This document shows, piece by piece, positions 1-64,000 of a stretch of DNA of 64,000 bases. The notes under the pieces were generated by a model. That model ran no database searches and had not been told where the DNA came from. It worked only from the letters and a program-made list of their open reading frames with translations. The DNA comes from Micropruina glycogenica (lineage in GTDB: Bacteria; Actinomycetota; Actinomycetes; Propionibacteriales; Propionibacteriaceae), in assembly GCF_900289045.1 (NCBI RefSeq), contig NZ_LT985188.1, forward strand, positions 744,001-808,000. The letters are read 5' to 3'. The position numbers were made by a program, and so were the translations under genes. Numbering within the stretch: position 1 is the first letter of the stretch; each line of letters begins with the position of its first letter.

Positions 1-432
1 GGCACCCCAGCCGAACCGGTCGTACAGCAGGTAGTTGCCTTCGGTGACCACCAGCGGCACCGACGGCTCGACCAGCACTGCGCTGCCGATCGATTCCTCC
101 AGGTCGCGGTCGAACCGCGGCGCGTACAGCGCGGACGATTGGCCGCGCAGCCTGGCCAGCAACGTCACGTAGCCGTCGACGTCGAAGGTGTCGGGTGCTC
201 CCTTGCGGTCGCGGCGGCCCAGCCGCAGCAACTCGGTGTTGGCCAGGTGAAAGCCGTCCATGCCGACCACGACCATCGACTCGCCGAGCCGGGCCTGCAG
301 GGCCGCCGACAGGGTGGACTTGCCCGCCCCGGGCGGCCCCACCAGACCGAGCAGGCGGCGTCGTCCGTCACGGGCGAGTTCAGCCGCCCGCTCGGTCGCC
401 TCGGCGACGGACAGGGTCGGCCGCGTGCACAT
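1..432 (-). CDS. Nucleoside/nucleotide kinase family protein, 3'-truncated by window edge
   Basis: 144 N-terminal residues are visible, starting at an ATG whose complement ends at 432; the rest lies left of the window. The Walker A motif GPPGAGKST is at residues 32-40, followed by VVGMDGFHLAN (about 53-63), typical of the uridine kinase/pantothenate kinase-like P-loop family that phosphorylates a small sugar- or nucleoside-like substrate. The stretch ending VVTEGNYLLYDRFGW matches the region that precedes the lid in this family. The substrate cannot be told from the fragment. It is transcribed divergently from phoH, with a 104-bp repeat in the gap between them. Confidence 0.75.
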   Translation of the reverse strand, partial: MCTRPTLSVAEATERAAELARDGRRRLLGLVGPPGAGKSTLSAALQARLGESMVVVGMDGFHLANTELLRLGRRDRKGAPDTFDVDGYVTLLARLRGQSSALYAPRFDRDLEESIGSAVLVEPSVPLVVTEGNYLLYDRFGWGA

Positions 433-482
433 GCGCTCAGCATCGGGCAGCGGCGGGGCGGTGGCCAAGTCAGCGACCGAAA

Positions 483-586
483 CCGATGCCGGCATCTGTG
501 TCTACCGCCAGGATCCGTATCTGATGCCGGGCTATTTCACGGCACCAGACCGCGGAGCCGGCACCGGGCAGCGATGCCGGCAACGG
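483..586. repeat. 104-bp dyad element, copy A
   Basis: One of three copies in the window (others at 22100-22203 and 31359-31462), each exactly 104 bp. The ends are CCGATGCCGGCATC and its mirror. The centre is a 26-bp inverted repeat at 522-547 with arms TG(A/G)TGCC and GGCACCA around TATTTC. The two 25-nt arms between centre and ends vary between copies. This copy sits in the phoH upstream region; its right end reads GCCGGCAACGG, one step away from a perfect palindrome. Confidence 0.8.
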
Positions 587-664
587 TTTTCGTCCCGCCG
601 GGTCGGCACCGCGACCTGTCGGTGCCGCGGAGTAGCATGCGTGAGTCAACTTCAAGGAGGAGCA

Positions 665-1663
<999 letters not shown>

Positions 1664-1664
1664 C

Positions 1665-2120
1665 ATGAGCGTCGAGGTCAACAACGAGTCCGGCGTGCCC
1701 GTCGACGAGCAGCGCCTGGTGGCCCTGGCCCTGTTCGCTCTGGACGCCCTGCGCATTCACCCCCAGGCCGAACTGTCGGTGCTGCTGGTCGACGAGCCCA
1801 CCATGGCCGCCTACCACGAGAAGTACATGGACGAGCCCGGCCCCACCGACGTGCTCAGCTTTCCGATGGACGAGCTGCGCCCGCCCCGCGACGGCGAAGA
1901 GCCACCCTTGGGCATGCTGGGCGACATCGTGCTGTGCCCGACGGTCACCGCGGCCCAGGCGGCCGAATCGAACCGCACCCCCGACGAGGAGGCCGACTAT
2001 CTACTGATTCACGGCCTGCTGCACCTGCTGGGCCACGACCACGCAGAGCCTGATGAGAAGAAGGTCATGTTCGACCTGAACGACCGCATCATCGCCGGCT
2101 GGAAGGCCGCACGGCGCTGA
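1665..2120 (+). CDS. ybeY: Endoribonuclease YbeY (rRNA maturation)
   Basis: Zinc-dependent single-strand endoribonuclease involved in 16S rRNA 3'-end maturation and ribosome quality control. 151 residues. The metal site H-x3-H-x5-H is seen as His116, His120 and His126 inside HGLLHLLGHDH. TDVLSFP at 61-67 is the other family signature. It starts one base after phoH and its stop overlaps the ATG of the next gene (TGATG), so it sits in the middle of a tight three-gene operon. Confidence 0.95.
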   Translation: MSVEVNNESGVPVDEQRLVALALFALDALRIHPQAELSVLLVDEPTMAAYHEKYMDEPGPTDVLSFPMDELRPPRDGEEPPLGMLGDIVLCPTVTAAQAAESNRTPDEEADYLLIHGLLHLLGHDHAEPDEKKVMFDLNDRIIAGWKAARR

Positions 2121-3070
2121 TGGCCGAGCGCCGGCGGCCGACGTTCGCCGAACTTCCCGACGACGTCCGCGGCTGGGTCGAGCACACCGTGGGCGGTCGG
2201 GTCGTGCGCACCGTTGCAGTTCAGGGTGGTTTCTCGCCCGGCGTGGCCGAAGCCTTGTTCACCGCCGGGGGTGCGGCCGGGTTTCTCAAGGCGGTTCACC
2301 CGGGCCTCAACCCCGACACACCGGCCCTGTTACGAGCCGAGGCCAAGGCACTGGCTTCGATGCCGTCAGGGCTGCCGATAGCGGCCCTGATCGATGTGCA
2401 CGATCAGGGCGACGACGGCTGGGTCGCTCTGCTGCTCGAACATGTGGACGGTCGGCAGGCCCCTTTGCCGTGGACTTCCGAAGCCGCCGATGCGGCTTTG
2501 GCCAGCCTTGTCGTACTGTCCGCGGCGCTCACTCCGGCACCGGCCGGCGAGTGGGTGAGAGCAGAGACAGCGCGGCGCAGCATGTTCACCTGCTGGCCGG
2601 CGCTGACCGATTGTGCAGACCTCGACCCGTGGCTGGTTGACCGGGTGCCGTGGCTGAACGCCGCCGCCGAGCGGGCGTTGTCGGCCATGGCGGGCGATGC
2701 GCTGATTCACCTCGACCTGCGGGCCGACAACATGATGCAGCGTCCAGACGGGGCCTTGGTGATCGTCGACTGGGCGTGGGCGATGCTCGGCGCGGCCTGG
2801 ATCGACCCGGTGCTGCTGGCCATCGAGTTCATTTCGAGCGGCGCACCCGGGCTCGACATCGATGCTCTGCTCACCCGCGTCGCTGACCAGCACGGCATCG
2901 GGGTCGACACCGCCGTCGACACGCTGGCCGGCATTCTCGGCTTCTTCGAAGCGGCCTGCCGCCGTCCCGATCCACCGGGGCTGCCCACGCTGCGCGACTT
3001 TCAGCGCTTCCAGGCCGACGCCCTGCGTGGCTGGTTGAAGGAGTCGGTGCTTGCGGGCCACCTTCAGTGA
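2120..3070 (+). CDS. Aminoglycoside phosphotransferase-like (APH family) kinase
   Basis: 316 residues with the APH/choline kinase fold. The catalytic loop reads HLDLRADNMM (about residue 197) and the metal-binding aspartate VIVDWAWA about 20 residues later. Members phosphorylate small hydroxylated molecules; most chromosomal copies in actinobacteria are not resistance genes and no substrate can be assigned. The start codon overlaps the ybeY stop, so translation is probably coupled. A REP-like palindrome follows 17 bp after the stop. Confidence 0.8.
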   Translation: MAERRRPTFAELPDDVRGWVEHTVGGRVVRTVAVQGGFSPGVAEALFTAGGAAGFLKAVHPGLNPDTPALLRAEAKALASMPSGLPIAALIDVHDQGDDGWVALLLEHVDGRQAPLPWTSEAADAALASLVVLSAALTPAPAGEWVRAETARRSMFTCWPALTDCADLDPWLVDRVPWLNAAAERALSAMAGDALIHLDLRADNMMQRPDGALVIVDWAWAMLGAAWIDPVLLAIEFISSGAPGLDIDALLTRVADQHGIGVDTAVDTLAGILGFFEAACRRPDPPGLPTLRDFQRFQADALRGWLKESVLAGHLQ

Positions 3071-3086
3071 TCGCTTGACGATCGGA

Positions 3087-3165
3087 GAGATCCAGGCGTT
3101 CGCCCGGATGACGGTGGGTGCGTCGCTGCGGGGGCTTCGTCATCCCGGCGAACGCCGAGATCCCG
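3087..3165. repeat. REP-like palindromic pair
   Basis: Two inverted copies of a palindrome of the type CATCCCGGCGAACGCCG (3087-3113 and 3139-3165) separated by about 25 bp, just past the stop of the phosphotransferase gene. The same unit occurs three times at 33241-33372. The pair could fold into a long hairpin and may also act as a transcription terminator for the phoH operon. Confidence 0.7.
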
Positions 3166-3170
3166 CCCGC

Positions 3171-3395
3171 TTACCTCCAGCTCGTCGGGCCCGACGACCC
3201 GGCCCGGTAGGTGTCCATCGGCACCGTGCCGTCGTCCCAGGCCTTCATCACCGGGGTGAGAATGCGCCACAGATCCTCTGCCACGTCGTCGCGCACCGAC
3301 AGCAGCGGATCGCCGTCCATGATGTGGGCCAGAATCTGGCCGTACGGCCGCACCGGACTGTTGCCCAGGTCGGCGGTGAGCACGGTCTGTTCGCG
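3171..3395 (-). pseudogene. C-terminal remnant of glucose-6-phosphate dehydrogenase-like gene
   Basis: About 75 codons on the minus strand ending at a TAA (3171-3173). The segment HIMDGDPLLSVRDDVAEDLW followed by ILTPVMKAWDDGTVPMDTYRAGSSGP resembles the end of G6PDH, where a DG(D)xxL(S/F)xR motif is followed by a Trp-containing helix and a YxAGSxGP tail. The N-terminal ~400 residues are missing. The fragment is joined out of frame to the NlpC-like fragment. The assignment is from pattern memory only and could be a related dehydrogenase. Confidence 0.55.
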
Positions 3396-3643
3396 GTCAT
3401 CACACCGATCTGCTGGTCTCTCACGGTGAGGCCAAGCTTCTGTGCAGCCACCATGACGTGGGCGGCGTTGACCGGCTGCGCGTGGTCGTAGCCGGCGATC
3501 GGTCCTTCCGGGACGGAGTTGGGGTCAACGTAGACGGCCCGGCCGCCGAGGTTGCAGGCGGCGGGGGTGCTGCCGGTGATGAGGATCACGCCGCTGAGCA
3601 CGAACCCGATCAGGAGAGCGCGGATGAGCAGGATCGCAACCAT
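3392..3643 (-). pseudogene. N-terminal remnant of an exported NlpC/lysozyme-like protein
   Basis: 84 codons from an ATG at 3643: a hydrophobic signal/anchor (about residues 4-24), then a region ending AAQKLGLTVRDQQIGVMTA. That is the familiar lead-in of actinobacterial cell-wall hydrolases (a helix of the form LGL..R..VIAVATAMQES). It stops abruptly where the zwf-like fragment begins in another frame. Nothing of the catalytic domain remains. It is non-functional as it stands. Confidence 0.5.
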
Positions 3644-3651
3644 GGTGCGGC

Positions 3652-3930
3652 CACTCGAGCACCGATGGGAAGAACGAGCCGGTGCGTAGCTTCGGGATCT
3701 GCACTTCGACGGTGCCGCCCTTGGTCATCACCTCCCGGGGGCGGGTGCCGTTGCGTTCGTTGGTGCGCTCGGGGGTGCGTTCGTAGCGGGTCGGCGCCGA
3801 TCACGGCGATCGCTTCGGCGTCGATCAACTCCTGCAACACCATCCGGACCGACTCGCGCACGAGGTCGACCCCCTCGCCGTTGTGGACAGACGTCAGTAA
3901 CCCGGACAGAGCAGACTGGAACTGGGCCAT
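3652..3930 (-). pseudogene. Truncated, frameshifted IS256-family transposase
   Basis: Begins at an ATG (complement of 3928-3930) with MAQFQSALSGLLTSVHN and a helix ending ELIDAEAIAVIGADP, then after a frameshift near 3735-3780 reads MTKGGTVEVQIPKLRTGSFFPSVLE. The order (E)A..VIGA.P.ER..., then T..G..E..IPKLR.GSFFPS.LE is the N-terminal ~95 residues of IS256-type mutator transposases. The DDE domain is absent. The break falls at about 3652 next to the NlpC-like fragment. It marks the left border of the ribose operon segment. Confidence 0.75.
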
Positions 3931-4182
3931 CGGTGAACCTCTTTCGATGCGTGCTTGGCCGTACACACCGAAGATCTCGCCGATGGCCCACCCATCAGCT
4001 CAGGACACGCCCACCCCCAAAAGCCCACCACCCGGAGGGACCCACACGCGCGCAGTTCGTCCGTCGTCAGCTCGAAGTCGGCGGGGGAGCGCTCACCTTG
4101 TTGAATCTCGCACCACGTGTCCCTCGACGGAAGCGCGCCAACGCCGTACGGACGCATCTTCCCCTGCCTCTTCTCCCTCCTC

Positions 4183-4241
4183 TTGACACGCGCAAACGCA
4201 CCTCCTACGATCCATGTAAACGATTACAGCAAACGATTACA
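4183..4241 (+). promoter_or_regulatory. rbs promoter and LacI-type operator
   Basis: TTGACA at 4183-4188 and TACGAT at 4206-4211 are separated by 17 bp, a near-consensus housekeeping promoter. Directly downstream, TGTAAACGATTACA (4215-4228) is followed by GCAAACGATTACA (to 4241): two tandem AACGATTACA units around a CG centre, as in LacI-family operators. Binding there would cover the start of transcription, so RbsR probably represses itself and the whole operon, relieved by ribose. Confidence 0.8.
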
Positions 4242-4265
4242 GGCGTCGAAGAGGAGGCCGCGGGC

Positions 4266-5273
4266 ATGGCAACCCTCAAGGATGTGGCCAGGACCGCCGG
4301 GGTCTCCGTGGCGTCCGTATCGCGTGTGCTCAGCAACCAGCCGCAGGTGTCGGATGCACTTCGGGAGAAGGTGCTGGCCGCTGCTGCGCACCACAGCTTC
4401 CGCCCGAACGCCGTGGGTCGTGCGCTGCGTGGCACGGGCACCCGGACGATCGGCCTGGTCGTCTCCGACCTGCTCAACCCCTTCTTCACCGAACTGGCCC
4501 GGGCGGTCGAGGACGCGGCCCGCGAGGCCGGCTACCTGATGATCGTCGGCAACGCCGATGAGCGACCCGAACAGCAGGACCTGTACGTCCGGACCCTGCT
4601 GGAGCGGCAGGTGGACGGGCTGATCGTGGTGCCCACGGTTGAGACCTCCCCGCTGCTCCGCGAGGCCGCGGATCTCGAGCAGCACCTCGTCCTGCTCGAC
4701 CGCCCCGCGAGTGAGGTGCACGCCCCCCTGGTTTCCTCCGACACCTCCGACGCCGTATCCCAGCTGGTCGACTACCTGGTCACGACCGGGCGCCAGAACA
4801 TCGGAGTGCTCGCGGGTCCGCAGTACGCCGGCACCGCTCACCAGCGACTGGAGGCGGTCCGTGAAGCCCTGGCCCGGCATGGGCTCGATCTCCCGGCCGA
4901 GCGAGTGTGGGTCGGTGACTACAAGCGTGACTCGGGTCGCGCCCAGACGCGACGCATGCTCGACGAGCGGACCACGCCCGAGGCCCTGCTGGTGTCCAAC
5001 GGACGGATGGCGCTCGGTGTCCTCGACACCCTGTCGCACGCCCCGGTCGAGGGAAGCCCGTTGCCCGGTGACCTGGCCCTGGCGGCGATCGACGATCTCG
5101 ACGTCTTCACGCTGCTGCGCCCGTCCGTGACGGCGATCGCGCAACCGACCCGCGAGTTGGGCCGCCGCGCCTTCGGCCTCCTGCTCGACCGCATCGCCGG
5201 CAAGCCGGTTGAGAGTGTCCGCATCCCGTGCACGCTCCACCTGCGCGAATCCACCGAACCTCGGCGCGTCTGA
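4266..5273 (+). CDS. rbsR: LacI-family ribose operon repressor
   Basis: 335 residues. The N-terminal helix-turn-helix MATLKDVARTAGVSVASVSRVLSN is followed by a hinge and a periplasmic-binding-protein-like effector domain (from about residue 60, TRTIGLVVSDLLNPFFTEL). The ATG at 4266 has AGGAGG about 9 bases upstream; an upstream extension of the frame is not supported by the family. It is the first gene of the rbs operon and its operator lies between the promoter and its start. The likely ligand is ribose, from its neighbours rbsACBKD. Confidence 0.9.
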   Translation: MATLKDVARTAGVSVASVSRVLSNQPQVSDALREKVLAAAAHHSFRPNAVGRALRGTGTRTIGLVVSDLLNPFFTELARAVEDAAREAGYLMIVGNADERPEQQDLYVRTLLERQVDGLIVVPTVETSPLLREAADLEQHLVLLDRPASEVHAPLVSSDTSDAVSQLVDYLVTTGRQNIGVLAGPQYAGTAHQRLEAVREALARHGLDLPAERVWVGDYKRDSGRAQTRRMLDERTTPEALLVSNGRMALGVLDTLSHAPVEGSPLPGDLALAAIDDLDVFTLLRPSVTAIAQPTRELGRRAFGLLLDRIAGKPVESVRIPCTLHLRESTEPRRV

Positions 5274-5312
5274 CGACGCACGAACCAACCACATCCGTCA
5301 GAAAGGAACACT

Positions 5313-6821
5313 ATGAGTCAGGCGCCGCCCCTATTGCAGGTCGAGGGACTCGTCAAGCGCTTCCCCGGCGTCGTCGCCCTCGGCGGCGTCTCGTTCGACC
5401 TGGTCCCCGGGGAAGTGCATGTGCTGCTCGGCGAGAACGGCGCCGGTAAGTCGACGCTGATCAAGTGCCTCGCCGGCGTCCACCAGTCCGATGAGGGCAC
5501 GATCATGGTCGACGGCAAGCCTGTGGTGCTGCACGGCACCGCGGATGCGGAGCGTCTCGGCATTGCCACTATCCACCAGGAGTTCAACCTGGTCACCCAG
5601 CTGAGCGTCGCGGAGAATGTTCTGCTCGGCCGGCAGCCCCGGTCCGCGGGGATCATCAAGCCGTCGGAGATGAACCGTGTTGCCGCCCAAGCCATGGCGA
5701 AGGTTGGGCTGACGATCGATCCACGGACGCCGGTGTCGAGCCTCGGTGTGGCGCGCCAGCAGCTCGTGGAGATCGCGAAGGCCCTCAGCTTGGACGCGCG
5801 CATCCTGATCATGGACGAGCCCACGGCGGCGCTCACCGATGACGAGGTGGACCGGCTCCTGGCGCTCATGGAAGAGCTCCGCTCGCGCGGCGTGGCGATG
5901 GTCTTCATCTCGCACCACCTCGATGAGATCCGCCGGATCGGAGACCGGGTGACCGTGCTCCGCGACGGCAAGTCGATCAGCACCGTGCCGGCGTCGACGC
6001 CCACCCATGAACTGGTCCGGCTCATGGTCGGCCGCTCGATCGATGCGCAGTACCCCCGTGCGCGGGGCGAGGTCGGCGATGTCCTCCTCTCCGTGGAGGC
6101 GCTCACCGCGAAGGGCCGGTTCGAGGACATCAACCTCGAGGTGCGCGCCGGTGAGGTGGTCGGCCTGGCCGGGCTCGTGGGGGCGGGACGCACGGAGGTG
6201 CTCCGCGCGATCTTCGGCGCCGATGCGTTCGACACAGGCACCGTCACGGTCAAAGGCAAGCCAAGCCGTCGCCGCGGCATCGCGCGAGGCATCGAGCAGG
6301 GCTTGGGGCTGGTCCCCGAAGACCGCAAGCACCAGGGCCTTGTACTCGGGGCGTCCGTGGCCGACAACATGGGACTGGTGCTGTTGCGTGATGCCACGCG
6401 CGCGGGCGTGGTGAACCTCGGCCGGCTCGCCGAGTTGGCCCGCCGCGGCGTCGAGAGCCTGCGGATCCGGACGCCCAACACGAAGGCACTCGTGAAGAAC
6501 CTCTCCGGGGGTAACCAGCAGAAGGTCGTCATGGGCAAGTGGCTCCTAGCCGACCCGACCGTCCTGCTCCTCGACGAACCGACTCGCGGCGTCGACGTAG
6601 GTGCCAAGGTCGAGATCTACAACCTCATCAACGACATGACATCGGCCGGACGCGGAGTGCTGATGGCTTCCTCCGACCTACCCGAGGTGATCGGCATCTG
6701 CGATCGGATCCTCGTCATGGCCCAAGGCCGCATTGTCGGCGAACTCAGTCACGAAGAAGCGACGCAGGCCACCGTCATGGCCCTGGCAGTCCAAGAAATG
6801 GAGTCAACCCGTGCCCACTGA
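5313..6821 (+). CDS. rbsA: Ribose ABC transporter, ATP-binding subunit
   Basis: 502 residues with two tandem ABC domains, as in all sugar transporters of the CUT2 class. Domain 1 has an intact Walker A GENGAGKST (residues 40-48) and Walker B ILIMDEPTAAL. Domain 2 has the usual degenerate A loop (GLVGAGRTE), an LSGGNQQKV signature and VLLLDEPTRGVDVGAK. It energises ribose import through RbsC at the inner face of the membrane. Its last codons overlap rbsC, and a GAAAGGA ribosome site precedes the ATG. Confidence 0.95.
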   Translation: MSQAPPLLQVEGLVKRFPGVVALGGVSFDLVPGEVHVLLGENGAGKSTLIKCLAGVHQSDEGTIMVDGKPVVLHGTADAERLGIATIHQEFNLVTQLSVAENVLLGRQPRSAGIIKPSEMNRVAAQAMAKVGLTIDPRTPVSSLGVARQQLVEIAKALSLDARILIMDEPTAALTDDEVDRLLALMEELRSRGVAMVFISHHLDEIRRIGDRVTVLRDGKSISTVPASTPTHELVRLMVGRSIDAQYPRARGEVGDVLLSVEALTAKGRFEDINLEVRAGEVVGLAGLVGAGRTEVLRAIFGADAFDTGTVTVKGKPSRRRGIARGIEQGLGLVPEDRKHQGLVLGASVADNMGLVLLRDATRAGVVNLGRLAELARRGVESLRIRTPNTKALVKNLSGGNQQKVVMGKWLLADPTVLLLDEPTRGVDVGAKVEIYNLINDMTSAGRGVLMASSDLPEVIGICDRILVMAQGRIVGELSHEEATQATVMALAVQEMESTRAH

Positions 6822-7779
6822 CATCGCACCCGCCTCGCCTTGGTCGAGCCGCGCCAAGGAGACGCTCGGCCAGAACGGTGCCCTCGGCGCCCTGGTCGTT
6901 CTCGGCATCGCCATGGCCATCCTCTCCCCGGTCTTCCTGACCCCGCAGAACCTGACGAACGTGGGCACGCAGGCGGCCGTCGTCGCGATCCTCGCCTTCG
7001 GTCAGACGTTCGTGATCGTCTCGGCAGGGATCGACCTGTCCGTCGGGTCGGTGGCGGCCCTTTCCGCGATCGTAACCGGCTACGGTGCCAGCAACCTCGG
7101 CCTGCCTGCCTGGATCGCCATCCTGCTCGGACTCGCAACCGGCTTGGCCGCAGGCGTCGTCAACGGGATCCTCATCAGCTACGGACGCCTCCCCGCCTTC
7201 ATCGCGACTATGGCCATGTTGTCGGTGGCCAGGGGTCTCGCGCTCGTGCTCTCCAACGGCATCCCCGTAAAGGTACCGGCCGAGGTCGCCTTCTTCGGTT
7301 CGACGCTTGGCGGCTGGCTTCCGGTCCCACTGGTGATCATGGTGGTGCTGGGCGTCCTGGCGGCCTTCATCCTCAACCGCACCTACGTCGGCCGCTGCAT
7401 GTACGCGATCGGCGGCAACGAGGAGGCAGCACGCCTGTCCGGAATCAACGTCGGCAGGCAGAAGCTGATCATCTACGGCCTGTCGGCCACCTTCGCCGCC
7501 GTGGCAGGCCTCGTCCTCGCCGGACGCCTCGCCTCCGGCCAGCCGCAGGCCGCCGCCGGCTACGAGCTGGACGCGATCGCCGCCGTCGTCATCGGTGGTG
7601 CCAGCCTGGCAGGTGGTACCGGCCGGGCCTTCGGGACCTTCGTCGGCGCCCTCGTCCTCGCCGTCATCCGCAACGGTCTCAACCTGCTCAACGTCTCCTC
7701 GTTCTGGCAGCAGGTCGTCATCGGCATCGTGATCGCCCTCGCGGTCCTCACAGACACCCTGCGTCGCAAGTCCAAGTGA
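6811..7779 (+). CDS. rbsC: Ribose ABC transporter, permease subunit
   Basis: 322 residues, strongly hydrophobic, about eight to ten membrane segments. It carries the CUT2 permease signatures (ILAFGQTFVIVSAGIDLSVGS near the N-terminus and ARLSGINV near residue 210). The GTG at 6811 overlaps the end of rbsA by 11 bases, and this is the start where family similarity begins; the open frame further upstream lies inside rbsA. All five Ile-Leu pairs seen use ATC-CTS codons, unlike resident genes such as phoH. Confidence 0.93.
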   Translation: MPTDIAPASPWSSRAKETLGQNGALGALVVLGIAMAILSPVFLTPQNLTNVGTQAAVVAILAFGQTFVIVSAGIDLSVGSVAALSAIVTGYGASNLGLPAWIAILLGLATGLAAGVVNGILISYGRLPAFIATMAMLSVARGLALVLSNGIPVKVPAEVAFFGSTLGGWLPVPLVIMVVLGVLAAFILNRTYVGRCMYAIGGNEEAARLSGINVGRQKLIIYGLSATFAAVAGLVLAGRLASGQPQAAAGYELDAIAAVVIGGASLAGGTGRAFGTFVGALVLAVIRNGLNLLNVSSFWQQVVIGIVIALAVLTDTLRRKSK

Positions 7780-7808
7780 CGCTCCCACCCATCGAAAGGA
7801 AACAGTCC

Positions 7809-8744
7809 ATGTCCCGTCTCGGAACGCGCATCGCTGCGGTAGTCGCCGCCGGAGCCCTCCTCCTCACCGGATGCTCCCAAGGAACCCCTCCAACCAGCCA
7901 GGGGAGCCAGGCCAGCAAGGTCAAGCTCGGCATGGCCATCTCGACATTGAACAACCCCTTCTTCGTCTCGCTGGAGAAGGGCGCCAAGGACGCTGCCGCA
8001 GCGGCCGGCGCCGAACTTCTCGTCACCGACGCCCGTGACGACGCAACCCAACAGGCCAACCAGATCCAGAACTTCCAGGCCCAGCAGGTCAACGCTGTCC
8101 TGATCAACCCGGTCGACTCGGACGCGGCCGCCCCGATCGTCGCCCCACTCATCTCCGCCAAGATGCCGGTCGTCGCCGTGGACCGCGCCGTCGCCGGGAC
8201 GGATGTGAACGCGTTCGTGGCCTCCGACAACGTCGCTGGCGGCCGCCTAGCCGCTGAGGCGCTCGCCAAGGCCATCGGCGAGAAGGGCGAGGTGATCGTT
8301 CTCCAGGGTGTCGCCGGCACCACGGCATCGCGTGAGCGGGGCCAGGGGTTCACCGAGGGCATCGCCAAGTTCCCAGGGATCAAGGTCGTCGCGAAGCAGC
8401 CGGCCGACTTCGACCGCACGAAGGGCCTCGACGTCACGACGAACCTGATGCAGGCCAACTCCAACGTGGTGGGCATCTTCGCTGAGAACGACGAGATGGC
8501 GCTCGGCGCCATCCAGGCCCTCGGCAACCGCGCGGGTGAGGCCGTGAAGGTGGTCGGGTTCGACGGCACCGATGACGGCATCGCCGCCATCAAGGCGGGA
8601 ACGATGTACGCGTCGATCGCCCAGCAGCCGGAGGAGCTCGGCAAGCAGGCAGTTGAGGTTGCCATCAAGCTGGCCAAGGGCGAGACGGTCGAGAAGACCA
8701 TTGCCGTCCCGGTGGTCGTCCTCGACAAGGACTCCGCAAAGTAG
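7809..8744 (+). CDS. rbsB: Ribose ABC transporter, substrate-binding lipoprotein
   Basis: 311 residues. The lipoprotein signal peptide has lipobox LLTGC, with Cys22 as the modified residue. The mature part is a type I periplasmic binding protein (GMAISTLNNPFFVSLEKGAKDAA..., then IFAENDEMALGAIQAL), matching ribose/CUT2 binding proteins. It is anchored outside the cytoplasmic membrane and delivers ribose to RbsC. A perfect 16-bp hairpin follows its stop, which would raise its share of the operon mRNA relative to rbsK and rbsD. Confidence 0.93.
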   Translation: MSRLGTRIAAVVAAGALLLTGCSQGTPPTSQGSQASKVKLGMAISTLNNPFFVSLEKGAKDAAAAAGAELLVTDARDDATQQANQIQNFQAQQVNAVLINPVDSDAAAPIVAPLISAKMPVVAVDRAVAGTDVNAFVASDNVAGGRLAAEALAKAIGEKGEVIVLQGVAGTTASRERGQGFTEGIAKFPGIKVVAKQPADFDRTKGLDVTTNLMQANSNVVGIFAENDEMALGAIQALGNRAGEAVKVVGFDGTDDGIAAIKAGTMYASIAQQPEELGKQAVEVAIKLAKGETVEKTIAVPVVVLDKDSAK

Positions 8745-8752
8745 CCAACCTC

Positions 8753-8790
8753 CCGGGCGGGCACTGCCTAGTCGGGCAGTGCCCGCCCGG
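8753..8790 (+). terminator. Intercistronic GC-rich hairpin between rbsB and rbsK
   Basis: Perfect 16-bp inverted repeat CCGGGCGGGCACTGCC (8753-8768) / complement (8775-8790) with a 6-base loop, no clear T-run. It begins 8 bases after the rbsB stop and ends 18 before rbsK. Probably a partial terminator or 3'-end stabiliser that favours rbsB. Confidence 0.75.
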
Positions 8791-8808
8791 CTTTGCGAAG
8801 GAGACACT

Positions 8809-9699
8809 GTGAGCATTGTGGTGATCGGGTCGGCCAATGCCGACCTCGTCATTGAGGTCGACCGCCGCCCGGCGGGCGGAGAGACCCTCATCGGTTCCGA
8901 CCTCGTCATCACACCGGGTGGCAAGGGCGCCAACCAGGCGGTCGCGGCTGGTCTGCTGGGCGCCGACGTTGCGTTCGTCGGGTGCGTGGGCGCCGATGGC
9001 AACGGCGACCTGCTGCGGCGATCGCTGGAATCGGCGGGGGTTCGCACAGCCGGCATGGCGACCGCCGACCGCCCGACCGGGTGCGCCCTCATCGTCGTCA
9101 CCCCAGACGGCGAGAACTCGATCGTCGTGTCGCCAGGCGCCAACGGCAGGGTGACCCCGGACCTGATGGCGGAACACGAGGCCGAGTGGTCGCGGGCTTT
9201 CATCGTCGTCATGCAACACGAGGTGCCGCTGGAGACGGTGACGTACATGGCCGCCCAGTGCCGTGAGCGCGGCGTCCGCTTTGTCCTGAACGCGGCCCCC
9301 GCCGCCGACGTCCCCGGCGACGTGCTGGCCGCCTGTGACCCCCTGGTGGTCAATGAGACGGAGGCCGCGCTGGTCGTGGGCGTGCCCGCTGACGCGGCCG
9401 AACCGGCCGAACTCGGACGCCAACTGCTCGACCGGGGCGCCCGCAGCGTCGTGATCACGCTCGGCGCACAAGGTTCCCTGGCGGTGCTTCCCGACGGGAC
9501 GGTGGTCACCCACCCTGCCGAACGCGTCACCGCTGTGGACACCACGGGTGCCGGGGATGCCTTCGTGGGCGCCATGGCAGCGGCGCTCGCGTCCGGTCAA
9601 AACATCGAACACGCTCTGGCACTCGGGACGCGCGTCGCTGCGGTTGCAGTCCAACGGCGTGGGGCGCAGGCTTCCTACCCGCGTCGAGACGAGCTGTGA
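8809..9699 (+). CDS. rbsK: Ribokinase
   Basis: 296 residues, PfkB-family sugar kinase that converts ribose to ribose 5-phosphate. Seen are the N-terminal substrate motif GGKGANQAVAAGLLGA (about residues 40-55) and the C-terminal PfkB signature DTTGAGDAFVGA with the catalytic Asp. The GTG at 8809 has AAGGAGA just upstream and begins VSIVVIGSANADLV as in the family. It lies between rbsB and rbsD in the operon. Confidence 0.94.
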   Translation: MSIVVIGSANADLVIEVDRRPAGGETLIGSDLVITPGGKGANQAVAAGLLGADVAFVGCVGADGNGDLLRRSLESAGVRTAGMATADRPTGCALIVVTPDGENSIVVSPGANGRVTPDLMAEHEAEWSRAFIVVMQHEVPLETVTYMAAQCRERGVRFVLNAAPAADVPGDVLAACDPLVVNETEAALVVGVPADAAEPAELGRQLLDRGARSVVITLGAQGSLAVLPDGTVVTHPAERVTAVDTTGAGDAFVGAMAAALASGQNIEHALALGTRVAAVAVQRRGAQASYPRRDEL

Positions 9700-9715
9700 G
9701 GAAAGAGGTCACGGA

Positions 9716-10105
9716 ATGAAGAAAAGCGGAATTCTGAACGCCGAACTGGCAGGCGCGCTCGCGAGGCTCGGTCATACTGACCTCGTGGTCGTCGGTGACT
9801 GCGGCTTGCCGCGTCCCGACGGGGTCCCTGTGGTCGACCTGGCCCTCGTGTTCGGCGTGCCTCGCTTCGCCGACGTGCTAGAAGCGCTGGCGTCTGAGAT
9901 CGTGGTCGAGCGGTGCTGGGTGGCGTCGGAGATCGAACAGGCCAACCCGGACACGCACGCGCTGGTGACGCGGCTGTTCGGTGACCCCGACACGATGCCG
10001 CACGAGGAGTTCAAGAGGCGCTCGCGTGACGCCGTGCTATTCGTCCGGACCGGCGAGGCCTCCCCCTACGCGAACGTTATCATGCAGTGCGGTGTGCCGT
10101 TCTGA
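9716..10105 (+). CDS. rbsD: D-ribose pyranase
   Basis: 129 residues, full length for RbsD. It interconverts the pyranose and furanose forms of ribose so that ribokinase gets its substrate. The catalytic His20 is in ARLGHTD, followed by VVVGDCGLP; the C-terminus SPYANVIMQCGVPF is the family's conserved tail. The ATG at 9716 is preceded by GAGGAAAGAGG. Last gene of the operon. Confidence 0.94.
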   Translation: MKKSGILNAELAGALARLGHTDLVVVGDCGLPRPDGVPVVDLALVFGVPRFADVLEALASEIVVERCWVASEIEQANPDTHALVTRLFGDPDTMPHEEFKRRSRDAVLFVRTGEASPYANVIMQCGVPF

Positions 10106-10231
10106 GCCGTCGGGCTGTTGCTGCGAGGCACGCTTGCCGAGCGCGGACGGATCTTCGGCACTGCGTACCACGGGACTGGACGCGTTCACGGGCGGAGCAG
10201 TGCCTTAAGGTGCGGCGTTCGTCCATCGCGG

Positions 10232-10416
10232 TGGAGGGGGACACGCCTTTGATGCCGACCAGCGACACCGTGTTGGTCAGGTTCGCGGTCAGTGATGGCA
10301 TGGCCGGCCGCCAGCAGGGCGGGAAACGTCACCAGGGACGCCAGGCCGGCACCGTACCCGACGATTCCGGTGAGCACCCCGGCGGCCACCAGCAGCATTG
10401 TGATCGGGTCGGGCAT
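10232..10416 (-). pseudogene. N-terminal remnant of TauE/SafE (TSUP) permease
   Basis: Starts at an ATG (10416) 17 bases after the stop of the DUF2254 gene on the same strand. It reads PDPITMLLVAAGVLTGIVGYG then ASLVTFPALLAAG, and after a frameshift near 10300 TANLTNTVSLV, the first two membrane segments of a TSUP transporter. The remaining ~170 residues are gone. The truncation falls next to the 3' end of the ribose operon and probably marks its right insertion border. 10106-10231 shows no gene. Confidence 0.7.
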
Positions 10417-10432
10417 CGGCAAGGGGGGACGG

Positions 10433-11659
10433 TCAGCCCGCTGCCGCCCGCACGGCCGCCGGGTCGCCCTCGTCGTCCAGAGCGGCGTTGGCCCGGGCCA
10501 GGGCCTGCTCGGCCGCCGTCCGGATCGTTTCGGCGTCGTCGGGCGTGGCCGAGTTGGCGAGAGCCTTCAACGTGCGCTGCAGCCGCATACCCACTTCGAC
10601 CTGCCCAGCGCCGTCGCGGGCGATCGGGCGGAAGCCGTCATCGAGAAAGTCCGCAAGCGTCGCGGTCGGCACGTGTACCCGCGGGTGCTGCGCCTCGCCG
10701 GATGGGTCGCTGCCCAACAGCACCAAGGTCACCCGCTCGAGCGCTCCCAGCACCTCGATCGCGGTGCCCGGATCGTTCACCGCGGGCGACAGTGCGCGAA
10801 TCGCGATCTCAGCCAGCGCCACCAGGCCCAGCCGGGGATCCTGATCGTAGGTGCGGTGGGCGTTGATTTCGAACGCGCGGCGCACGGCGTCCAACTGGTC
10901 GTCGGTGACCCGGCCCTCGACGTACGCCAAGGGCTCGCCCACGTGAGCGGCCGAACCGGGGCAGAGCCGCACGTGCACCGTGAGATCGTGCTCTTCGGCG
11001 ATGCCTTGCAACGCCGCGGTGTCGACCAGCGTCACGAAGCCGCTGTCGGTGCCGACCACCGGCCTCGCCCCCTCGGGCACGATGACCCCGGGCAACCCAC
11101 CCAGGGCGGGCTGCTCGGCGTAAGCGTCGGCGGCGCGGGTGGCGGCCTTTTCGACCCGGTCGATGATGTCTGCCATGCGGCCGAAATCGGCGAGGTAGCC
11201 GATCCAGTGCAGCAGGGTGATCACCACAACCGCGATCACGATCAGCGTGCCGACGAATAGCAGCGTGCGGGCGGCCTCGCCGTAGTAGCCCGTCGACAAC
11301 GCGGCGATGCCGACCACCGAGAACACGAACGAGCCCAGAAAGGTCGACAGCGCGTCCTGCGAGGTGCGGTCCTGAATCAGCAACTGGGTGGCGCGTGGCG
11401 TGCCCACCGAGCTGGCCGACGAATACGCCGACACCATCGCGGTCAGCGAGAACGTGGTGACGGCCAGCATCGAGCTTGCCATGATGGTGAGCAGGTTGCC
11501 CACCGAGTTCTGCCCGATGTCGAGCGACTGCAGGGCCGGCAGCATGGGTTCGAGCCACTCGGCGCCGAGGGCGAGCAGCAGCGCACCCAGCGTGAACAGG
11601 CCGGCGCGAAACCAGATTCGCCGGCCCAGCCGAGAAACCACCGTCAGCACCCGAGTCAT
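10433..11659 (-). CDS. DUF2254 family membrane protein
   Basis: 408 residues. Four hydrophobic segments fill the N-terminal half (about residues 17-170, including MLAVTTFSLTAMVSAYSSAS), then a soluble C-terminal domain with DPGTAIEVL near residue 300. This is the layout of DUF2254 proteins, whose function is unknown. The ATG at 11659 is the start that keeps the first membrane segment at the N-terminus; the frame stays open for another 248 codons upstream, which are antisense to the next gene. It is divergent from the CNNM/CorC gene, with a TACAAT box at 11727 in the gap. Confidence 0.8.
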   Translation of the reverse strand: MTRVLTVVSRLGRRIWFRAGLFTLGALLLALGAEWLEPMLPALQSLDIGQNSVGNLLTIMASSMLAVTTFSLTAMVSAYSSASSVGTPRATQLLIQDRTSQDALSTFLGSFVFSVVGIAALSTGYYGEAARTLLFVGTLIVIAVVVITLLHWIGYLADFGRMADIIDRVEKAATRAADAYAEQPALGGLPGVIVPEGARPVVGTDSGFVTLVDTAALQGIAEEHDLTVHVRLCPGSAAHVGEPLAYVEGRVTDDQLDAVRRAFEINAHRTYDQDPRLGLVALAEIAIRALSPAVNDPGTAIEVLGALERVTLVLLGSDPSGEAQHPRVHVPTATLADFLDDGFRPIARDGAGQVEVGMRLQRTLKALANSATPDDAETIRTAAEQALARANAALDDEGDPAAVRAAAG

Positions 11660-11771
11660 CGGCCGCAGGCTACTCCGCCCGGATCGCCCGACCAAAGTGC
11701 CTCGCCCGGTCGGTGGCGGTGTGCAATACAATCGCCACCATCGTCTGGAGTGAAGCGAGTGATCAAAGCTG

Positions 11772-13115
11772 TTGACCGACATCGAATGGTTCGAGTTGGC
11801 CGTCGCCACTGCCTGCGTGCTGTTGGCGGCCCTGGTGGTCACCGCCGAGGCCGCGTTGCAGTCGTTTTCGAAGGGCAGGGCCCAGCGCCTACTTGATGAG
11901 GGCCGCGGGGGAGCCCAGAAGCTGGTCGACATCACCCAGGATCCGGCCCCCACGCTGAACACGCTGCTGTTCGTGCGCATTCTGGCCGAGACCGTCGCCA
12001 TCGTTCTGGTATCGCTGTTCATCTTCGGACGCTTCGCCGCCACCTGGGAGCGGGTGCTGTACTCGGTCGGCATCATGGTGCTGGTCTCGTTCATCCTGCT
12101 CGGCGTGGCCCCCCGCACCATGGGCCGGCAGAACGTCGACGCGGTCGCGTTGGCCGCGGCTCGTCCGGTGGCTGTGCTGACCGCCGTGCTTGGTCCGATT
12201 CCGCAGGTGATGATTCTGATCGGCAACGCGCTCACCCCCGGCAAGGGTTTCGCCGACGGGCCGTTCAGTTCCGAGGCGGAACTGCGCGAACTGGTCGACT
12301 TCGCCGAGGCGTCCGACATGATCGAGGCCGGCGAACGCAAGATGATCCATTCGGTGTTCGACCTGGGTGACACGATCGTCAAAGAGGTCATGGTGCCGCG
12401 CACCCAGATGGTCTACATCGAGCGCACCAAAACCGTGCGACAAGCGGTTTCGTTGGCGCTGCGGTCGGGCTTCAGCCGCATTCCGGTGATCGGTGACGAT
12501 CTGGACGACATCTGCGGCGTGCTCTACCTCAAAGACGCGATTCGGCGCATGTACGACAACCCGCGGGCGCAGGCCACCGAAACCGTCGAGTCGCTGATGC
12601 GCAAGCCGACCTTCTGCCCCGACAGCAAACCGGTGGACGAGCTGCTGCGCGAGATGCAGCTCACCCGCTCGCACGTGGTGATCGTGGTCGACGAGTTCGG
12701 CGGCACAGCGGGGCTGGCCACCATCGAAGACATTCTCGAAGAGATCGTCGGCGAGATCGTCGACGAGTACGACCAGGAGGTGCCGCCGTCGGTCGAGATC
12801 GGCCCCGGCAGGTTCAGGGTCTCAGCCCGGCTCAGCGTCGATGACCTGGGCGAGCTGTTCGGGCTCAAGGTCGACGACGACGACGTCGACACCGTGCTGG
12901 GTCTGATGGGCAAAGAGCTGAACAAGGTGCCGATTCCGGGGTCGGTGGTCGAATGGGAGGGCATTCAGTTGGTGGCCGAGCGCGGCATCGGCCGCCGCAA
13001 CAACATTCTCACCGTGCTGGCGTCGCTGGTCGAAGACACCGAGGCCGACCCGGCCGACGCCGGTGTGGACGCGGCGGCGCAGTTGGCCTCTGACTCGGCG
13101 AACCGGGCGAGCTGA
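11772..13115 (+). CDS. CNNM/CorC-type hemolysin-family protein with CBS pair
   Basis: 447 residues: an N-terminal DUF21/CNNM transmembrane domain (about residues 1-170, three to four hydrophobic segments), two CBS domains (about 195-320, with VMVPRTQMVYIERT and IVVDEFGGTAGLATIEDI), and a C-terminal CorC_HlyC domain (FRVSARLSVDDLGELF). Such proteins are linked to magnesium or cobalt transport. The TTG start is weak. Its stop overlaps the era start (TGATG). In actinobacteria this gene commonly sits between ybeY and era. Confidence 0.88.
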   Translation: MTDIEWFELAVATACVLLAALVVTAEAALQSFSKGRAQRLLDEGRGGAQKLVDITQDPAPTLNTLLFVRILAETVAIVLVSLFIFGRFAATWERVLYSVGIMVLVSFILLGVAPRTMGRQNVDAVALAAARPVAVLTAVLGPIPQVMILIGNALTPGKGFADGPFSSEAELRELVDFAEASDMIEAGERKMIHSVFDLGDTIVKEVMVPRTQMVYIERTKTVRQAVSLALRSGFSRIPVIGDDLDDICGVLYLKDAIRRMYDNPRAQATETVESLMRKPTFCPDSKPVDELLREMQLTRSHVVIVVDEFGGTAGLATIEDILEEIVGEIVDEYDQEVPPSVEIGPGRFRVSARLSVDDLGELFGLKVDDDDVDTVLGLMGKELNKVPIPGSVVEWEGIQLVAERGIGRRNNILTVLASLVEDTEADPADAGVDAAAQLASDSANRAS

Positions 13116-14029
13116 TGCATCGCTCCGGTTTCGCCTGCTTCGTCGGACGGCCCAACGCCGGCAAGTCCACGTTGACCAACGCCATCGTCGGGCAGAAGGT
13201 GGCCATCGCGTCGTCGCGGCCGCAGACCACCCGGCACACCGTGCGCGGCATTGTCACCCGACCTGAGGCCCAACTGGTGCTCATCGACACCCCTGGCCTG
13301 CACCGGCCGCGCACGCTGCTCGGCGAGCGGCTCAACGATCTGGTGTACGCCACCTGGGCCGAGGTCGACGTGATCGGCGTCTGCCTGCCGTCCGATCAGC
13401 GCATCGGCCCGGGCGATGAGTACCTGGTGGCGCAGATCGCCAAGCTGCCGAAGCGTCCGACCCTGGTGGCGCTGGCCACCAAGTCAGACCTGGTCGGTCG
13501 CGAACGCATGGCCGAGCACCTGCTGCGCATCGCCTCGTTGGAGCAGACCCACGGCATCACCTGGGCCGAGATCGTGCCAACCTCAGCGCTGACCGGTGAC
13601 CAGGTCACTCTCGTCACCGACATGCTGATCGCGCAACTGCCCGAGGGACCCGCCTACTACCCCGAGGGCGAGGCGACCGACGAGCCCACCGAAACCCTGA
13701 TCGCCGAGCTGATCCGCGAGGCGGCCCTCGAACGCGTGCGCGACGAACTGCCGCATTCGATCACCGTCACCATCGACGAGATGGGGCTGCGTGAGGGCCG
13801 CACCGAGGATCGTCCCCTGCTCGACGTGTTCGCCTCACTCGTGGTTGAGCGCGACTCGCAGAAGGGCATCGTGATCGGCCACAAGGGCTCTGTGCTGCGC
13901 GAAATCGGCACGGCCGCCAGGGCTCAACTCGCCGCGCTGCTGGGCACACCCGTGCACCTCGACCTGAAGGTGAAGGTGCTCAAGGACTGGCAGCGCAACG
14001 CCAAGTACCTCAACCGGCTGGGTTTCTAG
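13115..14029 (+). CDS. era: GTPase Era
   Basis: 304 residues. Essential GTPase that binds the 3' end of 16S rRNA during 30S maturation. G1 loop GRPNAGKST at residues 11-19, G3 DTPG near residue 58, G4-type TKSD near 126, and a C-terminal KH domain (QKGIVIGHKGSVLREIG then DLKVKVLKDWQ). ATG overlaps the stop of the preceding gene, so translation is probably coupled. Downstream lies a 109-bp inverted repeat rather than another core gene. Confidence 0.95.
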   Translation: MHRSGFACFVGRPNAGKSTLTNAIVGQKVAIASSRPQTTRHTVRGIVTRPEAQLVLIDTPGLHRPRTLLGERLNDLVYATWAEVDVIGVCLPSDQRIGPGDEYLVAQIAKLPKRPTLVALATKSDLVGRERMAEHLLRIASLEQTHGITWAEIVPTSALTGDQVTLVTDMLIAQLPEGPAYYPEGEATDEPTETLIAELIREAALERVRDELPHSITVTIDEMGLREGRTEDRPLLDVFASLVVERDSQKGIVIGHKGSVLREIGTAARAQLAALLGTPVHLDLKVKVLKDWQRNAKYLNRLGF

Positions 14030-14037
14030 CCTGTTCG

Positions 14038-14146
14038 TGGCGTGAGCTGGGGACGGTTCCTATTGCGCGCCACCTGGTGCTCGACCACTAGATCTGGTGG
14101 TCGGGTGCGTGTGGCGCGAGTTAGGAACCGTCCCCAACTCGCGCCA
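14038..14146. repeat. 109-bp inverted-repeat element with GGGACGGTTCC core
   Basis: Terminal arms of 36 bp (14038-14073 and 14111-14146) are inverted copies with about six mismatches and share TGGGGACGGTTCCTA. The 37-bp centre has its own short dyad (GACCAC/GTGGTC). No coding capacity. A degraded relative is at 22211-22276. It looks like a MITE- or REP-type element; no transposase that could mobilise it is in the window. Confidence 0.75.
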
Positions 14147-14157
14147 GTGGACGGGTT

Positions 14158-14451
14158 TCAGCCCATCACGTTGGTGCCGTCGGACATGATCGCCGAGATG
14201 AAACCGAAGATGTTGCCGTCGGGGTCGATCAGGTAGGCGAGCCGGCCGACACCGGGCATGTCGTCGGGCGCGAGCGCTTCGGTGCCGCCCAGTTCGAGGC
14301 CCCGGTCGAAGGTGGCGTCGACGTCCTGCACGCCGACCACCAGGTTCGCTCCCGCCACCGGAGCGCCCGGCTGGGGGCTGGGGCCGCGACGTTTGGTCAG
14401 GCCTCCGTTGGTGCCCGACCCGGGGCCGTCCTGCGAGATCGAACCTGAACC
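14158..14451 (-). pseudogene. C-terminal fragment of a glyoxalase/VOC family protein
   Basis: 97 residues ending at 14158: GGLTKRRG, then VVGVQDVDATFDRGLELGGTEAL and the closing PGVGRLAYLIDPDGNIFGF, the second half of a VOC domain. The first metal-binding beta unit is missing; upstream the frame runs into the ABC permease gene, so there is no proper start. Probably a 5'-deleted gene. The sequence here is clean, so the remnant may be recent. Confidence 0.65.
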
Positions 14452-14474
14452 CACACCCGCAGCCCGTCGAGAGT

Positions 14475-15305
14475 TCAGCTGGTGACGTCTTTGGTGCGCA
14501 ACCGCAGCCAGGCCAGGGTCAGGAACACCGCCGCGTAGGCCAGATCGACCCACAGCCCGGCCACGATGCGGTCGGTGAACGGCGGGTCGCGCAGCAGGTC
14601 GACGAAGGCCAGCCAGCGGTCGACCAGCAGCCAGGGGTGCAGCCAGTCGAGTTGCGGCACGCTGTCGAGAATCCAGAACAGGGTGCCGACCATGGCCGTG
14701 GCCACGGTGGCGGCGATCGGCTGCTCGGTCAGGGTCGAGATGAACAGGCCGATCATCGCGAGCGCGGCCAGTCCGGCGGCCAGGTACAGCGCCGCGAGCA
14801 GCAGCCGCCACAGCCCGTCGGCGACGCCGAGTTGGCTGCCCGACAGGGACGTGGGCGGCCCGATGCCGAACAGCACCGCGCCGGTCAGCACCCCCGCGGT
14901 GGCGACCACCACGGCCCCGATCAGCGCGCCGATGGCCAGCGACGTCGCCTTCACCAGCACCAGCCGGGCTCGTCCGACGGGTGCCACCAGCAGGTACCGC
15001 AGCGTGCCCTGGTTGGCCTCGCCGGCGATCGCGTCGCCGGCCAGCACAGAAATCGCGAGGGGCAGAAACAGGGCGATCTCGATGCTCAGCGCGGCGAAGC
15101 CCAGAAAGATGCCGTTGCCCGCCACGGCCGCGATCAGGTCACCAGACGGTGAGCGCGGGTGCCGCATCGCCGACACCTTCAGGACGATGCCGACCATCAC
15201 GACCAGCCCGAACAGCACACCGAGGCCGACCTGGTTGCGGCGCCGCCCGATGATCAGCCGCAACTCGGAGCCCAACAGCCGCAGCCACCCCCTAGCCGCT
15301 GACAT
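14475..15305 (-). CDS. ABC exporter permease (ABC-2 type)
   Basis: 276 residues with about six hydrophobic segments and the ABC-2 layout: a short N-terminal helix (LRLLGSELRLIIGRRRNQ), a segment containing AGDAIAGEANQGTLRYLLVAPV, and a C-terminal span. The ATG at 15305 has GTGAGGG about 9 bases upstream and overlaps the ATPase stop by 14 bases; another ATG at 15317 is possible. It pairs with the ATPase upstream. The substrate is unknown. Confidence 0.85.
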   Translation of the reverse strand: MSAARGWLRLLGSELRLIIGRRRNQVGLGVLFGLVVMVGIVLKVSAMRHPRSPSGDLIAAVAGNGIFLGFAALSIEIALFLPLAISVLAGDAIAGEANQGTLRYLLVAPVGRARLVLVKATSLAIGALIGAVVVATAGVLTGAVLFGIGPPTSLSGSQLGVADGLWRLLLAALYLAAGLAALAMIGLFISTLTEQPIAATVATAMVGTLFWILDSVPQLDWLHPWLLVDRWLAFVDLLRDPPFTDRIVAGLWVDLAYAAVFLTLAWLRLRTKDVTS

Positions 15306-16230
15306 CGAAGCCCTCACCGGTGAGCTGCACGAACAGGTCTTCGAGGGCGGGGGCGACCTGCACGAACTCGGCCACGGATACGTCGGCCTCGACCAGGTCC
15401 CGGACGATGCGCTCGGGCGCCAGGTCGCCCAGGCTGCCCGTCACCCCCTCAGCGGTGCGGACGGCGTCGGTCACGCCGAGCCCACCGAGCACGGCCAGCG
15501 CCTGGTCGACGTCGGCCGTTCGCACTCTGAACCGGGTGGCCGTCAGGCTGCTGAGTTCACCGATCGGGCCTTGGGCGACCAGTCGTCCGGTGCGCATGAC
15601 GCCCAGGTGCGAGCAGATCTGCTCGACCTCTGACAGCAGATGGCTCGACACGAAGACGGTGGCACCGTCGGCGGCAAGGTCGGCCACCAGATGCCGCACC
15701 TCGCGGGTGCCCTGCGGGTCGAGCCCGTTGGTCGGCTCGTCGAGCACCAGCAGGTCGCGCGGCTGCAACAGCGCCGCCGCGATGCCGAGGCGCTGCCGCA
15801 TGCCCAGCGAGTACGCCCGGTACTTCTTGCCCGCGGCCGCGGTCAGCCCCACCCGGTCGAGCGCCGCACCGATACGCCGTTCGGACGTCGCCGGGTCGCT
15901 GCGAGCGTCGGCGGCGTCCAGTCGGTGCAGGTTGGCCCGGCCAGACAGGTAGGGGTGAAAGGCGGGCCCCTCGACCAGCGCCCCCACCCGGGGCAGCACG
16001 TCGGCCGACTCGCTCGGAATCGCGCCGCCCAGCACCCGGCACGACCCGGCTTCGGGCCGCACCAGACCCAGCAGCATGCGAATCGTGGTGGTCTTGCCCG
16101 AGCCGTTCGGCCCGATGAACCCGTACACCGCACCCGTGGGCACGGCCAGAGCGACGTCGTCCACCACCAACTGGCGGCCGAACCGCTTGGTCAGGCCGGT
16201 GGTCGACAGGGCGAGAGCGTCCGCGCTCAC
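15292..16230 (-). CDS. ABC exporter ATP-binding protein
   Basis: 312 residues of the CcmA/DrrA type. Walker A GPNGSGKTT near residues 39-47, signature YSLGMRQRLGIAAALL and Walker B LLVLDEPTNGLDP, then a C-terminal DUF4162-like extension (VRTADVDQALAVLG...). Its GTG start overlaps the stop of the LolA-like gene (16227-16230), and its own 3' end overlaps the permease. The three minus-strand genes form one operon in which the LolA-like protein is first. Confidence 0.92.
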   Translation of the reverse strand: MSADALALSTTGLTKRFGRQLVVDDVALAVPTGAVYGFIGPNGSGKTTTIRMLLGLVRPEAGSCRVLGGAIPSESADVLPRVGALVEGPAFHPYLSGRANLHRLDAADARSDPATSERRIGAALDRVGLTAAAGKKYRAYSLGMRQRLGIAAALLQPRDLLVLDEPTNGLDPQGTREVRHLVADLAADGATVFVSSHLLSEVEQICSHLGVMRTGRLVAQGPIGELSSLTATRFRVRTADVDQALAVLGGLGVTDAVRTAEGVTGSLGDLAPERIVRDLVEADVSVAEFVQVAPALEDLFVQLTGEGFDVSG

Positions 16231-17279
16231 CTGCTGCCGAGCGCCCGGTACAGCGCGTCGGGCACCACCGCACCGACCGCCACCCGGCCGTCGTCGGTGA
16301 TCACAGCGGTCAGCAGCGTGGTGCTGAGCAGCCGGCCCTTGCCCCAGCTGCCCGACACCGCAGGCAGCGAGTCGAGCAGCGCCTTGGCCTGCTGGTCGGT
16401 GCCGGTCGTGGGCATCGTGACGACCGTGACGGTCGCCCAGCCGGTGCCGAAGGTCTTGGGTGCCTCACCCTTGGGCTTCTCGGCCTTCTCGCCCTTGCCG
16501 GACGACGCCCGCGCGGTGACCGTGACGCCCGCCGGGGGCTGGAAGGCGAAGATCGAATCGTTCGGAACCGCGAAGTCGATCCCGGTGGCCTGCACGCCGA
16601 CCGCCTCTTGGCCGTCGCTCGCCAACACCTTCGCCGCCAGCGGCACGAAGTGTTCGGCGTCGATCGACACCCGCACCTGCCCGACCAGGCTTTCGGTGGC
16701 GCGCGGGGTAAGGATCAGTTGGTACACCGCCCGGCCCGCCACGTAGCCGGTGCCCGAGGTGGTCACGTCCGTGGTGCCGTCCAGCTTGGTGAGCAGGGTG
16801 CGGATCGCCTCGGTGGGGCTCACTGTCGGGCTGGGACGCTTGGTGGCCGGCAGTGTGGAGTGCACCGCCTCTTGCTTCTCACTCGACCAGGCCCACACGT
16901 CGCTGCCGTTGCGAATCAGCGCGCTCTCGGTGGCGCCGTCGACCAGGGCGACCTTCGACTTCTGGTCACCGGCCGTCCAGACCCGAACGGTGTGGGTGCC
17001 GGTCAGCAGACTGAGCATCGAGGCCGTCTCGTCGTCGCCGACCCCCGCGGGCAAAGCCGGCAGCCCCAGGTCGCTTCGTTGCTCGAACGTGGCGCTCAGC
17101 CCGGGCACGTCGGCCGCGGCCACCTTGCCGAGCAGCTCGGCGGGGGTCAGCGGCGGCAGCGTCGGGTCGGCGGACGCAGCCCGCACGCTCAGCCCGGCGA
17201 TGCCTGCCAACGCCAGGGCCCCGGCGAGCACCAGAGCCCAGGCACGAGTACGGACGGACCTGCGTGACTCAGCCTTCAT
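16227..17279 (-). CDS. Exported LolA/MucB-like protein
   Basis: About 350 residues. N-terminal signal peptide (RTRAWALVLAGALALAGIAGLS then ASA), followed by a beta-rich domain of the LolA/RseB type (LSATFEQRSDLGLPALP, DVWAWSSEKQEAVH, VSIDAEHFVPLAAKVLASDG). These bind acyl chains or act as envelope sensors; here the neighbours are an ABC exporter. Start uncertain: ATG at 17279 or 17291, since AGGAG lies between 1 and 13 bases from them. Preceded by a terminator that isolates it from the protease gene upstream. Confidence 0.75.
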   Translation of the reverse strand: MKAESRRSVRTRAWALVLAGALALAGIAGLSVRAASADPTLPPLTPAELLGKVAAADVPGLSATFEQRSDLGLPALPAGVGDDETASMLSLLTGTHTVRVWTAGDQKSKVALVDGATESALIRNGSDVWAWSSEKQEAVHSTLPATKRPSPTVSPTEAIRTLLTKLDGTTDVTTSGTGYVAGRAVYQLILTPRATESLVGQVRVSIDAEHFVPLAAKVLASDGQEAVGVQATGIDFAVPNDSIFAFQPPAGVTVTARASSGKGEKAEKPKGEAPKTFGTGWATVTVVTMPTTGTDQQAKALLDSLPAVSGSWGKGRLLSTTLLTAVITDDGRVAVGAVVPDALYRALGSR

Positions 17280-17310
17280 GGCGTCAATCATGCTCCTGTG
17301 GGCAATAGAT

Positions 17311-17343
17311 TGCGCCCTGCCCGACGGTCACGGGCAGGGCGCA
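17311..17343 (-). terminator. Terminator of the HtrA-like gene
   Basis: Perfect 13-bp inverted repeat TGCGCCCTGCCCG (17311-17323) / complement (17331-17343) with a 7-base loop, 13 bases after the protease stop on the minus strand and before the LolA-like operon. Confidence 0.8.
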
Positions 17344-17356
17344 CAGTGTGCAGGCC

Positions 17357-18751
17357 TCAGCCCGCGGTTCCCAGGGTCACCTTCACCTCGCCCGCCTGCC
17401 CGTCGCGTTCGTACGTGATCGTCACGGTGCTGCCGGGGGCGTGAAAGCGAATCGCCGCGATCAGGCCGTCCGCCGTCGTGGTGTTCACGCCGTCGACCGA
17501 GGTGACCACGTCACCGGTCTGCAGCCCGGCCTTGGCCGCCGGACCGTCGGCCGTCACCTCGGCGAGCGCCACGCCCTCGCTCGTGGTTTCGGTGGCCGAG
17601 TCGTCCGCGGCCAGCTTGATGCCCAGGTAGGCGTCGGACGCCTTGCCGTTCGCGATCAGTTCGTTGCTCACCCGCACGGCCACGTCGGCGGGAATCGCGA
17701 ACCCCAGCCCGATGCTGCCCGACTGCTCCGACGACGATCCGCTCGACAGGGTCGCCCCCGAGGCGTTGATGCCGATCACCTGGCCGTTGAGGTTGACCAG
17801 CGGGCCGCCCGAGTTACCCGGGTTGATCGCCGCGTCGGTCTGCACCGCCTGGTACACCGCGTTGCCCGTCGTGCCCGAACGCACCGGACGGGCGGTGGCC
17901 GACACGATGCCGCTGGTCACGGTTTCGCTCAAGCCGAGCGGGGCGCCGACGGCCACCACCGACTGCCCGACGACCACCGACGAGGTGTCGGCGAACGTGG
18001 CCGGTTTCAACAGGTCGGCGCTCACGCCGGTCACCTTGATCACCGCCAGGTCGTTGGTGGCCGACGTGCCGACCACCGTGGCCTGCGCGGTGGTGCCGTC
18101 TTCGAAGGTGACGGTGATGCTGCTGTCACCCGAACTGCGCGCCATGCCCTGGTTGCTCTCGGCCTCGCTCACCACGTGGTCGTTGGTCAGAATGTGGCCC
18201 TCGGTGTCGAGCACCACGCCGCTGCCCACGCTGCCGCTCTGCCCCGAACGCACGGTGATGGTGACCACCGACGGCGAGATCGTGGCGGCCGCCGCGGTGA
18301 TGCTGCCGTCGAGGGTGGACGGCTGCGCCACCGGCACCGTGCTCACCGTCGGAGCGCTGGTGGTGCCGTACTGCGAGCCCAGCCACGCGTAACCGCCGAC
18401 GCCGGCGCCCGCACCGACCACGGCCGCGATGGCGGTGGACGCCACGAACATGGCCGCACGCGAGCGCTTCGGCTTGGTCGCCACGGCCGTCGGCCCGGCC
18501 GGCTGGTAACCGAACGACTGGGGGTGAGGGGTCTGCTGATACCCCGCGTGCAGGTAGCCCTGCGAGGGGGTCTGCCAGGCCGTCGGCCCGAAGGTGTGCC
18601 CGGGGGTGTGACCGTCCGAACCGTCGGTGGCGGCGGGCTGGGTGACCGCGGGCTGCGGCTGGGTGGGGGCGTACGACGACTCGTCGGTGAGTTTGCGCCA
18701 GGCCCAGTCGTCGTGCCCCGGATCGTTGGTGTTCTGCTGCGGCGTGCTCAT
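17357..18751 (-). CDS. HtrA/DegP-like membrane-anchored serine protease
   Basis: 464 residues. A Pro/Gln-rich cytoplasmic N-terminus (1-~110) and one membrane segment (about 118-140, AAMFVASTAIAAVVGAGAG) lead into a trypsin-like domain with His in TNDHVV, Asp in TNDLAVIKV and Ser in NPGNSGGPL, then a C-terminal PDZ domain (VTADGPAAKAGLQTGDVV). It degrades or remodels misfolded envelope proteins. ATG at 18751. Typical of actinobacterial HtrA/PepD proteins, divergent from the FUSC transporter. Confidence 0.92.
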   Translation of the reverse strand: MSTPQQNTNDPGHDDWAWRKLTDESSYAPTQPQPAVTQPAATDGSDGHTPGHTFGPTAWQTPSQGYLHAGYQQTPHPQSFGYQPAGPTAVATKPKRSRAAMFVASTAIAAVVGAGAGVGGYAWLGSQYGTTSAPTVSTVPVAQPSTLDGSITAAAATISPSVVTITVRSGQSGSVGSGVVLDTEGHILTNDHVVSEAESNQGMARSSGDSSITVTFEDGTTAQATVVGTSATNDLAVIKVTGVSADLLKPATFADTSSVVVGQSVVAVGAPLGLSETVTSGIVSATARPVRSGTTGNAVYQAVQTDAAINPGNSGGPLVNLNGQVIGINASGATLSSGSSSEQSGSIGLGFAIPADVAVRVSNELIANGKASDAYLGIKLAADDSATETTSEGVALAEVTADGPAAKAGLQTGDVVTSVDGVNTTTADGLIAAIRFHAPGSTVTITYERDGQAGEVKVTLGTAG

Positions 18752-18866
18752 GCTGCGAGCCTCTGCGCCGATGCTGTGCGCACCCTGTGCGGCGACCCTG
18801 CGTCTTTTGTGTGCCTCTGCCGCACCTGGACGGCTCGCGCCGAGCGTCGCCACTAAACTGCCGTGA

Positions 18867-20174
18867 GTGACCGACCCCGACCGCGAACCCCCTGCGCGGC
18901 GGCCGGCGGCAGCGCTGGCGGCCAACGTGTCGTCGCTGGCCGAGGACGCGTGGAACCGGCTCGACTTTCGCCGCCGGCTGGTGCTCGCCGGAGTGGCGCT
19001 GCGCCAGGGCGTCCGACGTGTGCGCGGCTCGGCGATACCCCTGGTCATCGCGGCGTTGGCCGCGTGGATCGCGTACTTCGTGTCGCACAACCTGCTGGGC
19101 CACCCCACCCCGTTCTTCGCCCCCGTGGCGGCCTGGATCTGTTTGGGCTTCACCTACAACCGGGTGCCGCGCAAGGTGCTCGAGATCGGCGCCGGCGCCG
19201 CCATCGGGGTGGGTCTGGGCGAGGTCATTCTCGGCACCCTGGGGGCGGGCGGCTGGCAACTGGCGATCGGCCTGTTGGTGGGTGCCCTGGTCGCCCGGCT
19301 GCTCGATAGAGGCGACCTGTTCACCATTCAGACCGGCGTCAACGCCATGGTGGTGATCGGCATGGGCACCATGGGCAGCCAGATGACCGGCGCCGGGCCG
19401 TCCCGCTTGATCGATGCGCTGGTCGGCGCCGGGGTGGCGGTCGCGCTGCCCGGCGACGTGCGCAGCCGGCCGCGTCGCTACGTGAGCAGCATGTTGGCCG
19501 AGCTCGCCACGGTGTTCAGCATGCTCGCCGAGGGGCTACGGGTGGGCAACCGCGAGCGGCTGCGCGACGCGCACGCCCAGCTGCGGGGCGCCGAGCAGAT
19601 TCTGGGCGACGCCGACACGGTCTGGAAGTCGTCGGCCCAGATCATCGCGGTCAATCCCGCCATGTGGCGGCATCGTCCACAGATCGACGAGTTGGGCCGC
19701 CAACTCGAACTCAGCAACCGGGCCATGCACACCGCTGAGATGCTGCTGCGGCAGAGCCGGGGCGTGGTGGACGAGTGGGGGCCCGACCCTGACGCGGCGG
19801 GCCTGATGGACGACGTGGCCGCCGTGCTGAACGCCCTGGCCGGCTCGGTGCGGCACTGGCACCCGCCGTGGCTGGCCCGCACCCGGGCCAAGGACCTGGC
19901 CGCCGATTGCGCGCCGCACCTGGCGCAGCCCGAGGAGTGGCGTCACAGTGCACTGCTGTCGGTGCTGCGCTCGATGGCGATCGACCTGCTGCAGCTCACC
20001 GGCCTGTCGCGTGACCAGGCCCGCTACTACCTGCCGGGCACGGGCACCGACGTCAGCAGCCTGTCGGTGCGTGGCGACGAAGAGTCGGGGGTCTGGGGAA
20101 CCGATGAGCCGCTGGTCGTCGACGATCTGCCCGACTCAGAGCGTCATGATGCCGCGGACGAGCGTCGCGACTGA
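18867..20174 (+). CDS. FUSC / aromatic-acid-exporter family membrane protein
   Basis: 435 residues. A basic N-terminal stretch, then about six membrane segments in the first half (SAIPLVIAALAAWIAYFVS, LGHPTPFFAPVAAWICLGFT), and a long helical cytoplasmic half with VGAGVAVALPGDVRSRPRR at the junction. This is half of the FUSC exporter architecture, as seen in actinobacteria. GTG at 18867; another GTG is in another frame just upstream. Its 3' end overlaps the convergent TSUP gene by 39 bp. Confidence 0.8.
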   Translation: MTDPDREPPARRPAAALAANVSSLAEDAWNRLDFRRRLVLAGVALRQGVRRVRGSAIPLVIAALAAWIAYFVSHNLLGHPTPFFAPVAAWICLGFTYNRVPRKVLEIGAGAAIGVGLGEVILGTLGAGGWQLAIGLLVGALVARLLDRGDLFTIQTGVNAMVVIGMGTMGSQMTGAGPSRLIDALVGAGVAVALPGDVRSRPRRYVSSMLAELATVFSMLAEGLRVGNRERLRDAHAQLRGAEQILGDADTVWKSSAQIIAVNPAMWRHRPQIDELGRQLELSNRAMHTAEMLLRQSRGVVDEWGPDPDAAGLMDDVAAVLNALAGSVRHWHPPWLARTRAKDLAADCAPHLAQPEEWRHSALLSVLRSMAIDLLQLTGLSRDQARYYLPGTGTDVSSLSVRGDEESGVWGTDEPLVVDDLPDSERHDAADERRD

Positions 20175-20867
20175 GCCGGCCACCGCCACCACATAGACGA
20201 GTCGGCGTGCCAGGGTGTCGCTGATTCTGTGGTGGGCGAGGTTGCCGATGACGAGGCCGAGGGTGGCGGAACCTGCCGCGATCACCCAGCCGGCCGGCGG
20301 CAGGTCCGGCAGGCCACGTCCGGCCAGCGAGAGAATGCTCAGACCGGTGAAGTAGAGCTGCATCGTGGCCAGGTACTCGCGGTGGGGCCAGCCCGTAGTG
20401 GCGGCGTACACCACGATGGGCGGGCCGCCGATGCCTGCGGTCACGTTCATGAATCCCGACAACGACCCGGCCACGACAACGCCTTTCGTGCCCTGAAACA
20501 GGGTGAGCGTGCGCAACAGGGCCGTGGCTGCCAGCGCGATCAGCGTGATCGCGCCGATCATGATGTTGAGCCAACTCGCGGGCATTGTGCGCGCGACCCA
20601 GACGCCTGGCACGAGGCCGATGGCCGCAGCCAGCAGCAGGCCCCCCGCACGCCGCAGGTTGATGTCGCGGCGAAGCACGATGGCGCTGGCCAGGCACGTG
20701 AACAGGCCGATCACCTGCAGGGTCTTAACTCCGGTGGTGGCCCCCAGCAGCAGCACGAGCAGCGGTGCGGCGACCAGCGCCATGCCCATGCCGGTCACGC
20801 GTTGCACCAGGGCGCCCAGAAACAACACCAGACCCACACCGGCGAGCGCGAACGCAGTCAACGTCAT
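20136..20867 (-). CDS. TauE/SafE (TSUP) family permease
   Basis: 243 residues, about seven to eight hydrophobic segments, with GMGMALVAAPLLVLLLGATTGVKTLQ and later MNVTAGIGGPPIVVYA, the two TSUP signatures. Family members move sulfite, sulfonates or other small anions out of the cell. The ATG at 20867 overlaps the stop of the winged-helix gene (ATGA), so the two are co-transcribed. The gene runs 39 bp into the convergent FUSC gene. A broken second TSUP gene lies at 10232-10416. Confidence 0.85.
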   Translation of the reverse strand: MTLTAFALAGVGLVLFLGALVQRVTGMGMALVAAPLLVLLLGATTGVKTLQVIGLFTCLASAIVLRRDINLRRAGGLLLAAAIGLVPGVWVARTMPASWLNIMIGAITLIALAATALLRTLTLFQGTKGVVVAGSLSGFMNVTAGIGGPPIVVYAATTGWPHREYLATMQLYFTGLSILSLAGRGLPDLPPAGWVIAAGSATLGLVIGNLAHHRISDTLARRLVYVVAVAGSVATLVRGIMTL

Positions 20868-22057
20868 GGCAGGCGTTCACCCTTCATCAGCCGCGACTTG
20901 TAAACGTTGGTGATCACCGTCGCGTCGAGAAAAGTGGTCAACCGGTCGGCCTCGTCGTGCAGCAGGCTGCGGTGCCGCTCCGTGAGCGGGGTGGCGGGCA
21001 GCACCACGACCCGTCCGTCGTCGTCCTGCACCCAGCAGCCCACCACCCGTCCGTTCAGCCAGGCGCTCGTGCCGCCGTTGCCGTTGGTGTCGAACAGGTA
21101 GGGCGCCAGCGCGGGGTCGAGGTAGAAATCGCGCTGCTTCCAGCCCATCAGGGTCGAGTCGAGCACCGGCAGCAGGGCGGCCCAGTCGCCATCGGGGTCG
21201 TCGTCGGGTGCCTCGTCACCGGGCAGCACGTAGCCCACGTCGCCGGAGTCGAGGGTGACCGGCACGGCTTCGACGGCCCGCAGCGCGGTGCGCACCGCCG
21301 CCTTCGTCGACCCCAGCCACCACACCAGGTCGGCCTCGGTGCCGGGGCCGAAGGCGTACAGCCAGCGCCGCACCAACTCGGCGTAGCCCTGATCGGCCGG
21401 CAGGGCGGCGGGTGCCTCGCAGAGCCAGTCCGCCATGAGCGTCCACGCCGGACGCGACGTGCGCCAGTGCCCCTCGTTGCGGCCTCGGACGATGTGGTGC
21501 TCCGCCCCCAGCAGGGTGAGCAGCCGCGGGGCGAACGGCAGGTCGCCCAGCTGCCACTTCGGGCCACCCTCGACGGCGGGGGAGCTGCGTCCGTCGATCG
21601 CCGGCAATTCTTCGCGCAGTCGCTTGGCCGACAGGGCGTGGCCGCCGGCCAGCCGGCCCAGCACGGCGTCGCGTCCGCGGTCGATCCAAGCCGCACCTTC
21701 ATCGGCGACGTCATGATGTTCCAGATCACGGGCCAGCCGGCCACGCTCGGCGTCCGCGACCCGCGCCGAGACGCTGCCCCAGACGGCGGGCAGAACCTCG
21801 CGTGGAAACGCGAAAAGCGTGCGGCGCATCGCCAACTGCTTCACCACGCTGCGCTGCTCGTAGAGGGCGTCTTCAACGGTCGATACGGTCGCCGAGGGCA
21901 TGCGCGCCGCCACCGCCAGGTGTACCGACGACGGCTCGGTGGCGTGCAGCCCGACCAGCGCACGGGCCACGTCCACCACCGAGGTGAGCCGGCGGCCGGG
22001 GTGCAGGGCGTGTCGCCGGGCCAACCGGGCTCGGCGCGCGTCGTCGGTGAACCGCAT
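20864..22057 (-). CDS. Winged-helix DNA-binding domain protein (HTH_42/AlkZ-like)
   Basis: 397 residues of the family that includes the DNA glycosylases AlkZ/AlkX. N-terminal RARLARRHALHPG then VVGLHATEPSSVHLAVAAR, the middle VVKQLAMRRTLFAFP (the Q-phi-D/Q region) and the C-terminal segment MGWKQRDFYLDP. Family members unhook DNA crosslinks or remove alkylated bases; whether this one is a glycosylase cannot be told. ATG at 22057; the frame continues upstream without support. In an operon with the TSUP permease. Confidence 0.8.
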   Translation of the reverse strand: MRFTDDARRARLARRHALHPGRRLTSVVDVARALVGLHATEPSSVHLAVAARMPSATVSTVEDALYEQRSVVKQLAMRRTLFAFPREVLPAVWGSVSARVADAERGRLARDLEHHDVADEGAAWIDRGRDAVLGRLAGGHALSAKRLREELPAIDGRSSPAVEGGPKWQLGDLPFAPRLLTLLGAEHHIVRGRNEGHWRTSRPAWTLMADWLCEAPAALPADQGYAELVRRWLYAFGPGTEADLVWWLGSTKAAVRTALRAVEAVPVTLDSGDVGYVLPGDEAPDDDPDGDWAALLPVLDSTLMGWKQRDFYLDPALAPYLFDTNGNGGTSAWLNGRVVGCWVQDDDGRVVVLPATPLTERHRSLLHDEADRLTTFLDATVITNVYKSRLMKGERLP

Positions 22058-22099
22058 GGGGTCATCGTGCCCGACCAGGCCCGACCCAGGTCGGACGCA

Positions 22100-22203
22100 C
22101 CGATGCTGACATCGGTGTTGGCTGCCGGGATCGATCACTGGTGTCACGAAATATCCAGGCACCAGTCAGCCGGCCAGGCACCGGTGACCGATGCCGGCAT
22201 CGG
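22100..22203. repeat. 104-bp dyad element, copy B (reverse orientation)
   Basis: Ends are CCGATGCTGACATCGG (22100-22115) and CCGATGCCGGCATCGG (22188-22203). The 26-bp central inverted repeat is 22139-22164. Relative to copies A and C it reads on the minus strand and has the same 39+26+39 layout. About 15 of the 25 arm positions are complementary across the dyad, so the whole element can fold. It sits between the winged-helix gene and the leuA leader. Confidence 0.8.
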
Positions 22204-22210
22204 ACGGGGG

Positions 22211-22276
22211 CGTCCCCATCTCGCGCCAGGGGGGGCGGGTGGCGCGAGTTAGGAACCGCCCCGTCCCCAACTAGCG
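22211..22276. repeat. Degraded relative of the 109-bp GGGACGGTTCC element
   Basis: 22239-22276 repeats the arm of the element at 14038-14146 (GTGGCGCGAGTTAGGAACCG with a 3-base change, then TCCCCAACT). 22211-22228 repeats the outer end (GTCCCCATCTCGCGCCA) in the same rather than inverted orientation. It lies 8 bp from copy B of the 104-bp element. Confidence 0.65.
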
Positions 22277-22345
22277 TCGCGTTCGTCCCACAACCCGGCG
22301 TGGACACGGTGACGAATCGGACGACTTGTGGGTATGGTGTCGCAC

Positions 22346-22374
22346 ATGGCATTGGTCAGCCTCATTCTTGGCTG

Positions 22375-22396
<22 letters not shown>
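22346..22396 (+). CDS. Putative leucine leader peptide of leuA
   Basis: A 16-residue open frame, MALVSLILGCRSEASI, ending TAG at 22394-22396, 66 bases upstream of leuA. Three Leu codons, one Val and one Ile fall in the first eight codons (TTG, CTC, CTT and others, that is, rarer Leu codons in a CTG-rich genome). This is what a sensor of charged tRNA-Leu looks like. There is no strong ribosome site; a TATGGT box at 22333-22338 suggests transcription starts close to the ATG, so it may be near-leaderless. Confidence 0.6.
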
Positions 22397-24223
<1,827 letters not shown>

Positions 24224-24390
24224 CCCGTGTGAAGACCGTTCCACGTTCGTGCCGGGCAGCCCACCCGAAAGGGTGTGATTTGGACGCGTCCGCAATCGTG
24301 ATACGAATGTCCGAAGGGCTCTGGTGCTGCTAGGTTCCCGTTCGTAACTCAGTCGCCCACACCGGGCGCACGAGCACCTAAGGGGACGAA

Positions 24391-26500
<2,110 letters not shown>

Positions 26501-26512
26501 GCTGCGACCACC

Positions 26513-27040
26513 ATGGACGAACTCGTCGAACACGCCCTGGACGCTGCCAACCAGAGCAAGGCGCACGCCTTTCTCGACTCGCAGTCTGTGTTCTGGGTCG
26601 ACTGGAACGACGACACCCAAGCCGTCGTCGACGCCTTCAGCATCGCGTGCGGCATGGCCGTCACCCTGACCGACGGACCCGCCGACCACATCGGCACCCT
26701 GCGGGCGTTGAGCCGGGCCACCGCCGACCGGTTTCAGGTACGCCTCGCCCTGGTGTCGGTCGGCCGCGACGCACTGGCGTTCGTGGTGCTGCCGCTGCAG
26801 CAATGGCAGCAGTTGGACGACGACATCGGCGACGCGCTGGGCCAGGTGGTGTGGGCCCTCGACGACGACTGGGATCCTTTCGAGGCCCTGGACGACCTGG
26901 CTGTGCTCGAGCCCTATTTCGAACTCTTGGACGAGAACCCGGGCCGCTACGGCGAATGCCTCGCCCGGGCGCTGTCGGACCCGGACTCTGTGCCCTCGGG
27001 CCGCAGTTCGGACGAGAGCGACGAGGTCATGCCCTGGTGA
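26513..27040 (+). CDS. Hypothetical protein (actinobacterial)
   Basis: 175 residues, acidic, no signal peptide or membrane segment. Trp/Asp-rich middle (WQQLDDDIGDALGQVVWALDDDWDPFEAL) and an acidic Ser-rich tail. I do not recognise a family. It starts 12 bases after argG on the same strand and converges with uppS. Confidence 0.6.
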   Translation: MDELVEHALDAANQSKAHAFLDSQSVFWVDWNDDTQAVVDAFSIACGMAVTLTDGPADHIGTLRALSRATADRFQVRLALVSVGRDALAFVVLPLQQWQQLDDDIGDALGQVVWALDDDWDPFEALDDLAVLEPYFELLDENPGRYGECLARALSDPDSVPSGRSSDESDEVMPW

Positions 27041-27067
27041 CCGGGGTCGGTCGAGCCTGTCGAGACC

Positions 27068-27850
27068 TCAGATCACCTGGTTCGGCACGGCGCCGCCGTA
27101 GCGGCGGTCGCGGTCGGCGTACAGCTCGATCGCCCGCCACAGGTCGCGGCGGTCGAAGTCGGGCCACAGCCGGTCGAGAAACACCAGTTCGGCATAGGCC
27201 GACTGCCACAGCAGAAAGTTCGACGTGCGCTGCTCACCCGACGAGCGCACGAACAGGTCGACGTCGGGTATTTCGGGCTCGTCGAGAAAGCGCCGAAACG
27301 ACTTCTCGGTGAGGTGATCGGGGTCGAGCCGGCCGGCCTGGGCGGCCTTGGCGATGGCGCGGGCGGCGTCCACGATCTCGGCGCGGCCGCCGTAGTTGAC
27401 GCAGAACTGCAGGGTGAGAGTGGTGTTGGTCTTGCTCTGTTCCTCTGCCTCTTCGAGCTCGCGGATCACCGACTGCCACAGCTTCGGCCTGCGGCCCGCC
27501 CAGCGAATGCGCACGCCCATGTCGTCCAACTGGTCGCGGCGGCGATGAATCACGTCGCGGTTGAACCCCATCAGCCACCGCACCTCGTCGGGCGAGCGGC
27601 GCCAGTTCTCGGTCGAGAACGCGTACGCCGACAAGTACTTCAGGCCGATCTCGACCGCACCCTCGATCACGTCGAACAGGGCGTCCTCGCCGCGAGCGTG
27701 GCCGTCGGTGCGGGGTAGGTTGCGGGCCTTGGCCCAGCGTCCGTTGCCGTCCATCACGATCGCGACGTGCTGTGGCATCGCCTTGCGGGGTATGGCCGGT
27801 GGACGGGCGCCGCTCACGTGGGGAATCGGCGGGCGGGGCTGCTTCGGCAC
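27068..27850 (-). CDS. uppS: Isoprenyl transferase (undecaprenyl diphosphate synthase family)
   Basis: 260 residues. Z-prenyl transferase that builds the polyprenyl carrier for cell-wall synthesis. Catalytic Asp in [21 protein letters not shown] (about residues 31-51), [12 protein letters not shown], and the C-terminal pyrophosphate-binding [23 protein letters not shown] at 27850 gives the usual length. recO, uppS and glyS commonly cluster in actinobacteria; here recO and glyS are 3 kb downstream in the other direction. Confidence 0.93.
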
Positions 27851-27867
27851 GTCGCCGAGACTACTCG

Positions 27868-28935
27868 TCAACCCACGTGCAGCGTCAGCGTGCGCGACCC
27901 GCTGCGGGCGTTGGGCGAGCCGGGCAGCATCGCTCGCCAGGCCGCACGCAGCTGCGCCACCAGGAACAGCTGATCGCACTCGGCGCCGGCGATCAGCCGC
28001 AGCCGGCCAACGTCGACCAGGTCGAGCGCGGCCTGCAGCTCGAAGGCGGTGCCGCGGTGGTCGGGGTGAAAGCCGGTCAGGTCGAGAAAGACCTGATCGA
28101 CTTCGAGCAGCAGCCGAGTGACCGCGCGCTGCCAATAGCTGCCGTGGCACAGCAGTCCGTGCACCGGAAAACCCTTGCGAGTCAGCCGGTCGGCGCCGGC
28201 CAGCGCGGCGTCCAACTGGTCGTCGTTGTCGATGAACAGTAACTCGCCGGCCCCGCCACGGGGCCCGCCAGGTGGACGGTGAGCGCGGGCACAGTGGTGG
28301 CGGTGCGACGCTCGGCGGGCGCCGCCGGACGGTCGGTGGACGAGGCCGACAGTCGCTCGACCCGCCAGCGGCGCCGGGTCACACACAGCTGTCGAATCGC
28401 GAACAGCCACACGCTGCCGACCAGCACGGTGAACAGCGCGAGTCCAGGGCCCAACCGGCCGCGCTCGTCTTCGACGGGCAGCGCGCCGCGGAAGGCCGCC
28501 AGGGTGAGCAGCAGCAGGGCGCCGGTGGCCAGCCCCAGCGCCACCGTGTGCCAGGCCGCCTTGGCCGTGGTCAACCGCTGGGCGCTGATCAGGTGACCGC
28601 CCAGGGGAGGCACCTGTGCCGAGGTGGACGGGTCGCGCAGCCGGTTCTCCCACGTGCGGGCCGCCCGCAGCTTGCCGAGCAGGGTGGCCAGGCCGACCGC
28701 GCGAACCAACGTCCAGAGGCCGGGCAGCACGGTGAACAGCAGGGCCAACGGGTGTGCGCAGCTCGGCCGGCGGAGCGTCGGGCAGCAACTCATGCGCGGC
28801 ATGCAGCAGGTCGGTGCCGTACGTGCGCAGCCCCCAGATCGTGCCCAGCGTCGTGGCCAGGCCGCAGCCCAGCGCGAACCAGGCCGGTGGCAGGCCGGCG
28901 CGCAGCACCTGCGGGTCTTCGCGGGTCAGGGTCAT
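27868..28935 (-). pseudogene. Membrane protein with TIR/deoxyribosyltransferase-like C-terminus, two compensating frameshifts
   Basis: Starts at an ATG (28935). Two hydrophobic pairs (about residues 15-40 and 60-180 of the restored ~355-residue protein) lead into a soluble end, [16 protein letters not shown] then [22 protein letters not shown], which resembles TIR- or deoxyribosyltransferase-like folds. A one-base insertion near 28755-28765 shifts the frame and a one-base loss in a C-run near 28255-28262 restores it. Without correction only the ends are in frame. It is either a real pseudogene or two sequencing errors. It follows uppS's start by 17 bases. Confidence 0.6.
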
Positions 28936-29013
28936 GACGGTCGTCCTCCTCACCAATACTGAGGCGCGCGGACGAGCCGTGATGCATGCCGGCGGTGCGC
29001 AAGGATGGACCGC

Positions 29014-29853
29014 ATGCGGGTGTGGCTGGACGTGACTGCCGGGGTGGCCGGCGACATGCTGATGGGGGCTCTGGTGGACGCCGGAGCCGACCTGGCCGGC
29101 ATTCAACAGGCGATCCGGGCGGTGGCGGGTGACAGCATCGTGCTGCGCGCCGAGCCGGTCACCAGGGCGGGACTGGCGGCCACGAAGGTGCACGTCGACA
29201 TCAATGCCGCGGGGGGCGGCGCCCGCACCTGGGCGCAGCTGCGCGAACAGGTCGACGCTGCCGCGTTGGCCGAGTCGACCCGAAGCCGCGCCCTGGCCAC
29301 GCTCGACGCCCTTGCGACCGCCTACAGCCGCGGGCACGACCTGCCGCCATCCGCACTCGAGTTGCACGAGGTGGCCGCGCTCGACGTGCTGGCCGACATC
29401 GTGGGCGACTGCGAGGCCCTGCGGCTGCTCGACGTCACCGAGGTGACCGCCTCGCCGCTGGCGATCGGTTCGGGACGCATTCGCACCTCGCACGGCGACC
29501 TGAGCGTGCCGGTGCCGTCGGTGGCAGAACTGATCGACGGCTGGCGGCTGTTCGACGTCACGGGCGAGGCGGCCGCGCCGGTGAATGCTGCCGCGCACGC
29601 GTTGTCGGGCGGCACCCGATACCTGCCGGTGGGTGGGGTCGAGGCCGAGCAGGGAGTACTCACCGAGGGCCCGGCGCAGGTGGTCGGGGGCGTCGGTGAG
29701 CTGGCCACGCCGACCGGCACGGCGCTGTTGCGCACGCTGGCCACGCAGTGCCTCGACGAGCCGCCGTTCGCCGTGCAGCGCACCGGTGTGGGCGCGGGTG
29801 GACGCGACCGGCCCGACCGTCCCAACGTGGTGCGGGTGCTGCTGCAGCGCTGA
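29014..29853 (+). CDS. LarC-like nickel-insertion family protein, short form
   Basis: About 279 residues from the ATG at 29014 (another at 29005). N-terminal DVTAGVAGDMLMGALVDAGADL is the LarC signature, followed by ALELHEVAALDVLADIVGDCEAL. LarC builds the nickel-pincer cofactor of lactate racemase, but most LarC proteins are about 400 residues; the C-terminal LarC2 half is missing here and no larB, larE or larA lies nearby. It may do another job. SIMPL and recO follow on the same strand. Confidence 0.65.
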   Translation: MRVWLDVTAGVAGDMLMGALVDAGADLAGIQQAIRAVAGDSIVLRAEPVTRAGLAATKVHVDINAAGGGARTWAQLREQVDAAALAESTRSRALATLDALATAYSRGHDLPPSALELHEVAALDVLADIVGDCEALRLLDVTEVTASPLAIGSGRIRTSHGDLSVPVPSVAELIDGWRLFDVTGEAAAPVNAAAHALSGGTRYLPVGGVEAEQGVLTEGPAQVVGGVGELATPTGTALLRTLATQCLDEPPFAVQRTGVGAGGRDRPDRPNVVRVLLQR

Positions 29854-29886
29854 GTATTCTCGGCGGCGGGGGAGAGGAGCCCATCG

Positions 29887-30567
29887 ATGGAGATCAGCGT
29901 TCAGGCCCGGCACCACGAGACGGTTCGACCTGAGATCGGACGGCTGCACGCCAGCGCCCGCGCCGAGGCGTCCGACCAGCACGAGGTGCTGCGCAAGGCG
30001 ACCGAGGCGGTCAACACGCTGCAGGCCGAGTTCGCACGCGTGCAGGCCGCCGGGGGAGTGACCGACATAGTGGTGCGGCCGATCGCGACGGGCTCGTGGC
30101 GCCCGGTGGTGAAGGGCCGGCAGCAGCCGGCGCTCTACCGCGCGAGTGCCGGCCTGCGCGCCGACTTCACCGACTTCGACGCGCTGGCCGAGGTGGCCGC
30201 CCGGTTCGGCGGCACCGAAGGCATCGAACTCAACTACGTCGAGTGGCGACTCACCGAGGCCACCCGGCTCGAACTCGAAACGCTGTGCCTGACCAAGGCC
30301 GTCGAGCGTGCGCGCGACCGCGCCACGGTGATGGCGCACGCCGCCGGAGCGGGCTCGGTGAGCTTCGTGCAACTGGCCGACCCGGGGCTGCTCGGCGAAG
30401 CGCCGTCGGCGCGGCAGTCGTTCGAGTCGGCGGTGCGTGGCGCTCCGATGGCGATGATGGCGCGCGGCGCGGCCAAGATGGGTGACGAGCAGCCGTTGGC
30501 GGGCATCGACCTGCAGCCCGAAGATCTGACCGTCGAGGTGGTCGTCGAGGCGCGGCTCAGCGCCTGA
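29887..30567 (+). CDS. SIMPL domain-containing protein
   Basis: 226 residues. SIMPL (DUF541) layout: VQARHHETVRPEIGRLHASARAE near the start, a duplicated beta-alpha-beta unit, and KAVERARDRATVMAHAAG (about 137-154). No signal peptide is visible, although many relatives are exported. Function unknown. ATG at 29887 follows GGAGAGGAG. It lies between the LarC-like gene and recO on the same strand. Confidence 0.75.
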   Translation: MEISVQARHHETVRPEIGRLHASARAEASDQHEVLRKATEAVNTLQAEFARVQAAGGVTDIVVRPIATGSWRPVVKGRQQPALYRASAGLRADFTDFDALAEVAARFGGTEGIELNYVEWRLTEATRLELETLCLTKAVERARDRATVMAHAAGAGSVSFVQLADPGLLGEAPSARQSFESAVRGAPMAMMARGAAKMGDEQPLAGIDLQPEDLTVEVVVEARLSA

Positions 30568-30593
30568 ACGCCCTCGGTGAGCGACAATGAACC

Positions 30594-31334
30594 GTGCCCA
30601 CCTATCGTGACGAGGCGGTCGTGCTGCGCACCCACAAGTTGGGTGAGGCCGACCGCATCATCACGCTGCTGTCGCGGCGCAACGGCAAGATCAGGGCCGT
30701 GGCCAAGGGGGTGCGGCGCACCACCTCGAAGTTCGGCGGACGGCTCGAACCGTTCAGCCACATCGACGCCCAGTTCGCCACCGGACGCACCCTCGACGTG
30801 GTCACCCAGGCGGTCACCCTGCACGCCTACACCGAGCCGCTCGGCGGCGACTACTCGGCCTACACCGCGGGCCAGGTGATTCTCGAAACCGCCGACCGGC
30901 TGGTGGCCGAAGAGCGTGAGCCGTCGTTGCAGCAGTTTCTGCTGCTGATCGGGGCGCTGAACGCGCTGACCGCGGGCACGTCGGACGGGCCTCGTCCGCC
31001 CAGCATGATCATGGACTCGTATCTGCTGCGCTCGGTGGCCGTGGCCGGCTGGGCGCCCAGCCTGAGCGACTGCGCCAAATGCGGGCTGGCCGGCCCCCAC
31101 GAGGCGTTCAACCCGCAGGCGGGCGGCATGGTGTGCCGGCGGTGTCGTCCACCGGCCTCGGCGCTGCCGTCGATGGTGGTGATCGGCTACCTGTCCGCGC
31201 TGCTCACCGGTGAATGGGTAGCCACCCGCGACGTCGACGAACGCGACCAACGCACGGCCAGCGGCCTGGTCAGCGCGTTCGCCAACTGGCACCTCGAGCG
31301 CGGGCTGCGGTCGCTGCACCACGTCGACCGCTGA
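30594..31334 (+). CDS. recO: DNA repair protein RecO
   Basis: 246 residues. RecO loads RecA onto SSB-coated single strands and anneals strands. The N-terminal OB-fold begins PTYRDEAVVLRTHKLGEADR and the C-terminal zinc module has CAKCG and CRRCRP (about residues 161-182). GTG at 30594 is the only start that keeps the N-terminus intact. A 104-bp dyad element begins 25 bases after the stop. Confidence 0.93.
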   Translation: MPTYRDEAVVLRTHKLGEADRIITLLSRRNGKIRAVAKGVRRTTSKFGGRLEPFSHIDAQFATGRTLDVVTQAVTLHAYTEPLGGDYSAYTAGQVILETADRLVAEEREPSLQQFLLLIGALNALTAGTSDGPRPPSMIMDSYLLRSVAVAGWAPSLSDCAKCGLAGPHEAFNPQAGGMVCRRCRPPASALPSMVVIGYLSALLTGEWVATRDVDERDQRTASGLVSAFANWHLERGLRSLHHVDR

Positions 31335-31358
31335 TCCGACCTTTCGTACCGCAGCCAA

Positions 31359-31462
31359 CCGATGCCGGCATCGATCACAGGTGGCGGATGCGCTCTCTGG
31401 TGCCGGGTTATTTCGCGGCACCAGAGACGTTTCCTGGCGCTTAAGACTGATGCCGGCATCGG
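31359..31462. repeat. 104-bp dyad element, copy C
   Basis: Both ends read GATGCCGGCATC with flanking CC and GG (31359-31374 region and 31447-31462). Central 26-bp inverted repeat at 31398-31423 with perfect arms TGGTGCCG/CGGCACCA around GGTTATTTCG. Same orientation and layout as copy A. It fills the gap between recO and the next gene and would form a large hairpin in a recO read-through transcript. Confidence 0.85.
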
Positions 31463-31493
31463 TGCAACGGCCGGTGGGCGATACCCTCGCCCC

Positions 31494-31796
31494 ATGCTCG
31501 CCATCAACCGGTTTCGGGTCACCGACGAGGACGCCTTCCTGGCCCGCGCCGAACCGGCGATCGCGTTCATGCTGGCCTGCGAGGGCAACCTGAGCGCCGA
31601 ACTCGTCCGCAACCTCGACGAGCCCGACCTGTGGTGCATCGCGTCCACCTGGCGCAACGTCGGCGCCTACCGGCGCAGCTTCAACGGGTTCCAGGCCAAG
31701 GTCACACTGGTGCCGCTGCTGTCGGAGGCCATCGACGAACCCGGCGCCTACGACCACCCCGACGACTTGGGCGAGAACCTGCCGCGCACCCGGTAA
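31494..31796 (+). CDS. Antibiotic biosynthesis monooxygenase-like (ABM) small protein
   Basis: 100 residues, a dimeric alpha-beta barrel fold in prospect: an N-terminal beta strand MLAINRFRV, a helix DEDAFLARAEPAIAFMLACEG, and LWCIASTWRNVGAYRRSF. ABM-type proteins act on small aromatics or degrade haem, but no catalytic residues are clear. ATG at 31494 directly follows the copy C element. glyS is downstream. Confidence 0.65.
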   Translation: MLAINRFRVTDEDAFLARAEPAIAFMLACEGNLSAELVRNLDEPDLWCIASTWRNVGAYRRSFNGFQAKVTLVPLLSEAIDEPGAYDHPDDLGENLPRTR

Positions 31797-31847
31797 CGTT
31801 GACCCTTGCGTGCCAGCCGGGCACGCATCGACTCACAAGGAGTTTTC

Positions 31848-33227
31848 GTGGCCAGTCGGCTCGACAACGTGATCAGCCTCTGCAAGCGCCGGGGATTCGT
31901 CTACCCGTGCGGTGAGATCTACGGCGGCACCCGCGCCGCCTGGGACTACGGCCCCTACGGCGTGGAGCTGAAAGAGAACATCAAGCGCCAGTGGTGGAAG
32001 GCCGTCGTTCAGGGCCGCGACGACGTGGTGGGCCTCGACTCGTCCATCATTCTGCCCCGCCAGGTCTGGGTGGCGTCCGGTCACGTGGGGGTCTTCTCGG
32101 ATCCGCTTACTGAGTGCCTGAGCTGCCATAAGCGGTTTCGCGCCGACCAGCTGATGGAGAACTTCGAGCACAAGAAGGGCCGCGCACCGGCGGGGCTGGA
32201 CGAGATCAACTGCCCCGAGTGCGGCACCCTGGGCCGGTTCACCGAACCCCGCGACTTCAACATGATGCTGAAGACCTACCTCGGCGTGATCGAGGACGAG
32301 TCGGGACTGCACTACCTGCGTCCCGAAACGGCGCAGGGCATCTTCGTGAACTTCAAGAACGTCGAGAACTCGGCCCGGGTCAAGGTGCCGTTCGGCATCG
32401 GCCAGGTGGGCAAGAGCTTCCGCAACGAGATCACCCCCGGCAACTTCATCTTTCGCACCCGCGAGTTCGAGCAGATGGAGATGGAGTTCTTCGTCGAGCC
32501 CGGCACCGACGAACAGTGGCACCAGCACTGGATCGACGCCCGCACCGACTGGTACACCGACCTGGGCATCTCGCGCGAGAATCTGCGGCATTACGAGCAC
32601 CCGCAAGAAAAGCTGTCGCACTACAGCAAGCGCACCGTCGACATCGAATACAACTTCGGCTTCGCCGGCGGTGACGGCTGGGGCGAACTCGAGGGCATCG
32701 CGAACCGCACCGACTTCGACCTGGGCACGCATTCGAAGCACTCGGGCACCGACCTGTCGTACTTCGACCAGGCCAAGAACGAGCGCTACCTGCCGTACGT
32801 GATCGAGCCGGCCGCGGGCCTGACACGGTCGCTGATGGCGTTCATGGTCGAGTCGTACACCGAAGACGAGGCGCCCAACACCAAGGGCGGGGTCGACACC
32901 CGGGTGGTGCTCAAGCTCGACCCGCGGCTGTCACCGGTGAAGGTGGCGGTGCTGCCGTTGTCGCGCAACGAACGGCTCTCACCGGCCGCCCGCGACCTGG
33001 CCAGGCAACTGCGCCGCAACTGGAACGTCGAGTTCGACGACGCCCAGGCCATCGGACGCCGCTACCGACGCCAGGACGAGATCGGTACGCCGTACTGCGT
33101 CACGGTCGACTTCGACACCTTGGACGACCACGCCGTCACGATTCGCGATCGCGACACCATGACGCAAGAGCGCGTGGCGTTGGATCAGGTGCAGGGCTAC
33201 CTGGCGCAGCGCCTGGTCGGTTGCTGA
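31848..33227 (+). CDS. glyS: Glycine-tRNA ligase (single-chain, alpha2 type)
   Basis: 459 residues, class II aminoacyl-tRNA synthetase. Seen are [26 protein letters not shown] at the N-terminus, a zinc-binding pair of Cys clusters (CLSCHKR and CPECGTLG), motif 2 region [21 protein letters not shown], and the C-terminal anticodon domain. GTG at 31848 with AAGGAG 9 bases upstream; it is the sole glycine enzyme expected in this type. REP-like palindromes follow the stop. Confidence 0.95.
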
Positions 33228-33240
33228 CAGCGGCACGTTT

Positions 33241-33372
33241 TCGTCATCCCGGCGAACCCCGGGATCCCCAAGGCTGTTTGCCACTGGGGTAAGGGGGAGA
33301 TCCCGGGGCAAGCCCGGGATGACGGGGCGGACAAGCTCGACCATCGAGATCCCGGCGTTCGCCGGGATGACG
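33241..33372. repeat. Three REP-like palindromes after glyS
   Basis: Three units of the type CATCCCGGCGAACCCCGGGATC (33243-33265, 33299-33323, 33346-33371), two in one orientation and one inverted, between the glyS stop and the convergent hypothetical gene. They match the pair at 3087-3165. They can serve as bidirectional terminators, since both neighbours end here. Confidence 0.75.
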
Positions 33373-33373
33373 T

Positions 33374-33883
33374 CTACCGCTTGAACTTGCTGCGCAACCA
33401 GCCGAGCACCGTCTGCCGCTCCATGGCCTGCTCGAACCCCGCCGCCATCATGGCGAACGTGTCCTGCACCTGCTCGCGGTGGTCGAGAAAGCGGGCCTCG
33501 CTGATCTCGTCCACGCCCACCCGCCCGGTGGCCGCCTCGATCGCCTCGGTGACCGCCGCCAGGGTGTCGAACAGCTCCGCGGTGGCGTTCTCGCTCCAGA
33601 ACGGCACGGATGCCTCGTAGTCGTCGTGCGCCCAGGTGACCATCATTCCGGTCGACTCGTGCACCAACTGCCGCGCGAACGGGGTGGCGCTTACGTCGTG
33701 CGCGCCGGCCGGCAGCAGCTCGACCAGCCGCGGGTGCAGGCCGTCCCAGGCGGCGATCTCGTCGGCCGTCAACTCCTCGACGTCTTCGTCACCCTCATCG
33801 TCGGGCAGGTCGGCGACGGGGTCGCCGAGCGGGTGCGGTGCTGCTGCAGTCTCGGCGCTGATGAAGTGCACGGCAAAGCTCAT
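33374..33883 (-). CDS. Hypothetical protein
   Basis: 169 residues, acidic, no signal peptide or membrane segment. It contains DDEGDEDVEELTADEIAAWDGL near the N-terminus and a basic C-terminus (WLRSKFKR). I do not recognise a family. It converges with glyS and is upstream of nothing obvious; the ATG at 33883 is the first in frame. Confidence 0.6.
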   Translation of the reverse strand: MSFAVHFISAETAAAPHPLGDPVADLPDDEGDEDVEELTADEIAAWDGLHPRLVELLPAGAHDVSATPFARQLVHESTGMMVTWAHDDYEASVPFWSENATAELFDTLAAVTEAIEAATGRVGVDEISEARFLDHREQVQDTFAMMAAGFEQAMERQTVLGWLRSKFKR

Positions 33884-33922
33884 GCCCGCAGCCTAGTGAT
33901 AGATCACCCGCACCGGGTGGTG

Positions 33923-34513
33923 CTACACCAGCGGCACGAAGCGGAACCGGTAACCCATGATCGGCTCGCGGTGCCAACCGTCGGCGTCGCGGTCGATCAC
34001 CCACATCACCCCGGACGCCGGCGCCACCAGCCGTCCACCGACCGCGAGCTGCTGCTCAAGCTCGACCGGAATCTCGCCCGGGTCGGCCGACACGAGAATG
34101 CGGTCGAAGGGGCCGTCGTCCGGCAGCCCGAACACGCCCGCCCGGGCCGGCTCGATGCTCGCCCAGGGCTGCTCGAACCCGGCCAGGTTGCGCCGCCCCA
34201 TGGCCACCAGTTCGGGCACGATCTCGACACCCCGAACCCGCCCGGTCGGCCCGGTGAGCCGCGCCAGCAGCGCGGTGGTCCAGCCCGAGCCGCTGCCCAC
34301 GTCGAGCACGGACGCCCCTACCGGCACGTGCAGCAGTTCGAGCATGAACTGCACCGTCCACGGCTGTGAGTTGGTGGCGCCGTGACCTATCGGAAGCGGC
34401 GCGTCCCGGGCCGCCAGGGCCCGCACGTCGGCGGGAAGAAACCGCACCCGCGGTACGTCCGCGAGGGCCGCGATCACCCGGCTGTGCTCGGTCACCCTTC
34501 TAGGGCACCCCAT
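33923..34513 (-). CDS. Protein-L-isoaspartate methyltransferase-like SAM enzyme
   Basis: About 196 residues. Motif I VLDVGSGSGWTTALLA binds SAM. TNSQPWTVQFMLELL and PFDRILVSADPGEIP are the PCMT-type segments. It repairs isoaspartate or modifies another carboxyl group; the short length and lack of the usual C-terminal tail leave this open. The start is uncertain (ATG 34513 or GTG 34495). It is divergent from the MFS gene with only 45 bp between. Confidence 0.7.
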   Translation of the reverse strand: MGCPRRVTEHSRVIAALADVPRVRFLPADVRALAARDAPLPIGHGATNSQPWTVQFMLELLHVPVGASVLDVGSGSGWTTALLARLTGPTGRVRGVEIVPELVAMGRRNLAGFEQPWASIEPARAGVFGLPDDGPFDRILVSADPGEIPVELEQQLAVGGRLVAPASGVMWVIDRDADGWHREPIMGYRFRFVPLV

Positions 34514-34558
34514 GACCCGACCGCGGCGCAAGGGTACGGGTGTGATTGGCTAGCGCTC

Positions 34559-35842
34559 GTGCTTCAACGCTTGCGCGGCTTTCTGGCCGACACCCGCCCC
34601 CTGAAGCAGGCCGCGTTCCGCCGGCTGTGGATCGCCAACATCGTCACGGTGATCGGCGCGCAGCTCACCGTGGTGGCCGTGCCGGCCCAGATCTACGCGC
34701 TGACCAACTCCTCAGCCTGGGTGGGGCTGACCGGCTTGTTCGGGCTGGTGCCGCTGATCGTCTTCGGTCTGTGGGGCGGGGCCCTGGCCGACCATTTCGA
34801 CCGCCGCACCCTGCTGATCATCACCACCGCCGGTCTGATCGGCACCAGTGCGATGTTCTGTGTGCTGGCGCTGCAGCAACACACCGACGTGTGGCTGCTG
34901 CTGATCGTGTACGCGGTGCAGCAGGCCTGTTTCGCCGTCAACCAACCCACACGGACGGCCGTCCTGCCGGCCCTGCTGCCGCTCGACCAGCTGCCGTCGG
35001 CCAGTTCGCTGAACATGACCGTGATGAGCGCCGGGGCCATCGCGGGGCCGCTGATCGGCGGCGCACTCATTCCGATCTTCGGCTTTCCGCTGCTCTACCT
35101 GATCGACACCGTCTGCTTGTTCGCCACCCTGTGGGCGGTGGTCAACTTGCCCAAACTGCCGCCCCAGGGCGAACGCAGGGGCACCCCCGGCGTACGGTCG
35201 GTGTTGGACGGCCTGCGCTACCTGCTCGGCCACCCGATTCTGCTCACCTCGTTTCTGGTGGACGGCATCGCGATGATCTTCGGCATGCCGCGCGCGCTGT
35301 TTCCGCAGATCGCGCACGAGAGCTTCGGCGGCCCGGTCGAGGGCGGCTTGGCCTTCGCTCTGCTGTTCGCGGCCATGCCCGCCGGGGCTGTGCTGGGCGG
35401 CGTGCTGTCGGGATGGGTGGCCCGGGTCGACCGCCAAGGCCTCGCCGTGGTGTGGTCGGTGATCGCCTGGGGCGCGGCGATCACGCTCACCGGCCTCGCG
35501 GTGTGGTTCGCGCCCTCGGCACCGATGGCGATGCTCGCCGTGGCGGTCGCGGCGCTGGCGTTCGGCGGGGCTGCCGACATGGCGTCCGCGGCCTTTCGCC
35601 AGTCGATGCTGCTGGCGGCCGCCGACGACAACGTGCGCGGACGGCTGCAGGGCGTGTTCATCGTGGTGGTCGCCGGCGGCCCCCGCATCGCCGACGTGCT
35701 GCACGGTTGGGCGGCCGAGGGCATCGGCACCGCCGCCACCACCGCGGGCGGCGGCCTGCTGGTGATCGTGGGCGTCGTGGTGGCGGCGATCGTGCTGCCC
35801 GCATTCGTGCGCTACCGCATCTCGGAGCAGATGATGCGCTGA
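34559..35842 (+). CDS. MFS exporter (EntS-like)
   Basis: 427 residues with about 12 hydrophobic segments. It starts LQRLRGFLADTRPLKQAAFRRLWIANIVTVIGAQLTVVAVPAQIYALT and has the MFS motif GGALADHFDRR between helices 2 and 3. This is the enterobactin-exporter-like class seen widely in actinobacteria. The GTG start is supported by alignment of the N-terminal helix. Substrate unknown. Followed by a KdpE-like promoter region. Confidence 0.85.
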   Translation: MLQRLRGFLADTRPLKQAAFRRLWIANIVTVIGAQLTVVAVPAQIYALTNSSAWVGLTGLFGLVPLIVFGLWGGALADHFDRRTLLIITTAGLIGTSAMFCVLALQQHTDVWLLLIVYAVQQACFAVNQPTRTAVLPALLPLDQLPSASSLNMTVMSAGAIAGPLIGGALIPIFGFPLLYLIDTVCLFATLWAVVNLPKLPPQGERRGTPGVRSVLDGLRYLLGHPILLTSFLVDGIAMIFGMPRALFPQIAHESFGGPVEGGLAFALLFAAMPAGAVLGGVLSGWVARVDRQGLAVVWSVIAWGAAITLTGLAVWFAPSAPMAMLAVAVAALAFGGAADMASAAFRQSMLLAAADDNVRGRLQGVFIVVVAGGPRIADVLHGWAAEGIGTAATTAGGGLLVIVGVVVAAIVLPAFVRYRISEQMMR

Positions 35843-35861
35843 GCCGGTGCCTGTCAGGCCC

Positions 35862-35900
35862 GCGTCAAAAGCCGCCCGCCCTGCGTCAAGGCGGCGTCAA
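35862..35900 (+). promoter_or_regulatory. GCGTCAA direct repeats, possible OmpR-type operator
   Basis: GCGTCAA occurs at 35862-35868, 35883-35889 and 35894-35900, that is 21 and 11 bp apart, on the same helix face. This is the arrangement bound by OmpR-family regulators. The gene it precedes ends fused to KdpE, so KdpE is the likely binder (inference). Confidence 0.55.
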
Positions 35901-35940
35901 GAACCGAGCGGCTCAGCCGCACACCGAGTGTGCTGAAGGC

Positions 35941-37782
35941 GTGACCACCACGCTGCGCCTTCCGAAGCGCCTGCTCGTCGGCAACCCGATGACCACGACC
36001 CAGCTGCAGGAGACGCTGCTGCCCAAGCGGCTGGCCCTGCCCGTCTACTGCTCCGACCCGATCAGCTCGAACGCCTACGCCACGCAAGAGATTCTGCTCG
36101 TGCTGGCCCTCGGCGGAGCGTCCGCCGTGCTGTTCACCCCGTGGGTCGCGGTCGCCGTGGTGTCGCTGCTGGCGCTGGTCACGCTCAGCTACCGGCAGAC
36201 CTGCCACGCCTACCCCGATGGCGGCGGCGCCTACGCGGTCAGCCGGGCCAATCTGGGCACCAACGCGTCCCTGGTGGCCGCCGCGGCCCTGATGGTCGAC
36301 TACGTGATGACGGTGGCGGTGTCGATCGCCTCGGGCGTCGAGAACTTCGTGTCGGCCTTTCCGGCCCTGGCGCCGTACTCGGTCGAGCTCTGCCTGGGGT
36401 TCATCGTGCTGCTGACGGTGATGAACCTGCGCGGAGTGCGCGAGTCGGGCACCCTGTTCGCGATTCCCACCTACGGCTTTCTGGTCAGCGTGTTCGTGAT
36501 GCTCGGGGTGGGTTTCTACAACAGCCTGATGGGCCACACGCCGGTGGCCGAGTCGGCCGGCTTCGGATTTTCCCACACCGACCCCACCGGTGCCGCGCTG
36601 ATCATTCTGCTGCTGCGCGCGTTCGCTTCGGGCTGCACCTCGCTCACCGGCGTCGAGGCGGTCAGCAACGGCGTGCCCACGTTTCGCAAGCCGAAGGCGC
36701 ACAACGCCTCGGCGACGCTGCTGCTGATGGGCGGGTTGAGCATCGCCATGATGCTCGGCATCTCGGTGCTCAGCACCACCGCGCAGATTCACATCGCCGA
36801 CTCGCTGGGCGACCTCACCGGTGTGCCCGTCGACTACGAGCAGCGGACAGTGCTGGCCCAACTCTCGGCGGCCGTGTTCGGCAACAACACGTTCGGCTTC
36901 TTCGCCGTGCAGGGCTTCACCACCGCCATTCTGGTGCTGGCCGCGAACACCGCCTTCAACGGCTTTCCGATTCTGGCCTCGATTCTGGCCGCCGACGGTT
37001 CATGCCCAAGCAGTTGAAGCGCCGCGGCGACCGGCTGGTGTTCAGCAACGGCGTGGTGATCCTGGCCGCGGTGGCGGGCCTGCTGATCCTGGTGTTCGAC
37101 GGTTCGGTGACCCGACTGATTCAGCTGTACATCCTGGGCGTGTTCGTGTCGTTCACGCTCAGCCAGGCGGGCATGGTGGTGCACTGGCGCAAGCACGCCG
37201 CCGAGCACGGCTGGAGCGGCACGTTGATCGGCGAACTGTCCGTCAACGCGGTCGGGGCGCTGGCCACCGCAGTGGTGCTGGTGGTGGTGCTGATCACCAA
37301 GTTCACCCACGGCGCCTGGCTGGTGGTGATCGCCGTCCCGGTGCTGTTCCTGATGATGAAGCGCATTCATCGGCACTACCAGCGGGTGTCGCGGCAGCTG
37401 AGGCCGAAGGCGGCGGGCATCACGCTGCCCAGCCGCAGCCACGCCATCGTGCTGGTCAGCCAACTCAACGAGCCCGCGCTGAAAGCCCTGGCCTACGCGC
37501 GGGCGATCCACCCCGACACCATCACCGCACTGCGCGTCGACACCGACCCCGAGCGCACCGCACGGCTGGTGGACGACTGGGCCGAGCGCGACGTGCAGGT
37601 GCCGCTCACGATCGTGAGCTCGCGCTATCGCGAGCTGACCGCCCCGGTGCTCGACTTTCTGGACGGCCTGCGGGTCGGCCCCCGCGACGTGGTGCAGGTG
37701 TTCGTTCCCGAATACGTGGTGGGGCATTGGTGGGAGCAGGTGCTGCACAACCAGAGCGCACTGCGGCTGAAGACCCGGTTAC
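35941..37782 (+). pseudogene. APC-family permease, frameshifted and 3'-truncated
   Basis: GTG at 35941 opens a 12-TM amino-acid/polyamine/cation-type transporter (DPISSNAYATQEILLVLALG, PDGGGAYAVSRANLG). At about 36998-37000 one T is missing: frame 1 stops at 37017, while the next frame carries on with FMPKQLKRRGDRLVFSNG through the last membrane segments and a cytoplasmic tail to KTRL. The tail then stops where the KdpE remnant begins. Relatives sit beside kdp genes and have a further ~15 residues. Inactive unless the frameshift is an error. Confidence 0.75.
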
Positions 37783-38049
37783 CTGGCAGCGAAGCGTGCC
37801 GTGCGGCGCGGCACCGAGGTGAAGCTCACCCCCACCGAGTGGCACCTGGTCGAGGCGCTGGTGCGCCGTGCGGGCACCCTGGTGCCCGGCGCCCAGCTGC
37901 TCGCCGAGGTGTGGGGCCCGGGGTACGAGAACCAGGGCAACTACCTGCGGGTCTACTTCGCCCAGTTGCGCCGCAAGCTCGAGGACGTGCCGAGCGCACC
38001 GCGGCACTTCATCACCGAGCCCGGCTTGGGGTACCGCTTCGAGCCCTAG
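37783..38049 (+). pseudogene. C-terminal remnant of KdpE-type response regulator
   Basis: 88 residues in their own frame: LTPTEWHLVEALVRRAGTL then QLLAEVWGPGYENQGNYLRVYFAQLRRKLE and FITEPGLGYRFEP, the winged-helix effector domain of KdpE with the original TAG stop. The receiver domain and everything between it and the permease are missing, including kdpFABCD. The join to the permease at 37780-37785 is clean. The stop codon is the target of the IS insertion. Confidence 0.85.
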
Positions 38050-39886
38050 GAGCTTGCTGAACAAGGTTCCATTCTGACGGCGTGTTGAGTATGGGCGACG
38101 AGCGGGACGCCGCCAAGGCGGTCGAGCGGCGAGTTTGAGTCAGCACCCTGGAGTGCGACAACGGGGTCGTCCCGCCCGTGTGAGGTCCATGGTGGCCGCT
38201 GTTGGCTGGAGGTTCAATGCCCTCTGGGCGGTCGGTCAGGCCAGCGCCCAGCCGGTCGGTCCGTGGGTGAGGCCGAGGGTGAGGAGTCGGCGCAGGTTGA
38301 TCGCCGCGGCCCGGTTGTGGAGCCAGTTGTCGTTCCTGGTCACGCCCCGGTAGGGCACTTTCCGGTTCCCTTGGGTCAGCCAAGCGATCGTGCGTTCGAC
38401 CATCGGCCGGTGTTGTCGGTAGGTGGCCTGGAAACCATCGTCGAGGGCTCGTTGACGGTGCTGGCGTTGCAGTAGGTCCTGAGGATGCAGCGTGATCTTG
38501 CGGCCTCGCTTCGCGGTGGTGCACTGCTCGGCCAGGGCGCACCCGTGGCAGGCGGCACCGAACGTGACACTGCCCTTGCCACTGATCGGGCGGCTGATCC
38601 CGGCCGGGCAGGTCAGAGTGCGTGTCGCGGCGTCGTGGGTGAAGTCGTCGATGGTGAACCCGCCCGTGACGGCGGGCCGGATCGGCCACGGCTTCACCAG
38701 CGGTGCCCACTGCTTGGCGTCAAGCGTGGCGAGCATGTCACCGGTGGCGTAGGCCGAATCACCCAACACCTCAACCGGGCCGGTGATCGTCGGGTCGGCG
38801 ACAACCAGCCGGGCACCGACGGTGGCGTCGCTGTTGTCCGGCCCGGCCGCCTTGGTCAGCTCAACCATCGTTGCCAGCCCGGTATCAGGCTCGATGACCA
38901 CGTGGGCCTTGAACCCGTCCTGGCGACGTTCCACTGTCTTGTGCGCATGCCGCGCCTCCGGGTCGACGGTCGAGATGACCCGATCCGGGGCGACCCGCCG
39001 GGCGATCCGCCACTGGCCATCGGTGCCGTCAGAGTCTTCGGCCGGTTCGACATCCTGCCCGGCGACCAACGCGAGTAGGGCGATCGCCTCGGCCGGCTTG
39101 CCGCCAGCGGCAGTGATCGTCTCGACATCAAGGCCGTCGAGCAGGGCAAGGGCGTCGTTCACGAGTGCGGTCACCAACTCGTCGCGGGCCTGGGCGTCGT
39201 CCCACGCGATCCGCGGTTTCGCGGTGGAGTCGTAGCCCTGCCCGGTCAACGCGGCCAGCCGAGTGCACCGCTCGCCGATCACCTGATGGGCGCCGGGCAC
39301 CTCCCGGCCCACCCGGCGGACCTGGGCGATCAGCTGGGTGACGGTGTCCTGTCGGGCCACCGCATCATCCAGGATCGTCGAATCCAACGCCCGCCGCTGA
39401 CGACCTTTCACCGCACCCGTCGCGGCGATCACGTCCCGGACCACCTCAAAGATCCGCTGCGGCCGCCCGCTGGACGCCAGCCGACGCCGCCACACCGTCA
39501 ACGACGACGCATCGAACCCCTTCGCGTCGATCGGGAACCCGCACGCTGCTTTCCACCGCAGGTCGAACGTGAGCGCCTCGACCGCTTCCCGGTCCGACAA
39601 CCCATGAAGGGACTGCAGCACGATCACCGACGCGATCACCTCGCCCGGGATCGAGGGCCGTCCACGGCCTGAGGGGAACAAGTCAGCGAACAACGCGTCC
39701 GGGAACAACCGCTGCCGATGCTCGGCCAGGAAGCGGAACACGCTGCCCTCCGCCAGCAGATGCCCCGCCAACGACTCCACATCCAACACGTCCCGCTGCG
39801 GACTCGACTCACCCTGCACAACCCAACCATTCCAGCCCACGGCCAGTCAGACCGGCGGGCACGCGGACGGATTGTTCAGCAGTCTC
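38050..39886 (-). mobile_element. IS1182-family insertion sequence, complete
   Basis: 1837 bp. The terminal inverted repeats start GAGCTTGCTGAACAA (left) and GAGACTGCTGAACAA (right, read inward), 13 of 15 identical. A 4-bp target duplication CTAG flanks them at 38046-38049 and 39887-39890. One transposase gene. It landed exactly at the stop codon of the KdpE remnant without damaging it. About 185 bp on the left end hold no gene. Confidence 0.9.
38236..39840 (-). CDS. IS1182-family transposase
   Basis: 534 residues, uninterrupted. N-terminal DUF772-type region (LFADLFPSGRGRPSIPGEVIASVIVLQSLHGLSDREA), a DDE catalytic core with Asp in LDSTILDDA and LGDSAYATGD, and a C-terminal Cys cluster plus HRPMVERTIAWLTQGNRKVPYRG with the catalytic Glu. 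The GTG at 39840 is shown; a second GTG at 39819 fits the family equally well. The element looks active. Confidence 0.92.
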   Translation of the reverse strand: MGWNGWVVQGESSPQRDVLDVESLAGHLLAEGSVFRFLAEHRQRLFPDALFADLFPSGRGRPSIPGEVIASVIVLQSLHGLSDREAVEALTFDLRWKAACGFPIDAKGFDASSLTVWRRRLASSGRPQRIFEVVRDVIAATGAVKGRQRRALDSTILDDAVARQDTVTQLIAQVRRVGREVPGAHQVIGERCTRLAALTGQGYDSTAKPRIAWDDAQARDELVTALVNDALALLDGLDVETITAAGGKPAEAIALLALVAGQDVEPAEDSDGTDGQWRIARRVAPDRVISTVDPEARHAHKTVERRQDGFKAHVVIEPDTGLATMVELTKAAGPDNSDATVGARLVVADPTITGPVEVLGDSAYATGDMLATLDAKQWAPLVKPWPIRPAVTGGFTIDDFTHDAATRTLTCPAGISRPISGKGSVTFGAACHGCALAEQCTTAKRGRKITLHPQDLLQRQHRQRALDDGFQATYRQHRPMVERTIAWLTQGNRKVPYRGVTRNDNWLHNRAAAINLRRLLTLGLTHGPTGWALA

Positions 39887-39915
39887 CTAGGGCCCACCGG
39901 CGGTACCCTGGCCCG

Positions 39916-41058
39916 ATGCACACCCTGCAGCGCGAGGCCCTGCGGCTGGGGCCGATCGCGGTCGACCCGCCGGTGGTGCTGGCACCCATGGCCGGCATCA
40001 CCAATGCCGCCTACCGGCAGCTATGCCGCGAGCAGGGCGCCGGGCTGTACGTGTGCGAGATGATCACCAGCCGGGCCGTCGTCGAACGCATTCCGAAGAC
40101 CTTCGCCATGTTGCGCTTCGACCCGGGCGAGACCGTGCGGTCGGTGCAGTTGTACGGCGTCGACCCCGACATCATGGCCCGGGCGACCACCATTCTGTGC
40201 GCCGAGTTCGGGGTGGCCCACGTCGACCTCAACTTCGGTTGCCCGGTGCCCAAGGTGACCCGGCGCGGCGGCGGGGGAGCGCTGCCGTGGAAACGCGACC
40301 GGCTGGCCGCGATTCTCACCGCGACGGTCGCCGCGGCCGAGCCGTTCGGGGTGCCGGTCACCATGAAGACCCGAATCGGTATCGACGGCGACCACGAGAC
40401 GTTTCTCGACGCCGGCCGCATCGCCGCCGACTGCGGCTGCGCGGCGATAGCGTTGCACGCCCGTACGGTCAAGCAGGCCTACGGCGGCGAGGCCGACTGG
40501 GCTCGCATCGCCGAACTGGTCGACGCGACGTCCATTCCGGTGCTGGGCAACGGCGACATCTGGGAGGCGGCGGACGCCCTCGACATGATGCGGCGCACCG
40601 GTTGCGCCGGCGTGGTGATCGGCCGCGGCTGCCTGGGCCGGCCCTGGCTGTTTCGCGACCTGGCGGCCGCGTTCGCCGGCGAGCCGGCACCGCCGCTGCC
40701 CAACCTGGGCGAGGTGGCGGCCATGGTCTACCGGCACGCCGAACTGCTGGCCGAGCTCGAGGGCGAGACCTACGGCCTGCGCGACCTGCGCAAGCACATG
40801 GCCTGGTACTTCAAGGGCTTTCCGGTGGGCGGCGAGGTGCGTCGCGCCCTGGCCATGGTGGAGTCGCTTTCTCAGCTCGAGGGCCTGTTGGCCACCCTTG
40901 ACCCGAGCGAGCCGTTTCCGGCCGCCGAGTTGGGCTCACCGCGCGGTCGGCAGGGTGCGCCGCGCGGCAAGGTGGTACTGCCCTACGGGTGGCTCGACTC
41001 AGAAAGCCTGGGCGACACCGACATTGCCGACGCAGAATCGGACGTGTCGGGCGGCTGA
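39916..41058 (+). CDS. dusB: tRNA-dihydrouridine synthase
   Basis: 380 residues. FMN-dependent reduction of uridines in the tRNA D-loop. The TIM barrel starts LAPMAGITNAAYRQLCREQGAG, active-site Cys in NFGCPVPKV, FMN-binding HARTVKQAY and GNGDIW, and VVIGRGCLGRPWLF. ATG at 39916 is supported by alignment. The C-terminus carries an extension of about 40 residues rich in Gly and Asp, not seen in all members. The IS right end lies 30 bp upstream. Confidence 0.92.
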   Translation: MHTLQREALRLGPIAVDPPVVLAPMAGITNAAYRQLCREQGAGLYVCEMITSRAVVERIPKTFAMLRFDPGETVRSVQLYGVDPDIMARATTILCAEFGVAHVDLNFGCPVPKVTRRGGGGALPWKRDRLAAILTATVAAAEPFGVPVTMKTRIGIDGDHETFLDAGRIAADCGCAAIALHARTVKQAYGGEADWARIAELVDATSIPVLGNGDIWEAADALDMMRRTGCAGVVIGRGCLGRPWLFRDLAAAFAGEPAPPLPNLGEVAAMVYRHAELLAELEGETYGLRDLRKHMAWYFKGFPVGGEVRRALAMVESLSQLEGLLATLDPSEPFPAAELGSPRGRQGAPRGKVVLPYGWLDSESLGDTDIADAESDVSGG

Positions 41059-41060
41059 GG

Positions 41061-41720
41061 TCACTGCGCCGCGTACGGCATCAGCGCCAGCACGAGGGCG
41101 AGTATGCCGATGAACGGTGCCAGCACGCCCAGAATGATCGACCACACGCCGTAGCTGCGACCGCGCCGGGTGGCGGTGGCCACGATGCCGGTGACCCAGC
41201 CGGCAATACCGCCGAACATGGCGAGTTGCAGCGTCAGCACGCCGGTGGCGCCCAGTTGCTGTTGAAGTACGGTGGCGAGCTCGTCTTCAGACAGGGTGCC
41301 GCCGGCGCCCGCGAGGAACGGGCCGAGCTGCTGCCCCATGCGCCAGAACAGCCAGGCGAAGACCACCGTGCAGACCACCACCACGCCGAGCGCGATCATG
41401 CCCAGCAGCGGTGAGCGGGGTTGCGCCACCTGACCGTAGGGCTGCATCTGCCCCCCGTTGTACGCCTGCTGCGGGGTGGGGTAGGCGGGCTGGCCGTACG
41501 GCTGCTGACCGTAGCCGGATTGACCGTACCCCGACTGCTCGTAGCCGCTCTGCCCATAACCGGACTGGCCGTAACCCGACTGCCCATAACCGCTCTGCCC
41601 ATGACCGGACTGGCCGTAACCCGACTGCCCGTACCCGCTCGGCTGCGTCCAATCGCTCTGCTGGGGCCGGTCGCTGCTTGGCTGGTACGGGTTCTGTTGG
41701 GGGTACTGCGGGTTGGTCAT
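41061..41720 (-). CDS. Small membrane protein with a GYGQS repeat tail
   Basis: 219 residues. The first 95 are Pro/Gln/Tyr-rich, and residues about 29-72 (nt 41505-41636) are nine 5-residue repeats of the form GYGQS. The C-terminal half has three to four hydrophobic segments ([20 protein letters not shown] near 105-124, and a final [17 protein letters not shown]), a DUF4190-type plan. Function unknown; such tails are common on actinobacterial membrane proteins. Repeat number probably varies between strains. Confidence 0.7.
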
Positions 41721-41839
41721 GGCTGCCTTTCGCGCGCTGATACCCCCATTGTGTCAGCACCACCCCAGAGCCGGCTGTCACCGCCGGCCGCGCCAGCCAC
41801 CGATCGCAGCCGAGGCGAAGGTGCTCGGCTGAACGCCCA

Positions 41840-42142
41840 CTACAGCGGCAGGCCGAAGAACACCGTCGCCAGGAACACGGCGTAGACCGCGAGAGCGGCA
41901 TAGCCGAGCCAGGCGGGCAACCGGCGCGGGCCGCGACCGAGTGCGATGGCGGTCAGGCAGCCGGCCAGCAGCACCCACACCACGGCGTGTCCGTGGCGCC
42001 GGACGAAACCGGCATCGGCGGCGGGGTGGGTGCCGTCACCCACGAAGATGAACAGCCCGGCGACGAGTATGGCGATCACGGCCCCTATGCCGGCCAGCAG
42101 GCGGGTTCGCGGCCGCACGCTCGATGTGGGGCTGTCACTCAT
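41840..42142 (-). CDS. Small integral membrane protein
   Basis: 100 residues with three hydrophobic segments (LAGIGAVIAILVAGLFIFVG, HAVVWVLLAGCLTAIALG, LGYAALAVYAVFLATVFFG). No family recognised. Its ATG overlaps the stop of the ROK kinase gene (42139-42142), so it ends the sugar operon. Confidence 0.6.
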   Translation of the reverse strand: MSDSPTSSVRPRTRLLAGIGAVIAILVAGLFIFVGDGTHPAADAGFVRRHGHAVVWVLLAGCLTAIALGRGPRRLPAWLGYAALAVYAVFLATVFFGLPL

Positions 42143-43125
42143 CGGTCACTCCGTCCCAGTGCGGCAGGGTCACTGGCACAAACGATAGAGGGATCGTGGC
42201 ACTGGGCGCCGCGGCCAACCAGAGCCGCCCCGATGGCGGCCAGCGGGTGATTGCCCGGCAGCAGGGTGATGCGTGCCGGCAGATCGAGGGACGCCAAGAA
42301 GTCCGAACCCGCGGCACGCTCGGTGAGCTGCCGGCGGGCCAGGTCGACCAGGCCGGGGGCGGTCCGCACCACCCCACCGCCCAGCGCGACCCGCGCCGAC
42401 CCGTGCGCCAGCACCACCAGTTGGACGGCGGTGGCGATGGCGCCCCCGATGCGCAGCGACTCGTCGATCGCGGCCTGATCGCCGGCGTGAGTGGCCTCGA
42501 CCAGACCGGGCAGGGTCAGCCCTGCAGCGGCGAGGCGTTCGGCGATGCGGCGACCGCCGGCGAGCACCTCCAGGCAGCCGATCTGCCCGCACACGCAGCG
42601 TCCGGCGGACGGGTCGACCGGCAGGTGGCCGATCTCGCCGGCCAGGTTGCCCTCGCCGCGCACCAGCCGTCCACCGACCAGGGTGGCCGACGCGATGCCG
42701 GTGCCGAGGTTGATGTAGCTGAGGTCGGCGGTGGGCGTGCGCAGGTAGTCGGCGGCCCCCAGGGCGGTGGCCTTCACGTCGTTGTCCACCCGCACCGCCA
42801 CGCCCAGTTCGGCGCTCAGCAGCGCACCGAGTTCGAGCCGTTCGATGCCCAGGTTCACCGCGTGCAGCACCACGCCGGAGCAATGGTCGACCTGCCCGGG
42901 AATGCCGACGCCGACGCCCATCAGTTCGGTGACCTGCGTGCGGCCCAGTTGCAGGCACTCACGGGCCAGGGCCAGTGCGCCGCCCACCACCCCGTCGGGG
43001 CCTCGGTCGGTACGGCGCACCCGGTTGGCGATCACCCGCGACGAGGCGTCGAGCAGCACGGCCTGGGTCTTGGTGCCGCCGATGTCGATGCCCAGGCTCG
43101 GCCCCGAGCACTGTGGCGCGGTCAT
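42139..43125 (-). CDS. ROK-family sugar kinase
   Basis: 328 residues. N-terminal ATP-binding SLGIDIGGTKTQAVLLD and the ROK zinc motif CVCGQIGCLE (about residues 176-185). It phosphorylates a hexose, probably GlcNAc or a related amino sugar judging by the GH3 and ABC neighbours; glucose is possible. Its start overlaps the GH3 stop (43122-43125). Confidence 0.85.
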   Translation of the reverse strand: MTAPQCSGPSLGIDIGGTKTQAVLLDASSRVIANRVRRTDRGPDGVVGGALALARECLQLGRTQVTELMGVGVGIPGQVDHCSGVVLHAVNLGIERLELGALLSAELGVAVRVDNDVKATALGAADYLRTPTADLSYINLGTGIASATLVGGRLVRGEGNLAGEIGHLPVDPSAGRCVCGQIGCLEVLAGGRRIAERLAAAGLTLPGLVEATHAGDQAAIDESLRIGGAIATAVQLVVLAHGSARVALGGGVVRTAPGLVDLARRQLTERAAGSDFLASLDLPARITLLPGNHPLAAIGAALVGRGAQCHDPSIVCASDPAALGRSDR

Positions 43126-44573
43126 CTGCGGCGCTCCGCGAGCGCCCGCAGCAGGGCCAGCATGGTGCCTCGTCCACCGCAGTAGGTGATCACGTCTGGG
43201 CGCACCTTGGCCGACGGATCGGGCCAGCCGAGTTCGACGATCAATGCGTCGGGCCGTGCGGCTCGAATGTCGGCCACGGCGGCGGTCAGCTGAGGCACCC
43301 GGCTCAGGTCACGACCCTGCACCACCACTGGTCCCTCGGATTGCAGCACCGGCGTCAGGTCGAACGGCCGGTGCAGCGTGGTGATCGTCGCCCCGGGAAA
43401 CGCCGCCGAGATCTCGTCGGCCAGATGGTCGGCCAGGCCCCACACGGTGTCGCCGGCCGCGATGTTGTCGGGGGAGTCCAGCCGCACCAGCAGCGGAGCC
43501 GCCAGGGCCGGCAGTGGGCCGACGATCGTGAACCCGGCGGCGGTCAGTTCCGGCGGTTCGGGCCGCTCGCTGGGTGCGGCGGCTCGTAGCGCGGCCACGC
43601 CACGGCTGAGAGTTGCCACCCGTTCGGCGGCCTCGAACACGCGCTGCTGCGGCAGCCGTCCCGAGGCCACCGCGGCGAGCACGGCTGCGCGAATCTCGGC
43701 CAACTGCTCCGCGGTGTTGTCGGTGCCGATGCACAGCAGGTCGCACCCGGCGGCCAGGGCCAACACGGCGGCCTCGGCGAGGCCGCGCCCCGCACTCGCA
43801 CCGGCCATGTCGAGGGCGTCGCTGACGATCGCCCCGGTGAAGCCGAACCGGTCGCGCAGCAGGCCGAGAATCGGGGCGCTGAGGGTGGCCGGCAACTCGG
43901 TGTCGAGGGTGGGCACCATGATGTGCGAGGTCATCACCGCCAGCGTGCCGGCCTGCACGGCCGCCCCGAACGGCACCAGCTCGCGAGCCGTCAGGGTGCC
44001 CGGGTCGACGGTGATGGTGGGTAGCGCCAGGTGCGAGTCGGTAGCGGTGTCGCCGTGGCCGGGAAAGTGCTTGGCGCAGGCGGCCACCCCGGCCCCCTGC
44101 AGTCCGCGGGTGTAGGCCGCCACGTGCCGGGCGACCAGAGCCGGGTCGGCGCCGAAGCTGCGCACGCCGATCACCGGGTTGCGTGGGTTGCTGTTGACGT
44201 CGGCGTCGGGTGCCAGGTCGAGGTCGATGCCGGCGGCGGCCAACTCGGCACCGATGCCGGCCCCGACCCGCTCGGTGAGGCCCTCGTCGTCGACCCGTCC
44301 CAGGTAGGCCATGGACGGGTACGGCGAGCCCGTCAGATGGTGCAGCCGGGTGACGTCGCCGCCCTCTTCGTCGGTGGCGATCAGCGCGGCCGGGTTGGCG
44401 GCGTGAATCGCGTCACAGAGCGCCCGGGTCTGTTCGGAGTCGACGATGTTGGTGGCGAACAGGCACACCGAGCCCAGGCCGTCCGCCAGTTCGGCGGCCA
44501 GCCAGTCGGGCAGCAGCGGGCCGACGAACCCGGGCATCAGCGTGGCGTTGACCGCCCTGGTCAGGGGGTTCAT
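43122..44573 (-). CDS. GH3 glycosidase, NagZ-like beta-N-acetylhexosaminidase
   Basis: 483 residues. GH3 N-terminal barrel with KHFPGHGDTATDSHLALP (about residues 166-183, the His of the NagZ acid/base loop) and SDALDMAGASAG, whose first Asp is the nucleophile. It cleaves terminal GlcNAc residues. It has no signal peptide, so it acts on imported oligosaccharides, consistent with its place between the importer genes and a ROK kinase. ATG at 44573. Confidence 0.85.
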   Translation of the reverse strand: MNPLTRAVNATLMPGFVGPLLPDWLAAELADGLGSVCLFATNIVDSEQTRALCDAIHAANPAALIATDEEGGDVTRLHHLTGSPYPSMAYLGRVDDEGLTERVGAGIGAELAAAGIDLDLAPDADVNSNPRNPVIGVRSFGADPALVARHVAAYTRGLQGAGVAACAKHFPGHGDTATDSHLALPTITVDPGTLTARELVPFGAAVQAGTLAVMTSHIMVPTLDTELPATLSAPILGLLRDRFGFTGAIVSDALDMAGASAGRGLAEAAVLALAAGCDLLCIGTDNTAEQLAEIRAAVLAAVASGRLPQQRVFEAAERVATLSRGVAALRAAAPSERPEPPELTAAGFTIVGPLPALAAPLLVRLDSPDNIAAGDTVWGLADHLADEISAAFPGATITTLHRPFDLTPVLQSEGPVVVQGRDLSRVPQLTAAVADIRAARPDALIVELGWPDPSAKVRPDVITYCGGRGTMLALLRALAERRR

Positions 44574-44577
44574 CGGC

Positions 44578-45438
44578 TCAGCCCTTCACCGCACCGGCGA
44601 CCAGCCCGGAGGTGAGCCGGCCCTGCACGATCAGGAAGAACACGATCACCGGCACCGCCACCAGCGTGGACGCCGCCATCACCTGACCCCAGTCGGTGGC
44701 CCGGGTGGCGCTGGCCTGCACGAAGCCGCGCAGCCACAACGGCAGCGTGCGGTACTCCTCCTTCTGCAGAATCACCAGGGCGATGGTGAACTCGTTCCAC
44801 GCCTGCAGAAAGGCGTACACGCCCGAGGCGACCAGGCCGGGCGCGAGCAGGGGGAGCGTGATGCGAAAGAACGCCTGGGTGCGGCTCAGCCCGTCGACCA
44901 TCGCGGCCTCTTCGAGCTCGATCGGCACGCCGGCCACGAAGCCGCGCAGCATCCAGATGGTGAACGGCACGACCGCGGCGATGTACAGGATCGACACCCC
45001 GATCACCGAGTTCAGCAGGTTGAGTGAGCTCATCAGCTTGTACTGGGCGATGAACAGGCCCTCGGCCGGCAGCATCTGAATGAACAGCACGGTCAGCACG
45101 AAGCTGGCCCGGCCGCGAAACCTGAACCGGCTGATCGCCAGCGCCGCCAGAAACGCGAACAGCAGGCAGAACACCACGGTGGTCAGGGTGATCGCGGTGC
45201 TCATGCCCAGGGCCGGCCAGAAGGTGCCCTGGTTGATCACCGCGATGAAGTTGTCGAACGAACCGCCCACCGGCAAGAACCGGGGCGTGGTCGAGGTCAG
45301 CACCGTGTTGGGCAGCAGTGAGCTGTTGACCATCCAGTGCACGGGGAACACCCAGGCCAGGGCGACCAGCACGGCCACTGCCGAGGCGGCGATGCGGCCG
45401 GGGCGCAGCCGGCGGCGGGGGAGGACGGCGGCGGTCAT
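44578..45438 (-). CDS. Carbohydrate ABC transporter permease (MalG type)
   Basis: 286 residues, six hydrophobic segments, and the MalFG EAA loop (ELEEAAMVDGLSRTQAFFRITLPLLAPG near residue 187). The ATG at 45438 overlaps the stop of the partner permease (TGATG). Forms the inner-membrane channel with that gene. A long open frame upstream is antisense noise. Confidence 0.9.
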   Translation of the reverse strand: MTAAVLPRRRLRPGRIAASAVAVLVALAWVFPVHWMVNSSLLPNTVLTSTTPRFLPVGGSFDNFIAVINQGTFWPALGMSTAITLTTVVFCLLFAFLAALAISRFRFRGRASFVLTVLFIQMLPAEGLFIAQYKLMSSLNLLNSVIGVSILYIAAVVPFTIWMLRGFVAGVPIELEEAAMVDGLSRTQAFFRITLPLLAPGLVASGVYAFLQAWNEFTIALVILQKEEYRTLPLWLRGFVQASATRATDWGQVMAASTLVAVPVIVFFLIVQGRLTSGLVAGAVKG

Positions 45439-46400
45439 CAGGAGTCTTCCTTCATCAGGTGAACCACGTAGAAGAAGCTGAGGGCGACGGTGAGAATCAG
45501 CACGAAGATCGACAATGCCGAGGCCATGCCGAAGTCGGACGAGCCGACGCCCAGCCGGTAGATGTAGGTACCGAGCAGGTCGGTGGACGCGGTGGGTGCG
45601 CCGGCGTCTTGCAGCATCTTGATCTGGGCGAACACCCGCAGGTCCCAGATCACCTGCAGCAGGGTGACGATCATCAGCACCGGCCGGATCATCGGCATGA
45701 TGATCGCGAAGAACCGCTGCCGCGGGGTGGCGCCGTCGAGGGCGGCGGCCTCCATCACCTCGTCCGAGATCTGGGTGAGGGCGGCGTAGACCGAGAAGGC
45801 CACGAACGGCACCGACATCCACACCACGATCACGGTGGCGACGAAGTAGAAGCTGAGCGGTTGCTCGAGCCAGTTGTGGTTGGTGAAGTCGAGGCCGAGT
45901 TGCGTCAGCCCCCAGTTGACGATGCCGCGGCGCCAGTCGAACACCCAGATCCACACCGTCATCGACGCGATCACGGGCATGGCCCAGGCGAGCAGCATGG
46001 CCACCTGCAGCACCAGCCGGGTGACGGTGCCGACGGCGTTCATCAACAGCGCGATCAACACGCCCAACACCACGGTGATCGCCGCGTTGACCAGGCAGAA
46101 CGCGATCGAGCGGCCGACCACGGCCCAGGTCTGCGGGTCGCTGAACAGGCGGGTGTAGTTGGTCAGGCCGACGAACGTCGGCGGCTTGCCGAACTGCTGG
46201 GCCAGGCCGAACTGAAGAAACGACGTCCAGGTCTGCCACAGCATGGGGTAACCGAGGGCGAGCACCAGAATCGCGACCGCGGGCACCAGCAGCGCATACG
46301 GCACGGCGGCACCGCGGCGGCGTCGGGACGACTGGGGCTCGGGCTGCCCGGGTGAGTCGGGGTGCGCCTGCGGCGCCGTGGGCGCAGACATGGCGGTCAT
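45438..46400 (-). CDS. Carbohydrate ABC transporter permease (MalF type)
   Basis: 320 residues. A Pro/Arg-rich cytoplasmic N-terminus (1-30), six membrane segments and the EAA loop (EVMEAAALDGATPRQRFFAIIMPMI). Start ATG 46400; a second ATG at 46391 is four codons inside. No ATPase gene is in the operon, so it probably shares a general MsiK-type ATPase, as is common for actinobacterial oligosaccharide importers. Confidence 0.9.
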   Translation of the reverse strand: MTAMSAPTAPQAHPDSPGQPEPQSSRRRRGAAVPYALLVPAVAILVLALGYPMLWQTWTSFLQFGLAQQFGKPPTFVGLTNYTRLFSDPQTWAVVGRSIAFCLVNAAITVVLGVLIALLMNAVGTVTRLVLQVAMLLAWAMPVIASMTVWIWVFDWRRGIVNWGLTQLGLDFTNHNWLEQPLSFYFVATVIVVWMSVPFVAFSVYAALTQISDEVMEAAALDGATPRQRFFAIIMPMIRPVLMIVTLLQVIWDLRVFAQIKMLQDAGAPTASTDLLGTYIYRLGVGSSDFGMASALSIFVLILTVALSFFYVVHLMKEDS

Positions 46401-46485
46401 CGTTGAAGCCTCTCACTGAAAGTGGTCGCGGGAGCCCGAACCAGAGGCTCGACCGGGCGAGCGAAACGCCCGTGGCGAAGGGGGT

Positions 46486-46520
46486 GCCCGGGCCGGTTGG
46501 GGGGACCGGCCGGCCCGGGC
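46486..46520 (-). terminator. Hairpin between binding-protein and permease genes
   Basis: GCCCGGGCCGG (46486-46496) pairs perfectly with 46510-46520 over a 13-base loop, 8 bases after the binding-protein stop on the minus strand. It would favour the binding-protein mRNA over the permeases, a parallel to the hairpin after rbsB. Confidence 0.75.
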
Positions 46521-46527
46521 GGATCTG

Positions 46528-47883
46528 TTACTTGGCGTTCAGCAGCGGCGTCAGAATCGCGTCGTACTCGGCGGCCAGCGCCGTCACGTCGCCACCGTCG
46601 GCCACCTTGGCGAAGAACTCTTCGAGCTTGCCGGACGCCTCAACACCCGCCCAGCCCGGAGCAGCCGGGGTGAGCTTGCTGTTGGATGCCGACTCGATCA
46701 GCGCCTTGGCGAACTCGTCGTCGCCCAGGCTCGAGGTGTAGTCGGCGTTGGCCGGGCCGAGACCGTTCTTGCCCAGCATCTGCTGGTACTCGCTGCTGAA
46801 GATGATCGTGAGCAGCTCGCGCGAACCTTCCTGGTTCTTGCTCTTGGCCGAGATGCCGATGTTCGAACCACCGGCGAACACCGGTGCGGGCTTGCCGTCG
46901 TTACCGGGCAGCACGAAGGTGCCGAAGGTGTCGCTGTTCCACTCGCGGGTCTCTTTGCCGTCCTTCTTCACCAGGTCGCCGATCGACCAGTGCGCCCAAC
47001 CCGGCGCCATGATCGTGGCGGCGGCGAGGCTGGTCTTGCCGGTCACCTTGTCGCCGTCCTTGATCACGTCGGAGTTGTTGATGTAGAGCCACGGCGACTC
47101 GTCCTTGGCGGTCTTCGGGGCGCGCGAGGCGTCCTTTTGAATCTCCCGGAGCTGGGTCAGGCCCTTGATGCTGTTCGGGTCCGACAGGGTCGACGTCCAC
47201 TGGCCGTTCTCGTTCTTGGCCAGATCGCCGCCGTTGGCGAAGATCCACGAGATGCCGTTGCGCCAGTCCTGGCCGCCGATGAAGAAGCCCGAGAAGTCCT
47301 TGATGTTCTTCGGGTTCTTTGTCGTGATGGTCTTCACGGTGGCGTTGAACTCGTCGAGGGTCTTGGGCACCTCGACGCCGGCCGCGGAGTAGATGTCTTT
47401 GCGGTAGAACATGTAGCGCGAGCCGAAGTAGTAGGGCAGCGTGTAGTTCTTGCCGTCGACCTTGCCCACCTCGACGAACGACGGCAGCAGCTTGTCGCCG
47501 CCCAGTTCGCCGTACAGGTCAGAGATGTCGCTGAAGGCGCCCACGTTGGTGAAGGTGGGCGACTGGGTGTTGCCGACCTCGACCACGTCGGGGGTGTTGT
47601 TCTCGTCCGGCAGGGCGGTGGTCAGCTTGGTGATCAGGTCGCCCCACGACTGCTCCTCGATGGTGAGCGTGCCGCCGGTCTTGGCCTGGTAGGTGGTCTT
47701 CAGGTAGTCGCGCAGTTCGTCGGGCGTGTCCCCCCCGGCGAGCCACAGGGTGATGTTCTGGGGCGCGGCAGAGGCGGCGGCGGAGCCGGACGCCGACGGG
47801 CTCGTGGTCGAGCCCGTGGCGCAGGCGCCGAGGGCCAGGGCCGAGGCGGTCAGCAGGGTGACCGCCGACAGCTTCTTGTTCAT
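46528..47883 (-). CDS. Sugar-binding lipoprotein of ABC transporter (family 1)
   Basis: 451 residues. Signal peptide with lipobox LGAC (Cys20 of MNKKLSAVTLLTASALALGAC is residue 21 when counted from Met). The mature part is a family 1 extracellular solute-binding protein (TLWLAGGDTPDELRDYLKTTYQAKTGG). With GH3 and ROK neighbours it resembles NgcE/DasA-type amino-sugar or chitobiose binders. ATG at 47883 after GAGAGGAAC. First gene of the operon that ends with the small membrane protein. Confidence 0.88.
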   Translation of the reverse strand: MNKKLSAVTLLTASALALGACATGSTTSPSASGSAAASAAPQNITLWLAGGDTPDELRDYLKTTYQAKTGGTLTIEEQSWGDLITKLTTALPDENNTPDVVEVGNTQSPTFTNVGAFSDISDLYGELGGDKLLPSFVEVGKVDGKNYTLPYYFGSRYMFYRKDIYSAAGVEVPKTLDEFNATVKTITTKNPKNIKDFSGFFIGGQDWRNGISWIFANGGDLAKNENGQWTSTLSDPNSIKGLTQLREIQKDASRAPKTAKDESPWLYINNSDVIKDGDKVTGKTSLAAATIMAPGWAHWSIGDLVKKDGKETREWNSDTFGTFVLPGNDGKPAPVFAGGSNIGISAKSKNQEGSRELLTIIFSSEYQQMLGKNGLGPANADYTSSLGDDEFAKALIESASNSKLTPAAPGWAGVEASGKLEEFFAKVADGGDVTALAAEYDAILTPLLNAK

Positions 47884-47943
47884 GGTGTTCCTCTCGGGAG
47901 CGGATCGGTTGGTGATGGATGGGTGGACGGGTAGGCGCGCCGG

Positions 47944-49050
47944 TCAGCTGACGCCCAATTCGCTGAGCAGTACGAGGTCTGCTGCACCGAGCAGAACCGC
48001 GTCCTCGCCCAACGGGCTGGCGGTGAGTTCCAGAGCGGGCCGGAACTCAGAACGGGTGCGCTCGACGATCAGGTCGCGCGCCGCGTTCAACAGGGGGTCG
48101 GTGACGATGTCGGAGGGGCCGCCGACGACGATGCGTTGCAGGCCGAGCATGGCCACCACGGGCGCGAGCGCCCGGCCCAGCCGGTGCCCGGCGTCGCCCA
48201 GAAACTCGTCGCGCCGCTCGGGGTTCTCGGCGATGCGCGCATTCAGGGCCGGCACCGAGGCCCAGGTCTCGAGGCAGCCGATCTTGCCGCAGCCGCAGCG
48301 CGGGGCGTCGTTGTCGATGGTGACGTGGCCGATCTCACCGGCGTCGCTGGCGGCACCGTGCACCAGCCGTCCGCCGATCAGCAGGCCGGCACCCACGCCG
48401 CGCGAGAGCTGCACCCGCACCAGATCGTCGGGGCCGCCGGCGATGCGGCGTTCGGCCAGCACGGCCGCGTTGGCGTCGTTCTCGACCAGCACGGGTAGGT
48501 CGAGGTCGGCCAGCAGCAGCTCGCGCAGGGGCACGTCCGACCAGTGCAGGTTGGGGGCCGACAACACGGTGCCCAACCGGTCGACGGTGCCGGGGGTGCC
48601 CACGCCGAGGCCGAGAATGGGGTTGGTGGCGGCTGCGACCAGTTCGGCGGCCAGCGCCCGCACGGCGTCGAAGGCGGCGTCGCCGACGGCGCCGTCCAAG
48701 GGTCGGGTGAGCCGCACCAGGGGTTCGCCGGCCAGCGAGACCACCGCGCCCCGCAGCCGGTCGCGGGCCGAGAGGTCCATGGCGAGCACGTCGCGTCCAC
48801 CGTCGTTGAGCTCCAACAGCGTGGACGGCTTGCCGGGCCGGCTGGTGTCGCTGGTGCCGGTTTCGCGCACCAGGTCGGCGGCGATCAGTTCGGCCACCAG
48901 ATCGCCGATGGTCACCTTGGTGAGACCGGTTTCACGGGCGAGGTCGGCGCGCGAGAGCCGGGGCGTGGTCTTGACGGTCTGCAGCACGAGCGCGAGGTTG
49001 CTGCGGCGGGCGTCTTCGGGCCTCAGGGTGCGTCGGACTGGGTACTGCAT
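47944..49050 (-). CDS. ROK-family transcriptional repressor (NagC/XylR type)
   Basis: 368 residues. N-terminal winged helix-turn-helix (LSRADLARETGLTKVTIGDLVAELI), then a ROK sugar-binding domain with CGCGKIGCLET. It is upstream of and in line with the transporter operon. A perfect 19-bp palindrome starts 5 bases before its ATG, so it likely represses itself and, by read-through, the operon, until an amino sugar or its phosphate binds. Confidence 0.9.
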   Translation of the reverse strand: MQYPVRRTLRPEDARRSNLALVLQTVKTTPRLSRADLARETGLTKVTIGDLVAELIAADLVRETGTSDTSRPGKPSTLLELNDGGRDVLAMDLSARDRLRGAVVSLAGEPLVRLTRPLDGAVGDAAFDAVRALAAELVAAATNPILGLGVGTPGTVDRLGTVLSAPNLHWSDVPLRELLLADLDLPVLVENDANAAVLAERRIAGGPDDLVRVQLSRGVGAGLLIGGRLVHGAASDAGEIGHVTIDNDAPRCGCGKIGCLETWASVPALNARIAENPERRDEFLGDAGHRLGRALAPVVAMLGLQRIVVGGPSDIVTDPLLNAARDLIVERTRSEFRPALELTASPLGEDAVLLGAADLVLLSELGVS

Positions 49051-49054
49051 GTGA

Positions 49055-49073
49055 GTTAGTAAACTTTACTAAC
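49055..49073. promoter_or_regulatory. ROK repressor operator
   Basis: GTTAGTAAACTTTACTAAC is a perfect 9-1-9 palindrome, 5 bases upstream of the repressor ATG and 57 upstream of the dgt start. It matches the TTAGTAAA-n-TTTACTAA pattern known for ROK repressors. No second copy is seen in front of the binding-protein gene, so the repressor probably acts on its own promoter and on dgt or the operon through read-through. Confidence 0.8.
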
Positions 49074-49129
49074 TAGTAGTGCGCAACCAGTTCGATCAGT
49101 GGTTACCGAGTCGTCATCAAGCTGCGAGT

Positions 49130-50233
49130 ATGGACGGCATGGCAGAGCTTCCACCGCGGGCGATCGCCTGGGCGCAGACCATGGCGGGGCATCCGGGCGA
49201 CGCCCTCGTGCGTGCGCACCGCGACCCCGGCGCCATGTTGGGCCTGATGGCGCCGGTGCTGCGCGAGCAGCGTGAGGCGTGGGAGGCCGAACATCTGGTG
49301 CCGGGCGCCACCCGTGCCCTCGGCATGGGCAACCGGGCCCGGGCCGAGCAGCCCGACCCCGAACGCACCTGCTTCGAGCGTGACCGTGACCGCATCGTGC
49401 ACTCATCGGCGTTCCGCCGGCTGGCCGGCAAGACCCAGGTGGTCGTGTACCCGTCCGACCACCAGCGCACCCGGTTGACCCACGCCCTCGAGGTCGCCCA
49501 GGTGGCCACGTCCATCGCGCGGGGGGTGGGCGTCAACGTCACCCTGGCCGAGGCGATCGCGCTGGGCCACGACTGCGGCCACGGGCCGGGCGGACACGCC
49601 AGCGAAGACGCGTTCGACGCCTTTCTGGCCGAGGGCTACGACCACGGCCCGTGGGGGGCCGACGTGGTGCTGGCGCCGCTCAACCTGTGCGCCGAGACCC
49701 TGGACGGCATTCGCAACCACTCGTGGTCGCGGCCCACGCCGGCCACCGTCGAGGGCGAGATCGTCAGTTGGGCCGACCGCATCGCCTACTGCGCCCATGA
49801 CCTCGAAGACGCGATCGGGGCCGGCATCGCCTCGGTGGCCGACCTGCCCAGCGGTGTGGTCGAGCTGGCGGGGGCGACCAGGCGTCAGCAGCTCAGCACG
49901 TTCATTCGCGAGGTGATCGGCACCACCGTCGCCACTGGCGAGATCGGCATGGGTGCCGAACTGGCCGGTGCGCTGGCCGAGCTACGCGCGTTCAACTACG
50001 AGCGCATCTATACCCGGCCCGAGTCGCTCGCCCAGTCAGAGGCGGTGGTGGCGGTGCTGCGGGCGTTGGTCGAGTTCTACCTCGAGCACCCCGAGCGGCT
50101 GCCGTCCGACGTCGGTGGCGACCCGGTGCACGCCGCCGTGGCCTACGTGGGCGGCATGACCGACCGGTTCGCGTTCGAAACCGCCGTCGAGCTGCTGGGC
50201 TGGCGGCGAGACCGACTGCCGCGGCCCGCGTAG
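49130..50233 (+). CDS. dgt: dGTP triphosphohydrolase-like HD protein
   Basis: 367 residues from ATG 49130 (further ATG at 49139; GTG 49079 also in frame). HD-domain metal ligands: His in RLTHALEVAQ, His-Asp in GHDCGHGPGGH, and Asp in SWADRIAYCAHD. Cleaves dGTP to deoxyguanosine and triphosphate or regulates dNTP pools. dnaG follows 10 bases later, the normal actinobacterial pairing. Confidence 0.9.
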   Translation: MDGMAELPPRAIAWAQTMAGHPGDALVRAHRDPGAMLGLMAPVLREQREAWEAEHLVPGATRALGMGNRARAEQPDPERTCFERDRDRIVHSSAFRRLAGKTQVVVYPSDHQRTRLTHALEVAQVATSIARGVGVNVTLAEAIALGHDCGHGPGGHASEDAFDAFLAEGYDHGPWGADVVLAPLNLCAETLDGIRNHSWSRPTPATVEGEIVSWADRIAYCAHDLEDAIGAGIASVADLPSGVVELAGATRRQQLSTFIREVIGTTVATGEIGMGAELAGALAELRAFNYERIYTRPESLAQSEAVVAVLRALVEFYLEHPERLPSDVGGDPVHAAVAYVGGMTDRFAFETAVELLGWRRDRLPRPA

Positions 50234-50243
50234 ACTGCCGACC

Positions 50244-52112
50244 GTGCCGGGGCTGATCAACGAAGAAGACCTGGCCACCGTGCGCGAACGCAGCCGCATC
50301 GAAGACGTGGTGGGGTCGTACGTCACGTTGCGTCCGGGCGGCGGGGGAGCTTTGGTGGGGCTCTGCCCCTTTCACGACGAGAAGACGCCCTCGTTTCGGG
50401 TGACACCGACCCGCGGCTTCTACTACTGCTTCGGCTGCAACAAGGGCGGCGACGTCATCGGCTTCGTGCAAGAGATCAACAACTCCAGCTTCGTCGAGGC
50501 GGTGGAGTTTCTGGCCGACCGGGTGGGCGTGCAGTTGCGGTTCACCGACGGCGGCGGCGGCAACCGGGTCGAGCCGGGGCTGCGGTCGCGCATTCTCGAG
50601 GCGAACCGGCTGGCGGCGGAGTTCTTCGCCGCCCAACTGGGCACCCCCGAGGCAGTCGCCGGGCGGCAGTTTCTGGCCGAGCGCGGCTTCGACCGCGACG
50701 CTGCCGAGCACTTCGGCGTCGGCTTTGCCCCGATGGGTGGACGTGACCTGGCCAAACACCTGCGCGGCCACAAGTTCAGCGACGACGAACTGGTCAAGGC
50801 CAGCCTGATTCGCGAGGGCGGCGGCTGGGACTACTTTCAGGGCCGGCTGGTCTGGCCGATTCGTGACGCCGGACGGTCGGTGCTCGGCTTCGGCGCCCGG
50901 CGACTGTTCGACGACGACCGCATGCCCGCCAAGTACATCAACACCCGCGAGACCCCCGTCTACAAGAAGTCGAACGTGCTGTACGGGCTCGATCTGGCCC
51001 GGCAGAACATCGCCAAGAAGAACCAGGCGGTGGTGGTCGAGGGCTACACCGACGTGATGGCGGCGCACCTGGCGGGCGTCGACACTGCCGTGGCGTCGTG
51101 CGGAACCGCCTTCGGCGACGACCACGCCCGGCTGCTGTCGCGGTTGATCGGGTCGTCCGACGCGCTGAAGGGCGAAGTGGTGTTCACCTTCGACGGTGAC
51201 GCCGCCGGGCAGGCCGCGGCCCTGAAGGTGTTCGCCGGTGACCAGCACTTCATTTCGCAGACCTATGTGGCCATCGAACCCACCGGGCTCGACCCGTGCG
51301 ACCTGCGCATTCAGTCGGGCGACGCGGCGGTGCGCGAGCTGGTCGCCCGGCGCGAACCGCTGTACCGCTACGTGATGGCCAACACCATCGCCGGTTTCGA
51401 CCTCGACCGCGTGGACGGACGGCTCGAGGCTCTGCGCGCCGCCGCTCCGCTGGTGGGCAGCGTGCGCGACAACTCCCTGGTCAACGGTTACATTCACGAG
51501 CTCGCCAAGATGCTCGGCAGCGACGTCGACGAGGTGCGTCGCGAGGTGGCCCGTGCGGGGCGGCGCAAGGTGGCGCCGTCGTCCGATCGACACCGCGAGC
51601 CGGAGCCGCCGCCGCCCGACGAGCAGCCCGCCCTGGGGTTGCCCATGCCCAACCCGCGCGACCGAGGCCTCGAGGTGGAGCGCGGCACGTTGCGGCTCAT
51701 GGTGCGGGCGCCCGAGGCGTTCGAGCAGGGCTGGAACGACACGGCCGTCGACGACTTCACCCACCCCGCCTACCGGGCGATCTTCGAAGCGATCCTCGCC
51801 GCCGGAACGCCGGCGAGCGATTGGCCGCAGCCGGTGGTGCAGGCGGCGGCCGACCCCACCGCGGTGCAGGTCATCGCGGCACTGGCCACCGAGCCGCTGA
51901 TGCGCCCGGCCAGCCCCACCTACGCGGCCGAGTATGTGGCCAAGCTGAAGCTGTTGAGCGTGTCGCGCACCATCGCCAACCTGAAGTCGAAGTTGCAGCG
52001 CACCAATCCGGTCGACGATCAACCGAGCTACAACCGCATGTTCGCCACCCTGCTCGAGTTCGAGAAGCAGCGCCGTGAACTCACCGAACGGGCGGCCGGC
52101 CCGGCTTTGTGA
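50244..52112 (+). CDS. dnaG: DNA primase
   Basis: 622 residues. N-terminal CHC2 zinc finger with Cys41, His44, Cys62 and Cys65, the TOPRIM core with VVVEGYTDVMAAH and FTFDGDAAGQAA, and a C-terminal helicase-binding domain. It makes the RNA primers at the fork. GTG at 50244. A Pro-rich linker with REPEPPPPDEQPAL precedes the C-terminal part. The RpoD gene that follows dnaG in some bacteria is replaced here by a small sigma factor. Confidence 0.95.
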   Translation: MPGLINEEDLATVRERSRIEDVVGSYVTLRPGGGGALVGLCPFHDEKTPSFRVTPTRGFYYCFGCNKGGDVIGFVQEINNSSFVEAVEFLADRVGVQLRFTDGGGGNRVEPGLRSRILEANRLAAEFFAAQLGTPEAVAGRQFLAERGFDRDAAEHFGVGFAPMGGRDLAKHLRGHKFSDDELVKASLIREGGGWDYFQGRLVWPIRDAGRSVLGFGARRLFDDDRMPAKYINTRETPVYKKSNVLYGLDLARQNIAKKNQAVVVEGYTDVMAAHLAGVDTAVASCGTAFGDDHARLLSRLIGSSDALKGEVVFTFDGDAAGQAAALKVFAGDQHFISQTYVAIEPTGLDPCDLRIQSGDAAVRELVARREPLYRYVMANTIAGFDLDRVDGRLEALRAAAPLVGSVRDNSLVNGYIHELAKMLGSDVDEVRREVARAGRRKVAPSSDRHREPEPPPPDEQPALGLPMPNPRDRGLEVERGTLRLMVRAPEAFEQGWNDTAVDDFTHPAYRAIFEAILAAGTPASDWPQPVVQAAADPTAVQVIAALATEPLMRPASPTYAAEYVAKLKLLSVSRTIANLKSKLQRTNPVDDQPSYNRMFATLLEFEKQRRELTERAAGPAL

Positions 52113-52215
52113 CGTTTTGTGAGTGGGGCGCCGAAACGGTGTTGTCTGTTCGCTGCCTACCCAGGCTTGTGGGGGCAACACCCTGGGCAACAGCAGGTCG
52201 CCATCGTCTGGATGC

Positions 52216-53016
52216 ATGACGACAGAGACGTTGCTGGGGGCCGCCGACGAGATCAGGCTGGCCAGAACCATTGAGGCCGGCCTGCTGGCCGGTGACCTGA
52301 TCAGCCGGGCCGACTACGCGTTCGCCTCGGACGCCGAGCTGCTGCAGATCGAACGCGAGGGACGGCTGGCGTGGCAGCAGTTTCTGCTAGCCAACGTGCG
52401 GCTGGTCCAGTGCATCGCGACGCAGGTTGCACGTCAGAGCCGGGCACCGCTCGAGGAGCTGTTTCAAGAGGGCTTTCTCGGTCTGGCTGACGCGGTGCAA
52501 CGGTGGGACTGCCGGGCGGGCTACCGCTTCAGCACCTACGCCACGCCCTGGATTCGCCGGCGGGTGCACGACGCGTCGGTGGCGTCGGTGCAGTCGGGGC
52601 CCGAGTCCGTCCGCACGCTGCAGCGGGCCGGCCGGGTGCGGCAGTTGGCCGACGAGGTGGGCGCCGACCTGCAGCGAGCGGCCAGCGACGACGAGTTGGC
52701 CGGGCTGCTGGGCCGCTCGGCCGATTGGGTGGGCCGCATGCGCCGGGTGGGGCCGAGCCTGCCGCTGCTCATCGACATCGCTGCTGACGAGCCGTCCGAA
52801 CTCGACGAGCACCCCGAACTTGGCCGGCTGCTCGGCTCGCTGCCGTGGCCCGAAAACGAGGTGGTGCGCCGCCGGTTCGGCTTCGACGGCGAACCGCCGC
52901 TGCACCAGCGGGCCGCGGCCGAGGCGATCGGCATGTCGCTCAGCACCTTGCGGCGGCACGAGGCGCGGGCACTGCGCCGGCTGCGCGGGTGGCTGCTCGA
53001 CGACATCGCCGCCTGA
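52216..53016 (+). CDS. Small sigma-70 family factor
   Basis: 266 residues. Region 2 is clear (NVRLVQCIATQVARQSRAPLEELFQEGFLGLADAVQRW, then YRFSTYATPWIRRRVHDAS), with region 2.4 -10 contacts, and a region 4-type helix-turn-helix (LHQRAAAEAIGMSLSTLRRHEARALRRL). The region 3 equivalent is short. It is smaller than RpoD/HrdB (usually 300-500 residues) and has no anti-sigma neighbour, so it is not a typical ECF factor. ATG at 52216. Its promoter class is unknown. Confidence 0.8.
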   Translation: MTTETLLGAADEIRLARTIEAGLLAGDLISRADYAFASDAELLQIEREGRLAWQQFLLANVRLVQCIATQVARQSRAPLEELFQEGFLGLADAVQRWDCRAGYRFSTYATPWIRRRVHDASVASVQSGPESVRTLQRAGRVRQLADEVGADLQRAASDDELAGLLGRSADWVGRMRRVGPSLPLLIDIAADEPSELDEHPELGRLLGSLPWPENEVVRRRFGFDGEPPLHQRAAAEAIGMSLSTLRRHEARALRRLRGWLLDDIAA

Positions 53017-53049
53017 TCGGGTGCCGGCCGTTGCTGGCAGTATGGCCGC

Positions 53050-53556
53050 ATGGGTCTGTTCGATCGCGCGGGGCTGCCGTCCGAGGATTTTCGCAGCCTG
53101 GGCGAGGCAATCGGGGGCCGTGTGCGGGTGCTCGCGTGGGCACGCGGCGCCGACGGCGTCGTGGTGGGACTGCCCGACCGGCTGGCGATCCAGACGCGTG
53201 ACGGCTGGCGGTTCGTCGGCTGGCACGACATCGACAAGGGCGGATGGGACGCCAAGGACAGCCGGTTGCGCTGGGCCCTCGTGGGTGGCGGTGACGACGA
53301 GGTGGTGCTGACCGAGCCGGGGTCGCTGCCCGACCTGTTTCGCGAGCGGGTGGGGGCCAGCATCGTGGTGCAGCAGCGGTTCGAACTGAGCCGTGGACGA
53401 GCCGCCATGATCGTCGCGCGCCGCCGGCTGGACGACGATCGGCACCCCCTAATCTGGTCGCTCAGTCGTCAGGGCGGGCCCTTCGATGTCGCGCAGGCCG
53501 ACCAAGCCGAGGCCGAGTTGGCCCGGCTACGGCGCGAATACGACATCGCCGGGTAG
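53050..53556 (+). CDS. Hypothetical protein conserved next to dnaG
   Basis: 168 residues, no signal peptide or membrane segment. GLPDRLAIQTRDGWRFVGWHDIDKGGWDAKDSRLRWAL suggests a beta-rich small fold; a basic-acidic C-terminus ends LARLRREYDIAG. I do not recognise a named domain. The ATG at 53050 follows the sigma factor by 33 bases, and tRNA-Asn lies 35 bases after the stop, the same order as in many actinobacteria. Confidence 0.65.
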   Translation: MGLFDRAGLPSEDFRSLGEAIGGRVRVLAWARGADGVVVGLPDRLAIQTRDGWRFVGWHDIDKGGWDAKDSRLRWALVGGGDDEVVLTEPGSLPDLFRERVGASIVVQQRFELSRGRAAMIVARRRLDDDRHPLIWSLSRQGGPFDVAQADQAEAELARLRREYDIAG

Positions 53557-53590
53557 GTCTGGTAACGTTTCTTCTCGCGTTCAGGCGCGA

Positions 53591-53666
53591 TCCCCTGTAG
53601 CTCAATTGGCAGAGCGTCGGACTGTTAATCCGTAGGTTCCTGGTTCGAGTCCAGGCGGGGGAGCCA
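53591..53666 (+). tRNA. tRNA-Asn (anticodon GTT)
   Basis: 76 nt including an encoded CCA (53664-53666). Acceptor TCCCCTG pairs with CGGGGGA, D-arm GCTC...GAGC, anticodon loop CTGTTAA, T-arm CCTGG-TTCGAGT-CCAGG. All stems close apart from one T-T pair at the base of the anticodon stem. Its 3' end is a classic integration site and the DNA beyond it changes character. Confidence 0.97.
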
Positions 53667-53672
53667 CCGCTC

Positions 53673-53714
53673 AAAGGCGTTCTGACTAGGTAATACACCA
53701 GTCCGAACGCCTTT
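53673..53714 (+). terminator. tRNA-Asn terminator
   Basis: AAAGGCGTTC (53673-53682) pairs with GAACGCCTTT (53705-53714), extended inward by GACT/AGTC with one mismatch, over a 12-base loop, then TCGCTTT. Confidence 0.8.
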
Positions 53715-54105
53715 CGCTTTCACCCCGTGGGCAACATATGGGCAACAAGCGAAAGCACTCCCAACCGAAGGGAGTTACCTATTTCCTCCACAGCCACCTG
53801 CCGCCAAGTCGGAGGCGAACAGCTCAAGTACTCTGACTGCCCTGCCTGGTGCGACCATCACCTATGCCGCGGGACGCCGTCGGGACGAGCAAAATGTCTG
53901 TGATGCGCTCATCCGATCCATCTGCTAGTTGGAAGAGGCGATGATCGGCAGGATCATCCGGGCTGGTCGCGAGCGGCAGAAGAGGGCGGTCGTGCTCGTG
54001 TGGACGTGGTGGAGGGACGACTGCTCAAGGGGGCGCGGGATGAGTCCTCCTGCGCGTGTGGCGGGCGGCTTCGCCGAGGGCCGGCCTTGGCTTGGGTTGT
54101 GAGGG
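53715..54105. other. Gene-free island entrance with remnants
   Basis: No convincing gene. Holds GGGCAAC direct repeats around 53728-53747, a CPAWC-type peptide remnant on the plus strand (about 53788-53904, DUF6907-like Cys pattern), and 53973-53998, 26 bases identical to the start of the 59-bp repeat unit found at 55452. Probably the recombination-scarred edge of an island. Confidence 0.55.
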
Positions 54106-54822
54106 TCAGCGGGAGGGTCGGAGGCGTTCGAGTCCGTCGAGGATGAGGGTGAGGGTGAACTCGAACTCGGCCTGGGTGTCGCAGACACTCAGGGAGTCGG
54201 TCTGGTTGTGCGGCTGGGTCATCGCCATCGCGCTGAGATATGGGAAGCCCGCTGCCAGCTCCATCATCTCGTCGGTGGTGGTGCCCTGGTCGGTCGAGCT
54301 CGGTTCGAAGAGTTCCTGGGTGAAGCCCAGGATCATCGAGCCGAGGGAGTGGATGGCCCGGTGGGCGATCTCGAAATCGAAGCCGGCCTGGATCATGGTG
54401 GCGACGAGGGCTTCGAAGATCTTCATCGTCCGTGGGGGGACGTTCGACTCGGCGGCTACCAGTGCGGGGGCCCAGGGGTGGCGGAGCATCACGCGCCGGG
54501 CGCCAAGGCATCGGTTGCGGATCGTTGTCCGCCAGTCCGTGGCGCTGGTTCCGGGCACTCCGCCGAGTTCGGCCGGGTCGGGTTCTGGGTATGGGTCGGT
54601 GAGGGTTTCGGCGATGACTTCGTCGATGATCATGGCGGTCAGGGCGGAGAGCAGCCCTGCCTTGTCCTTGACGTAGTAGTAGAGGGACATCGCCTCGCAG
54701 TCGAGTTCGTCCGCCACACGGCGCATGGTCAGCGTGCCGAGACCGTCCTGGTCGGCTGCTGCGAGGGCAGCGTCGAGGACGCGTTCGCGACTGAGTGGCT
54801 CTTTGGACGTTCTCGCGGGCAT
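54106..54822 (-). CDS. TetR-family repressor
   Basis: 238 residues. TetR helix-turn-helix (ERVLDAALAAADQDGLGTLTMRRVADELDCEAMSLYYYVKDKAGLLSAL) and a Tet_R_C_1-type ligand domain. It is divergent from a DUF6326 membrane protein, with two operators between. ATG at 54822. The layout is that of a repressor controlling its small membrane partner and itself. Not closely like the TetR at 24391. Confidence 0.9.
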   Translation of the reverse strand: MPARTSKEPLSRERVLDAALAAADQDGLGTLTMRRVADELDCEAMSLYYYVKDKAGLLSALTAMIIDEVIAETLTDPYPEPDPAELGGVPGTSATDWRTTIRNRCLGARRVMLRHPWAPALVAAESNVPPRTMKIFEALVATMIQAGFDFEIAHRAIHSLGSMILGFTQELFEPSSTDQGTTTDEMMELAAGFPYLSAMAMTQPHNQTDSLSVCDTQAEFEFTLTLILDGLERLRPSR

Positions 54823-54846
54823 GTCCCACCTCCCTTGCGGACGCCT

Positions 54847-54882
54847 ATCTTACGTCCTAAGATGTATCTTACAGACTAAGAA
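54847..54882. promoter_or_regulatory. Tandem TetR operators
   Basis: ATCTTACGTCCTAAGAT (54847-54863) and ATCTTACAGACTAAGAA (54866-54882) are palindromes with 6- and 5-bp arms and 5-bp centres, 19 bp apart. They lie in the 70-bp gap between the divergent repressor and membrane-protein genes. Confidence 0.8.
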
Positions 54883-54892
54883 GGGATCTGCT

Positions 54893-55372
54893 GTGACCAT
54901 CCACATGACGAACCTGGCGCCGGTTGTCCCCGCTGACGGTTCCCGCACCGACCCCCGCACGGTCGTCTCGTCCCTGTGGCTGTTCGCCATCCTCAACTAC
55001 CTCTACTGTGACCTGCTCGGGCTGATGTACCCCAAGGACCTGCAAGGGTTCCTTAACGGAAACGTCGGGGGCCTGGTCATCGACCAGCAGTTCCTGCTCT
55101 ACGCCGCGATCCTGATGACCGTGCCCATGGCGTCGGTCCTCATCTCCCGGATCGCTGCGCACCGGTTCGCGCGCATCGAGAGCATCGTGGCCGCGGCGGT
55201 GATGACCCTGGTCCAGCTGGCCACCCTCGTCTTCGGGACCCCACCCACGTTGCACTACCTGTACTTCTCCGTCATCGAGGTGGCCACGACGATCGCCATC
55301 GTGTGGGTGGCTGCGCGCAACTGGAAGCTCGACACCCGGACAAGCCAGGAGTCGGACAGCAAGCACATGTAG
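54893..55372 (+). CDS. DUF6326-type membrane protein
   Basis: 159 residues with four hydrophobic segments (SSLWLFAILNYLYCDLLGLMY, FLLYAAILMTVPMASVLIS, AAAVMTLVQLATLVFG, YFSVIEVATTIAIVWVAA). LYCDLLGLMYP and NG..GG are the family's conserved spots. Function unknown; often paired with TetR regulators. The GTG at 54893 is upstream of an ATG at 54905; either is possible. The tandem operators overlap its promoter. Confidence 0.75.
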   Translation: MTIHMTNLAPVVPADGSRTDPRTVVSSLWLFAILNYLYCDLLGLMYPKDLQGFLNGNVGGLVIDQQFLLYAAILMTVPMASVLISRIAAHRFARIESIVAAAVMTLVQLATLVFGTPPTLHYLYFSVIEVATTIAIVWVAARNWKLDTRTSQESDSKHM

Positions 55373-55451
55373 CGACCCCACTGGCGCGCCCGGAGACTCT
55401 GCCTCGTGAGAGACGAGGGGACCACGCCAGGCAGAGTCATCCGCCCCGGGT

Positions 55452-55700
55452 GCGGCAGAAGAGGGCGGTCGTGCTCGGGAGGCCGAAGCCGAAGGCTACC
55501 CTCGCACACCGCGGCAGAAGAGGGCGGTCGTGCTCGGGAGGCCGAAGCCGAAGGCTACCCTCGCACACCGCGGCAGAAGAGGGCGGTCGTGCTCGGGAGG
55601 CCGAAGCCGAAGGCTACCCTCGCACACCGCGGCAGAAGAGGGCGGTCGTGCTCGGGAGGCCGAAGCCGAAGGCTACCCTCGCACACCGCGGCAGATGAGG
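55452..55700. repeat. 59-bp tandem repeat, four perfect copies plus a partial
   Basis: Identical units at 55452, 55511, 55570 and 55629, then 12 bases of a fifth (55688-55700, one change). The unit has GAGGGCGG near its start and CTACCCTC near its end, which pair to form a hairpin. Not a CRISPR: nothing separates the units. Related sequence is at 53973-53998 and, diverged, 61962-62020. The rest of 55373-55903 has no gene. Confidence 0.9.
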
Positions 55701-55903
55701 ACGTTAGCTGGTGAGATCGGCGACCGGGTGTGCCTCGGCAACGCCGCACCGCATCGGCGCGAGCGTCTGCCTGGGGGGTCCCTGGTTTGCCGTGCTCAAT
55801 GGGCACTGAGCGGCGAGGGCTGCAGCGTCAGCTTTTCGGCCGTTGCCCGAGACGCACGGCGTGCGGGATCATGCGCTGCACGTCCTTATGCTCAGATTGG
55901 TCC

Positions 55904-56899
55904 ATGAGCGGTGGCGATGCTGAGTGGAAGCGGTACGAGAAGCTTGCGGCGCAGATCGCCCGCGAGCTTCAGCCCGATGCCTCTGTGGCTTGGAACACCC
56001 GCATTCGCGGGGTTGTCAGCGGAATCTCTCGTCAGGTCGACGTCGAGATCAGGTGGCGGGCGCAGGATCGGGACATGCTGACGATCATCGACTGCAAGCA
56101 TTGGTCGCGGCCCGCGGACGTGAATGCGGTCGGCGCCTTCGCCGAGCTCTCAAGAGACGTGGGGGCGACCCAAGGGATATTGATCTGCTCAGCCGGCTTC
56201 GCCGCTTCGGTGCATCAGTACGCGCGATCGCTCGGCGTGTCGCTGATGCTGATTCATGACGCCGAATCAGCCCTGTGGTCTCAACAACTCACAATCCCGA
56301 TCCTCTGGACGGATCTGAGGCCTGAGGTTTCTTTCGGATTTCGTGCAGGCTTCAACGCGGGCGACCAGGTCAACATCAAGAGATTTCCGGTCGCGCGTCG
56401 AGAGGCGCCCGACGAAGACGTCGAGGTCGTGACCCTGTTCGAGCAGCTCTGGAACCAGGGGAACCTCCCGATGGAAGTCGGCGCGAAGTACCAGATTTCG
56501 GTCAACCCCGTACCTTGGGCGGTGGTTGCCGAACCCGGAGGGGCGAGGGCCCTGCGAGCTATGGATGAGCTCCGGATTGAGTATGGAGTCTTGCACCGAA
56601 GTTGGCTTGGGCAGTTCACTCCGTCGATTTGCCGCGGGCTTGTCGATGTATTGAATGGGAATGAGATTCTGATCTCTCATCTTCCTGAGAGTGAGATCCC
56701 ACTGCTAAGAGATCCCGGCTGGGAGGAGATCGAGGACCCGAATCAAGTCGCGATATCACTCAGGGGCTCCTTCGCCACAAGCACCGGGTTTCAAGTCCGT
56801 GATCCGGAGCTAGGCGGCCTGAAGATTGAACGCGTCGGGGACTTGCTATCAGCCGACGACTCTGGACGTGCGATGTGGGCCGGAAGCGAGGGCGACTGA
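55904..56899 (+). CDS. Mrr-like restriction endonuclease-fold protein
   Basis: 331 residues. The N-terminal 120 form an Mrr_cat-type PD-(D/E)xK fold: a helix starting WKRYEKLAAQIAREL, Asp46 in QVDVEI, the catalytic D-x-K as Asp63-Cys-Lys65 in IIDCKHW, then GILICSAGFAASVHQYA. The C-terminal 200 residues match nothing I know. Mrr-type nucleases cut modified or foreign DNA. ATG at 55904, no methylase next to it. The GC content is lower than in resident genes. Confidence 0.75.
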   Translation: MSGGDAEWKRYEKLAAQIARELQPDASVAWNTRIRGVVSGISRQVDVEIRWRAQDRDMLTIIDCKHWSRPADVNAVGAFAELSRDVGATQGILICSAGFAASVHQYARSLGVSLMLIHDAESALWSQQLTIPILWTDLRPEVSFGFRAGFNAGDQVNIKRFPVARREAPDEDVEVVTLFEQLWNQGNLPMEVGAKYQISVNPVPWAVVAEPGGARALRAMDELRIEYGVLHRSWLGQFTPSICRGLVDVLNGNEILISHLPESEIPLLRDPGWEEIEDPNQVAISLRGSFATSTGFQVRDPELGGLKIERVGDLLSADDSGRAMWAGSEGD

Positions 56900-57082
56900 T
56901 CGAGGAACTTCCCGCGCGTTGGCGGCGAGGGGCCCGTCCCCGCAGTCGAGTGAGCAGATTCGATCGCCGGCAAGACCGAGGGACGGTGGTCGGGACGCTT
57001 CAGCCGAATCGCCACTCCGCATCCCGGCGTGGACCATAGACTCCCAACGACATGTAAACCGCGTGAACGGGGTGTAGGCACC

Positions 57083-58423
57083 GTGGGAGTCATTGAGGAC
57101 TTCGTGACCGAGTACGAAAGGCAGTTCGACTTCTGGGAAGCGGTGGCTACGACTGCTCGCGGCATCATGGAGGCGGAGCTGAGCAGCGCGGGTCTGCGGG
57201 CCATTGCCACAAGTCGCGCCAAGTCAATGGATCGACTGGAGCAGAAACTACGCGACCGGCACCGGCGCAGGCACTACCGATCTGCGCAGGAAATCAGCCA
57301 AGACATCGCCGATCTCGCCGGCGTGCGCGTCGCCCTCTACTTTCCGGGCCAGATGGAGGAGGCGGAGCGAGTCATCCGCGACACGTTCGATGTTCGTCAC
57401 ATGAGAGCCTTCCCTCAGCCGGAAGGGCTTGCCGACCCAGAGGGGATTGACAGTCATCAGTCTTTGACCAGAGAGGTCCAGCTTGACGAAGCCCGCAACC
57501 ACCGACGGCGCTTCTCCGGCTACGGCGCCCGACACTTCCGTGTCCTCTTGCCTGCGCAGCACTTAAGTGCGGGTCAGGCACGCTATGCCTCAGCACTTGT
57601 AGAGATCCAGGTCGCGTCCGTGCTAATGCACGCCTGGTCCGAGGTCGAACACGACCTGGTGTACAAGCCACTTGAGGGCAGGCTGTCACCGTCGGAGTAC
57701 GCGCTCCTGGACCAGCTGAACGGTCTGGTACTTGCCGGCGAGATCGCTCTCGAGCAGCTTCAGCAAGCCGGGGACGCACGGATCGCCAACGCCGAATCCC
57801 CATTCCGCGACCACTACGAGCTCGCCGATTTCATCCGGAAGCGCCTGGCGGGGCTGGGGGTCGACCTTACCGATGCAAGCCTAGGCAGGACAGACGTCCT
57901 CTTCGACTATCTGGCTGAGCAGCACCTCGCGACGGCGTCCTCGGTGGGGCCGTATGTTGATGTCCTCGAGAAGGACTTCGAGCGCCGACCCGTCGCCGAC
58001 CAGCTTGCCGACCTCATGCTGTCAGGCAGCAGAGAGCGGTACGGCGCGTACAGGAAGGCGATGTCCGCGGCACGCCATCCGGCGCGCCGATCGTCCACGA
58101 TGGTTGGCACCAGCGAGGATGCAAGGCGTAAGCGCGCGGTTGGCGAGTTCGTAACCCAGTGGGTGCTGCTCGAGAGCCTCCTTCAAGAGATTGCAGAGCC
58201 GGAGGGCACGACCCACCCATCCTTCGCTGGACAACTTCGCACGCTACGTCAGCAAGGAGTGCTTTCGGCCGAACAGTTCATGGACCTGAACCTGCTGCGC
58301 GACCTGCGTAATCGCGTTGTTCACGGCAAGTCGCAGGACATTTCGCCGGAGCGGTTGCGGGACGCAGCAAGGCAAGTGCGAGATATGTTGGCGGACATCA
58401 GCGCCGGCCGCGGGGAGGTGTGA
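57083..58423 (+). CDS. RelA/SpoT-type nucleotide synthetase fused to a HEPN-like domain
   Basis: 446 residues from GTG 57083 (an ATG 54 bases upstream is possible). Residues 40-200 hold an intact synthetase: ATSRAKSMDRLEQKL (42-56, ATP loop), DIADLAGVRVALYF (74-87), YGARHF (147-152), and VEIQVASVLMHAWSEVEHDLVYK (173-195). No hydrolase HD domain or C-terminal TGS/ACT regions. Residues 350-446 end in LRDLRNRVVHG with Arg409-x4-His414, the HEPN RNase motif. It may be a toxic small alarmone synthetase or a ppGpp-triggered RNase. Confidence 0.75.
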   Translation: MGVIEDFVTEYERQFDFWEAVATTARGIMEAELSSAGLRAIATSRAKSMDRLEQKLRDRHRRRHYRSAQEISQDIADLAGVRVALYFPGQMEEAERVIRDTFDVRHMRAFPQPEGLADPEGIDSHQSLTREVQLDEARNHRRRFSGYGARHFRVLLPAQHLSAGQARYASALVEIQVASVLMHAWSEVEHDLVYKPLEGRLSPSEYALLDQLNGLVLAGEIALEQLQQAGDARIANAESPFRDHYELADFIRKRLAGLGVDLTDASLGRTDVLFDYLAEQHLATASSVGPYVDVLEKDFERRPVADQLADLMLSGSRERYGAYRKAMSAARHPARRSSTMVGTSEDARRKRAVGEFVTQWVLLESLLQEIAEPEGTTHPSFAGQLRTLRQQGVLSAEQFMDLNLLRDLRNRVVHGKSQDISPERLRDAARQVRDMLADISAGRGEV

Positions 58424-58677
58424 GGGTGGCGAGGAGCGGCAGGTTGTAGCTACCGGATACCCCAACTGGCCCCACGTTGTCGAAGATTGTCGCACGTGCC
58501 AGACAATCAGGCCTTCCCCGGGCCGACTGCTCGGCAGGATCGCCCGTTCGGACGGCGGCAGATGCGCGCGTACGGGCTGAACTAGGTGTAGGAGACGGCG
58601 AGCGATCGAGTGAACTCCCTAGCCTCAATGGGTCCGCCTAAGTCACTCTTGTATCTCCGAGAGAGGCGGGAGGGTCC

Positions 58678-59193
58678 ATGAGTGGTCCCCAGAGTCCCAG
58701 CCCGGATGCTCGGCCAAGCGGTGATGGGCTGCCTCGTCAGAATCGCCTCGCCAGTGTCGGCAATTCAGGTGAGCAGCTCACGGCGCATGTTCCTGGTGAA
58801 GAGATCCAGGTCGAGCAACTCGATCAGAATGTGAATCAGGTTGTCGTCCGAGTGACGCTCGACAAACTGCAAGGGCACTTGGAGAGCTTCCAGCGCGGGA
58901 TTGAGGCCCGGTATCTCCTTCAGCGGCGGATATCGGAGTCGCTCGGCCTTCTCGGCATAGGTGTTGCACTTGTGGTCCCGCTCTTCACGGCAACATTCGT
59001 CCCAATCTGGGGACTGTCGGCAGACACTCTGAAGGGTGCCTGCGCGGTACTCGGCTTCGTCTTCCTCGCTGGCGCTTTGGTTCGGGTTGTACAGGCAGTC
59101 CACAGCCGGCTGGCGAAAATCCCGGACCACAACGGGGTAGATCAGACGGTCGAGGCGATCCGCTTCAAGCGGGACTTCCCGACATCCAGCTGA
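58678..59193 (+). CDS. Two-TM membrane protein, unknown
   Basis: 171 residues. Cytoplasmic first 80 residues with a coiled stretch (VRVTLDKLQGHLESFQRGIEARYLLQRR), then two close hydrophobic segments (SLGLLGIGVALVVPLFTATFV near 88-108, and ACAVLGFVFLAGALVRVV). ATG at 58678 with GGGAGGG just upstream. It follows the synthetase gene by 254 bp with no gene between. A membrane effector is a possible role, from its size and context. Confidence 0.6.
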   Translation: MSGPQSPSPDARPSGDGLPRQNRLASVGNSGEQLTAHVPGEEIQVEQLDQNVNQVVVRVTLDKLQGHLESFQRGIEARYLLQRRISESLGLLGIGVALVVPLFTATFVPIWGLSADTLKGACAVLGFVFLAGALVRVVQAVHSRLAKIPDHNGVDQTVEAIRFKRDFPTSS

Positions 59194-59417
59194 ACCCACG
59201 ATCAGATTGGCCACAGCGGCATGATTGGATGGGTCCGGTGTCCGGGGCGCCCTGCGGGCCCGAGGTTGAGGGCTAGAACGGAGCGGACCACCGATTACCC
59301 TTCTCCCATCCGCTTGGTATCTAGCGGAGGAGGCGATCGGCCTTGAGATCCACCGGCGATTCGTGACTGTCCTAGACACTGGGCTGTGCAGTAGTCGTCC
59401 TACTCGGCCAAGGTCCT

Positions 59418-61139
59418 TCAACGGCAGTCGAGTTCAGCCAAGAGTGATGCCATCTCGCGAGGGATATCCTCAGCACGGTGTTCCAAGGCGAGCTTCCGGG
59501 ACGACACCGTTCGGAGCTTGCGGGTCGCCAGGAGGCCATTCAGCGTAGACAGAAGCTCTTTTGCATTGACCCGGTACCACCGGAAGGACTGAATCTTCCA
59601 ACGCTCATCGAAGTCCTTCTGTGCCCGCTCAATTACGGTGGCTAGATCCTCTGCTGACGGTGCGTCTCGGCGATGCTCGGCCGCGAACTGCGCGGCGGCG
59701 TGGTACCGCTGATTCTCCGCGCATTCGTCGAGCAACACTTCCACCGCTGGCACGCTCGCACCGCTCACCCGTGAGATCACCTCGGGCGACAGGAGGTAGC
59801 TCTCGAGTTCCTTCTTCTCCCAGACGTGCACGTTAACGCCAGAGGCCTCTAGAGTGCTCACAAGTCGCGCCACCTGATTCTCAGAGTGGTAGTCGCGGTC
59901 AAGGATCACCGAAATGGTGACTGCACCCGGTAGGAGTTCCTTGGTGAGCCAGGCGAATGCGGGCACGTGATCCCATGACGAAAAACCGCCCAAGGGAATG
60001 ATCGCCATGCCATCCTCTGTCGCGACGCGTTCGAGCCCGAGCTTCTGCGCAAGAATCCTCAGGATTCTGATGTCTTGGCCCTCGACGAATACCACGTTCG
60101 ATGCCCTCAGTGCTTTTGCCAGTCGAAGGTTGAAACCCGACCCGATCGCTTGGCTGAGTGTCTCGAGCTGCGCGTCCGAACTAGCTCGCCGCGCCGACGT
60201 CGTCGACTTGTCCACTAGCGCCACCAGTGCGGCGTCGACCTCCGCGGCGATCTCCGCAGAGTGGGTTGCCATGATCACCTGTTTGCCGCTCTGGTCGAGC
60301 AGCGCCACAAGGCGCCTCTGGAGGTCTGGGTGGAGGAACACCTCAGGCTCGTCGAGGACGAGAGTCGCGCAGTCCCGGGATCTGTACACGTGGTAAAGGA
60401 CCTGCAACCAGACCTGCACGCCGTCGCCGGCCCAGATGAGTTCCTTCGGGACGCGACTTCCGGCCTCGTGATAGAACACATCAAGGTACGCACCCTCGTC
60501 GTAGCGAAGGGTCGGGCGTTCCAGCTCCATGCCGCTGATCCATGGCGCTGACCACTCGACGAAGTCTGGCCAGTCGCCTTGCCTGGCAACCTGGTAGAGC
60601 TGATTGCGAAAGTGTCGACTTGCCACGCGCGACTCCACGCTCGACCTGACGTACTGCTCATCCCGGAGCGCTTCCGAGTGATCAACAGGGCTCAGAGGTG
60701 CAATGATCCCGAGACGGGGAAAGCATGTTCGTGCCTGTGTAGGGCTGGTGACTGGGTATCCATCACCACGCCGCAAGTAGAAGAACGGTTCCTCATCGGC
60801 GTCGCCATCCGGCCAAACGACGATCAGTTGGGAGCCGTTGTCCCAGGTGAGTTCAACGGTGGTCTCTTCCGACCCAAACTCGTGGCGCACGCTCTCTGCG
60901 AGCGCCGGGTAGTCCCGCAGGGTGGCTGGATAGCACTGATATGTCGCATCCCTGTGCTCACGGACCTGCGACGAGCGCCTGCTCCAGGCATGCCGAAGCA
61001 GCGTCTGGGACAGTCGGAGCGCCGTGAGCAGACTTGACTTCCCGGCATTGTTCGGCCCCATGAGATAAGCACCGCGGCGGAAACTGATCGAGTAACTCGA
61101 GAACGTGCGGTAGTTGCGCACCCTCAACGATTTCAGCAT
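59418..61139 (-). CDS. AAA-ATPase with TOPRIM domain (OLD/PARIS-like)
   Basis: 573 residues. The AAA_15/21 ATPase has Walker A GPNNAGKSS (28-36), Walker B TLVLDEPE (259-266) and an H-loop ATHS (291-294). A TOPRIM-like half follows: Glu353 in VFVEGQDIRIL, Asp414 and Asp416 in VILDRD, and WEKKELESYLL (440-450), as in OLD nucleases and in the AriA-AriB pair of PARIS fused in one chain. No UvrD partner (Gabija) is nearby. ATG at 61139; it converges with the 2-TM protein gene. Confidence 0.8.
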   Translation of the reverse strand: MLKSLRVRNYRTFSSYSISFRRGAYLMGPNNAGKSSLLTALRLSQTLLRHAWSRRSSQVREHRDATYQCYPATLRDYPALAESVRHEFGSEETTVELTWDNGSQLIVVWPDGDADEEPFFYLRRGDGYPVTSPTQARTCFPRLGIIAPLSPVDHSEALRDEQYVRSSVESRVASRHFRNQLYQVARQGDWPDFVEWSAPWISGMELERPTLRYDEGAYLDVFYHEAGSRVPKELIWAGDGVQVWLQVLYHVYRSRDCATLVLDEPEVFLHPDLQRRLVALLDQSGKQVIMATHSAEIAAEVDAALVALVDKSTTSARRASSDAQLETLSQAIGSGFNLRLAKALRASNVVFVEGQDIRILRILAQKLGLERVATEDGMAIIPLGGFSSWDHVPAFAWLTKELLPGAVTISVILDRDYHSENQVARLVSTLEASGVNVHVWEKKELESYLLSPEVISRVSGASVPAVEVLLDECAENQRYHAAAQFAAEHRRDAPSAEDLATVIERAQKDFDERWKIQSFRWYRVNAKELLSTLNGLLATRKLRTVSSRKLALEHRAEDIPREMASLLAELDCR

Positions 61140-61404
61140 GCAAGATTCCTAAGACGGGTTCTATTCGGTTCTGCCCGAATCCTAGGTTCCTAGTCCCGTG
61201 CGGCGGGCCGGAACCTAGAGTACTCTGCCTCGGTGGGCTCCAGCCGTCGAACTCACACGCTTGAGGGCCGGCTCTGACAGCTCACCGGCGCCCAGCCGGT
61301 CGGTACGACTAACCGCGAACTCCGCGGCAGAACCGCGCGTTCCGGGATGCGCCGCGGGTGCGCAGATCTCGCCCTATGCTGCAAATCCAGCTGAAGGGAC
61401 GGCC
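61140..61404. other. Gap with an inverted repeat
   Basis: No gene. CTAGGTTCC (61182-61190) and its exact complement GGAACCTAG (61210-61218) face each other across 19 bases, between the divergent AAA-TOPRIM gene and the NYN remnant. Could be an operator or a recombination scar; the DNA around it is otherwise featureless. Confidence 0.5.
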
Positions 61405-61614
61405 ATGGACGGCGGAGAACCGATTCGATCTGTGCTCTTTGTGGACTTCGACAACATCTTCAGCGACTTGGGAAAGCTGAACCGGGATGCGGCTGAAGTC
61501 TTTGCCGATCAGCCGAATCTTTGGGTTGGCTGGCTAGAGAGCGGCATGGGTGGCCGAACCGGGCCAAGGCGCTTCCTAGTGAAGAACATGTATCAGAGCC
61601 CTGCCGCCTATGGA
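61405..61614 (+). pseudogene. N-terminal remnant of a NYN-domain protein
   Basis: 70 residues from ATG 61405: VLFVDFDNIFSDLGKLN, with the catalytic Asp pair of NYN/PIN nucleases, then NLWVGWLE and RRFLVKNMYQSPAAYG. The remainder is replaced at about 61615-61622 by a gene fragment on the other strand. It is a broken nuclease gene. Confidence 0.7.
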
Positions 61615-61622
61615 ACGGCTCG

Positions 61623-61883
61623 CGCCCGGCTCGTGGAATGGCCCACATACCCGCCCGGGTTGACCACAAGGACCCGGTCGGCCAAGTCGATCTTCCGCAG
61701 ATGGAGTTCACTCAGCGCGGCCTTCTGCTCATCGGTGACTTTCTTGCTTGGTTCACGATGGCTGAACATGCCTGGTGCGACGACGAGGACACCGGCAAGA
61801 GTCAGGTCGCCGTTCGCTGCGAGCATGTCGCCCGCGAACCGGGTCGAGCCGCAGATGCAGACAATCTCTGGGCGGTTGGGCAC
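61623..61883 (-). pseudogene. Nucleoside 2-deoxyribosyltransferase-like fragment
   Basis: 87 residues from GTG 61883: EIVCICGSTRFAGDML, LAGVLVVAPGMFSH, LHLRKIDLADRVLVVNPGGYVGHSTSRA, the core of a phage-type deoxyribosyltransferase-like (DUF4406-like) family. It lacks its last ~15 residues and meets the NYN remnant tail to tail. Together the two mark a deletion or inversion. Confidence 0.65.
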
Positions 61884-61961
61884 GGAGGACCTTCGATCTC
61901 TTGGGCGCCTTCGCCCGAAGGCTATCCTGCCGTGCATTCATCGTCACGATCCAAGCCGGGA

Positions 61962-62020
61962 GCGGCATTGAGGGCGGTTGCGCTCGGGTGGCAGCCAGCC
62001 GAAAGGCTACCCTCGCCACC
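61962..62020. repeat. Diverged copy of the 59-bp repeat unit
   Basis: Same length and order as the units at 55452 (GCGGCA, AGGGCGG, GCTCGGG, GGCTACCCTCGC), about 12 differences. 61884-62246 has no gene otherwise. Confidence 0.7.
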
Positions 62021-62246
62021 GCGCCAAAGTCGGATGACCGGCGGCGCAGCACCGGGGCCCACTTACAGCCATTCTGGGACTTTCACGGGGCACCAGTGGG
62101 TCGCCTTACCGGTCGACCTGCCGCCCATTCGAGCGTGGCGATGTGCGGCGAAAGCCTGAGATGGGCGGAGGAGGTCCTGCAGCGTGTGGTGCGTTTCGAT
62201 GCCTTCGTCGGCAAGTCGCGGGCAACCGGCATGTCGCGCGGCGGAC

Positions 62247-64000
62247 CTACTCCGATTCCCGTGTTGGAACGGCCGGTTCGCGCCCTTCAGCTGCCTCTGG
62301 ATCGTGTAGTGCGTTCCAGTACGGGATGAACACGAGCCTGAGCGTCAGCCACCAGAGGTAGACGCTGGCGCCGGATGAGAACACCGAGTCGCCGATCAGT
62401 CCGTGTGCGACTTCGTTGCGAAGGTTTGGGCCAATGGGCCCGCAGAGCAATGCGCGAAGTTCGAAGGCAAGATCCTCTCCGAAGATGTCGACGACCCGCT
62501 CGTTCTCCATGAGCGCGGACAGGCCAATCTCGTTCTCGTTGCCGTCGGCGCCGATCGCGCTCGTGCGCTCGCCGGCGTTCGCGAGGTGCAACCGCACAAG
62601 TGCCTCGATAGCGGGTACGAGGAGGTGCACCGCGGCTCCGAAGTCCCCGCTGTATCCGTAGTGGAGCCCTCGCGCAAAGATCCCTTCGTGCGTGCTCGGC
62701 ACGATGGGGCTAGCGGCAGCAAGTGCCTGGAAGTGGCCGATGTGAAGCCGGTGATCGGTGGATAACTGTCTCCAACCCTTCGGGAGCACGATGCCCCCGA
62801 GAAGGTTGACCCGTAGCTGGAATTGCTGGATCATTTCTTCCCAAGTTGACGCCTTCTCGCCGAAAATCGTGGCGCCCTCGTCGGCAGGCGAGCGGTACAC
62901 GGTGCGTCCGTCGGAACTCAACGTTCGCCGCCCGATCAGTGACAAGAGGGGGTGCTGCTGCTCGCGCTCCTCTGCTTCCGTCCTAGCTGCCGACAGGCTC
63001 GCGAAGGCTTGTATGCCGGCGAACCGCCGAAGCGACTCAACTGGATCGTCGCTACGGATCGCGGCAAGCAACTCAGTGACATGGCGGCTGAGGTCGCCGC
63101 CTTCTGTTGTGAACACGTGCATCTGACCGACCGCCGCGGCGCCGCTCTCCCGGATTCGGCGCGCGAGTTCGGCTGGAAGGTCAGCCGCTCCGAGCCGCTC
63201 GCGGGCCGTGCGTGGCAACGTGCGAAGAACCTTGAGCGCCATCTCCAACTGGACGCACGCCCTGAGCGCTTCAGAAGCTTCGGCCTCTGCGACTAGTCGC
63301 TGAACTATGGCATATGTCGCGTCCTCGCTCGCCTCTGGATTGCCCGCACGCCGATACCACTCAGCTGCGACTTCCAGGGTGTCCTGAGCGACGATTGACT
63401 GGAGGCCTTCCGCATGAGCTGCGAGGTGCGCCGCGATCGCCCCGGCATGGTCGCGCCCAAGCCGATGGTCGCCCAGCATTCGGGCCGCGCGCACCGCGAG
63501 TACGCCGTCGGAGGATGTGGTTGCAGCTTCGACGAGTTGGCGCTCGATCTCCTGGAGTTGCGCCGACGCGACGCCACGAAAACGAACACCGACGGCAAGC
63601 CCGCGGTCCCACTGCTCCGCTGAGTGGGTCATCGCCTCACTGGTAACCCCATGGTCCGCCAGGGCCTGAAGCTGCGCTGCGTGCCAAGTCGCGCGACGCG
63701 CGGGTTCTCCAGCGATCGCGATGACGTCGAGGATGCGACTCCGAAGGATGAGGTTAGGGACGAGCTCCGCGACATCAGCCAACACCGCGATGTCCGCGTC
63801 CGTGAAGTCTGCAGGAATGGGACTCCTCCTATCGCCGAACGTAGCGAAAGGGCCGTACGGATTGGTCCAGTCGTTGCCGTTCGGCATGAACCACGCAACC
63901 GTCGCCAGCAGCCCCGACACGTACCGAACATCCTCGTCGACGTCAGCGTCATCGCTGATAGCCCGGAGAGGACTTCCCATAAGGAGGGTGCCCGCATCAT
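62247..64000 (-). CDS. DUF4209-like protein with HEPN-type tail, 5'-truncated by window edge
   Basis: 584 residues are visible with no stop before the window edge, so the start may lie outside; ATG 63980 is the first in frame. The all-helical N-terminal half (HHx repeats with LADVAELVPNLILRSRILDVI) is followed by the DUF4209-type C-terminus LLCGPIGPNLRNEVAHGLIG, where Arg-Asn-x3-His fits the HEPN motif. Family function is unknown. Possibly an RNase effector of the island. Confidence 0.65.
   Translation of the reverse strand, partial: DAGTLLMGSPLRAISDDADVDEDVRYVSGLLATVAWFMPNGNDWTNPYGPFATFGDRRSPIPADFTDADIAVLADVAELVPNLILRSRILDVIAIAGEPARRATWHAAQLQALADHGVTSEAMTHSAEQWDRGLAVGVRFRGVASAQLQEIERQLVEAATTSSDGVLAVRAARMLGDHRLGRDHAGAIAAHLAAHAEGLQSIVAQDTLEVAAEWYRRAGNPEASEDATYAIVQRLVAEAEASEALRACVQLEMALKVLRTLPRTARERLGAADLPAELARRIRESGAAAVGQMHVFTTEGGDLSRHVTELLAAIRSDDPVESLRRFAGIQAFASLSAARTEAEEREQQHPLLSLIGRRTLSSDGRTVYRSPADEGATIFGEKASTWEEMIQQFQLRVNLLGGIVLPKGWRQLSTDHRLHIGHFQALAAASPIVPSTHEGIFARGLHYGYSGDFGAAVHLLVPAIEALVRLHLANAGERTSAIGADGNENEIGLSALMENERVVDIFGEDLAFELRALLCGPIGPNLRNEVAHGLIGDSVFSSGASVYLWWLTLRLVFIPYWNALHDPEAAEGREPAVPTRESE

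Follow-up and report, generated by a model that had tools for sequence, protein, structure and literature searches.

A single-chain ABC ATPase and TOPRIM protein on a predicted integrative element of Micropruina glycogenica, possibly a PARIS-like anti-phage protein

The window analysed here, a stretch of 64,000 nucleotides of Micropruina glycogenica DNA, encodes a single-chain protein, P0001, to which we give about an even chance of being a stand-alone, one-chain, PARIS-like anti-phage protein that would act by abortive infection and would cut RNA. Its general kind is ordinary, an ABC ATPase with a TOPRIM domain that is probably anti-phage, and its sequence looks divergent from those of known defence relatives. 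The PARIS-like assignment draws on the order of parts in the sequence and predicted model, in which intact ABC ATPase motifs are followed by a TOPRIM domain whose acidic residues are present and then by a helical tail, as in AriB and DUF4435 proteins. An integrative element as the site of the gene, the occurrence of relatives on megaplasmids and in viral contigs, and PDC-S39 and Mrr_cat neighbours are counted for a defence role of this type. Counted against it are a miss by the Pfam DUF4435 model, a Foldseek preference for OLD, a looser fit to AriB and a PtuA-like head.

The gene lies at 59418..61139 on the minus strand, as do all features of the protein given below, and is an ORF of 573 aa with an ATG start preceded, 7 bases upstream, by AGGA, which by eye is Shine-Dalgarno-like. 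The ABC ATPase head (residues 1-336; 60132..61139) matches Pfam AAA_21 (1.5e-19, 71.6 bits, above the cut-off of 27) and AAA_15 (4.2e-17, 63.3 bits, above the cut-off of 32.1), and its VIA matches include PtuA and AriA. It carries a Walker A motif GPNNAGKS (residues 28-35; 61035..61058; G28, N30, N31, G33 and K34 invariant in 13 aligned sequences), a Walker B motif LVLDEP (residues 260-265; 60345..60362; D263, E264 and P265 invariant in the 13), and an H-loop THS (residues 292-294, within ATHS 291-294; 60258..60266; H293 and S294 likewise invariant). The TOPRIM core (residues 337-451; 59787..60131), delineated by an AF2 model (pLDDT 91.5 for residues 337-573) and by hhalign to a set of DUF4435 proteins, contains a putatively catalytic Glu, E353 of VFVEG (60081..60083; 13 of 13 sequences), a DxD motif, D414-R415-D416 of LDRDY (59892..59900; D414 and R415 in all 13, D416 in 11), and an E-x-E motif, E444-L-E446-S-Y448 of KKELESYLL (59796..59810; E446 and Y448 in 12 of 13 each, E444 in six). 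The C-terminal part (residues 452-573; 59421..59786) is helical in the AF2 model and includes K527, a Lys in 11 of the 13. In the hhalign alignment the E-x-E motif aligns with an E-x-EN motif of DUF4435 proteins, and K527 faces a Lys of the same proteins. Every one of the 13 sequences, P0001 included, has K34, D263, E264, H293, E353, D414 and R415, and the AAA_21 and AAA_15 matches exceed what chance would give. The motif positions bear out the preliminary description, which had placed Walker A and B, an H-loop, a TOPRIM-like Glu and DxD, and WEKKELESYLL on one 573-residue chain.

The TOPRIM half and its helical tail resemble the AriB/DUF4435 component of PARIS more closely than they do OLD, on evidence that is mixed. 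Residues 337-573 (alignment A4) were compared with nine DUF4435 proteins (P0015 and L111-L118, with L116 trimmed to 262 residues; eight of the 53 plasmid records matched by P0015 were taken) and with a small and mixed set of seven OLD-type proteins (P2 Old, L119, the GajA-like L121, L032, L035, L036 and L043), both sets being trimmed to begin at the TOPRIM start for hhalign; for one family member, L019, the protein begins at an internal codon within a longer open frame. In these TOPRIM-only comparisons, the five close members align with the nine DUF4435 proteins at a probability of 97.2 (score 80.4, 179 columns) and with the seven OLD-type proteins at 29.1 (score 32.6, 71 columns). Column shuffles, 40 for each set, reach at most 19.4 with the DUF4435 set and 15.9 with the OLD set, and the reversed DUF4435 set scores 14.0. 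Leaving P0001 out, the other close members give probabilities of 97.5 with DUF4435 versus 17.3 with OLD, and each of the five close sequences taken singly scores higher with DUF4435 than with OLD, the probability against DUF4435 then being only 34.9 for P0001 and 12.9 for L019. For the 'far' group by itself the probability is 5.5 against DUF4435 and 15.8 against OLD, and for all 13 sequences jointly it is 96.6 and 86.0.

Motif spacing was counted between the leading Asp of DxD and the final Glu of E-x-E, and is 32 residues in P0001, 23-39 across the 13 sequences and 25-26 in the nine DUF4435 proteins. From DxD to the third motif, six OLD and GajA proteins have 72-123 residues (P2 Old 90, the GajA-type L121 72 with a motif chosen by eye, the four others 122-123; L119, with its third motif not placed, is excluded). 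After the third motif 127 residues follow in P0001 versus 43 in P2 Old. At E<=1 the Pfam DUF4435 model (PF14491) has no match among 14 family proteins (the 13 of alignment A2, which include P0001, and L135), and it matches all three positive controls (P0015, L115 and L117). The Pfam OLD-like_TOPRIM model (PF20469), which is only 67 positions long, gives weak matches in six of the 14 (P0001, P0010, P0013, L021, L030 and L135; best 0.0013), all of them below the cut-off of 23.2 bits, with 12.3 bits for P0001 and 19.7 for the best relative. A PDB sequence search with the A4 TOPRIM profile returned no match at E<=10. The comparison with OLD, AriB and DUF4435 profiles that the preliminary description had proposed favours DUF4435 by hhalign, for the five close members jointly and weakly for P0001 alone, and the Pfam models of neither family pass.

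A similar ambiguity is seen in the predicted fold. The full-length model (pLDDT 84.7, pTM 0.59) matches PtuA in VIA (9nnb_D, Z 23.5, rmsd 3.6, 301 residues aligned) and AriA (8v46_B, Z 17.9, rmsd 4.2, 261 aligned), with PtuA the better fit to the predicted ATPase head; Foldseek ranks TsOLD 6p74 at the top (5.7e-14). Because matches to the ATPase (residues 1-336) filled the VIA list of the full model, the TOPRIM part (residues 337-573) was folded alone, giving a model with pLDDT 91.5 and pTM 0.85. Its VIA matches include AriB (8ux9_A, Z 10.6, rmsd 6.8, 211 of 237 residues aligned; 8v46_D, Z 10.4, rmsd 6.3, 202 aligned) and OLD (6nk8_A, Z 10.3, rmsd 4.7, 168 aligned; 6p74, Z 10.3, rmsd 3.3, 135 aligned), so that the two are tied by Z, with AriB having the wider coverage and OLD the tighter fit. 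Both Foldseek matches of this model below 0.001 are OLD TOPRIMs (the best being 6njv, 9.3e-5).

The best PADLOC model for P0001 is one of the two fused AriAB models, PDLC02981 (2.1e-23, 80.9 bits), in a partial match covering positions 333-530 of 694. We have not counted this as membership because the OLD-type L036 (45.6 bits), the relatives P0010 and P0014 (69.1 and 73.9), the distant L130 (111.4) and four fused proteins of AAA_21 type (33-60) score in it too; no full-length PDLC02981 member was found in 396 genomes of one phylum, so the score is uncalibrated by a true member. For the other model, PDLC02982, the P0001 locus is absent from the matches in its own genome at 0.001, and four fused proteins score 414-582 bits. 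We note that the same genome has a second, fused AriAB-like gene (L137, genome C1 2712957-2713931; PDLC02982 1.8e-47), whose tail VIPGKQLL is by eye close to IVPGKELL in P0010 and whose adjoining ORF reads like a type I methylase; on a Paraburkholderia plasmid, the fused DUF4435 gene L111 lies behind another gene that carries a DUF4435 annotation.

On one side of P0001 are a RelA/SpoT-type synthetase, P0002 (57029-58423, plus strand; RelA_SpoT 1.9e-11), and a 171-aa protein with two hydrophobic stretches (the 2-TM protein), P0003 (58678-59193, plus strand), for which there is no Pfam match below 0.1 and no plasmid match. The synthetase has weak HEPN-type matches (HepT-like 0.0012) and an RNxxxH motif at its C-terminus. 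Matches spanning most of the synthetase occur on an Azospirillum plasmid and in one genome; in another genome the match is in two pieces with a stop. On the other side is a PADLOC phage-defence candidate PDC-S39, P0004 (62247-63980, minus strand; 3.7e-168), the frame of which begins past the window end and is 608 aa in the genome. A further neighbour is P0005, with Mrr_cat (Pfam). At 61400-61940, an NYN-type N-terminal fragment (plus strand) abuts a short nucleoside-deoxyribosyltransferase-like ORF (minus strand) by eye, the latter receiving no Pfam name. As had been described, P0001 converges with the synthetase and 2-TM pair, the 2-TM ORF ending at 59193 and the P0001 ORF at 59418, 224 bp apart, and no Gabija helicase adjoins it: Pfam finds neither a UvrD-like helicase nor a reverse transcriptase (OLD class 3, retron) among P0002-P0006, and both Gabija (OLD class 2) and class 3 OLD are rejected.

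Conservation of these neighbours is not seen elsewhere. Homologues of P0002-P0005 at 1e-3 are absent from 87 loci of P0001 relatives (83, together with L135 and L136, and L130 and L131), many of which are only distantly related and have just a few kb of flanking sequence. P0001 re-hits 70 of the 83, all but 13; nor is there a P0001 homologue at 1e-2 in the six loci of synthetase relatives. Among 84 ORFs of seven loci (the window region, L135, L003 and L016-L019) compared at 1e-4, only the P0001 protein is shared between loci. The sequences give no sign that P0001 depends on neighbour genes. Of the two modes that the preliminary description had allowed, acting alone is the preferred reading and acting with the synthetase and 2-TM pair is not supported, and the conserved pairing with the 2-TM gene that it had suggested looking for was not found in the 87 loci.

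To judge from its sequence, the P0001 gene sits in a tRNA-Asn integrative element of ~145 kb, extending from window position 53644 to genome C1 942590, and the window contains its left end. The left 22-bp end repeat (53644..53665, plus strand) is the 3' end of the tRNA-Asn gene (53591-53666), and a second copy, with 22 bases identical, is at genome C1 942569-942590. A 24-base pattern from the tRNA-Asn 3' end recurs at one other place in the genome when up to one mismatch is allowed, and nowhere when read backwards. From their translations, read without a family search, the ORF at 941206-942432 is tyrosine integrase-like and that at 838320-843941 relaxase-like. The measured cargo stretches have a G+C content of 0.61-0.64 vs 0.69-0.70 in the first 54 kb, and third-position G+C is 0.73 in the P0001 gene vs 0.90 in the ORF at 50244. 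A 59-bp tandem repeat is present at 55452-55700 (4.2 copies, 99% matches).

P0001 has one copy in its 3.84-Mb genome and few close relatives. None was found at E<=1e-20 in 395 other sampled genomes of the phylum, with three candidates scored per genome among the matches listed. In the order, a three-row alignment at 1e-25 matches two genomes out of 390 others, with few candidates scored per genome among the matches listed: L135, which has 43.5% identity to P0001 over 577 residues, and L136, which is partial and of the 'far' kind. Relatives at about 28-33% are carried by a Cupriavidus megaplasmid (99% of the query) and by a second one (78%), where the open frame has 487 residues. A three-row alignment also finds relatives in viral contigs, including L016-L018, which fall in the same range of identity (the best 80 of 87 loci, many of which match the ATPase part alone); viral scans with P0001 as single query and with a fused DUF4435 protein as query found none, nor did a search of a phage collection. 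The best PHROG match of P0001 is phrog_4747 (1.2e-26), its best stretch covering 140 of 610 positions. A distant ATPase-TOPRIM relative, L130:7138-8913, in which the first TOPRIM motif is VIEDKKED, comes from a genome of the phylum and adjoins DpdE-like (1e-210), DrmMI-like and Mrr-like genes, a setting that fits defence.

Three other explanations are weighed here. P0001 could be a stand-alone DNA nuclease of OLD class 1 type, in which an ATPase-regulated TOPRIM domain nicks or degrades DNA, and although we consider this unlikely it is the strongest of the three. It would account for a two-domain plan in a single gene, class 1 OLDs being described as single genes (PMC10568477), for the OLD structures at the top of Foldseek with both the full model (6p74) and the TOPRIM domain (6njv), for a VIA Z that ties with AriB, and for the weak OLD-like_TOPRIM matches in six of 14 members. 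However, that model stays below its cut-off in all 14, the hhalign score is 32.6 with OLD against 80.4 with DUF4435, DxD and the E motif are not far apart in P0001 as they are in OLD, and fewer residues are aligned by VIA than with AriB. The preliminary description had offered an OLD-class nuclease or a fused PARIS protein, and the second is the better of these, with profile and spacing in its favour, the DUF4435 model against it and the fold tied; OLD applies in a broad sense only, cut-off and layout both speaking against it. Since one defining test of each failed, P0001 is filed neither as PARIS nor as OLD. A possible but tentative proposal, somewhat short of even, is that it represents a distinct lineage on integrative elements, prophages and megaplasmids, outside the Pfam DUF4435 model and both fused AriAB models scanned, which would combine a PtuA-like head with an AriB-like, RNA-cutting TOPRIM domain and bridge PARIS-type and stand-alone proteins.

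A role apart from defence, in the upkeep of a mobile element or in the cell cycle, appears improbable. An archaeal OLD-family ATPase reportedly acts in the cell cycle and apparently not against viruses (PMC12796447), and the P0001 gene is itself in an integrative element, but its rare and scattered occurrence in the sampled genomes of phylum and order, with few candidates scored, argues against such a role, and the relatives in viral contigs and one relative beside DpdE- and DrmMI-like genes fit defence cargo. Least credible by far is a multi-gene system that P0001 would form with its two facing genes, those of the RelA/SpoT-HEPN-like synthetase and the 2-TM protein. The genes converge at 224 bp and share a common lower-GC stretch, but the pairing that such a system predicts in independent genomes is absent from both the 87 loci of relatives and the six synthetase loci, and for want of a partner homologue in the former it was rejected.

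A plausible scenario for the PARIS-like, single-chain protein comes from PARIS itself, in which AriB is described as a Toprim tRNase and which is occasionally one polypeptide (PMC12409363; PMC9122126). An AriA hexamer is reported to hold AriB until phage proteins release it, whereupon AriB forms a dimer and tRNA-Lys is cleaved; the proposed mechanism uses two metals, and in toeprinting the E26A mutant fails (PMC12409363). By analogy we infer the oligomer, trigger, substrate and defence role of P0001: its ATPase would oligomerise with ATP and keep the TOPRIM domain idle until a signal of infection switches the protein, the TOPRIM domains would then pair, with E353, D414, D416 and E446 holding metal ions, and the pair would cleave RNA, with tRNA the likeliest substrate, halting translation and phage growth. 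One polypeptide would thereby both sense and cut.

Two questions raised in a review of the OLD family are whether an ATPase-TOPRIM protein that stands alone suffices for broad defence, and whether AriAB encoded by a single gene acts differently from class 1 OLD (PMC10568477). As a lone chain whose nuclease half looks AriB-like, P0001 puts these questions directly to the test: it has a single gene with clear candidate residues, and its readings predict different outcomes, the cutting of RNA versus that of DNA. If the PARIS-like reading is true, the AriB-like range is wider than the Pfam DUF4435 model detects.

Among known systems, PARIS AriA/AriB and fused AriAB (AAA_15/AAA_21 with DUF4435) likewise have an ABC ATPase, a compact TOPRIM domain and a helical tail with an aligned Lys, but P0001 differs in having no DUF4435 Pfam match, a partial match to PDLC02981, none to PDLC02982, and a head nearer to PtuA. 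With class 1 OLD proteins (P2 Old, TsOLD) it shares a single gene, the ABC ATPase and TOPRIM domains and a tied VIA Z, whereas in P2 Old 90 residues separate DxD from the third motif and 43 follow that motif, compared with 32 and 127 in P0001, which also has the lower score with the OLD profile. Gabija GajA (OLD class 2) has the ABC ATPase and TOPRIM in common, although P0001 is without a UvrD-like gene among P0002-P0006. The best PHROG match, phrog_4747, is a family with no assigned function, matched over the 140 of 610 positions given above. IbfA (HEC-04) is, by its published description, also a single ABC ATPase and TOPRIM protein and is reported to interfere with phage, but it is 518 aa long and lies in an operon (PMC12111858).
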